Source: a bacterium
Lineage (GTDB): Bacteria; Pseudomonadota; Alphaproteobacteria; Rhizobiales; JAKIUO01
Assembly: GCA_024228495.1 (NCBI GenBank)
Contig: JAAETJ010000054.1
Span: 1-44,577, forward strand
Length of the DNA stretch: 44,577 nt
Direction of reading: 5' to 3'
Below, one piece after another: positions 1 through 44,577 of this stretch. How positions within the stretch are numbered: the stretch's first letter is position 1; each line of letters begins with the position of its first letter. The translations under genes and the position numbers were made by a program. Under the pieces are notes generated by a model. The model had not been told where the DNA came from and did no database searches. It was given only the letters and a program-made list of their open reading frames with translations.

Positions 1-23
1 ATGACATTGTGTTGCAGCAATAC

Positions 24-56
24 AAAAAGGCCCGATACAGTTATGCACGGGCCTTT
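24..56 (-). terminator. Rho-independent terminator of the small Trp-repeat gene
   Basis: A perfect 9-bp stem (26-34 with 48-56) with a 13-nt loop is followed, on the minus strand, by a run of five T. It lies about 50 bp past the stop codon of the minus-strand gene at 108-683. The hairpin could also serve a plus-strand gene left of the window, but the T-run favours the minus strand. Confidence 0.8.
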
Positions 57-107
57 GAATTTTTATTGTTATGTTCCAAATCCAGGGAATTAAGAGGCAA
101 TCCCGGT

Positions 108-683
108 TCAGATATTTCTGAGAATCGTATGCTCTTCCACCGCCTCAAAACTCCAGTGACCATCTCTACGCACCCAGTGAGGTTCGGGGAATGAGCGGAA
201 AGGAGCGACCGTTTCTTTCGATTTTTCGATTTGACTTGGTTCCGGTAAGCGCCTGGATTTTTGTGATTGCACAGGCGTTTTGGCCAGCGTGCCAGTTGTC
301 CGCGCTGTTCGCCATTCCCAGCGATCGCCGATTTTCGACCAGCGTCCGATTTCATCTGCAAGCGCCGCCCTCAGCGCCTTCTTTTTGACTTTTCGCCGCT
401 TGGAAGGAGGTATGGAGGCCGTTATCACGGGTACAGCGCGTTGCTGTCTGGTCCTCTTCAGCTTACTGACTTTACTGATTTTCAGAAAATACCAGCGTCC
501 ATTTTTTTTTGTCCAATGACCCGAAAGCTTATTGCCGTGCATATTGATGGTCATCTGACGTGTCTTTACAGATGCATTGGCAGGCAAATATTGGCCAACC
601 AGCCCCAGTACGCCAAACCAACTCGCGAGAGAGATGACAACAAAGGCCAATCTTCTCTCTTTGTAAAAAAAAGCTCTACTCAT
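108..683 (-). CDS. Small secreted or anchored basic protein with three Trp-hairpin repeats (unknown function)
   Basis: I do not recognise a named family. The 191-residue protein has a basic N-terminus and a hydrophobic segment at about 11-30, a signal peptide or membrane anchor, then a Lys/Arg-rich body. Three copies of one module are evident: Trp57/Trp64, Trp115/Trp122 and Trp170/Trp177. Each pair is seven residues apart, with Lys/Arg and an N-G or D-G type turn between them, for example HWTKKNGRWYF. The longer reading frame to 836 is open, but its N-terminus looks like non-coding DNA, so I start at Met52 of that frame, just before the hydrophobic segment. The same module recurs in the 680-residue protein at 7953-9995. 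The spacing resembles designed tryptophan-zipper hairpins and, loosely, the Pfam WXXGXW repeat. That structural reading is inference. It is followed by a good terminator. Confidence 0.75.
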   Translation of the reverse strand: MSRAFFYKERRLAFVVISLASWFGVLGLVGQYLPANASVKTRQMTINMHGNKLSGHWTKKNGRWYFLKISKVSKLKRTRQQRAVPVITASIPPSKRRKVKKKALRAALADEIGRWSKIGDRWEWRTARTTGTLAKTPVQSQKSRRLPEPSQIEKSKETVAPFRSFPEPHWVRRDGHWSFEAVEEHTILRNI

Positions 684-882
684 AGCAATACCCCTAACGC
701 ACAACAACACTATTAATTTACTTGTATTATTATACCTATTAATCAAAAACATAGACTTAATAGGTGACTTAACAGGCGGTAAATACATGAATTTATCGGG
801 GAATTTCTGTATAATTTCAGCATATTGAAGTAACACTCTATTATCTTCAGGGAATTTCTGAATATCCCCAAAAATCTATTCT

Positions 883-902
883 CATCCTGGCCAATCAGGA
901 TG
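883..902. repeat. 7-bp inverted repeat beside the transposase remnant
   Basis: The arms at 883-889 and 896-902 are perfect inverted copies (CATCCTG/CAGGATG) separated by 6 bp. It abuts the end of the transposase-like fragment on its C-terminal side. It may be residual element DNA or a chance hairpin. Confidence 0.35.
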
Positions 903-1032
903 CGCCCTGACACCAAAAACAATCACCGGCAAGCAAAATAATCCGTACCCGCATTACTATTTGCTACGGCGTGGTGTGGGCGCGCACAAGCACTTCAAGA
1001 AGTTCTCTTTCCGTATCGGAAAGCGTGATCAT
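902..1032 (-). pseudogene. IS630-family transposase N-terminal remnant
   Basis: On the minus strand from the ATG at 1032 the translation begins MITLSDTERELLEVLVRA, reaches HTTP, meets an in-frame TAG, then continues QIVMRVRIILLAGD. This matches the start of IS630-type transposases as I know them: an L-S-x-x-E-R helix, then a TTPQ...RARI(I/V)LLA stretch. The stop falls where Gln would be expected, consistent with a CAG to TAG change. Only about 44 codons are recognisable; no DDE catalytic domain or complementary terminal repeat follows. It lies in the roughly 515-bp gap between nhaD and the small Trp-repeat gene. The rest of that gap (684-900 and 1033-1199) shows nothing I can name. Confidence 0.6.
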
Positions 1033-1199
1033 ATCAGCAGGCTGCAACGGTATTTGATTTCTCCATTGATATTAGACATGCGATTGCTCTTAATGCCTGA
1101 ATTGACGATCGGGAATCCCGCATCACTAAAAAATTCAACCGTTACAAATCAGACTCAGTAAAGACCATCAAATAGAGTCAGAACTTCCAGCGGGGTGTA

Positions 1200-2780
1200 C
1201 TAGCCGCCATTGAGCCAGATATGCACCCAGATGCTGGCGGCGTAGCCAAGGGCGATGACTGGCATCCATTTGAGATGGCCGCCAAAGGTATAAAAGCCTC
1301 TCGCCTGCCCCATCAGCGCCACACCGGCGGCTGAACCAATAGACAGTAGCGAGCCACCGACACCAGCCGTCAGGGTCACCAGCAGCCATTGAGCATGACG
1401 CGAGGCATCGATTGCTGCCTGCGTCACTTCGGGACCGACAACGGTACCAACGGTGCTCATTTCCGGACCCATCGTCAAAACAGCGAACATAACGGGTATA
1501 TTATCTACAATCGCCGACAGGATGCCGACAAGAATATTGGCATTGGTTGCACCAAGATCTGCATACATGATCTGGGACAGACCAGCCAGATAGCCAATGA
1601 AGCCAAGGCCACCAACGGCCAGCACTACACCAAAAAAGAATAACAAGGTATCCCACTCGGCCAAGGCAACTTTTTCAAACACTTCCAGCGGAGCTTCCTT
1701 GACCCGTCTGTTCCCAACAATCTGATCGGCTGTTGCGCCTGCTCCATCACCCGCTTCAAGACCCAATTTGCGAGAATAACGTTTGCCGTAAATCTTGCGC
1801 AGATAGTAGCTGTAAAACTGCAGATAGGCGAGACCCGTCATCATGCCCAGCATTGGTGGCAGATGCAGGAAGTTATGGAAGGCAACAGCGGTTGTAATCG
1901 TGGCAAGGAACAAGAAGATAATGACCACGGCCCCCGGTTTCATGTGGGTTTCTTCATCATCATCGGCCGCTTTGGGCTTGGAGTTTGGCAAGAAGAAGCT
2001 CATGATCACCGCTGGTATAATCCAGTTGACGACCGATGGCACGAACAAGACGAAAAACTCCTGGAACTGTACAATGCCTTTTTGCCAGACCATCAAGGTC
2101 GTAATATCGCCAAACGGCGAGAAAGCACCGCCAGCGTTCGCCGCAACGACAATATTGATACAGGCCATCAAAACGAATTTGGGATGCACACAACCGACAA
2201 TTTTACCACTGTCATCCTTTGTGCAATCAACTGCCATGATCACTGCGCACATGAGCAAAGCGGTGGTCAGATTGTCTGCAATAGGTGAGATGAAAAAGGA
2301 CAGAACCCCTGTCAGCCAGAACAATTGCTTGAGCGTGAACCCCTTGTGCACCATCCATGAACGCAGAGCCATAAAAACGCGGCGCTCGCCCATAGCATTG
2401 ATATAGGTCATCGCCACCAGCAAGAACAAGAACAGCTCCGCATATTCGAGAATATTGTGACGAACCGCTATTTCGGCAGCGTGGGGCAAATTATTGTTGG
2501 CATATTCCCATGCAATCATCGCCCAGATAATACCGGCGGCTAGAATTACCGGTTTGGATTTTCTCAAGTGAGTCACTTCTTCAAGCATGACAAGAGCATA
2601 AGCGAAGACAAAAACAGCGATGGCCGCGTAGCCTACCCAGTGATTGGTCAAATCAAGTGTCTTACCGTGCGTCGCATCAGCTGCAAGAGCCATGGATGGC
2701 AGCACGCTCGCACAGAAAACCGCGACAAAAAGCATAAATAATTTGCTGACAAGTCGCTCCCGGTCATTAAAGTTCACCAC
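1200..2780 (-). CDS. nhaD: NhaD-type Na+/H+ antiporter
   Basis: A 526-residue polytopic inner-membrane protein of the ion transporter superfamily, expected to exchange Na+ or Li+ for protons and support pH and salt homeostasis. An N-terminal hydrophobic segment ending near MALAADATHG looks like a cleavable signal, which NhaD proteins often have. About a dozen membrane segments follow, with characteristic stretches such as SPIADNLTTALLM and SAIVDNIPVMFAVL, the two Asp-Asn re-entrant motifs (DN-TTAL and DNIPVM) expected of the family. Length agrees with NhaD rather than NhaA or NhaB. The gene stands alone on the minus strand. A 20-bp perfect palindrome 48 bp upstream of the start may be an operator. 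I see no obvious terminator after the stop. Confidence in the family is high; ion specificity is inferred. Confidence 0.92.
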   Translation of the reverse strand: MVNFNDRERLVSKLFMLFVAVFCASVLPSMALAADATHGKTLDLTNHWVGYAAIAVFVFAYALVMLEEVTHLRKSKPVILAAGIIWAMIAWEYANNNLPHAAEIAVRHNILEYAELFLFLLVAMTYINAMGERRVFMALRSWMVHKGFTLKQLFWLTGVLSFFISPIADNLTTALLMCAVIMAVDCTKDDSGKIVGCVHPKFVLMACINIVVAANAGGAFSPFGDITTLMVWQKGIVQFQEFFVLFVPSVVNWIIPAVIMSFFLPNSKPKAADDDEETHMKPGAVVIIFLFLATITTAVAFHNFLHLPPMLGMMTGLAYLQFYSYYLRKIYGKRYSRKLGLEAGDGAGATADQIVGNRRVKEAPLEVFEKVALAEWDTLLFFFGVVLAVGGLGFIGYLAGLSQIMYADLGATNANILVGILSAIVDNIPVMFAVLTMGPEMSTVGTVVGPEVTQAAIDASRHAQWLLVTLTAGVGGSLLSIGSAAGVALMGQARGFYTFGGHLKWMPVIALGYAASIWVHIWLNGG

Positions 2781-2827
2781 CTGAAGATCCCCTTTTTATC
2801 TGTTTCCTCAAAGCCCGCCCCAGGACG

Positions 2828-2847
2828 TGCGTGATTCGTATCACGCA
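2828..2847 (-). promoter_or_regulatory. 20-bp palindrome upstream of nhaD, possible operator
   Basis: Eight-base arms at 2828-2835 and 2840-2847 form a perfect palindrome around TCGT. The core reads GTGA-N6-TCAC, the half-site spacing of CRP/FNR-superfamily operators. It is 48 bp upstream of the nhaD start, where a regulator could affect initiation. The binding protein is unknown. The FNR-type regulator in this window has ExxSR recognition residues, which would rather predict TTGAT half-sites. Confidence 0.5.
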
Positions 2848-2925
2848 AATATGCCCCAGACTATACTAGATCTGCAACCAGAGATTGCCAAATCGAGGCT
2901 GCAACCGTTGAAAACTTGTAAAAGA

Positions 2926-2957
2926 AAAACAAAAAGGCCCGGGAAATTCCCTGGCCT
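2926..2957 (-). terminator. Terminator after the cytochrome c gene
   Basis: An inverted repeat at 2933-2957 (AAGGCC...GGCCTT with a further GGGAA/TTCCC and one mismatch) is followed on the minus strand by a T-rich run from the complement of 2926-2934. It lies about 50 bp beyond the stop of the minus-strand cytochrome gene. Confidence 0.75.
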
Positions 2958-3006
2958 TAAAGCAGTTCAAAGCGGATATGCTCCGCCATATTTTGTCTCG
3001 TCTGAT

Positions 3007-3441
3007 TTATTTGGCAACAAATGTTTTCAAATAAGCAATGACGTCAGCACGCTGCTGAGGTTTTTTCAAACCGGGAAAAGCCATTTTTGACTTGCCTTTT
3101 GGTTTGCCACCTTTTTCAATGATAAAGGCTTTGAGCGTTTTGTTCATACCTTTTTTATCAAGATATTTGTCGAGTGTGGCTTCGTCCCAAACCAGCCCAA
3201 GCTCGGCAGCACCTTTGACAAGTTTGGAATATTTGAATTTCTCGACAGACCCTGCCTTACGGCCAATAATGCCGTTGAGTTGTGGACCAACGCCGTTCCT
3301 GGCTTTATCGCCAACTTTGTGGCAAGCTTTACATTTGTTGAAGATTTTTTTGCCTTTCGCAGCATCGCCTTCCGCATGAGCGACGCCTGCAAACGAAAAC
3401 AGAGCCAGGGCAGCAAAAGCGATTTTCACAATTCTCATCAT
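3007..3441 (-). CDS. Periplasmic class I c-type cytochrome
   Basis: A 144-residue monohaem cytochrome. A Sec signal peptide ends near residue 23 (VAHA|EG). The haem site CKACH is at 37-41, and Met120 in KSKMAFPGL is the likely sixth ligand, the arrangement of mitochondrial-type cytochrome c and c2. It should carry electrons in the periplasm between membrane complexes. A strong Shine-Dalgarno (GGAGGAG) precedes the ATG at 3441, supporting that start. The gene is monocistronic, between nhaD and glcD, with its own terminator. A spaced inverted repeat occurs about 35-65 bp upstream of the start. I cannot tell whether it is a photosynthetic c2 or a respiratory cytochrome, so no symbol is given. 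Confidence 0.93.
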   Translation of the reverse strand: MMRIVKIAFAALALFSFAGVAHAEGDAAKGKKIFNKCKACHKVGDKARNGVGPQLNGIIGRKAGSVEKFKYSKLVKGAAELGLVWDEATLDKYLDKKGMNKTLKAFIIEKGGKPKGKSKMAFPGLKKPQQRADVIAYLKTFVAK

Positions 3442-3474
3442 TTAGATTTCTCCTCCAGTGGTAAAATTCTTATT

Positions 3475-3506
3475 GGAACACAAGTCGACCAATACGATCG
3501 TGTTCC
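3475..3506 (-). promoter_or_regulatory. Spaced inverted repeat upstream of the cytochrome c gene
   Basis: GGAACAC (3475-3481) and GTGTTCC (3500-3506) are perfect inverted 7-mers 18 bp apart, 34-65 bp upstream of the cytochrome start. This could be a dimeric regulator site or an untranslated-leader stem. Confidence 0.35.
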
Positions 3507-3567
3507 CCAGCCAACAATATCAGATTAATGATATCAGCCAACATCCGTCCCTAAGATAGCTCAATCA

Positions 3568-3699
3568 ATGGAGCAGAAAAATGTCCTTACGCGCGACGAA
3601 TTGATGCAGGTCAAGGAGATTATAACACAAGGAACCGCTTTTAAAAAATATTCATCAGGCGCAAACGGGCATGGCCTTGAAGAGCGAAGCCTCTTATAG
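3568..3699 (+). CDS. Possible 43-residue small protein upstream of glcD
   Basis: An ATG-initiated frame of 43 codons (MEQKNVLTRDELMQVKEI...) with a polar, helical-looking composition ends 78 bp before glcD. There is no clear Shine-Dalgarno and I do not recognise it. It could be a short leader protein or chance. Confidence 0.22.
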   Translation: MEQKNVLTRDELMQVKEIITQGTAFKKYSSGANGHGLEERSLL

Positions 3700-3777
3700 T
3701 GGATGTTTGAAACGTGACGAATCATCATAGCCTATCCGTGCGAGTGGGCGCTTTTCGAGAATAGAGCCACACAGAAA

Positions 3778-5268
3778 ATGTCTTTCATACCCCTTCCGGA
3801 TCCAGATCCAGATATTCTCAAACGGCGCGCTCAAATCGCTAAAAATCTCGCCAAAATTGCCCCTGATGCAGTGTTTATTGAGGATGAAGAAGGGCGCCAG
3901 GCATATGAAACAGATGCTCTGACTACTTATCGACGCATTCCCCTGCTGGTGATCCTGCCGTCTTCGACCCATGAGGTCAGTCTGCTTTTGACCCATTGCC
4001 ATAAAGAACATATTCAAGTCATCGCCAGAGGGGCAGGCACCTCCCTTTGTGGCGGGGCTGTACCTACTACAGATGCGGTCATTATCGGCCTGTCGCGAAT
4101 GCGCCGAATCCTTGATATCAATTATGATAACCGCACAGCCAAGGTCGAAGCCGGGGTCACCAATCTTGGTATATCTGACGCCATGAACGCCGAGCAGTTC
4201 TTTTATGCCCCGGACCCCTCTTCGCAGATTGCCTGCACCATTGGCGGCAATGTGGCCATGAATTCAGGCGGTGCCCATTGTCTCAAATACGGCGTCACCA
4301 CCAATAACGTGCTGGGCGTCAAACTGGTTTTGATGGATGGCGAAGTGATTGATATTGGCAGTGAAGCGCTTGATAGCAATGGCTATGATCTACTCGGTCT
4401 GATCAATGGCTCAGAGGGACAGCTTGGCATCGCCACCGAAATTACCGTGCGTATCTTGCGCAAACCAGAAATGGCGCGCCCCATGCTGATCGGCTTTAAC
4501 AACAACAAGGATGCGGGCAATTGCGTCTCCGCCATCATTGCCAGTGGCATGATCCCCGCCGCCCTTGAGTTTATGGACAAGCGCGCCATTCATATTTGTG
4601 AAAATTACGTCAAGGTCGGCTACCCTCTTGATGTGGAAGCCTTGCTCATCGTTGAGGTGGAAGGGTCTGAAAACGAGATCAATCTACAATTTGATCATGT
4701 GCGCGAAATTGTCGAAAAATTTGATCCCAAAACCATTCGCATTGCACAAAATGACGAAGAAACTGATAAAATCTGGAAGGGCCGTAAATCGGCATTTGGC
4801 GCGATGGGGCAGCTTTCAGACAATTATTGCATGGATGGTGTTATTCCCATTTCACGCCTCGCAGATGTGTTGGGGTGGGTGGCCCACATCGGTCGCCACC
4901 ACGATTTTGAAATTGCCAATGTGTTTCATGCGGGCGACGGCAGTCTGCATCCCGTGATCCTTTATAATGCTAATGATGAAGAAGAGCTTTTACGCGCTGA
5001 AGCATGCGGCGCGGAGCTTTTACGCTTGTGTGTCAAGGCCGGGGGATGTCTGACCGGTGAACATGGGGTGGGCATTGAAAAACGAGATCTGATGCGCGAA
5101 CAGTTCAGCGAACTTGATCTGATCCAACAAACCCGTATTAAAACAGTTTTTGACCCCAACTGGCTGCTCAACCCGGCCAAAGTATTTCCCCTCAACGCCC
5201 CTGGGCGAGGTGGCATAGAAGCCGACATTGCCGAAATCAGCAAGCCGGGCGGAGAGAGTGAGCGATGA
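3778..5268 (+). CDS. glcD: Glycolate oxidase FAD subunit GlcD
   Basis: The 496-residue FAD-binding subunit of the membrane-associated glycolate dehydrogenase GlcDEF, which oxidises glycolate to glyoxylate and feeds electrons to the respiratory chain. The PCMH-type FAD-binding signature RGAGTSLCGG is at about 84-93 and a second conserved stretch (CLTGEHGVGIEKRDL) at about 423-437. Length matches the family. The start is weakly preceded by a ribosome site, but the N-terminus (LPDPDPDILKRR) is typical of alphaproteobacterial GlcD, so I keep it. It overlaps glcE by 4 bp (ATGA), indicating translational coupling, and glcF follows. D-lactate dehydrogenases are related, but the trio of genes supports glycolate. 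Confidence 0.95.
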   Translation: MSFIPLPDPDPDILKRRAQIAKNLAKIAPDAVFIEDEEGRQAYETDALTTYRRIPLLVILPSSTHEVSLLLTHCHKEHIQVIARGAGTSLCGGAVPTTDAVIIGLSRMRRILDINYDNRTAKVEAGVTNLGISDAMNAEQFFYAPDPSSQIACTIGGNVAMNSGGAHCLKYGVTTNNVLGVKLVLMDGEVIDIGSEALDSNGYDLLGLINGSEGQLGIATEITVRILRKPEMARPMLIGFNNNKDAGNCVSAIIASGMIPAALEFMDKRAIHICENYVKVGYPLDVEALLIVEVEGSENEINLQFDHVREIVEKFDPKTIRIAQNDEETDKIWKGRKSAFGAMGQLSDNYCMDGVIPISRLADVLGWVAHIGRHHDFEIANVFHAGDGSLHPVILYNANDEEELLRAEACGAELLRLCVKAGGCLTGEHGVGIEKRDLMREQFSELDLIQQTRIKTVFDPNWLLNPAKVFPLNAPGRGGIEADIAEISKPGGESER

Positions 5269-6485
5269 GCGAACTTTTGCTACCGCGAGATCACAAGGAT
5301 CTAAGCGACATTATCACCAGCGCCAGCGATGACAAGACCCGTTTGGAAGTGATTGGTGAAAATTCCAAACAATATATTGGTCGCCCGATGCGCGTCGACC
5401 GGACCTTGACGACGCGTCAGTTGAGCGGCATCAATTTTTACAGCCCCGAAGAACTGGTCATTTCCGTGCGTGCCGGCACCTCGCTGTCGATGGTCGAACA
5501 TACATTGCGCCATGAAGAACAGCAATTGGCGTTTGAACCCATTGATTATGGCCATCTGTTTGGCTTCAAAACCGGTCAGGGCACCATTGGCAGTGTCGTC
5601 GCCTGCAATCTTTCCGGCCCACGGCGTATTCGCTCTGGGGCAGCGCGTGACTCGCTGCTGGGTATTCACGGCGTCAATGGTCGCGGTGAATATTTCCAGA
5701 ACGGTGGCCGCGTGATGAAAAATGTCACCGGCTATGATCTCACCAAGGGACTAACTGGCAGCTGGGGTACACTATGTGTATTCAGCGAGGTGATCCTAAA
5801 AGTGATCCCGCGGTTCGAAACCAGTGTTACCCTTGTGTTGCAGGGTCTGGATGACCGGCTAGCCATCAATGCCTTGTGTGATGCCATGAAAAGTCCCTAT
5901 GAGGTCACCGGCGCGGTGCATCTGCAAAAAGCCCCCGTAGCGCTTTTGACAGATCCCAAGATCGCCTCACTAGGCACCAGCCTCACCGCCATCCGGCTGG
6001 AAAATTTTGAAACCGCCGTGCGCTATCGTAGTACAAGATTGCGCACCCAGCTAAGCTGTTATGGCGATGTACTGGAGTTTAGCGAGCAACAGACCAACAG
6101 TTTTTGGCAAGACATGCAGCACCTGAAATTCCTGACCCAGTCAAGAGCCCCTGTCTGGCGCATCTCGACGCCCCCACAGAACGGCCCTATTCTGGTCAGC
6201 GAAATCGAACGTGTGGTGCCTGTCAGCGCAATCTATGACTGGTCAGGGGGGCTCATCTGGCTGGAAGTGCCAGCGACCTCTGATGTCAGCGCCTCCGACA
6301 TCCGTCGGTCGCTTGCCCATTTGGGGGGACACGCAACACTCATTCGCGCCGACCGCGAAGTACGCACCAGAACCGAGGTTTTTCACCCCATACCGGGTGC
6401 TATCGGCAAGATCACTCGTGGCATCAAGAACAGTTTTGATCCTCACCATATTCTTAACCCGGAACGCATGTATGCTGGACTGTAA
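5265..6485 (+). CDS. glcE: Glycolate oxidase subunit GlcE
   Basis: The 406-residue second FAD-domain subunit of glycolate oxidase. It has a shortened PCMH-type FAD-binding region with the motif VRAGTSLSMVE near residues 67-77 and NVTGYDLTKGLTGSWGT in the middle, both typical of GlcE. It starts inside the glcD stop (ATGA overlap), so the two are almost certainly co-translated. The subunit is needed with GlcD and GlcF for activity in the family. Length is normal and there are no disruptions. Confidence 0.94.
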   Translation: MSELLLPRDHKDLSDIITSASDDKTRLEVIGENSKQYIGRPMRVDRTLTTRQLSGINFYSPEELVISVRAGTSLSMVEHTLRHEEQQLAFEPIDYGHLFGFKTGQGTIGSVVACNLSGPRRIRSGAARDSLLGIHGVNGRGEYFQNGGRVMKNVTGYDLTKGLTGSWGTLCVFSEVILKVIPRFETSVTLVLQGLDDRLAINALCDAMKSPYEVTGAVHLQKAPVALLTDPKIASLGTSLTAIRLENFETAVRYRSTRLRTQLSCYGDVLEFSEQQTNSFWQDMQHLKFLTQSRAPVWRISTPPQNGPILVSEIERVVPVSAIYDWSGGLIWLEVPATSDVSASDIRRSLAHLGGHATLIRADREVRTRTEVFHPIPGAIGKITRGIKNSFDPHHILNPERMYAGL

Positions 6486-6554
6486 GGGCTCAATCAGCGC
6501 TATGGCAAGAACACGGATCGAGCCCACCGTTAGCAAACAAGGAAACGCCAGTTC

Positions 6555-7913
6555 ATGAAAACGAGTTATTCACCCGAACAGCTCAAGGACCCGCTCGTCT
6601 CTCACTCGGAAACCATTATGCGCAAGTGTGTGCAATGCGGCTTGTGCACGGCAACCTGTTCCAGCTATGTGATCCTTGGTGATGAGCGCGCCTCACCGCG
6701 CGGGCGTATCAATCTCATCAACCGCATGATGAAGAACAATGAAAACCCGTCCAAAGCTTCAATCGGCTTCCTCGATAATTGCCTGACCTGCCTGTCCTGC
6801 ATGACCACCTGCCCCTCAGGGGTCGACTATGTGCATCTCATTGACATGGCGCGAGCCCGCATCAATAAAAAGGCACGACGCAAACTGTCCACCAGAGTGA
6901 CGCGTTCGCTGCTTGCAGGGCTGCTCCCATACCCGGCGCGCATGAAAATGGCCATGAAACTCGGTCGATTGGCACGCCCGCTGACCGAGGGTTTTCAAAA
7001 ACTGGGCATGACATCAATCGCTGGTATGCTTGACGCCCTGCCACAAAAATCGGCCCGCAGCCCTCGCTATGAAAAACGCACGCCCGCCAATGACAAGCGG
7101 CAAAAGCTCGTCGCCATGCTGCCCGGCTGCTCCAATGATCTTTTGCGCCCCTCAATCAATGAAGCAACGGTCGCTTTGTTATCACGCATGGGGATCGAGG
7201 TTATTGTGCCCTCTGGCCTTGGCTGTTGCGGAACCATTGAACATCATCTGGGCGAAGAAGAAAAAGCCATCCGCTCAGCCAAACGCAATGTAGATGTGCT
7301 CTCCAAATTGCATGACGAACAACCCCTTGATGCCATTGTCATCACTGCATCAGGCTGTGGCAGCATGCTGAAAGACTATGCGCATCTGTTGCGCAATGAT
7401 GAAGGATATGCCAAACGAGCCGCCGATATTGCCGAACTGACACATGATGTCAGCGAAGTGCTAACTGCTATTACCATGCTCGCGCCAACCCAATGGAGCG
7501 ATATCAAGGTCGCCTATCATGGCTCTTGTTCTCTCGAACATGGTCAACAAATCACCAAGGAGCCTCGCTCCTTGCTCAGCAAAGCCGGGTATACGGTTCT
7601 GGAAGTGCCAGAAGGGCATATATGCTGTGGATCGGCCGGGACATATTCGATCATGCAGCCGGTCATTTCAAAAGCCCTATTGACCCGCAAGCTGGACAAT
7701 ATCGACAAGATCGAACCTGACATCATCGCCGCTGGCAATATTGGCTGTATCAATCATATGGCGACCAAATCCAACACCCCCATTGTCCACACGATTGAGC
7801 TCTTGAACTGGGCCTATGGGGGAGAGTGTCCAGCTGAACTCAAGCACCTTGAAGAGCGTATCCAGAAAATTTCCGGCGTCATGGTCGTCTCGCGCATGGA
7901 TGAATATAAATAG
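6555..7913 (+). CDS. glcF: Glycolate oxidase iron-sulfur subunit GlcF
   Basis: A 452-residue iron-sulfur subunit linking the flavin subunits to the quinone pool. Two ferredoxin-type 4Fe-4S motifs are visible: Cys25/28/31/35 (CVQCGLCTATC) and Cys76/79/82/86 (CLTCLSCMTTCP). Two CCG (cysteine-rich) domains follow, with LPGCSN...GLGCCG around 190-225 and SCSLEH...HICCGSAG around 320-360. AAGGAAA precedes the ATG at good spacing. It begins 69 bp after glcE on the same strand, completing the glcDEF operon. No transcriptional regulator (GlcC) or permease lies alongside. Confidence 0.95.
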   Translation: MKTSYSPEQLKDPLVSHSETIMRKCVQCGLCTATCSSYVILGDERASPRGRINLINRMMKNNENPSKASIGFLDNCLTCLSCMTTCPSGVDYVHLIDMARARINKKARRKLSTRVTRSLLAGLLPYPARMKMAMKLGRLARPLTEGFQKLGMTSIAGMLDALPQKSARSPRYEKRTPANDKRQKLVAMLPGCSNDLLRPSINEATVALLSRMGIEVIVPSGLGCCGTIEHHLGEEEKAIRSAKRNVDVLSKLHDEQPLDAIVITASGCGSMLKDYAHLLRNDEGYAKRAADIAELTHDVSEVLTAITMLAPTQWSDIKVAYHGSCSLEHGQQITKEPRSLLSKAGYTVLEVPEGHICCGSAGTYSIMQPVISKALLTRKLDNIDKIEPDIIAAGNIGCINHMATKSNTPIVHTIELLNWAYGGECPAELKHLEERIQKISGVMVVSRMDEYK

Positions 7914-7952
7914 CTCGTAGCGCGGTATAAAACCAATAGCCGCACTTGAAAC

Positions 7953-9995
7953 TTAACGGTTCCCGGCAAAAGAAGGGAGCTTGATCTTTTTCGCTTTTTC
8001 CAACATTTGCAGCGGAGCAATGAACCAGCTACCGGTGCCAGGTGTTTGTCCTGGCACGAAGAACATGAATTCTCCCAACGGTTTTTTGCCCGCTCGCGTC
8101 ACAAGGCGCTGTTTTGTTGCATTCTGCCCAATTGTATTTTGTTGAGCGCTGTTACGGCGTGCGATAAGTGTTCCTTGTTCCCGCTTGGCTTGCTGCATCT
8201 GTTGAGTCTTGGCGGCGGGGAACGCGAATACATAAACCCATTTATTATTCTTGCGCACCCAGATCTTCTGGTTTTTGGTGGTCTTTACCTCACTCGCATC
8301 CGGGCCTTCTGCCAGACCGGTTGCGGCGCTGGTTTTTGGCACCATATTAGCACCAGCCATTCGACCCGGCTGAGAATGCGGCACGAAGACCCAGCGATTA
8401 TTGACCCGCGACCACTTCCCGTTGCTAACCGCTTTCGAACCAGCTTTTGCCCGCCCTGCACTCTTGCCCAACGGTTTTATCACCGTATGCTGGCGAGGTG
8501 CTTGCGTGAGCTTTTTGGTGGCCTTTTTGACTTCTATACCTTTTTGCGGCCTGGCAGCTTTTTTTGTCGTTTTGTTAATCTGAGCGTCGATAGGCTTGGC
8601 GATCTTTTTGGTTTTTGCTGACTTGTCCGCTTTATTTGCAATAGCGGGTTTTTGCACGCCCGCAAACCCAGATTTAAAAGCGCCAGATTTAAGACTTTCC
8701 ACTGGTTTGGCTAGCTTGGCCGCCACTTTTTCCTTCGCCCTGGTGCCACCGACAATCGATCCATAACTGCGCTTTTTATCAAAGACATAAACCCAGTTGT
8801 AGCCCCCGCCAACCCATACGCCTGTTTCCCCGGCCGCATGGATTTCAGCGCTCAAACCATAAATACTTGGCAACATGCCGTTTTTCTTGGGGGCGAATGC
8901 CCAGCGTCCATCTGTGCGGTTCAGATCACCGTTAGCGTGCAATTCTTTGGCAGGAATTCCGGTCAATCCAAACCTTTGTGAAAGCTGCGAACCAATATTG
9001 GGCACCCAGATATATGTTCCTTTGTCATTGGGCACTAATTGTTGTTTGGGCGTTTTCGTATTCGCCGCGACAACCGTCGCTACGACTGTTTTTTTTATTG
9101 ATGGCATCTTCGTTTGAACGCTTGCCGAATTGGAGGGTACACTCACCGCTGCTGATTTCTTTACAAACGGTTTTTGAGCCGTTTTTTGCTTCATCGCACC
9201 AAACGACTTTTTATCTTTAGCTGTATTGCCAGCAATTGCCATCGGGGAAACTCGTTTTGCAGGTGTCACAGGTGCTGGTTTGTTTTTTAGAATGGCTCGG
9301 GGTGTCACGAGAGATGTTGTTTTCCTGGTTAGAGATTGCTTGGCTATTTTATTCTGCATGCTGACAATTGCGGGTGATTGAGAGCTCGATTGCGCAAGCG
9401 CTTTTGATGAAGAACGAGATGCCTTTTGTGCTGACTTGACCTTGAGGGCGGGCTTGACCGCAAGAGCAGGTTTGGCAACTTTGAGAACGGGCTTGGCTGT
9501 TGGCGTAGTTTTGGTGACAACACTCCCAGCCTTTTTTGTCACCGCCATTCTTTTCTTGTGATCGGTAGCTGCTTTGCTTTCGAACGTGGTTTTGGGACTG
9601 GCTGGAACACGTGCCATCTTGTTATCGGGCTGAATCATCTGCGCCGGCTTGCTTACTGGTTTTTTGACAATTGCTGCGGGAGCGCTGATTGCAGGCTTGG
9701 CGTCATGTACTTTGGTGGCTTTCTTTTCATCTGCTTGCTGTGGTTTGATAACGGGCGCTAGGACTTTGTCACCCTTGGCTGGCTGGGCAGTGCTCTCCCC
9801 TGGTATTTGCGCTTTTGGCGACCAGAAATATTTACTTAGCCCCGATATGCCTTTGCGAATATTATCAATGAACTGACCTGGATTGCCGTGGTCCTGCTCG
9901 ACGGCCAGCGCTGCGTTTCCTGGATTTAGGGACAGACCAGCCACAACAAGAAACAAGCTCAACGCTGAAAAAACAGAGCGATCAAACATTTTCAT
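7953..9995 (-). CDS. Large secreted Lys/Ala/Pro-rich protein with Trp-hairpin modules (unknown function)
   Basis: A 680-residue protein not assignable to a family. A signal peptide (hydrophobic 8-22, Ala-rich cleavage region around 28-32) precedes a low-complexity stretch to about 320, dominated by Lys, Ala, Pro, Thr and Ser with many K-P-A runs, likely disordered and strongly basic. The second half carries repeats: Trp394/Trp401, Trp528/Trp535 and Trp579/Trp586, each seven apart, and a degenerate copy where Leu358 replaces the first Trp before Trp365. Examples are KWSRVNNRWVFVP and IWVRKNNKWVYVF. The same module occurs three times in the protein at 108-683. Basic tails plus aromatic hairpins suggest attachment to an anionic envelope polymer such as peptidoglycan, LPS or DNA, which is inference only. 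It is convergent with glcF. Confidence 0.85.
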   Translation of the reverse strand: MKMFDRSVFSALSLFLVVAGLSLNPGNAALAVEQDHGNPGQFIDNIRKGISGLSKYFWSPKAQIPGESTAQPAKGDKVLAPVIKPQQADEKKATKVHDAKPAISAPAAIVKKPVSKPAQMIQPDNKMARVPASPKTTFESKAATDHKKRMAVTKKAGSVVTKTTPTAKPVLKVAKPALAVKPALKVKSAQKASRSSSKALAQSSSQSPAIVSMQNKIAKQSLTRKTTSLVTPRAILKNKPAPVTPAKRVSPMAIAGNTAKDKKSFGAMKQKTAQKPFVKKSAAVSVPSNSASVQTKMPSIKKTVVATVVAANTKTPKQQLVPNDKGTYIWVPNIGSQLSQRFGLTGIPAKELHANGDLNRTDGRWAFAPKKNGMLPSIYGLSAEIHAAGETGVWVGGGYNWVYVFDKKRSYGSIVGGTRAKEKVAAKLAKPVESLKSGAFKSGFAGVQKPAIANKADKSAKTKKIAKPIDAQINKTTKKAARPQKGIEVKKATKKLTQAPRQHTVIKPLGKSAGRAKAGSKAVSNGKWSRVNNRWVFVPHSQPGRMAGANMVPKTSAATGLAEGPDASEVKTTKNQKIWVRKNNKWVYVFAFPAAKTQQMQQAKREQGTLIARRNSAQQNTIGQNATKQRLVTRAGKKPLGEFMFFVPGQTPGTGSWFIAPLQMLEKAKKIKLPSFAGNR

Positions 9996-10146
9996 AACTC
10001 AAAAAACCTTTTAATGGGCGCGTGAGCAAACCCTGTTTCAAAACGAGTTTGCAAACATATCCCCAGAGAGGACACAGAAGCACTTGTTGGATAAGGGACA
10101 TTTTACATGAGATGGTGTCCCAACCAAGGGTAAAAGTGTAAATTCA

Positions 10147-10683
10147 TTAAAGCTGTTTAAGCTTGAGGGCGAGAGTTTTAGCGATAAAGCCCGCGATGGT
10201 ACTGATATCATCGACTTCAAACAGAGGCAGATCATCTTCGGTGTGCGGGTCATCACTGGCAACCGCCACGATATCAGGGCGATCAATAGACAGCTTTTGT
10301 CTGGTTTCCTGGAAACTGCTGCGCGCCTCTATCTTAGGGAACGCCAGCTGTTTATAGCCCTCGACAAGCACCAGATCAAAGCCTTTGAACTGGCCAAGAA
10401 TGGTCTCAAAATCAGGCTCATGCTCAGGCACGAGTTCGGCCACCAGAGCCCAGCGATATTTTGAAACAACCGCGATCTGGCGCGCTCCGGCTTCTCGCAT
10501 CAGATAAGAATCGCGCCCTTCGTGATCGATTTCGAACGAATGGTGCGCATGCTTAATGGCCCCAACCCGCAAACCCAGCTCAGAAAAATAACTAATCAAG
10601 CGGGTCGTCAACAGGGTTTTTCCCGAATTTTTCCAACCGGTTATCCCGAATACGGGTACGTCATAGCGAGAAAATTCGCTCAT
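10147..10683 (-). CDS. mobB: MobB, molybdopterin-guanine dinucleotide biosynthesis adaptor
   Basis: A 178-residue P-loop GTP-binding protein. The Walker A GWKNSGKT is at 16-23, followed by the family stretches VGAIKHAHHSFEIDHEGRDS and LVLVEGYKQLAFPKIE. MobB binds GTP and assists MobA in forming bis-MGD cofactor for molybdoenzymes such as nitrate reductase or formate dehydrogenase. The open frame extends upstream to 10776, but family members begin a few residues before the VFGITG strand, and AAAGGAACC precedes the ATG at 10683, so I use that start. mobA is not in the window; the gene is alone and divergent from the FNR-type regulator. Confidence 0.9.
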   Translation of the reverse strand: MSEFSRYDVPVFGITGWKNSGKTLLTTRLISYFSELGLRVGAIKHAHHSFEIDHEGRDSYLMREAGARQIAVVSKYRWALVAELVPEHEPDFETILGQFKGFDLVLVEGYKQLAFPKIEARSSFQETRQKLSIDRPDIVAVASDDPHTEDDLPLFEVDDISTIAGFIAKTLALKLKQL

Positions 10684-10872
10684 AATGTCCGTGGTTCCTT
10701 TGATTGAGCAAAATGAAGGCTGCGACATGATAACCCGCCAAACTAAGTATTTATCCCTATATCTCGAAGCACCCAACTAGTTTGTAATGAACTCTTAAGG
10801 GAGAAGGTCGAACGAGCGCAATAGTTTTATTTGCCAAAAAGCTGTGCCGTTTTGTGGAAGGGATCACTAGCA

Positions 10873-11631
10873 ATGGATATCATTACTGCAATCAACACAA
10901 AACACACATCAACGCGACGATATTTGAAGTCTGATCATCAGACTAATGATATCCGCCAGTTTGGTGTCGTTGGCCTGATGGCCACCACGCATAGCTGCGC
11001 TTACATGCGCGATATTGCCAGCAGCCGCAACCTCGCTGCGGGAGAGACCTTGTGCTGGGAAGATGACCCGATCCAATATACCTATTTATTGATTGATGGC
11101 ACGATGAAAGCCTACAAGCTTTTACCCAATGGCCGCAGCCAAATCACCCGCTTTATGACATCAGGAGAAATCATCTCATCTCCCTTGATCGATAACTACT
11201 CCTACAGCACAGAAGCACTGGGCGATTGCACTATTTTGCAATTGCCACAAAAGCGCTTCGACAAGATCATGGCCAAAGACCCTGCCCTCATGAAATCGGT
11301 TTTTGAAAAATTGTCGATTGAACTACAGCAGGCCCAGAAGCAGATCCTCTTGTTGGGACGCATGCCTGCTATTGAACGTGTGTCAAATTTTCTTCTTGAT
11401 ATTGCAAAACGACAAAACCCTCAAAACCCCCTGTTAAAAGCAGATGTACTTATCACATTGCCAATGGCTCGCGTTGATATTGCCGATTATCTTGGTCTGA
11501 CCATCGAGACTGTGAGCAGGGCTTTTTCAAAATTTCGCCGCGATGGCCTTATTGATTTACCCCGCCCTAATCTTGTTCACTTGCACGATCAAACAAGATT
11601 ACGTGAACAGAGTCGTTCATTAGCTGACTAG
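10873..11631 (+). CDS. Crp/Fnr-family regulator, FixK-like (no N-terminal Fe-S cysteine cluster)
   Basis: A 252-residue transcription factor with a cyclic-nucleotide-binding-type beta-barrel (about 45-130), a dimerisation helix (about 135-165) and a C-terminal winged helix. The recognition helix LGLTIETVSRAFSKFRRDG has Glu212, Ser215 and Arg216, the ExxSR pattern known in FNR and FixK to read TTGAT half-sites. Only scattered cysteines are present (42, 61, 119), not the clustered N-terminal set that binds a 4Fe-4S in FNR, so direct oxygen sensing by a cluster looks unlikely. A GGAAGGGA ribosome site supports ATG 10873 over the upstream Met at 10831. It is divergent from mobB. The target genes are unknown. 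Confidence 0.88.
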   Translation: MDIITAINTKHTSTRRYLKSDHQTNDIRQFGVVGLMATTHSCAYMRDIASSRNLAAGETLCWEDDPIQYTYLLIDGTMKAYKLLPNGRSQITRFMTSGEIISSPLIDNYSYSTEALGDCTILQLPQKRFDKIMAKDPALMKSVFEKLSIELQQAQKQILLLGRMPAIERVSNFLLDIAKRQNPQNPLLKADVLITLPMARVDIADYLGLTIETVSRAFSKFRRDGLIDLPRPNLVHLHDQTRLREQSRSLAD

Positions 11632-11964
11632 CCTTTGCCTGTGCAACTGGCCAAAGCGTCGGGGAAGCGCCAAAAATAAAAATCACAAACCTATTGATCG
11701 TGCCATTTTTTTGCACAAGATGATCTATCTTGCCAAATTAAGGTCACCTTTTTAGGCTCCCTATTAAATCAACAGTTGGGGACACCCTTGATGTCCTTAA
11801 AAAAACAGGGATTCTCAACTGTAATTGCCCGACGGAAGCGCTCTAATCCAGCTGCCCGCCGGGTATCGGGAGGCTCATCGCTTCGTCGTTCTTTACCTAG
11901 CGCTACAAGAGTTCCTTGATTCTTGAGGCAAAGTAGGCGTAAATATCCTTATTTGGAGCTTTAT
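11632..11964 (+). other. Intergenic region after the Crp/Fnr gene with nested hairpins and an Arg-rich frame
   Basis: A 333-bp gap. ACAGTTG (11772-11778) pairs with CAACTGT (11816-11822), enclosing a smaller GGACA/TGTCC hairpin (11780-11784 with 11792-11796). An ATG at 11791 inside this structure opens a 42-codon, Arg/Ser-rich frame ending at 11919. It could be a regulatory leader, a small RNA or chance. No terminator with a T-run is seen for the regulator gene. Confidence 0.35.
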
Positions 11965-12627
11965 ATGTTGCGCGTGATTTTCTCTTTTTTGCTCATGACC
12001 AGTCTGACAACTGCACTTGTCGGTTGTGGCAGCATGGGACAAAACAGCTCCACTCTTTCCTATGCTCCCAATGACGGTATTTTATCTTACGGTAGCGAAG
12101 GTAAAGGCCGCAGATATACAGCCGAGGGTGAAAAGAAACAACGCTCTGCACGGTTAAGCGACAAGGTCCCGCGGGGCAAATTTAGCAAGGCTCCAAAAAA
12201 CGCCTTTAAAAATCGCGACTATAGCAAGACCCGTCTCAATCCAGATACTGCCAGAAAGATGATCAACACCTATCGCGCCAGCAAGGGGCTAAAACCGCTG
12301 AAAATTAACACCAAGCTCGTGGAAGCTGCCAAAATGCACGCCAAGGACCTGGCCACCCATGATCGCATTTCCCATTATGGGTCTGATGGTTCTGATCCAC
12401 TAGTACGGGTTCAGCGCACAGGCTATCCAGTACATCTAGCAGCTGAAAATGTCGGTACCGGGCAAGTATCGCTGGCCGAAGTTTTCAACGGCTGGCAGAA
12501 AAGTCCTGGACATAACGAAAATCTGTTATTGAAAAATGCCAAGGAAATGGGTATCGCCCTAATTATCGATCCAGATACTGAATATAAAACATTCTGGACC
12601 CTCGTGCTTGGCACCAAACGCTCCTAA
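11965..12627 (+). CDS. CAP/SCP-domain lipoprotein
   Basis: A 220-residue lipoprotein. The N-terminus has a type II signal with lipobox LVGC, putting the acylated Cys at 21. A basic linker (about 30-90) precedes a CAP domain (PR-1/SCP fold, about 95-217) with the hallmark stretches AAKMHAKDLATHDRISHYG, AAENVG and SPGHNENLL, containing the conserved His and Glu residues of the CAP cavity. Bacterial CAP proteins are envelope proteins of mostly unproven activity. The ATG at 11965 follows TTTGGAGC at good distance and gives the proper lipoprotein signal; the frame upstream to a TTG at 11923 would bury it. Convergent with the small gene at 12635. Confidence 0.9.
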   Translation: MLRVIFSFLLMTSLTTALVGCGSMGQNSSTLSYAPNDGILSYGSEGKGRRYTAEGEKKQRSARLSDKVPRGKFSKAPKNAFKNRDYSKTRLNPDTARKMINTYRASKGLKPLKINTKLVEAAKMHAKDLATHDRISHYGSDGSDPLVRVQRTGYPVHLAAENVGTGQVSLAEVFNGWQKSPGHNENLLLKNAKEMGIALIIDPDTEYKTFWTLVLGTKRS

Positions 12628-12634
12628 AAAAAAA

Positions 12635-12862
12635 TCAGCAAATGGTTGGTTGCTCATAGCCTTCATAATGCAGGCGTGTCACCACCCGCCCCCAGGCCTC
12701 GGCCCGCACTTCATCCCCAATGATCGCCTGTTCATGGGCAAAAAAATCGGCAATCATCGCTGCATATGAACCGTGCTGTTGCTTGATCAATTCCACCATC
12801 TTGATGATATCGGGCTCCGAAAAAAACAGCGATTGCGTCGGCAGCGGGGTTGCTCTGGCCAT
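12635..12862 (-). CDS. Small uncharacterised protein (75 aa)
   Basis: A 75-residue soluble protein, unrecognised. A strong GAGGAG ribosome site 6-8 nt before the ATG at 12862 and natural composition support it as a gene. The sequence is acidic and aromatic with a probable helix around SEPDIIKMVELIKQQH and another at VRAEAWGRVVTRLHYEG. There is no signal or membrane segment. It ends 7 bp from the convergent CAP lipoprotein stop, with a shared A/T-rich tract between. Confidence 0.7.
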   Translation of the reverse strand: MARATPLPTQSLFFSEPDIIKMVELIKQQHGSYAAMIADFFAHEQAIIGDEVRAEAWGRVVTRLHYEGYEQPTIC

Positions 12863-13015
12863 TTTACATTCTCCTCGATCTGAACTATCAAAGGAATAGC
12901 AAGAACCGCACCATACCTGATTTTTTGGCTGTTTCACGTAAAAGTACAGCTAATTTCTTGCTAAATTGACCTGTTTTAAGGCTATTATGGAGGAATGGGT
13001 CTGGAACGTAGCGCG

Positions 13016-13870
13016 TCAAGAGCGATTGGCGACCAGAGCATGAGAGGCCACTGACGCCAACACGATAGAGCCACCGATCAAGGTCATTTGACCTGGTACT
13101 TCATTGACGAACAAAAACACCCAGATAGGTGCCAGGATGAACTCCAGCAAGACAAGCAGGGTCAATTCTGCTCCTTGCAAATGGCGTGAGGCTCTGACCA
13201 GAAATAGATAGCTGCCCCCGGAGATCAGCGATCCCCAGATCAGACACAAGATCAAATCATGGGCAGATAAATGCAGATTGCCTTGGGTCATGTAATACGC
13301 CACACAAGCCGCGATCAATGCCGCAACGATCAATGAGGCGAGCATGTTAACCGAGCGTCCTTTACGCAAGATCACTACAAAACACGCAAAACCAAACGCC
13401 GTCATGATGGCCATCAGATTGCCAAACACGGATCCACGGGCAAAGCCATCACCGACCATCAGGGCAATGCCAGCACTGGCCACCAAAATAGCGATGATTG
13501 TGATGGATTTCACCCGCTCACCCAAAATGAACCAAGCCATGACAGCAGTAAAAAATGGAATGGCACTCATGGTGAAAACCGTGTTGGCGACCGTTGTATG
13601 GGTGAGCGCCAGTACAAATCCCATGATTGTCGAAGCAAAGAACACGCCGCCAAGAATGCCAAGCCAGCCGATGTGCCGCATCTGCTTGATCGCGCCACCT
13701 CTGTGCTCAACCAATAACAGCACAGTCATGGCAACTGCCAGTCCGAGCGAGCGCCAGAAAACGATCTGCCAATCGCCCGCTGCATGAAGATTGCGTACCA
13801 GCAAGCCGCTGACACTCATGATCGCCGAGCTTGCAACCATCATGGCTACGGCTTTTTGGTGTGTGGTCAT
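13016..13870 (-). CDS. EamA/RhaT-family drug/metabolite transporter
   Basis: A 284-residue inner-membrane permease of the DMT superfamily with ten predicted membrane helices in two EamA repeats (about 5-137 and 148-280). The start (MTTHQKAVAMMVASSAIMSVSG) is typical of the family, as are the Pro-Phe-Phe in SAIPFFTAVMAWFILGERV at the end of the first repeat and the matching LAPIWVFLFVNEVP in the second. The substrate cannot be inferred. It is adjacent to, and codirectional with, the membrane protein at 13919, about 49 bp downstream of that gene's stop. Confidence 0.88.
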   Translation of the reverse strand: MTTHQKAVAMMVASSAIMSVSGLLVRNLHAAGDWQIVFWRSLGLAVAMTVLLLVEHRGGAIKQMRHIGWLGILGGVFFASTIMGFVLALTHTTVANTVFTMSAIPFFTAVMAWFILGERVKSITIIAILVASAGIALMVGDGFARGSVFGNLMAIMTAFGFACFVVILRKGRSVNMLASLIVAALIAACVAYYMTQGNLHLSAHDLILCLIWGSLISGGSYLFLVRASRHLQGAELTLLVLLEFILAPIWVFLFVNEVPGQMTLIGGSIVLASVASHALVANRS

Positions 13871-13918
13871 TCGAAATGAAGCTCTCAGGGTTAAAAAATT
13901 TCAGATACGCTTTAACAA

Positions 13919-14419
13919 TTATTTTTTACCAACATCTCTGGCCCACCTGACAGCGCGCCAAAGTCCCTTGGATCCAAACAATAACCAAAGAGCCGCAAAC
14001 AATTCAGCAATCATAGCCATAACAATAGCGGTATATTCTTGTGTCCAGCTCCATGAAAGCCCCATGTTTTGCAGACCCAGTAAAATGCCAAGAATATAAA
14101 AACCATGAATAATTGCCTCAACAAAAAAATACAGGCCTAACAGAGAACTGGCCAGATACTCAATTTCTTCACTGGAAAGACTATCTGTTTTTGCCGGAGC
14201 AAGATCGTCTGGCAGGATTTTTCCAGCCAAAGTCAGGGGAAAAAAGATCATCAGTAAGGAAGCAGCTGTCATGAGCAAAAAAGCCAGGACCATCAGCAAT
14301 TCACTTTGCGAGCCACCAACCGTCGAGCCGATATACAAAGCCCCGTTTCTCAAGGCATAAAGACCCATAAAGATCCCGGCAACCCGAACCGCCAACGCTG
14401 TGAGTATGTGGCTAGTCAT
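13919..14419 (-). CDS. Hypothetical four-helix membrane protein
   Basis: A 166-residue protein with four hydrophobic segments (about 4-28, 36-62, 90-112 and 128-152) and a short polar loop between the second and third. I do not recognise the family. GAGGAA precedes the ATG at 14419 by about 5 nt. It ends 48 bp before the DMT permease on the same strand, so the two may be co-transcribed. Confidence 0.72.
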   Translation of the reverse strand: MTSHILTALAVRVAGIFMGLYALRNGALYIGSTVGGSQSELLMVLAFLLMTAASLLMIFFPLTLAGKILPDDLAPAKTDSLSSEEIEYLASSLLGLYFFVEAIIHGFYILGILLGLQNMGLSWSWTQEYTAIVMAMIAELFAALWLLFGSKGLWRAVRWARDVGKK

Positions 14420-14478
14420 AAATATTCCTCATGTAAAATTATTTGCATACAGACCATCTATACTACACCCTGTGACTC

Positions 14479-14499
14479 CCTCTCCCAGACGGGGAGAGG
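14479..14499. repeat. CTCTCCC/GGGAGAG hairpin, dispersed-repeat-like
   Basis: An 8-bp perfect stem (14479-14486 with 14492-14499) and 5-nt loop in the gap between asd and the membrane protein gene. CTCTCCC...GGGGAGAG palindromes are a common dispersed intergenic repeat in many proteobacterial genomes. The following 100 bp also has GC-rich short palindromes and no gene. Confidence 0.5.
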
Positions 14500-14622
14500 T
14501 AACAAGAGTTAGCGACAGCATCACCCATCAACAAAGAATACCCGACCGAAGCGAGGCAAAGGTGGCCACCCACCGCACCCTCGCGGAGGCTCGGCATTAG
14601 CCCGAACAGCTGTGAGTGCTAA

Positions 14623-15654
14623 CTAAGCCGCCTTCTTCTTCAGCAGACCGCGATTGATGATGGTTTCAGCGATTTGCACGGTGTTGAGCGCCGCGCCCTT
14701 ACGCAGATTGTCAGACACCACCCACATGTTAAGCCCGTTCTCAAGCGTAATATCTTCGCGAATGCGCGACACAAAGGTGGCGAAATCACCAGCACATTCG
14801 GCAGGGGTCACATAGCCACCATCTTCATGCTTGTCGATAACAAGAACACCTGGAGCTTCACGCAAAATTTCGCGCGCATCTTGTGGTGACAGTGCTTCTT
14901 CAAACTCGATATTAACCGCTTCACCATGTCCCACAAACACCGGCACCCGCACGGCCGTTGCCGTCAGATTAATTTTGGTATCGAGAATTTTCTTGGTCTC
15001 GACCATCAGCTTCCATTCTTCCTTGGTATAGCCATCTTCCATGAACACATCGATATGGGGGATGACGTTAAAGGCAATCTGCTTGGTGAATTTAGCAGGG
15101 TCGACTTCTTGCCCCGGTACAAACATGCCCTTGGTCTGGTTCCACAATTCATCCATGGCTTCCTTGCCAGCCCCGGATACGGACTGATAGGTGGAGATCA
15201 CCACACGCTTGATTTTTGCTTCATCATGCAATGGCTTCAATGCCACTACGAGTTGAATGGTCGAGCAGTTGGGGTTGGCGACAATATTTTTCCTGGTGTA
15301 ACCCTCAACGGCCTCAGGATTAACCTCGGGCACCACCAGCGGCACGTCGATATCATAGCGCCAGGCGGAGGAATTATCGATAACGATACAACCCGTCGCG
15401 CCAATCTTAAGAGCCCATTCTTTCGAGATGGTGCCACCAGCTGACATCAAGGCAAAATCGCACTGCGAAAAATCAAACTGCTCAAGATCCTGACATTTTA
15501 ATGTCTTGTCGCCAAATGATAATTCACGACCAACGCTTCGACGCGAGGCAATAGCAAATACTTCGTCAACTGGAAATTGACGCTCATCCAAAATGGTCAG
15601 CATTTCCTGGCCCACATTTCCTGTGGCTCCGACAATGGCGATTTTGTAACCCAT
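14623..15654 (-). CDS. asd: Aspartate-semialdehyde dehydrogenase
   Basis: 343 residues. It makes aspartate-4-semialdehyde from aspartyl phosphate with NADPH, the branch point to Lys/DAP, Thr and Met. The NADP-binding loop GATGNVGQ is at 9-16 and the catalytic Cys130 sits in ANPNCSTIQ. SVSGAGKEAMDEL is the usual substrate-domain motif, and the conserved His in VGHGEAVNIEF is present. Family members begin MGYKIAIVG, so I choose the ATG at 15654 rather than the upstream Met at 15696. The start has only a distant GAGGG. It stands alone on the minus strand. Confidence 0.96.
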   Translation of the reverse strand: MGYKIAIVGATGNVGQEMLTILDERQFPVDEVFAIASRRSVGRELSFGDKTLKCQDLEQFDFSQCDFALMSAGGTISKEWALKIGATGCIVIDNSSAWRYDIDVPLVVPEVNPEAVEGYTRKNIVANPNCSTIQLVVALKPLHDEAKIKRVVISTYQSVSGAGKEAMDELWNQTKGMFVPGQEVDPAKFTKQIAFNVIPHIDVFMEDGYTKEEWKLMVETKKILDTKINLTATAVRVPVFVGHGEAVNIEFEEALSPQDAREILREAPGVLVIDKHEDGGYVTPAECAGDFATFVSRIREDITLENGLNMWVVSDNLRKGAALNTVQIAETIINRGLLKKKAA

Positions 15655-15750
15655 GATATGTAAAATACCCTCTATGTTTTCCCTGTTTGATCTCAATACC
15701 CACCGGGGAAGAGATCACGGGGCAAGAGGAAAGGCTAAGCAGCCATTGTA

Positions 15751-15846
15751 ATGGTGCGTTTGGTAATCTTTGGTGTGGTTGTCGTTTGTATGACCATCAA
15801 AGTTTTCCTGCTAAGCCTGTTGTATGCCTGTTATTTCTTGCAATAG
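15751..15846 (+). CDS. Possible 31-residue single-pass membrane peptide
   Basis: An ATG frame of 31 codons is almost wholly hydrophobic (MVRLVIFGVVVVCMTIKVFL...), a plausible membrane microprotein between asd and the iminopeptidase gene. A purine-rich GAGGAAAGG lies about 17 bp upstream, too far for an ideal ribosome site. There is no family match. Confidence 0.25.
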   Translation: MVRLVIFGVVVVCMTIKVFLLSLLYACYFLQ

Positions 15847-15948
15847 ACTACTGGCTTGTTTGGAACACCAATTCTCGCCCGTTGTCAAGATGATATATGA
15901 TCGAGTTTATATCATTCAATCCTTTCACAATGATAAAAAGAAGAGCCA

Positions 15949-16923
15949 ATGCCTGATAAGTTGCCAGCCCCTCTCTCGCTGTTTCCCCCCATCGATCCCT
16001 ATCAAACCGGTTCTTTAAAGGTCCTTGGCGGGCATGAATTATATTTTGAATGCTCCGGCAACCCAGATGGCCAGCCCATCTTGTTTTTGCACGGAGGGCC
16101 AGGAACCGGTAGCTCTCCAGATACGCGGCGTTTATTTAACCATCAACGTTGCAACATCATCCAGTTTGATCAACGTGGTTGTGGCAAGAGCACACCGCAT
16201 GGCTCGCTCATCGAGAATACCACCGACCATCTCGTCGATGACATAATCAAGCTGCTTAATCTGCTCAGTATTGATCAGGTGCATCTGGCCGGTGGCTCAT
16301 GGGGCTCCACCCTGGCTCTGGCTTTTGCGATGACGCATCCAAACAGGGTCCGCTCAATTTTGATCTATGGCATTTTCTTGTGTCGGGCCTCAGAGTTTAA
16401 AGCACTTTATTTTGAGGGCGGCGTGGTCTCACAGATTTATCCAGAGGTTTTCTCATCTTTTATCGAACTGCTGCCCAATGCCGACCGAGCTGACCCCATC
16501 AAGGGTTACGCCAAATTGTTTGGCAGCAACAATATCGAGTTGCGCAACAATGCCCTGCATATGTGGACCTTGCTGGAGCAACAAGCCTCAAGGCTGATTG
16601 TTGACCAAAAGCGCCTGCAAACCGAGATGGCTAATCCCGATTATGTGCTGTCCCACTCGCTGATTGAAAACCATTATTTTCAGCAAAACGGTTTTCTCGA
16701 TGGAGATCAATTGTTGACGGTTGCCGGGGAAAGACTGGCAGATATTCCCACACATATTATCAATGGCCGCTATGATCTCATCTGTCCTATGATTACCGCC
16801 CATGAACTGAATAAGGCCATTCCGCACTCAAAATTGACCATCGTTCCGGACGCTGGTCATTCGTTCCGCGATCCTGGCATGTGCGACGTCATCATCCGCG
16901 CCAGTTCTAAGCTGCATGGGTAA
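15949..16923 (+). CDS. pip: Proline iminopeptidase
   Basis: A 324-residue alpha/beta-hydrolase that removes N-terminal proline from peptides. The oxyanion motif HGGPG is at 49-53, the nucleophile Ser117 in GGSWGS, and Asp276 (NGRYDLICP) and His304 (DAGHS) complete the triad. The DQRGCGKSTPHG stretch at 74-85 is diagnostic for S33-family iminopeptidases. An AAGAAG ribosome site precedes the ATG. It is monocistronic, convergent with the membrane protein at 16927 with only 3 bp between stops. Confidence 0.94.
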   Translation: MPDKLPAPLSLFPPIDPYQTGSLKVLGGHELYFECSGNPDGQPILFLHGGPGTGSSPDTRRLFNHQRCNIIQFDQRGCGKSTPHGSLIENTTDHLVDDIIKLLNLLSIDQVHLAGGSWGSTLALAFAMTHPNRVRSILIYGIFLCRASEFKALYFEGGVVSQIYPEVFSSFIELLPNADRADPIKGYAKLFGSNNIELRNNALHMWTLLEQQASRLIVDQKRLQTEMANPDYVLSHSLIENHYFQQNGFLDGDQLLTVAGERLADIPTHIINGRYDLICPMITAHELNKAIPHSKLTIVPDAGHSFRDPGMCDVIIRASSKLHG

Positions 16924-16926
16924 GAA

Positions 16927-17343
16927 TCAAACGGGCGCAATAACATGCGCGTCTATCAGGGGATAAAATAAAATGCCCAGAGCGCAGGTCCAGAGCCAAA
17001 CCAATATAGCTTTGCGTGCCAACAGTTTGTGGGGGAGAAACTGATGTTTGACCACACGCACCAAGGTCACGACCAGCATAGCAATCGTCACGATGAGACT
17101 AACGCTAAAAATCCCGAAAATGTACTCTGGTACGGCGCTGAGAACCACTATCCCGCGCATCCACAAATAGAACGCAAGCAAGAACAGCGTTACTCCCCAC
17201 ATCCCAAGAGATAGCACCATGAAATTGCGATGTGCGAGCCAGTTACCGCGCAAGATAGCTTTGCGCGCCAACCAGATTGAACCAATATTGAGTACGCTCA
17301 GGACGCTAAGCAGATAGGGAAGGATCGCTATCAGCGTTTTCAT
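16927..17343 (-). CDS. DUF420-like four-helix membrane protein
   Basis: 138 residues with four membrane helices (about 5-25, 42-62, 77-99 and 112-134). The pattern resembles DUF420/YozB proteins: a GNWLAHRNFM loop before the second helix and HKLLARKAILVWLWTCALGILFYP near the end, with two conserved-type His residues. Such proteins are sometimes linked to cytochrome oxidase assembly, but nothing of that kind is nearby. It starts 18 bp after the stop of the secreted protein at 17362, in the same direction, suggesting co-transcription. Confidence 0.75.
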   Translation of the reverse strand: MKTLIAILPYLLSVLSVLNIGSIWLARKAILRGNWLAHRNFMVLSLGMWGVTLFLLAFYLWMRGIVVLSAVPEYIFGIFSVSLIVTIAMLVVTLVRVVKHQFLPHKLLARKAILVWLWTCALGILFYPLIDAHVIAPV

Positions 17344-17361
17344 ATAGTCCCCCTGCTCTGT

Positions 17362-18021
17362 TTACTGTTTTGCGCCAGGCAATTGGCTGACCACCTGATC
17401 GCATTTTTTGGTCATGAAACCATTGACCATCTTGACCATCTTTCCGCCAATCAGATTGACCTGATTGTCCAGCTTGACACCCGGCCAGATGAGGCTTTTG
17501 AATATGATCGGCGCTTCCACAGCACCCCAGTTCATGCGCCCTTCAACGGCCTTGCTGTCCTTGAACTTGACGTGCGGAGCGATGCTGACGGAAATTTTAT
17601 GCCACTGATTGTCTTTCTTGCGGTCGACCTTGCAATTGATGGTATGAGGCGTGATTTTCAATTCGAACTCGCCCTCATTAACGACACTGGCCAGATCCGC
17701 CTGTGCGAGTTTGAGATCAAATTCGCAATAGATCTTGCCCCAGCGCCAACCAATTTTGCCGCCAGTGACCACATCTTTGACGGCCTCCTCGCGCATGCTC
17801 TTTTTAATATGGCACGAGATCTGATCACCCGAGACCTTTTTTGAGCGAAAGACGCTGCAAATCTGGATCTTGCAGGCCTTGCGGCTTTCTTTTTCGGCCA
17901 GTTCTTCTGCTGTTAAAATGATTTTTTGTTTATCGGCTGCCATAGAGGTGCCAGGGACAAAAAAAACTGCAACCGAACCAAAAACCAGTGACAAAATACT
18001 TATGTGTGATGTGATATTCAA
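17362..18021 (-). CDS. Secreted Cys-containing protein of unknown function
   Basis: About 219 residues, with a signal peptide ending near TSMAADKQ. The mature part has several cysteines (KACKIQICSVF, QISCHI, KIYCEF, HTINCKV, KKCDQV), suggesting disulfides in the periplasm, and a beta-rich mixed composition. I do not recognise the family. The longest frame begins with an ATG at 18036, but GAGGAG lies inside it and is ideally placed 7 nt before a TTG at 18021, so TTG initiation is more likely. It is probably the first gene of a two-gene unit with the DUF420-like gene. Confidence 0.72.
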   Translation of the reverse strand: MNITSHISILSLVFGSVAVFFVPGTSMAADKQKIILTAEELAEKESRKACKIQICSVFRSKKVSGDQISCHIKKSMREEAVKDVVTGGKIGWRWGKIYCEFDLKLAQADLASVVNEGEFELKITPHTINCKVDRKKDNQWHKISVSIAPHVKFKDSKAVEGRMNWGAVEAPIIFKSLIWPGVKLDNQVNLIGGKMVKMVNGFMTKKCDQVVSQLPGAKQ

Positions 18022-18092
18022 GACAGCTCTCCTCATTGAGGTTTTATATCTGACTGTTCTTTAGATCCCTTATCAAGGCTCAATTGTGACGA

Positions 18093-19196
18093 TCAAGCGC
18101 GAGCTTCAAGTTCGCAGAGGATCGCGTCTCCCATGCCACTGGTTGAAACACCGGTCATGCCATCTTGCATGATGTCAGCAGTGCGTAAGCCATTGGCCAG
18201 AACCTGCGTGATCGCGGATTGTAGCTGATCAGCCTCACGCCCCATATTGAACGAATAGCGCAGGCACATGCCAAAGCTGTCGATCATGGCAATGGGATTG
18301 GCTTCGCCTTTGCCTGCAATATCGGGAGCCGAACCGTGCACCGGCTCATACATGGCTTTCATTTTGCCATCCGTTCCCATCGCGCCAAGCGAGGCCGAGG
18401 CTAACATACCGAGCGAGCCCGTCAACATGGCGGCAACATCTGACAGGATATCGCCAAATAGATTATCGGTCACGATGACATCAAACTGCTTGGGATTGCG
18501 TACCAGCTGCATGGCACAATTATCAGCCAGTATATGGTACAGCTCAACGCCGCCAAAATCCTCCCCGTGAACGCGGGCAACCACCTCTTTCCACAACACG
18601 CCAGTAGCCATGACATTGTGTTTTTCAGCCGAATGAACCTTGTTCGAACGCTTTTTGGCCAGATCAAAGGCAACACGCGAGATACGGTCGATTTCATAGG
18701 TCTCATACACTTGCGTATCAACGGCGCGCTTATGATTGCCTTCACCAGTGATCTGCTTGGGTTCACCAAAATAAACGCCCCCCGTCAACTCGCGTACGAT
18801 CATAATATCGAGCCCCTCGACCAGTTCTGGTTTGAGCGCCGAGGCCGTCGCCAAGGCTGGATAGCATACAGCGGGGCGCAGATTGGCAAACAGCTCCATA
18901 TCTTTTCGAAGGCGCAACAAGCCAGCTTCTGGGCGCTCATCATAAGGCACGCCAGCCCATTGCTCGCCGCCCACCGCGCCAAACAGAACGGCATCAGCCG
19001 CCATGGCTTTCGCCATCATCTCGTCGGTCGCAGGGTTTTTATGAGCCTCGTAAGACGCGCCGCCAACGAGATCATCCTGGATATTGAACTGATGTTCGCC
19101 ATTATCATTGAACCAGCCGATAATACGCTTGGTTTGCGCCATTATTTCTGGGCCAATGCCATCTCCAGCCAGCAGCAATAGATCATAAGTCGCCAT
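18093..19196 (-). CDS. leuB: 3-isopropylmalate dehydrogenase
   Basis: A 367-residue enzyme oxidising and decarboxylating 3-isopropylmalate in leucine synthesis. It begins with the nucleotide-fold strand [13 protein letters not shown] and has the active-site REL-GGVYFG, the [13 protein letters not shown] helix, [13 protein letters not shown] and [11 protein letters not shown], all in family order. Length is standard. It lies downstream of leuD and the two small genes on the same strand, so the region is a leuD-x-ABM-leuB cluster. leuC is not in the window. There is a 79-bp gap from the monooxygenase-fold gene. Confidence 0.97.
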
Positions 19197-19275
19197 ATCG
19201 ATAAGCCTTTTTTACTCGTGTTTTTTGATTATTCCTGAAGACGTAAAGCGAGTGGAGCCAAATGGCAAGTCTGCT

Positions 19276-19608
19276 CTATTTTTTGAAGTCATAAGCCCGC
19301 TCTACTCTGGCAATACGCACCGAAAATTCCGCATACCAGTTGTGCTTACCACGCTGTTGAGCCTCGGCGTGTTCGCCCCGTTCTCGCCAATTCTGGATTG
19401 AGCCCTCATCTCGCCAATAAGAGACAGTGATGCCGAAACCATCCCCATCACGTGCACTATCCGCCCCAAGAAAACCGGGCTGCTGCATAGCTAGCTCGTT
19501 CATGCGCGCGGCCATTTCTTGATAGCCTAATTCATCATCAAGAGTACGCTGATTGGCAAATATCGTAACATAATAGGGAGGTTCGGGTGTCTTGGCAATT
19601 TCACTCAT
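19276..19608 (-). CDS. Antibiotic biosynthesis monooxygenase (ABM)-fold protein
   Basis: A 110-residue ferredoxin-like alpha+beta-barrel protein. YYVTIFANQRT at the start, the helix with Glu/Met (YQEMAARMNELAMQQPGFLGADSARD) and the ITVSYWRDEGSIQNWRERGEHAEAQQRG stretch are typical of ABM/heme-degrading-like proteins. Its own biochemical role is unknown. The ATG at 19608 has no good ribosome site; it lies 6 bp after the stop of the 53-codon membrane frame and overlaps another frame, suggesting translational coupling. It sits between leuD and leuB on the same strand. Confidence 0.85.
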   Translation of the reverse strand: MSEIAKTPEPPYYVTIFANQRTLDDELGYQEMAARMNELAMQQPGFLGADSARDGDGFGITVSYWRDEGSIQNWRERGEHAEAQQRGKHNWYAEFSVRIARVERAYDFKK

Positions 19609-19614
19609 AAAAAT

Positions 19615-19776
19615 CTATGACAGTTTGAGTACAAACGCCCTGACAAAGCTCACTACGCCAATGAACAGCAATACGACACCGGCACCAGGCAATGATTTTT
19701 GTCCCTGCAAGGGGCACTTCATGCCAGCATAGATCACCAGCAAAAACATCAAGACCGCCCAGGATAAACATTTCAA
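19615..19776 (-). CDS. Small two-helix membrane protein with TTG start
   Basis: A 53-residue frame between leuD and the ABM gene. TTG 19776 follows AAGG at 8 nt. Two strongly hydrophobic stretches (CLSWAVLMFLLVIYAG and GAGVVLLFIGVVSFVRAFV) flank a polar turn (KCPLQGQKS), which is a natural membrane hairpin. A competing longer frame (19601-19837, 78 codons) covers the same DNA. Its N-terminal 22 residues look natural but its remainder is Cys/Trp-rich and unlikely. The true gene may join the two by a frameshift, or simply start at the TTG. I favour the membrane frame. Confidence 0.55.
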   Translation of the reverse strand: MKCLSWAVLMFLLVIYAGMKCPLQGQKSLPGAGVVLLFIGVVSFVRAFVLKLS

Positions 19777-19892
19777 GCGACGGGCCTTGTGCGACCTCTG
19801 GTGTCAGTTCCATTGCGTTCGTTGCTGCTAATTCCATTTCTTGTCCATTTGCTTTTTTATGTGTGTGACCTGAACCCCAAAATCTTTTGTGC

Positions 19893-20498
19893 CTAGAGCC
19901 ACGGCTTGCCTTGCGCTGATTTCTCCTCGAATTTCTCGATAGCTGCTGACTTTTGCAAGGTCAGGCCAATATCGTCCAGCCCCTCTATCAGGCAATGTTT
20001 GCGAAACGGGTCAATCTCGAAATTTATTTTGCCACCATCAGGGCCAGAAATTTCTTGATTGGGCAGGTCAATGGTGATGGTGGCATTGGCGCCGCGCTGT
20101 GCATCGTCCTTCAAAAGCGCCACTTGGGAAGCTGGAAGCTTGATCGGCAAAATGCCGTTCTTGAAACAGTTATTGTAAAAAATATCGGCAAAACTTTCGG
20201 CGATGATGCAGCGAATACCAAAATCCAATATTGCCCAGGGGGCATGTTCGCGCGACGACCCACAGCCAAAATTATCACCCGCGACCAATATTTGCGCGGC
20301 GCGATAAGCGGGCTGGTTCAGCACGAATTCGTGGCGTTCGGCACCATTATCATCATAACGCATTTCGGAGAACAGGTGCTTACCAAGGCCGGTACGCTCG
20401 ATGGTTTTCAAAAACTGTTTGGGGATGATCATGTCGGTATCCACATTGATCAATGACAATGGAGCCGCAACGCCGGTGAGTCTGGTGAATTTTTCCAT
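19893..20498 (-). CDS. leuD: 3-isopropylmalate dehydratase small subunit
   Basis: A 201-residue swivelling-domain subunit of isopropylmalate isomerase, which with LeuC interconverts 2- and 3-isopropylmalate. The family signature [13 protein letters not shown] is at about 19-31, [17 protein letters not shown] near 73-89, and [18 protein letters not shown] follows. Length is standard for the bacterial form. The start is followed by the expected [10 protein letters not shown]. It heads a minus-strand cluster ending with leuB. The partner leuC must lie outside the window. Confidence 0.96.
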
Positions 20499-20700
20499 TA
20501 TTTACAATCCCTGTTGTTTTCGGCCCTTTGCGCCCGGATATCAAGCGCAAGCCAGAGATGGCACACTCACACAATCAATGCAAACAAGACAGGCAAAAGG
20601 ACGCAGATGACAGGTGCTGCCTTATGCTCTAGAATGATTGATGCAAATGTTTTGCAACTGCATCTCTATATACGCGATCCAAAAACAAGGGAATATCTCA

Positions 20701-21012
20701 ATGAGCAGCCAGGGTAAAAAAATCGACTGCGAAGCCTGCGGTATTGAGGATGAAGTCAAAGTTGACGGCATCATGGATCTGGCCAAGGCCCTGCCGCGCC
20801 GTTGGAGACGCCGGGTAATCAATTTTCGTGCCTATATTCTTTGTGATGTGTGCGGTCATCCTCGTCAGTTCACCAAGGGTTGCTCACCCTATATTCTTGA
20901 TGCTCTGGATCTGCCACCTAATGCCACCTGCGAAATCGAAGAAATTGAAGATTTCCGTGGTCATCCAGATAATGTCACCTGGCGGCGCGAGAGACAAAGA
21001 GCAAAAAAATAA
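20701..21012 (+). CDS. Small zinc-ribbon-like protein, unknown
   Basis: A 103-residue soluble protein. Two Cys-x2-Cys knuckles (CEACG near residue 10 and CDVCG near 49) suggest a zinc ribbon; a basic patch PRRWRRRVINFR lies between. The C-terminal half is acidic (CEIEEIEDFRG) then basic. AAGGGAA is well placed before the ATG at 20701; the longer frame from 20638 has no such site. It is divergent from leuD. I do not recognise the family. A nucleic-acid-binding role is a guess from the basic patch. Confidence 0.72.
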   Translation: MSSQGKKIDCEACGIEDEVKVDGIMDLAKALPRRWRRRVINFRAYILCDVCGHPRQFTKGCSPYILDALDLPPNATCEIEEIEDFRGHPDNVTWRRERQRAKK

Positions 21013-21241
21013 TAGCCGATGGCTGTTATTTCGTCTCCTTGGCGCCAGGGCAGACTTTCTCGCGCAAATATGTCTGTTGGTATCACCACCAAGACCAGCA
21101 TAGCTAATTCTAGCAGACCCCAAAAAGCAGCAATATCTATTCAACCCATTGAAAAATATATTGCAACCGCGTTACAATCTGGCGAAGAATTATTGTTAGC
21201 AGACCCGTAAAACATCGTTTGAATGCAAAGAGTGACATTTC

Positions 21242-21745
21242 ATGCCGATCACACGCAACCAGCTTTTCGACTTTCTTGACAAACTCCAGATCTCCCACAA
21301 AACCGTTAAACATGATGCCGCCCATACGGTTGAACAAGCACAAGCCAATCGCGGCATGGTGCCTGGCGGACATGCCAAAAACCTGTTTTTAAAATGCAAA
21401 AAAGGCTCGCTATGGCTGGTGGTAGTTCAAGAGGACACGCCCATTCATCTCAACCGTTTACACAAGCTGCTTGGCTGTGGCCGTCTTAGTTTCGGGTCGC
21501 CAGAGCTTATGAAAGAGGTGCTTGGCATCAGTCCCGGCTCCGTGACACCCTTTGCGCTGATCAATGACAAGACACAACGTATTTCGCTGGTCCTCGACGA
21601 ACAGATGATGAAAGAGGAAATGCTGAATTTTCATCCCCTCGACAATAGGGCCACCACGACGATTAGCCGCGACGGACTGCTTCAATTCATAAAAGAGTGT
21701 GGCTTTACCCCGAAAATCCTCAAACTTCCGCTAAATTCGCCCTAG
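21242..21745 (+). CDS. YbaK/ProX-type prolyl-tRNA editing protein
   Basis: A 167-residue free-standing editing-domain protein related to the INS domain of prolyl-tRNA synthetase. Recognisable parts are KHDAAHTVEQAQANRG, GGHAKNLFLKCKKG with its conserved Lys, and GISPGSVTPFALINDK, the substrate-pocket loop. Members hydrolyse mischarged tRNA-Pro, often Ala-tRNA-Pro (ProXp-ala/PrdX). Which amino acid is cleared here is not readable. AAAGAG precedes the ATG. It is followed by an inverted repeat and then the DUF2062 gene. Confidence 0.9.
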   Translation: MPITRNQLFDFLDKLQISHKTVKHDAAHTVEQAQANRGMVPGGHAKNLFLKCKKGSLWLVVVQEDTPIHLNRLHKLLGCGRLSFGSPELMKEVLGISPGSVTPFALINDKTQRISLVLDEQMMKEEMLNFHPLDNRATTTISRDGLLQFIKECGFTPKILKLPLNSP

Positions 21746-21761
21746 CGTCTTGAAAAACTCT

Positions 21762-21804
21762 TGATCTGAACAACGTTCTAAGTCAGATCAGAGGGGTATA
21801 CCCC
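21762..21804. repeat. Inverted repeat plus GGGGTATACCCC palindrome
   Basis: TGATCTGA (21762-21769) and TCAGATCA (21783-21790) are perfect inverted 8-mers with a 13-nt loop. A separate 12-bp palindrome is at 21793-21804. They lie between the ProX stop and the DUF2062 start. The hairpin lacks a T-run, so it is either a weak 3' stem or an operator for the DUF2062 gene. Confidence 0.45.
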
Positions 21805-21822
21805 GCGCACCAGCGAATAGGG

Positions 21823-22464
21823 GTGACGCGTCCAAAATTAACAGAGCATCCCATTTTAAGAAGAGTGCACTTCTTGCGTAAACACAGCTGGCATAAAAAC
21901 TTACAACGCGGCGCCAAATACCGCCTTGTTGTTCCGTTGAAAAGATCACCCCACCCTCCCGAATTTACAGCGAGGGGCGTTGCTGTTGGTATGCTGCTGG
22001 CCATGACCCCAACCATCGGAATACAGATGTTCATGATCGTCGGCACCTGGCTGTTCCTGACCAAAATCGTCAAATGGGACTTTTCACTGATTGCCGGCCT
22101 TGGATGGACCTGGACTTCCAATGTTTTCACCATGATCCCTCTCTATTATCTGTTCTACATCACAGGACAGATCATGCTGGGGAATTTCAACGATATTAGC
22201 GGCTTTGACCAATTCTCGGAACTGGTTGGCAATATCAGCAATAATACCAATCTGTCTTTTTGGGAAAAGACCAGCATGTGGATGGTCAACCTGTTCAATG
22301 GCTGGGGTATACCGATGTTTCTGGGGTCTGTTCCCTGGGCCATTTTCTCCAGTTGGCTGGGCTACAAAATCGCCTATAATTATGTCGTCAGACACAGAGC
22401 AAAACGGGCGGCCCGTATGATTGAACACAACCAGCACAAAGCTCGTTCAAAAACCAGCGTCTAG
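21823..22464 (+). CDS. DUF2062 membrane protein
   Basis: A 213-residue protein. The segment EFTARGVAVGMLLAMTPTIGIQMF is the signature of DUF2062, and three hydrophobic helices follow (about 60-80, 85-120 and 165-185). The basic tail ends HRAKRAARMIEHNQHKARSK. The function of the family is unknown. It is often fused or linked to glycosyltransferases, not here. The GTG at 21823 is the only in-frame start candidate and has a poor ribosome site, so the exact N-terminus is uncertain. Convergent with the diacylglycerol-kinase-family gene. Confidence 0.85.
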   Translation: MTRPKLTEHPILRRVHFLRKHSWHKNLQRGAKYRLVVPLKRSPHPPEFTARGVAVGMLLAMTPTIGIQMFMIVGTWLFLTKIVKWDFSLIAGLGWTWTSNVFTMIPLYYLFYITGQIMLGNFNDISGFDQFSELVGNISNNTNLSFWEKTSMWMVNLFNGWGIPMFLGSVPWAIFSSWLGYKIAYNYVVRHRAKRAARMIEHNQHKARSKTSV

Positions 22465-22472
22465 TATTACGA

Positions 22473-23420
22473 TCAAGATGTCTGCGGCACGATGAGCTGG
22501 ATCGGTGCATCAGATGTGCTAATATCGAGCGGTGTAGCGGCCAGCCACTCACCATCGATTTGGGTTGGCACCGGCTCATTTGACTTGATGCGCACCTTTT
22601 GGCACGGTCGGATCATGATGCCCCGATTTTTCATCATCTGCCCAACGGCCTTACCCCCTTCCATGACCTGCGCATGTACATGAGCGTTGCGCCCTAGCGC
22701 CAGACAGATCAGCGCCTTGATCAATCCAAAACGGCCAGGGTTCATAAACATCACCACATGAAGATCGTTTTTGGTCAGTTCTGCTTCAGGGGCCAGAATG
22801 AAGCTACCCCCATAAAGGCGCACCTTGGTGACCACGACAAACGAGGCTTCATAGCTTTTGGCGACATGTCCTTGATCATCCGGGAATTCAATCACCAATC
22901 GCTGTGGCTTTGCAGCCAGGGCTTTTAATGTCGGCCCGATATAGGCGGCTTTGCGAATGCGTTGTTTGAGGTTGTGATCAAGGTTTTTGACGATCTGCGC
23001 GTCAAATCCCGCCCCAGCCATCAATAAAAACGGTTCACCATTGGCCAGCCCCGGCGTGATGGTTTTAACGAGGCCATTGATCAAGGTTTGCGCGATTTTT
23101 TTAGGCTTGTGCCCCAGCTCGATTTCCTGTGCCAGCACATTGCCGGTACCAGCCGGTATGATACCAAGCGGCATATTGCTCCCCATCAGTCCCATCGCGA
23201 CACCGCGAATAGTACTGTCGCCGCCAGCTGCGATGACCGCATCAACTTCGTGAGATGCAACTGCTGCGCGGGCCAGATCTATGTCTTCTTGCACACTTGA
23301 AGCAGCTTTCAGCATAAACAGCGCTCCTTGCCGCTCAAGCTGTTTTGAAACCCGGGCAAGAACCGGCGCCTTCAGGCGTCCGGCCATTTTATTATGGATG
23401 ATGAGAAATTTTTTGCGCAT
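22473..23420 (-). CDS. Diacylglycerol kinase family lipid kinase
   Basis: A 315-residue DAGK-catalytic-domain protein. The nucleotide-binding stretch IAAGGDSTIRGVAMGLM is near 63-79 and the second motif GIIPAGTGNVLAQEIELG near 85-102, as in YegS/DgkB proteins. ATP-dependent phosphorylation of a lipid substrate is expected; the lipid is unknown. Its ATG is only about 24 bp after the T-run of the rpoH terminator, leaving no room for a promoter between. It is therefore expressed by read-through or from a promoter upstream of that hairpin. Confidence 0.9.
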   Translation of the reverse strand: MRKKFLIIHNKMAGRLKAPVLARVSKQLERQGALFMLKAASSVQEDIDLARAAVASHEVDAVIAAGGDSTIRGVAMGLMGSNMPLGIIPAGTGNVLAQEIELGHKPKKIAQTLINGLVKTITPGLANGEPFLLMAGAGFDAQIVKNLDHNLKQRIRKAAYIGPTLKALAAKPQRLVIEFPDDQGHVAKSYEASFVVVTKVRLYGGSFILAPEAELTKNDLHVVMFMNPGRFGLIKALICLALGRNAHVHAQVMEGGKAVGQMMKNRGIMIRPCQKVRIKSNEPVPTQIDGEWLAATPLDISTSDAPIQLIVPQTS

Positions 23421-23443
23421 GAAATGAGGACCTGGCGGCTAAT

Positions 23444-23477
23444 AAAAAAAGGAGCGGCTGATCACAGCCGCTCCTTT
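23444..23477 (-). terminator. Strong rho-independent terminator after rpoH
   Basis: A perfect 13-bp stem (23448-23460 with 23465-23477) and 4-nt loop, followed on the minus strand by a run of seven T. It lies 65 bp past the rpoH stop and immediately before the lipid kinase gene. Confidence 0.92.
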
Positions 23478-23541
23478 ATTGTTTAGTTCACAAAGCTTCA
23501 CCCTGACAAGAGAGATGACAAGCTCGGCTCAAAACGCACGC

Positions 23542-24411
23542 CTAAATGGCTTGCGCTGCCGCTTCCGTGACGCCTTTTTGAATCTTTTCAAAGGCCCGAA
23601 CCTCGATCTGGCGAATACGCTCGCGCGAGACGTCAAATTCTTGGCTCAGCTGTTCGAGCGTCATCGGGTCTTCCGACAAGCGGCGCATCGTAAAGATCCG
23701 CTGCTCGCGCTCATTCAGCTCCGACATCGCATCCTTGAGCATTTCACGGCGCTGGTCAAGTTCCTGATTGTCACCAAGAACGGTTTCCTGATCAACCTCC
23801 TCGTCGACCAGCCAGTCCAGCCATTCACCGCCACCTTCGGCGTCATTACGCACGGGGGCGTTCAACGAACTATCGCCAGACAGACGTCGATTCATGGAGA
23901 TCACTTCTTCTTCCTTGACCCCAAGGCGGCGAGAAACCTCTTCGACATGTTCGTGGGTCAAATCGCCATCCTCAAGGGCATCGATTTGCCCCTTGACCTT
24001 GCGCAGGTTGAAAAAAAGCTTCTTTTGCGCTGCCGTCGTGCCCATACGCACCAATGACCATGAACGCAGGATATATTCCTGAATAGCCGCACGGATCCAC
24101 CACATCGCATAGGTCGCAAGGCGAAAGCCTTTATCGGGTTCAAAGCGCTTGACAGCCTGCATCAGGCCAACATTACCCTCCGAGACCACTTCATTGATAG
24201 GTAGGCCATAGCCACGATAACCCATGGCTATTTTGGCCACCAGACGCAAATGACTGGTCACCAAACGGTGTGCGGCTTCCTTATCGTCTTTTTCGCGCCA
24301 GTTCTTGGCCAGCGTAAACTCTTCATCCGGTTTCAACATTGGAAACTTGCGGATATCCGACAGGTATCGTGACAGGCCCCCTGGACCTCTAAGACTTGGT
24401 AAATTTGCCAT
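23542..24411 (-). CDS. rpoH: RNA polymerase sigma factor RpoH (sigma-32)
   Basis: A 289-residue heat-shock sigma factor. The -10 recognition region (EGNVGLMQAVKRFEP...YAMWWIRAAIQEYILRSW) is at about 78-118, the RpoH box QKKLFFNLR at 129-137, and region 4.2 ends SRERIRQIEVRAFEKIQ. It directs polymerase to chaperone and protease promoters. The start MANLPSLRGPGGLSRYL is typical of alphaproteobacteria. A purine-rich GAGGG lies upstream on the minus strand. The leader (24412-24594) is A/T-rich with a TATATATT tract near 24530, a possible promoter. I cannot identify an RNA thermosensor by eye. Confidence 0.96.
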   Translation of the reverse strand: MANLPSLRGPGGLSRYLSDIRKFPMLKPDEEFTLAKNWREKDDKEAAHRLVTSHLRLVAKIAMGYRGYGLPINEVVSEGNVGLMQAVKRFEPDKGFRLATYAMWWIRAAIQEYILRSWSLVRMGTTAAQKKLFFNLRKVKGQIDALEDGDLTHEHVEEVSRRLGVKEEEVISMNRRLSGDSSLNAPVRNDAEGGGEWLDWLVDEEVDQETVLGDNQELDQRREMLKDAMSELNEREQRIFTMRRLSEDPMTLEQLSQEFDVSRERIRQIEVRAFEKIQKGVTEAAAQAI

Positions 24412-24594
24412 TATGGTTATTTCCCTCGTTAGTTTAGCGCGCTATGCCTCATCTGAGCCAATTAACTCACAATGAGAGCAGCACCCCGCAGCCCCTTATC
24501 GATTAAAACAAGGCGCGTTCTCCTGCATTTTCTAATATATAGTTTTTATTTTTGGGTTTTTAAAGAGCCTCCTCATCAACTAAGTGTGAACGAG

Positions 24595-24696
24595 CTATAA
24601 CGGGGCGTATGCGAGGATGGTTGTCTCACCATTTTCATATCTCACGACTATAACTTGATTCGCTCGGACTTCCGATAGGGCGGTCTGCTCGACCAT
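24595..24696 (-). CDS. Possible 33-residue frame upstream of rpoH
   Basis: The C-terminal end of a longer minus-strand frame reads naturally (MVEQTALSEVRANQVIVVRY...), with mixed beta-like hydrophobics, while its upstream part is antisense to rlmN. It could be a tiny gene starting near 24696 or a remnant. There is no clear ribosome site. Confidence 0.2.
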   Translation of the reverse strand: MVEQTALSEVRANQVIVVRYENGETTILAYAPL

Positions 24697-24777
24697 CGCC
24701 CAGTCGGGCTCTGATATTCGATCTGTTTGAGGTTGCTCTAGTGTAGCGCATTCAGGAGGAATGTGATAGAAAACGCC

Positions 24778-25995
24778 ATGAACAAACCCGAACCATCGAC
24801 AGCAAATAATATAGCCACCGATAATGGCCAAAACTTGCCGGAGAACACCCTTGTACGGCCGACCCTGATTGCCCTTGATCGCACTGAGCTGGGCGCGGCC
24901 CTCGTACAAATCGACGTCAAGGACAAGCAGGTACGGATGCGTGTTAACCAGCTATGGAACGGCCTTTATGCGCGCGGCCTCACTGATTTGAGCGAGCTGC
25001 ACACAATTTCCAAGGATCTGCGCCAAAAACTGATCAAAAAGCACACAATTGAGCGCCCGCATATTGTCACCGAGCAGATTTCCAATGATGGTACCCGCAA
25101 ATGGTTGTTACGCTTCAAATCGGATATTCCCGGCAAACCCGGCCCCGAAGCCGAAATGGTCTATATCCCCGAAGAAACCAGAGGCACCTTGTGCATCTCA
25201 AGTCAGGTTGGCTGCACGCTAAACTGCCGCTTTTGCCATACTGGTACCATGCCGCTAGTACGCAATCTGACCGCCGATGAGATAGTTGGACAAGTGATGC
25301 TAGCACGAGACCGGCTCGGCGACTGGCCGCTCATTGAAGCCGACGATAAAAGCGGCCTGCCGGATTCGCGGCGCATGATCACGCGTCTTGTGTTCATGGG
25401 CATGGGCGAACCCTTGTATAATTTTAACCATGTCAAAAAAGCTTCAGGTATTTTGTCTGATGACGCTGGTATCAATCTGTCACGCCGCCGCATCACCCTG
25501 TCAACCGCTGGTGTGGTCCCTCAAATGCATCAAGCTGGAGCCGAAATCGCCTGTATGCTGGCCGTCTCCTTGCACGCCACAAATGACAAGCTGCGTGACA
25601 AGCTTGTGCCCATCAACCGCAAATACCCCTTAAAGGAATTGATGCAGGCATGCCGCGACTATCCCGGCCTTTCCAATGCCCGACGTATCACCTTTGAATA
25701 TGTCATGCTGGATGGTATCAATGACAGCATTCAGGATGCCAAGGCTCTCGTTCAGCTGTTGAAAGGCATCCCCGCCAAGATCAATCTGATCCCGTTCAAC
25801 CCGTGGCCAAACAGCCCCTGTCAATGTTCCGATTGGGCGCAAATTGAGCGCTTCGCCGACATTATAAATGATGCCGGGTACGCCAGCCCCATCCGCCGCC
25901 CGCGCGGTCGAGACATCATGGCGGCCTGCGGCCAGCTAAAATCAGAATCCGAGCGCATCAGCAATCGCGAACGCAAAAAACTGCTAGAGGATTAA
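24778..25995 (+). CDS. rlmN: 23S rRNA / tRNA adenine-C2 methyltransferase RlmN
   Basis: A radical-SAM enzyme of about 405 residues methylating A2503 of 23S rRNA and A37 of some tRNAs. The cluster motif CTLNCRFC (Cys146/150/153) has the CX3CX2C spacing, and the C-terminal catalytic Cys is in [20 protein letters not shown] and [12 protein letters not shown] are family stretches. Start choice is awkward: AGGAGGA at 24754-24760 is only 2-3 nt from GTG 24763 but 17 nt from ATG 24778. I list the ATG; the GTG would add five residues. An ATG-TGA pair sits directly after the Shine-Dalgarno. Convergent with the chemoreceptor gene. Confidence 0.95.
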
Positions 25996-26122
25996 AGAGT
26001 AATCATCTGCGTGGCGGGCGCTTAAGGGACTGGTCCATTAACAATCCCGGTTGGGGGATAAATGAAAAACGAAACCGTAGCCCCTTCTTCAACAAACTAT
26101 GTTGCAAGGGACTGCTGAAAAA

Positions 26123-28279
26123 CTATCCGGCTTTCACCTCGCTGATAAAGCGATCAACTTCGCCTTTCAGCAATTCTGCCTGCTGGGAAAGTTCACCTGC
26201 AGCCGACATCACCTGACCTGACGCGGCACCCGCTTCTTGCGAAGCTTGAGAGACTGATGTGATATTATCATTGACCTGCTGGGTACCAATGGCGGCCTGA
26301 TTGACGCTGGCGGCAATTTCCTGCGTCGCGGCGCCCTGCTCTTCCATCGCAGCAGCAATCGCCGTAGAGATTTCATTAACCTTGGCAATCGCGCTCGCCA
26401 CTTGATCCATGGAGCCAGACGCCAATTTGGTGGCGTTTTGAATATCACTGATCTGATCGGAAATTTCACTTGTTGCCTTGGCGGTCTGCGAGGCCAATTG
26501 CTTGACTTCACTTGCAACCACCGCAAAGCCTTTACCAGCTTCTCCGGCCCGCGCTGATTCAATCGTTGCGTTGAGGGCCAGCAAATTGGTCTGCTCGGCA
26601 ATGCCGGAAATCAATTCAACCACTTCACCGATTTTATTGGCGGTGTCTGCCAACGCGTTCATTTGTTCACTGGTGTTGCCAACTTGGGTGACAGCCTGGC
26701 GCGAAGCATTTGAAGCTTGCGATACCTGCTGGCTGATTTCACTAATGGTGCTGTTCATTTCTTCGGTAGCACTTGCCACTGATTGCACGTTGCCTGAAGT
26801 CTGCTGGGAGGCAACTGATGCCTCTGATGCCTGATCACTGGCCTGTTTCGATATTCCGGCCATAGACTGGGCGGTTGATTGAAGCTCGACAGAAGCGGTA
26901 GACACGGTTTCAACAATGCCGCCAACACTCGCGTCAAAATCATCCGCCATTTTCTGCATCATTGAACGTTTTTCCTGTTCGGTGCGAAGTGCCTGCTCTT
27001 CTTGTTGGGCCACAAGCTGATCATTTTTAATTGCGTTGTTTTTGAACACCTCGACAGCAAAAGCCATTTCACCAATTTCGTCTTTTCGCTCCATCCCCGG
27101 AATATCGACACTATTGTCACCTTTTGCCAACTGATCCATAACGGCAGTCATTCGAGTGACTGGGTTTGAAAAACTGCGTCCAGCAAAAAAACCGATAAGT
27201 ATGATAAGTAAAATACCAACTCCAGAGCCTACAAGCAAGTAGTTGCGCATGGAAATGATCGACGAAAGTGCTTCAACATAATCCTGCTCGGCAACAACGG
27301 CCCATGTTGTATTTAGGAACCTGATTGGTTTATAAGCTGCCATTACCGGCGTCCCCCGGTAATCATCACCAATTAACAGACCGCTACCTCCATCAAGGGC
27401 CTTGCGCACCTGCTGCGTGTCTATCCTGGTATTAAGGATCGTTGACTCCTTGGAGAAACGAGAATCGCTTCGCATCAGAAAATCTTTGCCAACCACATAG
27501 CTCTCTCCTGAACTGCCAAGGCCAGCCTTTTGCTGCATCAGCCCGTTAAGCTTGCCAATCGGCATCTGGAACACAAGCACACCCTGTAATTTACCCTTGT
27601 TATCAAGCAAGGAGGTAGAGATGAAACTAGCTGGAGCGCCATAGCTCGGTGCATAGGCTTTAAAATCGAAAAAGGCTTTACTGCCTGCTTTTGGATTGTC
27701 ACGCGACGCCCGAAAGGCTTTGCCAAGATCAGAGCTTGCCCATTCCCCTGAAATAAGATTAGTCGCGTAGTCAAGTTCCTTAAAAACAGTGTAAACTAGA
27801 TTTCCCTTTGTATCGAACAGGAAAATATCATAATAGCCTCGTTCTTGCAAAAAGGCGCGTAAATAGGGATGATATTGCGCGTGCGCGGTGCTGTAAGCAG
27901 AACCGTCACTTGCGGCATCAAGTTTTTCCTTCTCACCTGTTGGATGCGGATTGTTCTTGATGTAAAGGCGCTGAAGTTTTTCTTTCTGATTGCCTTGAAG
28001 GTCCTGCCAACCATTGGTAAATGCCACCAATGCCTGCTTTACAACGGGGTTGCTAGCCTGAACAATCAAGTCACCCTCGATGCTCTTCAACCAATCAGAT
28101 AGCGCAACCTCTCTGTCCTCTAATACAGCTGTTAGCTTGGCCTCAACTGCATGTTCGATAGCCTCAGTGCTGGCAAAATACGAAAAAGTACCCGTCGCGC
28201 CTATGGCGACAACTCCGACTGCAACGATCATTGCTGGAATTTTAAAAGACATTGACCATGTGAATGGATTGAAGTTCAT
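26123..28279 (-). CDS. Methyl-accepting chemotaxis protein with dCache-like sensor
   Basis: A 718-residue transmembrane chemoreceptor. TM1 is at about 13-34, then a large periplasmic dCache-like sensor to about 340 with the stretch [23 protein letters not shown]2 ([21 protein letters not shown]) is followed by a HAMP domain (about 375-425) and a long coiled-coil signalling region. The hairpin tip [19 protein letters not shown] is intact. It ends [14 protein letters not shown] with no NWETF-type CheR-binding tail. The ligand is unknown. It is divergent from flhA across a 243-bp gap, consistent with a motility context. No che genes are in the window. Confidence 0.93.
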
Positions 28280-28522
28280 CGGGAGCTTCCTTATTTACCT
28301 TGATTTAGCTTTAACTTTTACTACTAAGCCTCATATGTTGCTTTATGGTTAACAAAACAATCACGGGTCTATTGGTGCTACAAACACGTAATAGTGCTGT
28401 GAGCCAACTCTCTTGTGTTTACTTGCGCTACGTCCCCATCATCGGCACTTCTCTCTCCCCGTACCAACAGGGATTCACATCTGACCGCGAATCATCTAGA
28501 GATATGAGTAAGGGACCTTGAA

Positions 28523-30718
28523 ATGAGCGATACATCAGCGGCGGGGCCGCCAGAAATTGCCCCGGAAAATGCCAACACCCCTGGCCAAGCCGGTGGGAGT
28601 GCTGACCTTTTCGCGGGTCTCGGCCGGATCATTGAGACCTTGCGCAAGGGAGACCTTGGGCTGGCGATTGGTGTTATCGTCATCCTTATCGTGCTCATCC
28701 TGCCGATGCCGGCTTTTCTCCTTGATATGCTATTGGCCGTATCTGTGACCTTTTCTGTGCTCGTTTTGATGACAGCCCTGTTCATTCAAAAACCTCTCGA
28801 ATTTTCGTCATTTCCCACCATATTGCTGATTGCCACCATGCTGCGACTGGCGCTCAATCTTGCCTCAACGAGGCTTATTTTGGCTCATGGCCATGAAGGT
28901 CCATCTGCTGCTGGCAATGTCATTGAGGCCTTTGGGCACTTTGTCATGCAGGGCAATTTCGTCATCGGCATTATCGTCTTTTCCATATTGGTGATCGTCA
29001 ATTTCATCGTGATCACCAAGGGGTCTGGCCGTATCGCCGAGGTCGCGGCTCGCTTTACGCTTGACGCTATGCCCGGCAAACAGATGGCCATTGATGCCGA
29101 TCTTGGCGCTGGCCTCATTGATGAAGAAATCGCCCGTGAGCGGCGCGCCGAACTTGAAGGCGAGTCTGGTTTTTTTGGGGCCATGGATGGCGCCAGTAAA
29201 TTTGTGCGCGGCGATGCCATTGCCGGTTTACTGATCACCTTTATCAATGTCATTGGCGGTATCGTCATCGGTACTGCGCAAATGGACCTCACCATGGGCG
29301 AAGCGGCACAAGCCTACACCTTGCTGACAATTGGTGACGGGCTGGTCTCACAAATTCCAGCACTTATCGTCTCGCTTGCCGCCGGCCTGCTAGTCTCCAA
29401 AGCGGGCGTCAAGGGATCAGCTGAAAAAGCCATTGGAACACAGCTCACCGGTTATCCCAAAGCACTTGGCATGTCCTCATTCCTGATGATCACCATGGCT
29501 GTACTGCCCGGCATTCCCCTTGTGCCGTTCATGACCCTTGGCCTGATCACCGGCGGCCTTGCCTTTATCGCCAGTAAAAATCTTGAAAAACAAAAGATCG
29601 AAGAACAGGCCGTTGCTGTTGCCGAAAAAATCGAAGAAGCGGAACCAGCGGAAGAAACCATTGTCGAGACCCTGCGCATGGATGATCTGCGTCTGGAAAT
29701 CGGCTATGGATTATTGCCACTGATCAATGATCCACACGGGGACAGCGATCGTCTCACGGAACAGATCAAGGCCCTGCGCCGCCAGATGGCTACCGAAATG
29801 GGATTTGTCATGCCCTCTGTGCGCATACTCGATAATATGCAGATGCAGGCCAATGATTATGTCATCAAGATCAAGGAGATCAGCGCAGGCGGAGGCCAGA
29901 TTATGCCTGATCAATATATGGTCATGGACCCGTCCGGGGCGCAGATAGATCTGCCCGGCATCCACGGCGTTGAGCCAACCTTTGGCCTGCCTGCTACCTG
30001 GATTGACGCCACCTTGCGAGAACAGGCACAGTTCAAGGGCTATACGGTCGTCGATCCCGTCACGGTACTTTCGACCCATATGACAGAAATCATGCGCAAT
30101 AATGTCTCTGACCTTTTATCCTATGCGGAAGTTCGTAAATTGCTTGACGAATTGCCCGAACATGAAAGCCGCCTGCTGGAAGAGATCGTCCCGGCCCAGG
30201 TCAGCTTCACCACTATTCAGCGCGTGCTGCAAACGCTGCTCACCGAGCGCGTCTCGATCCGCGATCTGGGAACCATTCTGGAGGGGATCGCCGAGGCCAC
30301 TGGTTACACCACCAATGTGCAATTGATCACCGAACATGTGCGCTCGCGCCTCGCTCGCCAGATTTGCGCCTCCCATACCAATCATGAAGACTTTTTGCCG
30401 CTCATCACCATGGCACCGAAATGGGAACACGCCTTTATCGAGGCGATCATTGGCGACGGCGATAATCGCGAATTGGCGATGGCGCCTTCAAAATTACAGG
30501 AGTTTATCCGCTGTGTACAAACGGCCATAGAACAGGCCAGCAACGCAGGTGAATCTGCCGTCCTCATTACCAGCCCCGGTGTGCGGCCCTTCGTACGCTC
30601 CATCGTAGAGCGCTTCCGTAACCAGACCCCTGTCCTGAGCCAGAATGAAATACACAAATCAGCCAAGCTGAAAACTGTCGCTCAGGTTATGATGCTTGAG
30701 GAAAATATGACGGTGTAG
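28523..30718 (+). CDS. flhA: Flagellar export protein FlhA
   Basis: A 731-residue inner-membrane component of the flagellar type III export gate. Eight hydrophobic helices occupy about 45-330, with the FHIPEP-family stretch TKGSGRIAEVAARFTLDAMPGKQMAID and the cytoplasmic loop DEEIARERRAELEGESGFFGAMDGA. The C-terminal cytoplasmic domain (about 365-731) binds export substrates and chaperones. AAGGGA precedes the ATG. Other flagellar export genes (fliR, flhB) are not adjacent; downstream is an NTF2-like gene in the same direction. Confidence 0.96.
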   Translation: MSDTSAAGPPEIAPENANTPGQAGGSADLFAGLGRIIETLRKGDLGLAIGVIVILIVLILPMPAFLLDMLLAVSVTFSVLVLMTALFIQKPLEFSSFPTILLIATMLRLALNLASTRLILAHGHEGPSAAGNVIEAFGHFVMQGNFVIGIIVFSILVIVNFIVITKGSGRIAEVAARFTLDAMPGKQMAIDADLGAGLIDEEIARERRAELEGESGFFGAMDGASKFVRGDAIAGLLITFINVIGGIVIGTAQMDLTMGEAAQAYTLLTIGDGLVSQIPALIVSLAAGLLVSKAGVKGSAEKAIGTQLTGYPKALGMSSFLMITMAVLPGIPLVPFMTLGLITGGLAFIASKNLEKQKIEEQAVAVAEKIEEAEPAEETIVETLRMDDLRLEIGYGLLPLINDPHGDSDRLTEQIKALRRQMATEMGFVMPSVRILDNMQMQANDYVIKIKEISAGGGQIMPDQYMVMDPSGAQIDLPGIHGVEPTFGLPATWIDATLREQAQFKGYTVVDPVTVLSTHMTEIMRNNVSDLLSYAEVRKLLDELPEHESRLLEEIVPAQVSFTTIQRVLQTLLTERVSIRDLGTILEGIAEATGYTTNVQLITEHVRSRLARQICASHTNHEDFLPLITMAPKWEHAFIEAIIGDGDNRELAMAPSKLQEFIRCVQTAIEQASNAGESAVLITSPGVRPFVRSIVERFRNQTPVLSQNEIHKSAKLKTVAQVMMLEENMTV

Positions 30719-30776
30719 GAAGGATTGGCGAGCCGTCCTGCTTTGCTTGCTTCAAGAAGCATGATAGTTTCGCCAA

Positions 30777-31268
30777 ATGACCTCATCTCACGCAAAAAAT
30801 TTTATCGATAAGTGGCACCGCATATTCGAGGAAAATGATCCCGGGCTGATGCTGCCCCTGATCCATGACGATATCGAATTTTACTCGCCAGCTGTGTTCC
30901 AACCAAAGCATGGCAAGAAAATCGTCTTTGAGACCCTTGAACGGGTGTTTGGTATCTTCAAGGATTACCGCGTCACCGATACATGGGTAAAAGAGAACGA
31001 GGTTCTGTTCGAGTTCGAAACCACGGTTGGCAAATTTACCTTGCAGGGCGTAGATCGGTTTGTACTGGATGAGCATGGCAAGATCGTAGAGATGAAAGTC
31101 TGGATCAGACCTCTTACCGGCCTCAAGGAGCTCGCTCGCACAGTCGCCAATGCTGAGATTGAAGAATATCTCGCCCCTAAAAGCAGACAACAAAAAATGA
31201 TCACCCGCGCGCAAATCCGTACAAGCAAGCTGATCAGTTCGATCAAGGAAGGACTTCGATATCGCTAG
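30777..31268 (+). CDS. NTF2-like / SnoaL-like protein
   Basis: 163 residues. The N-terminal 120 read as an NTF2-like fold: a starting helix (FIDKWHRIFEENDPGLMLPLIHDDIEFYSPAVF), then beta-strands with TWVKENEVLFEFETTVG and GVDRFVLDEHGKIVEMKVWIRP. The C-terminal tail is basic and helical. Such domains serve as enzymes or binding pockets; no role can be assigned. The start is weak, with no obvious ribosome site. It lies 58 bp after flhA, perhaps co-transcribed. Confidence 0.8.
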   Translation: MTSSHAKNFIDKWHRIFEENDPGLMLPLIHDDIEFYSPAVFQPKHGKKIVFETLERVFGIFKDYRVTDTWVKENEVLFEFETTVGKFTLQGVDRFVLDEHGKIVEMKVWIRPLTGLKELARTVANAEIEEYLAPKSRQQKMITRAQIRTSKLISSIKEGLRYR

Positions 31269-31310
31269 GCTGAAACGGGTGAAACGCCATGCCCCACCCG
31301 GTCCCCTAAG

Positions 31311-31460
31311 CGGTCATCCCTTTGGTTTGCACGATCAATGATCGAATTTCAGCAATGCAGAGATAGCGGCCGTTTGCCAGCGCAGCCGTGAATTGAGCCA
31401 CTGAAATTTACCCGTTTCCGGTATTCTCTCGACAGCTGACAAAGAGCGATTGGCAGTGAA
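31311..31460 (+). repeat. Dispersed repeat, copy 1 (direct repeat with 43222-43372)
   Basis: About 150 bp closely matches 43222-43372 in the same orientation. Differences are few and mostly transitions, and long blocks are identical. It contains inner inverted 8-mers AATTTCAG/CTGAAATT that could fold. In this copy one minus-strand frame is open across it (ending ...LNSRLRWQTAAISALLKFDH); in the other copy that frame has a stop, so it is probably not a conserved gene. Confidence 0.85.
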
Positions 31461-31508
31461 GTGCCAGGAGCTTCCTATTAAAGCCGAATTTATCAGACGA
31501 CATGTGCT

Positions 31509-31528
31509 TTTCAGGGTACCCCCTGAAA
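31509..31528. repeat. 8-bp stem hairpin
   Basis: TTTCAGGG (31509-31516) and CCCTGAAA (31521-31528) form a perfect stem with the loop TACC. No T-run follows, so a terminator is unlikely. It lies 48 bp after the dispersed repeat. Confidence 0.5.
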
Positions 31529-31715
31529 TGGACAGTTTGACATTTTTCTTATCGTATATTTTTGAATCAATATGGCCGCGAACCCTAGGATGTTTACAAT
31601 TACTTGCAAATGACAGGTATTTATGACCGACCATCAAAAAAAACGCCGCTAGAGCTTAACTTACTTTAACTTCTTTTGTGTAAATTTTGGGGTGATGTTT
31701 GGGGAAGGGAGAGAG

Positions 31716-32729
31716 ATGGAACGAAATCATTCTTTGGACCATGCTAAGTTTTTACTTATGGTTCTCGTTGTCTTCGGCCATGTGATAGAGCCACTGATCG
31801 GGTCAAGCCCTATTTTCAAGGCGGTTTATGTCGCCATCTACAGCTTTCATATGCCAGCCTTTGTATTGATCTCGGGCCTGCTTTCCAGGCCTCGACCGGC
31901 AGACGCGGTGCTTTTCAGGCTGTGTCGCTCGATCCTCGTTCCGCTTTTTATTTTTACGATTTTTTATGAGCTGCTTCATCTCGCCCTGCACGACGAGGTC
32001 AGCGCCTATACGGCCAATCTTAAACCCTACTGGATTTTGTGGTTTCTGCTGGCCCTTTTTGTCTGGAGGCTGGCGCTTCCTTATTTTTTAAAGCTCAAAT
32101 ATCCGCTCGTGATTTCCATCGCCATCGGCGTGGGTGTGGGATATATTGATGCGATTGGCTATGTGATGAGCGCTTCGAGGATCCTTTATTTTCTGCCGTT
32201 CTTCATCGCAGGACATCAAATTGCGCCCGCTGTTCTCAGCTATATCGAAGACGCCAAGATACCGAAAATCGTCATTATGTGCTTTTTCGGCGCCGTTTTA
32301 CTGGCTTTCGTATCTCTGTTCGGGGGGGACTATCAAGCGCTCTACGGCAGCTTTTCCTACGCCCGCCTGGGTAGTAGCGACTGGGCGGATGGGATTTTTC
32401 GTGCCCTTATCTATATGATCTCCTTTGCGCTATCTATTGCGCTGATAAGCCTCATGCCCAGTAAGCGATTTTTATTCGCGGATAGGGGCGGTCGGTCGCT
32501 GTCCGTCTATCTTCTGCATGGGATTGTCGTCATGGTTATAACCGCCAACGGCGTTTTGGCTTTCATTGGTCATTGGCCTGTAGTACTCGGTCTGATTTTT
32601 CTTTTTACGCTTTCACTGGTTATGTCATTGGTGTTGTCGAGCCTGCTCGTTGTCGAAGCGATTGAGCGCATCGTGAACTTCCCTTTTGGCGGTTTAAAGC
32701 CCAATACTTCTCATTTCAAGGGAGGCTAA
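31716..32729 (+). CDS. Acyltransferase-3 family membrane protein
   Basis: A 337-residue integral membrane protein with about ten helices. The start MERNHSLDHAKFLLMVLVVFGHVIEP has the conserved early Asp and the His in VFGHV, typical of acyltransferase-3 / OafA / fucose-4-O-acetylase-like proteins, and YSFHMPAFVLISGLL is the expected next motif. These O-acylate surface glycans or glucans. The substrate is unknown. A strong GGGAAGGGA supports ATG 31716 rather than the upstream ATG at 31692. It is an orphan with no glycan genes nearby, flanked by a dispersed repeat and a gene-poor region, suggesting acquisition. Confidence 0.85.
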   Translation: MERNHSLDHAKFLLMVLVVFGHVIEPLIGSSPIFKAVYVAIYSFHMPAFVLISGLLSRPRPADAVLFRLCRSILVPLFIFTIFYELLHLALHDEVSAYTANLKPYWILWFLLALFVWRLALPYFLKLKYPLVISIAIGVGVGYIDAIGYVMSASRILYFLPFFIAGHQIAPAVLSYIEDAKIPKIVIMCFFGAVLLAFVSLFGGDYQALYGSFSYARLGSSDWADGIFRALIYMISFALSIALISLMPSKRFLFADRGGRSLSVYLLHGIVVMVITANGVLAFIGHWPVVLGLIFLFTLSLVMSLVLSSLLVVEAIERIVNFPFGGLKPNTSHFKGG

Positions 32730-33326
32730 TTTCTGATAGCGGTCAAAGACAGAGTAACACGACCGTAAATGAGTGAGCCCCCTGCTCGGTAGAGCAGGCA
32801 ACCCACGGGATTGTGATGTGACTTGCTGTGCCCATTAGGACACCGGTACCACGGGTTTTCCCGTGAGGATTCATCCGTTTTCGAAGATAATCCCCATCAG
32901 TAAAAACTAAAATGCAACTAACCATGTTTTTTAGCCACAAGGTGAAAAAGGGTCATCCTCTGCCATTCTTGGTGCTCAGGATTTTTCCGGAATACCCTCA
33001 GCACCGGACACCAGCTTTGCACGACAAAGAGCGTTGAGGCAAGATCGCCGATAGTCCGCTTTTGTATAGGTGCCGAAGAAAGCCAATACTCAGAACAACA
33101 TTCCATCAATGGCAGAGTTGGATCAAAAACTGCCCCCGAAAACATCAAACCCGTGCGCACCAATGCGCTAGGCGTAGCGCAAATTGCCCTGCCGCACAAA
33201 GGCCCGTATCTGCTCAATGCAGTTGCCACGCTCAACAAGGTGATCCCCAAAAAAAGACGAACGCTGGCAAAGCCAGTGGGCATCCTTGAGTTTTGCGGTG
33301 AAGTAAACGTCCCACCTCAATACCTT
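32730..33326. other. Gene-poor region with paired hairpins and long frames on both strands
   Basis: A 597-bp gap. CCTGCTC-GGTA-GAGCAGG (32781-32798) and CACGGG-TTTT-CCCGTG (32850-32865) are perfect hairpins. A second CACGGG at 32804-32809 could compete for the same CCCGTG. Between about 32918 and 33326 both strands carry long open frames (minus 32918-33283, 121 codons; plus roughly 33000-33350). Neither has a convincing start or a recognisable family. It may be decayed accessory DNA or a structured RNA. Confidence 0.4.
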
Positions 33327-34883
33327 TTAGCCAACAGCAAACAAACCAAATAATTTGCGCACTGGCCAGGTGATAATGCGCAGAACGGCGAGTAAGGTTA
33401 GCCAGGCTGATATCAACCACTGGAATAAAAACAAGAGGATACCGATGGCTCCCATGAGGGTGAGAATCATTGTGAGATTACGCACCAGTCGGTAGCCAAA
33501 CCACGACCATTTTGAAGAAAACTCAGATCGACCTTTTGATCGCCATATTTTTTCCCAGAGCCAACTCGACGTGGTCCAGGCCAACAGACCGGCAATCAGA
33601 TTAACAATATACAAGAGCTGGAGACCAAACGGAATACCCGGAATGATCCGGTGTTCCAGCTCCGTTTGCCACCCCTTGCTCTTGGCGTTGAGTTCAATAC
33701 TCAACTCATCTTCGTCTTCTTTTGGGGCTGCTTTGCCCACCGGATTCACAAGAGCCCGGGCCAAACTACTCGCGACAGGTTCTTTCTCCATGCGCTTCAG
33801 CAGGCCCTTTGAGGCTTTAGCGCTATCAGGCATACTGCGCCAGACCACATGGCTTTCATCGACCGCGTCCAATTGCATGACCATCAGCTTCTTTTTGCCA
33901 CCAAGAGCTACCAGAAAATCCCCGTAGCGCTCGGTCGCGAAGGCAGCGCTCAGCTTTTTGCCATCCTGACGGCCAAAAAACGATTTTTTCCCCGGCTGAG
34001 CGGTACTCTTGCCCCCCAAAATAATGAGATCAATATTGGCTTCACGGGCTTTAGTTCGTAAATCATCAAGGGGCAGTCGCTTGACAGTACCCCCTCGCGT
34101 TTTTACGAATAAAACACCCCCCTCTACTTTTCCCGTGACGATCAGCTTCTTGCCGCGCAATACCTTGAACGCCCTATCGAGCCTTGTTGGGTCAATCAAG
34201 GTTGGATCAGGAACACGGCCACTGGCCGCAAAATTGATAGGATCTGGAAAATCGGGTGCCTTTTTGGAGAACGAGACGACATGAACATCAGCTGGGTTGA
34301 ACGTATGGTTCATACGAAACAAAGCTTCAGATAAATCGTGTGCATTGTGGCTTGCCGCAATCATCCCTTTGCGGATTTCAACACCCCAGGTGTCAGCCCC
34401 CTTTTGATCCAATATCCGGCTCACCGGCAAACTGGTTTTTGAACCAGTGATCACGTGCAAGCCGTCTATTTTGGCAAGCAGCGACGTCGATTTACTGGAG
34501 CGGAACAGATCATTTTGTGAGACAAAAAAAAGAGCCTTGCCGCCCCCCGTCTTTTTCAATCTTTTTTGAAAACGGATCAGAGTACCTTGAAGATCATCGG
34601 CTGATCTGATGTGCAATTCTTTGCCATCTATGCTTTTGACATTGATCGAGCCATCGGGATTGGTGGCCAGTCCGAACCGGCTGGTGCCAGGCTCCACATC
34701 AAAATGCTTCAAGCCATCGACATCAAGCTTATGGCTGATTGCCCCTCCCCCATCATCGGCCTTGCGTGCCGCCTTGCGGATGATGCTACCTAACCCGGCC
34801 TGCGCCATATCCACGGGCAAGACAGATACGAGAGCAAAGTAAAAGACCAGCAAAACCAGAAAGTGTTTATAGACGTGAAACAT
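33327..34883 (-). CDS. Large orphan secreted/membrane-anchored protein
   Basis: A 518-residue protein I cannot name. A signal peptide (residues 1-29, ending VDMAQAG) precedes a soluble portion of about 380 residues. That portion has mixed alpha/beta elements such as KALFFVSQNDLFRSSKS, VHVVSFSKKAPDFPDP and ANIDLIILGGKST, the latter like beta-strands of a Rossmann-type fold. An acidic linker (APKEDEDELSIELN) leads to three C-terminal membrane helices (about 416-440, 464-488 and 489-508). Most of the chain should face the periplasm. It is on the same strand as sucD and follows it by 40 bp, so it could be a distal gene of the mdh-suc unit. Confidence 0.8.
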   Translation of the reverse strand: MFHVYKHFLVLLVFYFALVSVLPVDMAQAGLGSIIRKAARKADDGGGAISHKLDVDGLKHFDVEPGTSRFGLATNPDGSINVKSIDGKELHIRSADDLQGTLIRFQKRLKKTGGGKALFFVSQNDLFRSSKSTSLLAKIDGLHVITGSKTSLPVSRILDQKGADTWGVEIRKGMIAASHNAHDLSEALFRMNHTFNPADVHVVSFSKKAPDFPDPINFAASGRVPDPTLIDPTRLDRAFKVLRGKKLIVTGKVEGGVLFVKTRGGTVKRLPLDDLRTKAREANIDLIILGGKSTAQPGKKSFFGRQDGKKLSAAFATERYGDFLVALGGKKKLMVMQLDAVDESHVVWRSMPDSAKASKGLLKRMEKEPVASSLARALVNPVGKAAPKEDEDELSIELNAKSKGWQTELEHRIIPGIPFGLQLLYIVNLIAGLLAWTTSSWLWEKIWRSKGRSEFSSKWSWFGYRLVRNLTMILTLMGAIGILLFLFQWLISAWLTLLAVLRIITWPVRKLFGLFAVG

Positions 34884-34923
34884 ACGTCAAACTCCTCCCA
34901 CCAAAGACGCTACCTTGGCAGGC

Positions 34924-35796
34924 TCAGCCAAGCAGCTCAACAAGCGTTGTGCCTAGACTTGCCGGACTGTCGGCAATAGCCGCGCCCGCTGATTTGAGTG
35001 CTTCGATTTTTGCCTCAGCCGTGCCTTTGCCGCCAGAAACAATCGCGCCGGCATGGCCCATGGTTTTGCCTTTGGGAGCGGTGAGCCCGGCAATGAAACC
35101 AACGACAGGTTTTTTTATGGCATGGTTTTTTAAAAATTCGGCCGCTTCTTCTTCTGCCGTACCGCCAATTTCACCAATCATGACGATGCTTTGCGTTTCC
35201 TCATCATTGAGGAACAGATCGAGGCAATCGATAAAATTGGTGCCGTTGACGGGATCACCGCCAATTCCGATACAAGTCGACTGCCCAAGCCCCACATCAG
35301 AGGTCTGCTTAACCGCTTCATAAGTGAGCGTGCCCGAACGAGAAACAATGCCGACCGTGCCACGTTGATGAATATGTCCCGGCATAATCCCGATCTTGCA
35401 TTCGTCGGGGGTAATAACACCAGGGCAATTAGGACCGACAATACGCGATTTCGAACCACTCAGGGCGCGTTTCACCTTGACCATATCGAGCACTGGAATA
35501 CCCTCGGTGATCGCCACGATCAGCGGTAGCTCTGCATCGATGGCCTCTAAAATAGCATCGGCTGCAAAGGGCGGCGGTACATAGATTGATGTAGCGGTGG
35601 CACCAGTTTCGCGTACCGCTTCCTTGACCGTATTGAAAACCGGCAAATCGAGATGCTTGGTGCCGCCCTTGCCAGGCGTGATACCGCCAACTATTTTGGT
35701 GCCATAGGCAATCGCCTGCTCGGTATGAAACGTCCCGTGGGCACCGGTAATTCCCTGACACAAAACACGTGTATTCTTATCAACGAGTACAGACAT
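34924..35796 (-). CDS. sucD: Succinyl-CoA synthetase alpha subunit
   Basis: 290 residues, binding CoA and carrying the phospho-His. TKVICQGIT-type CoA-binding start ([19 protein letters not shown]), [19 protein letters not shown] and the catalytic His248 in [14 protein letters not shown] are all present. With SucC it converts succinyl-CoA to succinate with NTP formation in the TCA cycle. AGGAG precedes the ATG at 35796, excluding the upstream in-frame Met at 35823. It is separated from sucC by about 690 bp, which is unusual. Confidence 0.97.
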
Positions 35797-35989
35797 AAAG
35801 TGGTCTCCTGTTTGCTTTCTCAAGCACCCTACACAGTCAGCTTTAGAACGTCCAGAACTGGATTAGTTTGTTTGAACCATTTCTCCCGTCGTCACGACTA
35901 ATAAACAAGAGGACTTGTCTTGGAGCGCTGTTAAAGAGCTCAGGCAATTCCCCTGACCTTGCAAAGACCAACAACGAAAGGCGAATATT

Positions 35990-36181
35990 TTGGCCCTATT
36001 TCAGTTCTCAACCCAGATCATCTACACAGCTATTTTGTTCGCATTCGCTGGCATGGTACTCACAATCTATTTCGCCCTGTTCTATCTCGCGATGATCTCT
36101 CTGGATGGCTGCGTGGTGTGTCAATGGATACGCAGCAAAACCTCGCAAAAGTCTCACAGACACTCATTGTCGCGCACATAA
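35990..36181 (+). CDS. Possible 63-residue membrane protein in the sucC-sucD spacer
   Basis: A TTG-initiated frame on the strand opposite sucCD. AAAGG lies 9 nt before the TTG. The N-terminal half is one long hydrophobic stretch (QIIYTAILFAFAGMVLTIYF and onward, about 9-37), and the tail is short and basic (RSKTSQKSHRHSLSRT). This is a plausible single- or double-pass membrane peptide with a positive-inside tail. There is no family match. Confidence 0.42.
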   Translation: MALFQFSTQIIYTAILFAFAGMVLTIYFALFYLAMISLDGCVVCQWIRSKTSQKSHRHSLSRT

Positions 36182-36258
36182 CGCACCCTGACCCAGTCAG
36201 TACTGACATAATCACCGTTAAAAAGAGTAACCAAACACCAGCGGCTGCTCCATTTTCT

Positions 36259-36474
36259 TTAAGAGCAGGATACATTTTCCATTGAGTTTTTTATACCATG
36301 ACGTCCTGGAGCCAAACAGTCCACAGTGCGGTTAGAAGCGCTTGGCTCCCAGCGCATATGCATATTGAGCTTGTCCCATCCCGCAACATTGACCACACGA
36401 AAACTGCCCGGGCCAATGATAGCAAGAAGAACCTTGCATTCACCAAGACTACTGTTGAGTACAGTCCTACTCAA
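36259..36474 (-). CDS. Possible 71-residue protein downstream of sucC
   Basis: A TTG-initiated frame starting 8 bp after the sucC stop, same strand. It reads naturally (ECKVLLAIIGPGSFRVVNVA, then WDKLNMHMRWEPS), but there is no clear ribosome site and the first codons lie in the post-sucC hairpin. A second minus frame (36060-36275) overlaps its end. It may be a remnant of an inserted gene. Confidence 0.27.
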   Translation of the reverse strand: MSRTVLNSSLGECKVLLAIIGPGSFRVVNVAGWDKLNMHMRWEPSASNRTVDCLAPGRHGIKNSMENVSCS

Positions 36475-36476
36475 CA
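36453..36476 (-). repeat. Hairpin immediately downstream of sucC
   Basis: TGTTGAGTA (36453-36461) and TACTCAACA (36468-36476) form a perfect 9-bp stem with a 6-nt loop, 6 bp after the sucC stop. No T-run follows on the minus strand. An RNA-stabilising or processing stem is more likely than a terminator. Confidence 0.6.
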
Positions 36477-36482
36477 GACTTG

Positions 36483-37649
36483 TTAACTCCCCTGCACAGC
36501 CGCTACAACCTTCTTGGCGGCATCGCCCAGATCATCGGCGGGAATAATCGCAAGGCCGCTGTCTTCGAGTATTGCCTTGCCAAGCGCAACATTTGTGCCC
36601 TCTAACCGCACGACCAGTGGCACGGTGATATTCATCTGCTTAGCGGCGTCGACAATGCCCTCGGCGATGATATCGCAGCGCATGATACCGCCAAAAATAT
36701 TTACCATGATACCTTCGACATTGGGGTCAGAGAGGATAATTTTAAAAGCGTTCAAAACCTGCTCTTTGGTGGCCCCGCCGCCAACATCAAGAAAGTTGGC
36801 CGGGGAAGCCCCCTCTAGCTTGATGATGTCCATGGTACCCATGGCCAGACCCGCACCATTGACCATGCAGCCAATATTGCCATCCAGTTTGACATAGTTG
36901 AGGTCAAAGCTACTAGCCAGCAGCTCGGTTGGCTCTTCTTCGTCAAGATCGCGCAGCTCCAGGATATCCTTGTGTCGGAACAAGGCGTTATCATCGAAAC
37001 CCATCTTGGCATCCAGGATCAACAGCTCGCCAGATTTGGTGACGACAAGCGGATTGATCTCAATCAAGGACGCATCTTTTTCAAGAAACAGATTGTAGAG
37101 CCCACCGATCAAACGGATGCACTGCTTGAAGGCATCACCTGAAAGCCCCAGTGCAAAAGCGATCTGGCGGCCATGAAACCCGGAGATGCCACTGGCAGGG
37201 TCAACATCGATCGAGATAATTTTTTCAGGGGTGCTGGCGGCCACTTCTTCAATGTCCATGCCGCCTTCGGTGGAAGCGATAAAGCTGACGCGCGAGGTGG
37301 CACGATCAAGTAGCACCGAGAGATAAAGCTCGCGATCAATCGAGCTGCCCTCTTCCACATAAATGCGAGAGACCTTTTTGCCCGCTGGACCAGTTTGATG
37401 GGTGACCAGCTGCATGCCGAGAATATCGTTTGCATGAGTTTTGACATCGTCCACCGACTTGGCGATCTTGACGCCGCCGCCCTTGCCGCGCCCACCGGCA
37501 TGCACCTGCGCTTTGACAACCCAAAGATCGCCGCCGATCTCACCGGCCGCAGCCACAGCCTCATCAACACTCAAGGCCATAATTCCCTTGGCCGTCGGCA
37601 AACCATGCGCCTTCATTAGTTCCTTGGCCTGATATTCGTGGATATTCAT
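36483..37649 (-). CDS. sucC: Succinyl-CoA synthetase beta subunit
   Basis: A 388-residue ATP-grasp subunit. [18 protein letters not shown] is the canonical start, [14 protein letters not shown] the nucleotide-binding loop, [12 protein letters not shown] and [14 protein letters not shown] the later motifs, and [17 protein letters not shown] the C-terminal CoA-ligase part. GGAG precedes the ATG at 37649. It lies 123 bp downstream of mdh in the same direction, the usual alphaproteobacterial order mdh-sucC-sucD, with a 91-bp inverted-repeat element in the mdh-sucC gap. Confidence 0.97.
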
Positions 37650-37672
37650 GAGGTTCTCCTTCAGCAATCATT

Positions 37673-37763
37673 TGTAGGGTGCAATACATTGTACCGTTGC
37701 GATCTCTCAACAGACACTGTGCACTTTAGTTAGGCGATACGGCACAATACATTGCGCCCTACA
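37673..37763. repeat. 91-bp inverted-repeat (MITE-like) element between mdh and sucC
   Basis: A 24-bp arm at 37673-37696 matches the reverse complement of 37740-37763 at 20 of 24 positions. All four mismatches can be G-T wobbles on one strand or the other, three of them in the minus-strand transcript. The arms begin TGTAGGG. It sits wholly between two co-oriented genes and so would be transcribed as a long stem-loop. No obvious target duplication is visible. Confidence 0.75.
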
Positions 37764-37772
37764 GCTCCAGCA

Positions 37773-38771
<999 letters not shown>

Positions 38772-38914
38772 TCAAGGGACCGTGTAATTAACGGGGATAC
38801 ACATCAAAGACAGGCGCAAGGTGCCACAATGGACGCGCGCTTGCAACAGTTACGGGAGCTCTTTTTCACGAGCTGGAGAGGGCGAAAAGCATGGCAAATA
38901 TATGAAGAGGCAAT

Positions 38915-39178
38915 TTACGGCTTTAATGATGCAAGCTTTGCCCCGAAACCGATGAACACAACACCTGTCACACCCTTGAGCCAGCGCTGAAACGAACTGT
39001 TGCGAGCCGCTCCCGTCAATCGGGAGGAGAGCAGGACCATTGCCGAAAACCACACAAGATTCAATATGGAATGAACAAACACCAGAGTGAATGACGTGCC
39101 GAGCACCCCCTGGGCTTGCGATATAAACTGCGGGAAAGCAGCCATGTAAAACACAGCCAGCGCATAGACGCCCCCTAT
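38915..39178 (-). pseudogene. LysE-family exporter, C-terminal remnant
   Basis: The minus-strand frame reads VYALAVFYMAAFPQFISQAQ, a Leu/Val-rich helix, then FQRWLKGVTGVVFIGFGAKL and a stop. This is the C-terminal third to half of a LysE/RhtB amino-acid exporter (family stretch FxxAFLPQF followed by two helices). Nothing of the N-terminal helices exists upstream: the homology stops at the tlpA stop codon. An internal GTG at 39154 could start a short product, but a functional exporter is not possible. Confidence 0.72.
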
Positions 39179-39870
39179 AACCTCTTTTCTTCCTCCTGAT
39201 TCCTAGTGGTTTTTGTCGATGCAATCGCTGCTTCAATAAAGGCAAAGGCATCTTCTGACGCCCATTCAGCCGGCCCGGCAATGCGCCCGAGTTCTTGACC
39301 ATGGGGACCGATCAACAAGGTGGTTGGCATGCCAAAGGCGCGCAATTTTGGCGCCAGGCGACCGGTTTTGTCAATATAAAGGGTCAGGTGCTTGACATTA
39401 ATCTTGTTAAAAAATCGTCGAGGCTTTTTGAGACCACCACGATCAATACTAATGGTCAGCATCTCAAAAGGCTGATCTTGATATTTGTTTTTCAGCGCAT
39501 CGAGCCAGGGCATTTCGTGACGACACGGACCGCACCAGGTGGCCCACAGATTGAGCAGAACCACTTTACCGCGTAACTCTTTCAATGAATGATCGGTGCC
39601 CGCTTCATCCACATAGGTAAACTCTGGAACGGGCTTTGGTTTTTTATACACAAAAAACGCCGCCAGCTTGCCGCGTGCCTTCGATTTTAATAGGTCAAAG
39701 TTCATGGCTTGCGGAGCCGCTTTTGCCTGATCACCTCCCGAACCATTGCCAACAAGGGCAATCATCCCATATACCAACGCCAGACCTATAAGTGTGGCAA
39801 GCAGGTCTGCCGTGATTGACGGGGTGCAATAGCCCTTGTCTTCATCGATGTGTTTTTTGTCAGTGCTCAT
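39175..39870 (-). CDS. tlpA: TlpA-like membrane-anchored thiol-disulfide oxidoreductase
   Basis: 231 residues. A single N-terminal membrane anchor (about 21-42) precedes a thioredoxin-like periplasmic domain with the active site WCGPC at 112-116 and the cis-Pro region [10 protein letters not shown]. It probably reduces periplasmic disulfides, for example in cytochrome c maturation, as TlpA/ResA proteins do. It is divergent from argH with a 35-bp gap, an arrangement familiar from rhizobial genomes, where the promoters must overlap the gene ends. The C-terminus is highly charged and runs directly into the LysE remnant. Confidence 0.92.
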
Positions 39871-39905
39871 TTGTTTCTCTCAAACGGTTTAAACAGGATC
39901 AGGTC

Positions 39906-41303
39906 ATGACCAATAAAATGTGGGGCGGACGCTTTAGCGATGGACCCGCCCAGATCATGGAAGAAATCAATGCTTCCATCGGCTTCGACAAGCGTCTTTA
40001 TGCAAAGGACATTGAGGGTTCAAAGGCCCACTGCGCCATGCTGGCCAAAACGGACATCATTTCAGACCAAGATGCCCTCAAGATTGCCCAAGGTCTAGAC
40101 AAAATTTTGTTAGAAATCGAAAATGGCGATTTCAAGTTCTCGCGCCAGTTGGAAGATATTCATATGAATATTGAAGACAGATTGACCGAATTAATCGGCC
40201 CTGTTGCCGGACGGCTACACACGGCGCGCTCGCGCAATGATCAAGTGGCCACCGATTTTAAGCTCTATGTACGTGACATGATTGATCATTTTGTGGCACA
40301 GCTCGACGGACTGCAGGCGGCATTGGTTAAAAAAGCCGTTGACTTCAACGATCTGGTGATTCCCGGATTCACCCATCTGCAAACCGCGCAACCTGTGACC
40401 CTTGGACATCATTTACTGGCTTATGTAGAGATGTTTGAACGCGACCGCTCGCGCCTGCTTGATGGCCGCGCACGGCTCAACGAAAGTCCGCTTGGCGCGG
40501 CGGCTCTGGCCGGCACGCCATTTCCTATCGACCGAGATATGACCTCAAAACTACTTGGCTTTGAGCGGCCCATGGGCAACTCGCTCGATGCGGTCTCCGA
40601 TCGCGACTTTGTGCTCGAAACCCTTGCAAGCTTGTCCATCAGCGCTGTGCATCTCTCGCGCCTGTCCGAAGAGCTCGTGATCTGGGCCACAGCGCAATTT
40701 GGCTTTATCACCCTGTCGGATGGTTTTAGCACCGGATCAAGCATCATGCCGCAAAAGCGCAATCCTGACGCTGCTGAACTGGTGCGCGCCAAGGTCGGAC
40801 GTATCGCGGGTGCACTGCAAGGATTGACCATGGTCATGAAAGGTTTGCCGCTGGCCTACTCCAAGGACATGCAAGAAGATAAGGAAATGGCCTTTGATGC
40901 CTTTGACAACTATTCTTTAATGATCGCTGCCATGACCGGCATGATCACGGACCTTCAACCCAACAAGGATCGCATGACGCAAGCAGCGGCGCATGGCTAT
41001 TCAACGGCCACCGATCTGGCGGACTGGCTGGTGCGGACATTGAAAATGCCGTTTCGCAATGCCCATCATGTCACAGGCGAGATCGTCGCGCTGGCTGAAA
41101 AACAGGGAAAACGGCTGGATGAGCTGACTCTTCCCGACATGCAAAGCGTCGAACCAAAGATCGAAAAAAGTGTGCTTAAAGTGCTTTCGGTGCAACAATC
41201 CGTGGCCTCACGCACGAGCTATGGTGGCACATCGCCCACAAATGTGAAAAAAAAGGCCCAACAATGGCTTGTGAGACTGGAAAAACGCCCGCCAACAAGC
41301 TAA
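39906..41303 (+). CDS. argH: Argininosuccinate lyase
   Basis: A 465-residue fumarase/aspartase-superfamily enzyme splitting argininosuccinate to arginine and fumarate. [21 protein letters not shown] at the start, [32 protein letters not shown] with the catalytic-region His, and the signature [12 protein letters not shown] are all intact. The ATG at 39906 is chosen because the family begins [10 protein letters not shown]; the frame open further upstream overlaps tlpA. lptM follows after 104 bp and lysA after that, probably one transcription unit. Confidence 0.97.
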
Positions 41304-41407
41304 TAGAGAAGAGCAAACTATATTTAAGAGCTTTACTGCTGTAAATATGTGGTGGCCAAACAAAGCTCTATCGGGGCCAAACAGCCCCACAAGAACAGGA
41401 ACGCCTG

Positions 41408-41581
41408 ATGACGAAAACTGCGCACATCGCTATAGGAATCATTTTTCTGGCAGTCCTTGGCCTGTCTGGCTGCGGCGTTAAAGGCCAGCTTGAGCGCCCT
41501 GCCGATGCGCCAAAGGCACCTGTTGCCGATGCTGACGGTAAAAAACCTCATCGCTCCTTTGTGCTCGATGGCTTGATATAG
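41408..41581 (+). CDS. lptM: LptM-like small lipoprotein
   Basis: A 57-residue lipoprotein between argH and lysA. The hydrophobic signal ends in the lipobox LSGC, and the mature start CGVKGQLERP matches the LptM/YifL consensus (CG-KG-L--P). AGGA precedes the ATG. LptM helps assemble the LptD-LptE LPS translocon in Escherichia coli. The position between argH and lysA is conserved in many alphaproteobacteria. The C-terminal tail (HRSFVLDGLI) is typical for this group. Confidence 0.93.
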   Translation: MTKTAHIAIGIIFLAVLGLSGCGVKGQLERPADAPKAPVADADGKKPHRSFVLDGLI

Positions 41582-41629
41582 ACTTGCTTCTCAACTAGTT
41601 TTCAAAAATCGATACAAATAAACACTATT

Positions 41630-41656
41630 TGACATCCCCGCGAAGGCTGGGATGAC
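41630..41656. repeat. VIPAFAGM-type dispersed repeat in the lysA leader
   Basis: CATCCC (41633-41638) and GGGATG (41649-41654) flank CGCGAAGGCT. On the minus strand the element reads VIPAFAGM, a well-known translation of a dispersed intergenic repeat in many proteobacteria. It lies 19 bp before the lysA start. Confidence 0.75.
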
Positions 41657-41674
41657 ACAAAGGTTGAGTTTTGC

Positions 41675-42949
41675 ATGCACCATTTCACCTATAAAGACGG
41701 CCTGCTGCACACAGAAGATGTCGACCTGACGCAATTGGCCCAAGAGATCTGCACACCTTTTTACTGCTATAGCCAGCAAACCATCGAGCGCCACTACAAG
41801 GTGTTTGACGAGGCCTTTGTTGGCCATGACACCCTTATCTGTTACGCTATGAAAGCCAATTCCAATCAGGCTATTCTCAAAGCCTTGGCACGTCTTGGGG
41901 CTGGCGTTGATGTGGTATCGGAAGGCGAGCTGCGCCGCGCTATGATTGCTGGCATCCCTGGTGAGCGCATCATGTTTTCAGGCGTTGGCAAGACCGCGCA
42001 CGAAATGGCGCTGGGTCTCAAAATGGGTATTTACTGCTTTAATGTAGAATCCGAACCAGAATTGATCGAGCTTAACCGCGTCGCCGGAAAACTGGGCAAA
42101 AAAGCCTCCGTGTCCCTGCGCATCAATCCAGATGTGGACGCCCGCACCCATGCCAAAATCTCCACCGGCAAATCTGACGATAAATTCGGCATCCCATATA
42201 TGGAGGCTTTGCGGGTCTATGAGATCGCCGCCAAGCTTCCCCATATCGAGCCCTCTGGCGTCGATATGCATATTGGCAGTCAGATCACCCAGTTACAGCC
42301 CTTTCGCGACGCTTTTACGCTATTGCGCCAGCTGGTGCGCGATCTGCGCGCCGAGGGCCACACCATCTCGCATGTCGATCTGGGCGGCGGCCTTGGTATT
42401 CCCTATGGCGATGAAAACGAGTTGCCACCACATCCTGACGATTACGCCAAAACCATCATTGAGATGATGGAAGATATTGATTGTAAGCTAATCTTCGAGC
42501 CAGGCCGCATGATCACCGGCAATGCAGGTATTCTGGTTACCCGTGTGCTCTATATCAAGCAAGGCGAAAACCGCACATTCGCCATTGTAGACGCAGCCAT
42601 GAACGATCTGATCCGACCGACGCTCTATGAAGCCTGGCACGATATCTGGCCTGTAAAAAAGGCGGACAAAAACGTGCAATTACACAAGATGGATGTGGTG
42701 GGGCCAGTTTGCGAAACCGGTGACTATCTCGCCAAAGAACGCTTTTTGCCACCGCTAAAAGCCGGGGATCTCATCGCGGTGATGACCGCAGGTGCCTATG
42801 GCGCCACTCAATCAAGTACCTATAATTCACGCCCACTGATCGCCGAAGTGCTGGTCAATGGCACCCGCCACGGCCTCATCCGCCCCCGCCAAACGATCGA
42901 CGAGCTGATCGCCCTCGACGTCGTACCATGCTGGCTGGATATGGATTAA
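41675..42949 (+). CDS. lysA: Diaminopimelate decarboxylase
   Basis: A 424-residue PLP enzyme making L-lysine from meso-diaminopimelate. The PLP-binding Lys60 is in CYAMKANSNQ, the substrate/PLP loop in HIGSQITQL, SHVDLGGGLGIPY and EPGRMITGNAG, and the C-terminal active-site Cys in GPVCETGDYLAKER. AAAGG lies about 11 nt before the ATG, just after the dispersed repeat. It is the last gene of the argH-lptM-lysA run. A hairpin at 42980-43004 follows the stop. Confidence 0.97.
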   Translation: MHHFTYKDGLLHTEDVDLTQLAQEICTPFYCYSQQTIERHYKVFDEAFVGHDTLICYAMKANSNQAILKALARLGAGVDVVSEGELRRAMIAGIPGERIMFSGVGKTAHEMALGLKMGIYCFNVESEPELIELNRVAGKLGKKASVSLRINPDVDARTHAKISTGKSDDKFGIPYMEALRVYEIAAKLPHIEPSGVDMHIGSQITQLQPFRDAFTLLRQLVRDLRAEGHTISHVDLGGGLGIPYGDENELPPHPDDYAKTIIEMMEDIDCKLIFEPGRMITGNAGILVTRVLYIKQGENRTFAIVDAAMNDLIRPTLYEAWHDIWPVKKADKNVQLHKMDVVGPVCETGDYLAKERFLPPLKAGDLIAVMTAGAYGATQSSTYNSRPLIAEVLVNGTRHGLIRPRQTIDELIALDVVPCWLDMD

Positions 42950-42979
42950 TTCAGAGTTTCAATATGATCGAGGCAAATT

Positions 42980-43004
42980 ATAATGCGGTCTTTTTTCGCA
43001 TTAT
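42980..43004 (+). repeat. Hairpin after lysA
   Basis: ATAATGCG (42980-42987) and CGCATTAT (42997-43004) form a perfect 8-bp stem whose loop carries six T. The T-run is in the loop, not after the stem, so it is not a classic terminator. Confidence 0.55.
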
Positions 43005-43221
43005 TGGAGAATTTATCAGTCGATATCTGGAGCAAAAGAAAAGAACCTATTTATTGTACTTGTTTGAGTTCGTGTACTTTGCACTTATGTGTAGTAGCTC
43101 AGACTTCACCTGACATCGGTGCAAAAACCGTTACGATTTTATCGTACATTCCGCTCGCCCCTCAACAACGGACATTCATAGGTACATTTTCGATGCAGCT
43201 CCTACTTCTGTTTGGTGCCAG

Positions 43222-43372
43222 CGGTCATCACCGTTGGTTTGTATGATCAAAGATCGAATTTCAGCAATGCAGAAATAGCGGCCATTCGCCAGCGCAGCCG
43301 TGAATTGAGCTACTGAAATTTACCCGTTTCGGATATTCTCTCGACAGCTGACAAAGAGTAATCAGCATTGAA
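43222..43372 (+). repeat. Dispersed repeat, copy 2
   Basis: About 151 bp closely matching 31311-31460, same orientation. Long blocks such as 43254-43272 and 43289-43308 are identical. Changes relative to copy 1 include a stop in the frame that is open there. It ends just before the LuxR-like remnant. Confidence 0.85.
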
Positions 43373-43436
43373 CAGCCCTGATTATTCAGCACCAGCCGTT
43401 CAAGACGACGTCGCCAAAGCTTGGTTACAACAGCAT

Positions 43437-43614
43437 TCACCAACTTATTTTGAATACACTGACGAGAAGATATGAGACTATCCTGAAAGTCTCGATCTTG
43501 GAAGTGAGAAATAGCTCTTAAGTTGCTTTTTGTTTCCCCGTTAAAAAACGTGGCGCGTCGAACCGAACTCATCTGGTTGTCCGCGCTCTTCAACGTGAAG
43601 AAATTGAGTTTTAG
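43437..43614 (+). pseudogene. Probable LuxR-type HTH remnant
   Basis: At 43540-43614 one frame reads VKKRGASNRTHLVVRALQ then ends, resembling the last helices of a LuxR-family DNA-binding domain (K-LGASNRTHAVVRAL). Upstream, at about 43459, a frame reads LTRRYETILKVS, like the start of the same domain (LTxRExEILK.VS). Stops and a frame change separate them. This is short, so the assignment is tentative. Confidence 0.35.
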
Positions 43615-43986
43615 CTGACACCTACCTATAAGATACTACAGCTATACACAATATCATAAAATGACATATAGTTGAATCGCAACAGAATCTTTTTATCTGG
43701 TCTCTGCGTAAAGAAATTTATTCTGTCTTGATGTTAACATTTTTAACCAAGCGGAGAGTATTTCATGACGAACACCGGATTCGCCTTAAAAATGGCAGCA
43801 AAAAATGCCGATTTTGATGGGGGGCTGACGAGAGTTCAGCCAAATTGATGGTCAATGGTGTTTTAATGATGCACCAGCTTTACCCTCACTATTTACAAAC
43901 AAATCCAATCAAACCTTTAGCTATAAAAAGCATAATTACGCAAAGGCCACAATGGTTGTGATGCGATATCGAGGAGAAACGCTATA

Positions 43987-44577
43987 GTGTTAAAATTTTC
44001 CAAGCTGTCTTTCAAGATTACTCACCGACTGGCTATCGGCTTTGCTCTCATTGTTATCTTGCTTACTGCCTCCGTTACGGTAACGCTGTGGAAAGTGGAT
44101 ACTATCAATACAGCTACCCACCGCATTAAGGTTCTGCGCACGCCGACAGCGGCTGCAAGCGCCAATCTTACCAAGAACATCTACGCTTCACTGGCAGCGC
44201 TACGGGGATGGATGCTGACTGGAAAGGAAGCGTTCAAAACAGAAAGAGCGGCAGTCTGGGAGGATATAGGCGTCATCAGAGTCGCAATGGACGATCTCTC
44301 AACGAACTGGACCAATCCTGGAAATATCGCAGTCTGGTCAGAATTCAAGACAATCCTCGACGAATTCGCGGTAGCTCAGAGGCAGGTTGAAAGATTAGCC
44401 AATTCAGCAAATGAGCAACCGGCTACAAAAATGCTGATCGATGAAGCTGCGCCGCACGCAGTCGTCATGTTCAACAAAATCACCGAGATGATTGATCTTG
44501 AACTAGCCAATCACTCGGGATCGGACCCAGTCGGCAACCGAGTTCAGTTCCTGGGCATTATGGCCGACGTGCGCGGG
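43987..44577 (+). CDS. Methyl-accepting chemotaxis protein, 5' part (runs off window)
   Basis: A GTG start at 43987, 10 nt after GAGGAG, opens a frame that stays open for all 197 codons to the window end. TM1 is at about 15-36 (LAIGFALIVILLTASVTVTLW). A four-helix-bundle-type sensor follows, with LRTPTAAASANLTKNIYASL then AALRGWMLTG, a pattern known from bacterial chemoreceptors with 4HB/HBM ligand domains. The HAMP and signalling domains must lie beyond the window. It differs from the dCache receptor at 26123. Confidence 0.88.
   Translation, partial: MLKFSKLSFKITHRLAIGFALIVILLTASVTVTLWKVDTINTATHRIKVLRTPTAAASANLTKNIYASLAALRGWMLTGKEAFKTERAAVWEDIGVIRVAMDDLSTNWTNPGNIAVWSEFKTILDEFAVAQRQVERLANSANEQPATKMLIDEAAPHAVVMFNKITEMIDLELANHSGSDPVGNRVQFLGIMADVRG

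Follow-up and report, generated by a model that had tools for sequence, protein, structure and literature searches.

The inverted repeat between the putative mdh and sucC genes of the analysed window (the whole stretch of 44,577 nucleotides) is very probably a REPIN, two GTAG-headed REPs in inverted orientation, which was dispersed through the genus by a hairpin-recognising RAYT and persists here as a relic after the loss of that RAYT. The element is real but ordinary and belongs to a known type. Five genomes of the genus, designated G000 (the window's own genome) to G004, were compared.

The two arms (37673-37696 and 37740-37763) match at 20 of 24 positions and are separated by 43 bp. Across the whole window, a scan for inverted arms of 24 bp that agree at 20 or more positions and stand 3-100 bp apart returned this place only, in two overlapping registers, and each of 20 dinucleotide-preserving shuffles of the window contained 0 such arm pairs, which bears out the inverted repeat described in an earlier, sequence-only reading of this DNA. 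Rather than one simple palindrome, the element consists of two complete REPs facing each other, each with a GTAG head and a short palindrome (GTAGGGYGCAAT-NN-ATTGYRCC). The left REP (37674-37696, + strand), a GTAG head with an imperfect palindrome (together GTAGGGTGCAATACATTGTACCG), is composed of GTAG + GGTGCAAT-AC-ATTGTACC and has 0 mismatches to the pattern GTAGGGYGCAATNNATTGYRCCG; the right REP (37740-37762, - strand) is inverted, reads GTAGGGCGCAATGTATTGTGCCG on the - strand, is composed there of GTAG + GGCGCAAT-GT-ATTGTGCC and also has 0 mismatches to the pattern. The sequence-only reading had let the arms start with TGTAGGG; the conserved unit begins with GTAG at 37674 rather than with TGTAG, and the base preceding GTAG varies among copies. 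With heads outward, the whole REPIN (37674-37762) measures 89 bp end to end, and this span is 87-89 bp in 16 REP pairs, the window pair included; the mdh copy in G001 measures 88 bp and the copy adjoining the G001 RAYT 78 bp. The variable spacer between the REPs (37697-37739) can be aligned with its orthologues in G001 and G004 and differs from the spacers of copies elsewhere. A repeat search of 37500-37900 reported no inverted pair and listed only the 17-nt cores of both arms, as a directly repeated pair, which fits the nearly palindromic make-up of each arm.

Compared with 200 shuffles each, the predicted folding energy of the element was -41 kcal/mol for transcript-strand RNA (z -4.2), -36.2 kcal/mol for + strand RNA (z -5.2) and -19.4 kcal/mol for + strand DNA (z -4.1). 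The predicted transcript-strand stem comprises 24 pairs with one inner mismatch. The arm mismatches had been described as G-T compatible on one strand or the other, and on the strand that is transcribed the four arm differences indeed give three G-U pairs and one remaining C-A. Rfam covariance models gave 0 matches over 37400-38000 at E up to 1.

The window ORFs around the element, all on the - strand, are putatively mdh (malate dehydrogenase; 37773-38741, 322 aa, stop codon 37775-37773) upstream of the element, sucC (succinyl-CoA synthetase beta; 36483-37649) and, further downstream, the co-directional sucD (34924-35823). The listed sucC ORF opens at TTG 37667; the likely start is the ATG at 37649, upstream of which AAGGAG occurs at 37661-37656. 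The relatives of Mdh are up to 77% identical among the 80 kept, and the named ones are mostly from Rhizobiales (Hyphomicrobiales). The REPIN is separated from the preceding mdh stop by 10 nt and from the following sucC ATG by 24 nt, and mdh and sucC are presumably co-transcribed with the REPIN included.

Copies of the REP were found in four of the five genomes. Searching with GTAGGGYGCAATNNATTGYRCCG and up to three mismatches gave 6 (G000), 28 (G001), 17 (G002), 0 (G003) and 4 (G004) matches, counts that are slightly too high in that some single palindromes are read on both strands; the reversed pattern, used as a control, gave 0 matches in all five. The G000 assembly (5.1 Mb, 1,254 contigs, 99.4% complete, 4.5% contamination) contained, besides the mdh-sucC pair, a second pair at C422:11749-11835 and single REPs at C265:25314 and C498:14843, and this is the answer to the genome copy count that the sequence-only reading had proposed. 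That reading would have taken armless spacers in relatives together with a lack of other copies as an indication of chance, a situation that does not apply here, with copies present in both the genome and the genus. Dispersed copies are thus seen in the genus and are few in G000 (two pairs and two singles), and ten REPIN pairs with at most three mismatches in both arms were present in G001. Among 249 genomes drawn evenly from the order, the exact pattern occurred in six, four of which are of this genus (G000, G001, G002 and G004); the two outside it are G050 (1 match) and G199 (19 matches). The listed pairs of G199, which belongs to the same order and another family, have their heads inward and measure about 57-61 bp (e.g., C46:8491-8547), another dimer layout. 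At C265:25314-25336 of G000 (L202:1515-1537), the GTAG of the single REP supplies the TAG stop of a 215-aa ORF.

One intact RAYT ORF flanked by the same REPs was found in G001 (C10) and one in G002 (C33). Both match NCBIfam NF047646, the REP-associated tyrosine transposase (E 6.9e-59 in G001 and 1e-58 in G002), and the G001 protein matches the E. coli 'TnpArep' structure PDB 4er8 over residues 2-175 of 176 (E 1.9e-51). The RAYT of G004 is split across two contig ends (C85:1-400 and C144:8505). One of these ends, inspected by eye, starts with what looks like the tail of a transposase, as though the RAYT had been interrupted by an insertion sequence. The genus RAYT was not found in the G000 assembly searched, in which the best match, on the 3.4-kb contig C3, was 30% identical and which is fragmented enough for a RAYT to be missed. 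The RAYT-like gene on C3 scores 97.6 bits against a cut-off of 80 and sits among other repeats. It is a different RAYT-like gene (C3:791-1198; L208, L225), with copies of another palindromic repeat, AGCAAGCTGAAGCTTGCACTCCTGGAGTGCAAACTTCAG, nearby, on a contig that could be contamination.

The region that adjoins the RAYT in G001 and G002, with a putative rph-like gene, is present in G000 with no match to the RAYT. Moreover, the single REP at C498:14843-14865 of G000 is the site where the RAYT of G004 begins: the flank including the REP is 83% identical to G004 over 1,485 columns, and the match stops 12 bases before the first codon of the RAYT. Based on these two observations, it is most likely that the window's genome lost its RAYT rather than never having one. 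REPs are many where the RAYT is intact (G001 and G002) and few where it is split (G004) or was not found (G000); in G003, which is 88% complete, neither RAYT nor REP was found. The REPINs were presumably mobilised by the RAYT. G000 also has 25 matches to Y1_Tnp (IS200-like) transposases, several of them with internal stops or at contig ends. Around 17 of these 25 matches, three weak GTAG stems (L015, L017 and L023) were found and none of this REP.

The mdh-sucC REPIN occupies the same place in G000, G001 and G004. The spacer of G002 is 348 nt long and contains a 94-aa ORF in place of a REPIN. This ORF (L043:1213-1494) is hydrophobic and has no Pfam match; its equivalent in G051, 48% identical, occupies the same position. 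The mdh-sucC query gave no match in G003. Altogether, a REP pair was present in 3 of 106 co-directional mdh-sucC spacers, namely those of G000, G001 and G004; the 106 comprise 29 from the genome set (window included) and 77 named records, with at least one probable overlap (L044/L142), and the other spacers contain single, looser matches to the pattern that look like chance. The comparison of relatives' spacers suggested in the sequence-only reading therefore found the arms in two relatives and their absence in a third.

The predicted transcript-strand fold is -41.0 kcal/mol in G000, -40.8 in G001 (z -5.1) and -29.3 in G004 (z -2.2, equalled by 8 of 200 shuffles), and because of this weaker fold the G004 copy looks decayed. 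Arms diverged more slowly than the inner spacer in one of the three species pairs, with p values of 0.008 for G000-G001, 0.22 for G000-G004 and 0.74 for G001-G004. Between G000 and G001, the arms differ at 4 of 44 sites and the third codon positions of mdh at 87 of 322. The sequence just outside the REPIN is as conserved as the arms (3 differences in 34). Among the four species, third codon positions of mdh differ at 87-104 of 322, so there is no close pair. With orthologues in three species, absence in G002, these fold and divergence data and no close species pair, the mdh-sucC REPIN is an old element that at least one species can do without and on which any constraint is weak.

The second REPIN of G000 (C422:11749-11835; L201:1550-1636) is orthologous in G000, G001, G002 and G004; it follows the stop of an AIRS-domain gene at a distance of 2 nt and precedes a co-directional MFS gene. 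An inner inverted repeat, TTGG...CCAA, was noticed by eye in its spacer. The REPIN pairs of G000 and G004 are thus at the same two places, mdh-sucC and AIRS-MFS, which is suggestive and is explained by common descent without selection. Two further G001 sites, L188 (between S-adenosylmethionine synthetase and methyltransferase genes) and L190, were compared across relatives. The REPIN is absent from both sites in G000 and G004, while G002 has none at L188 and, at L190, one clear REP with a degenerate partner; such absences are compatible with loss and with later insertion alike.

Which pairing was kept during evolution was assessed on an alignment of 18 REPINs (two from G000, ten from G001, four from G002 and two from G004). 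Before counting, the degenerate pair L193 and the single or half-degenerate REPs L187, L189, L192, L194, L198, L202 and L203 were left out, as were the REPs adjoining RAYT genes except for the G001 pair C10:2824-2901. The stems within each REP were paired in 98.4% of cells, a value reached by none of 500 shuffles, and 0 of 500 also reached their covariation score or their 12 two-sided cells, where cells count related copies and not independent events. The within-REP covariation comes from one position per stem, which is T-A in 23, C-G in 12 and something else in 1 of the 36 REPs, and because of this confinement two other within-REP measures did not rise above the shuffles, of which 385/500 reached the number of pairs changed on both sides and 500/500 that of further pair types. 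In the long stem that joins the two arms, 91.1% of cells were paired, and 185 of the 500 shuffles reached its covariation score. Six long-stem pairs showed two-sided change (reached by 6/500), and six of the ten two-sided cells of this stem are at the two REP loop positions. The window row departs from the other rows at columns 19 and 71 alike, with C-G turned into U-A and the long-stem pair kept. Recognition of the single REP hairpin predicts this pattern better than selection on the long RNA stem does. The suggestion of the sequence-only reading that RNA-level selection keeps the stem has in its favour the six two-sided pairs and the C-G to U-A change, but it finds no general support, with the between-arm score at the level of the shuffles, a weaker stem in G004 and no element in G002.

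Several other origins of the element were weighed against the REPIN reading. That the arms are an inverted repeat arisen by chance is practically negligible, given the empty shuffles and the several copies, and no point in its favour was found. An attenuator or intrinsic terminator evolved in place between mdh and sucC would account for a strong hairpin in an intergenic spacer; however, neither strand has a T-run after the stem, a terminator scan (loops of 3-8) gave 0 hits, and copies stand at unrelated places while few mdh-sucC spacers carry a REP pair, which makes this origin highly improbable. A classical MITE, an element with terminal inverted repeats that a DDE transposase mobilises, would likewise be short, non-coding, bounded by inverted repeats and present in several copies, and the sequence-only reading had regarded the element as a MITE captured in an operon. 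Its view of a captured, miniature and non-autonomous mobile element among co-directional genes, with other copies, holds, but the class has to be changed to a REPIN of two REPs of the RAYT type: the arms are individually covarying palindromes headed by GTAG, these REPs also flank a RAYT gene, and no target-site duplication was seen in 16 elements, of which three had a 3-4 bp flank match, a total that re-paired flanks equalled or exceeded in 470 of 500 trials. A MITE is thus very improbable. Some observations weigh against the REPIN and RAYT reading as well, among them that G000 has very few copies for a REP and that G003 (at its 88% completeness) shows neither RAYT nor REP.

More weight is due to the view that the REPIN has been domesticated, being kept because its stem sets the stability or translation of mdh mRNA relative to sucCD. 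On the one hand, it starts within the 15-nt limit for E. coli REPs that lower translation, which do so at <16 nt after a stop codon (Liang et al. 2015, as cited in PMC12306157), the stem is strong in both G000 and G001, G000 and G004 have their REPIN pairs at the same two places, the two-sided long-stem pairs are rarely reached by shuffles and include the change in the window row, and the arms differ less between G000 and G001 than third codon positions of mdh do. On the other hand, the stem is weaker in G004, the spacer of G002 is a different one with its own ORF, common descent accounts for the shared sites, the arms are slower than the inner spacer in one species pair of three with equally conserved sequence outside, and the between-arm score is at shuffle level with most two-sided cells at REP loop positions. 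Taken together, domestication of the element seems unlikely.

The history of the locus may accordingly be pictured around the REPIN reading. REPs would have been dispersed in the genus by the RAYT, a TnpArep-type tyrosine transposase recognising each REP as a single-stranded hairpin; a REPIN copy would have entered the mdh-sucC spacer before the divergence of the species that share it; and the window's genome would then have lost the RAYT, leaving an immobile relic. When transcribed, the element is predicted to fold into a stem that lies behind the mdh stop codon and ahead of the ribosome-binding site of sucC. A mild effect on mdh-sucC mRNA is plausible, considering the predicted -41 kcal/mol stem 10 nt after the mdh stop, and it is more likely a by-product than a selected control. 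If the stem does act on the mRNA, the likeliest route would, by analogy with reports on E. coli REPs, be protection of the mdh message upstream of it or a slowing of the ribosome where that message ends. A wider proposal would be that after RAYT loss REPINs fade except where they stand a few nucleotides after a stop between co-directional genes, the hairpin there being a useful mRNA element, so that orphaned REPINs would mark domesticated operon controls. It is based on G000 and G004, which have REPs without an intact RAYT and whose sole REPIN pairs lie at mdh-sucC and AIRS-MFS, and we regard it as doubtful.

Within a single genus, one REPIN family is accompanied by an intact RAYT, by a split one or by none that was found, and it has orthologous copies, which makes it possible to ask which REPINs outlive their transposase. 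The case also calls for caution, as what looks like one inverted repeat in an operon may consist of two palindromes whose pairing reflects recognition by a transposase and not RNA control. Among the titles and abstract openings of the open-licence literature searched, no description of a REPIN in the mdh-sucC spacer was found.

The pattern of RAYTs and REPs in this genus fits two reports, in which RAYTs are flanked by two inverted REPs and their presence correlates with the abundance of their REPs (PMC2817692), and REPINs occur more often in E. coli genomes that carry a RAYT than in RAYT-free ones (PMC8049555). The element resembles the REPINs of P. fluorescens SBW25, described by Bertels & Rainey (2011, PMC3116915) as RAYT-tied inverted REP doublets with singlets as their remnants, in its two inverted REPs, the less conserved spacer, the dispersal between genes and the RAYT link; it differs from them in REP sequence and in having far fewer copies (two pairs in G000 and ten in G001). 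The GTAG-tagged REPs, of which 24 families are distinguished by Di Nocera et al. (2013, PMC3733652), share with it the GTAG at one end, the short stem-loop with alternative complementary stem residues and the outward-GTAG dimer termed 'HH', as well as a position mostly downstream of ORFs and RAYT-REP units (REPtrons) that are missing in some species. REPs between co-directional genes lie near the 3' end of the upstream gene according to the same paper, so the position after mdh is the usual one and does not in itself speak for a function. The E. coli TnpArep system is similar in that its protein is matched by the G001 RAYT (4er8) and in its GTAG-headed REP hairpin substrate, but E. coli REPs have two mismatches forming a bulge (PMC8266576), in contrast to the 98.4% paired within-REP stems here. 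E. coli REPs are reported to be able to block exoribonucleases (PMC12306157) and to act on translation or mRNA stability (Liang et al. 2015 and Newbury et al. 1987, as cited in PMC12306157), and the mdh-sucC REPIN resembles them in lying close downstream of a stop codon.
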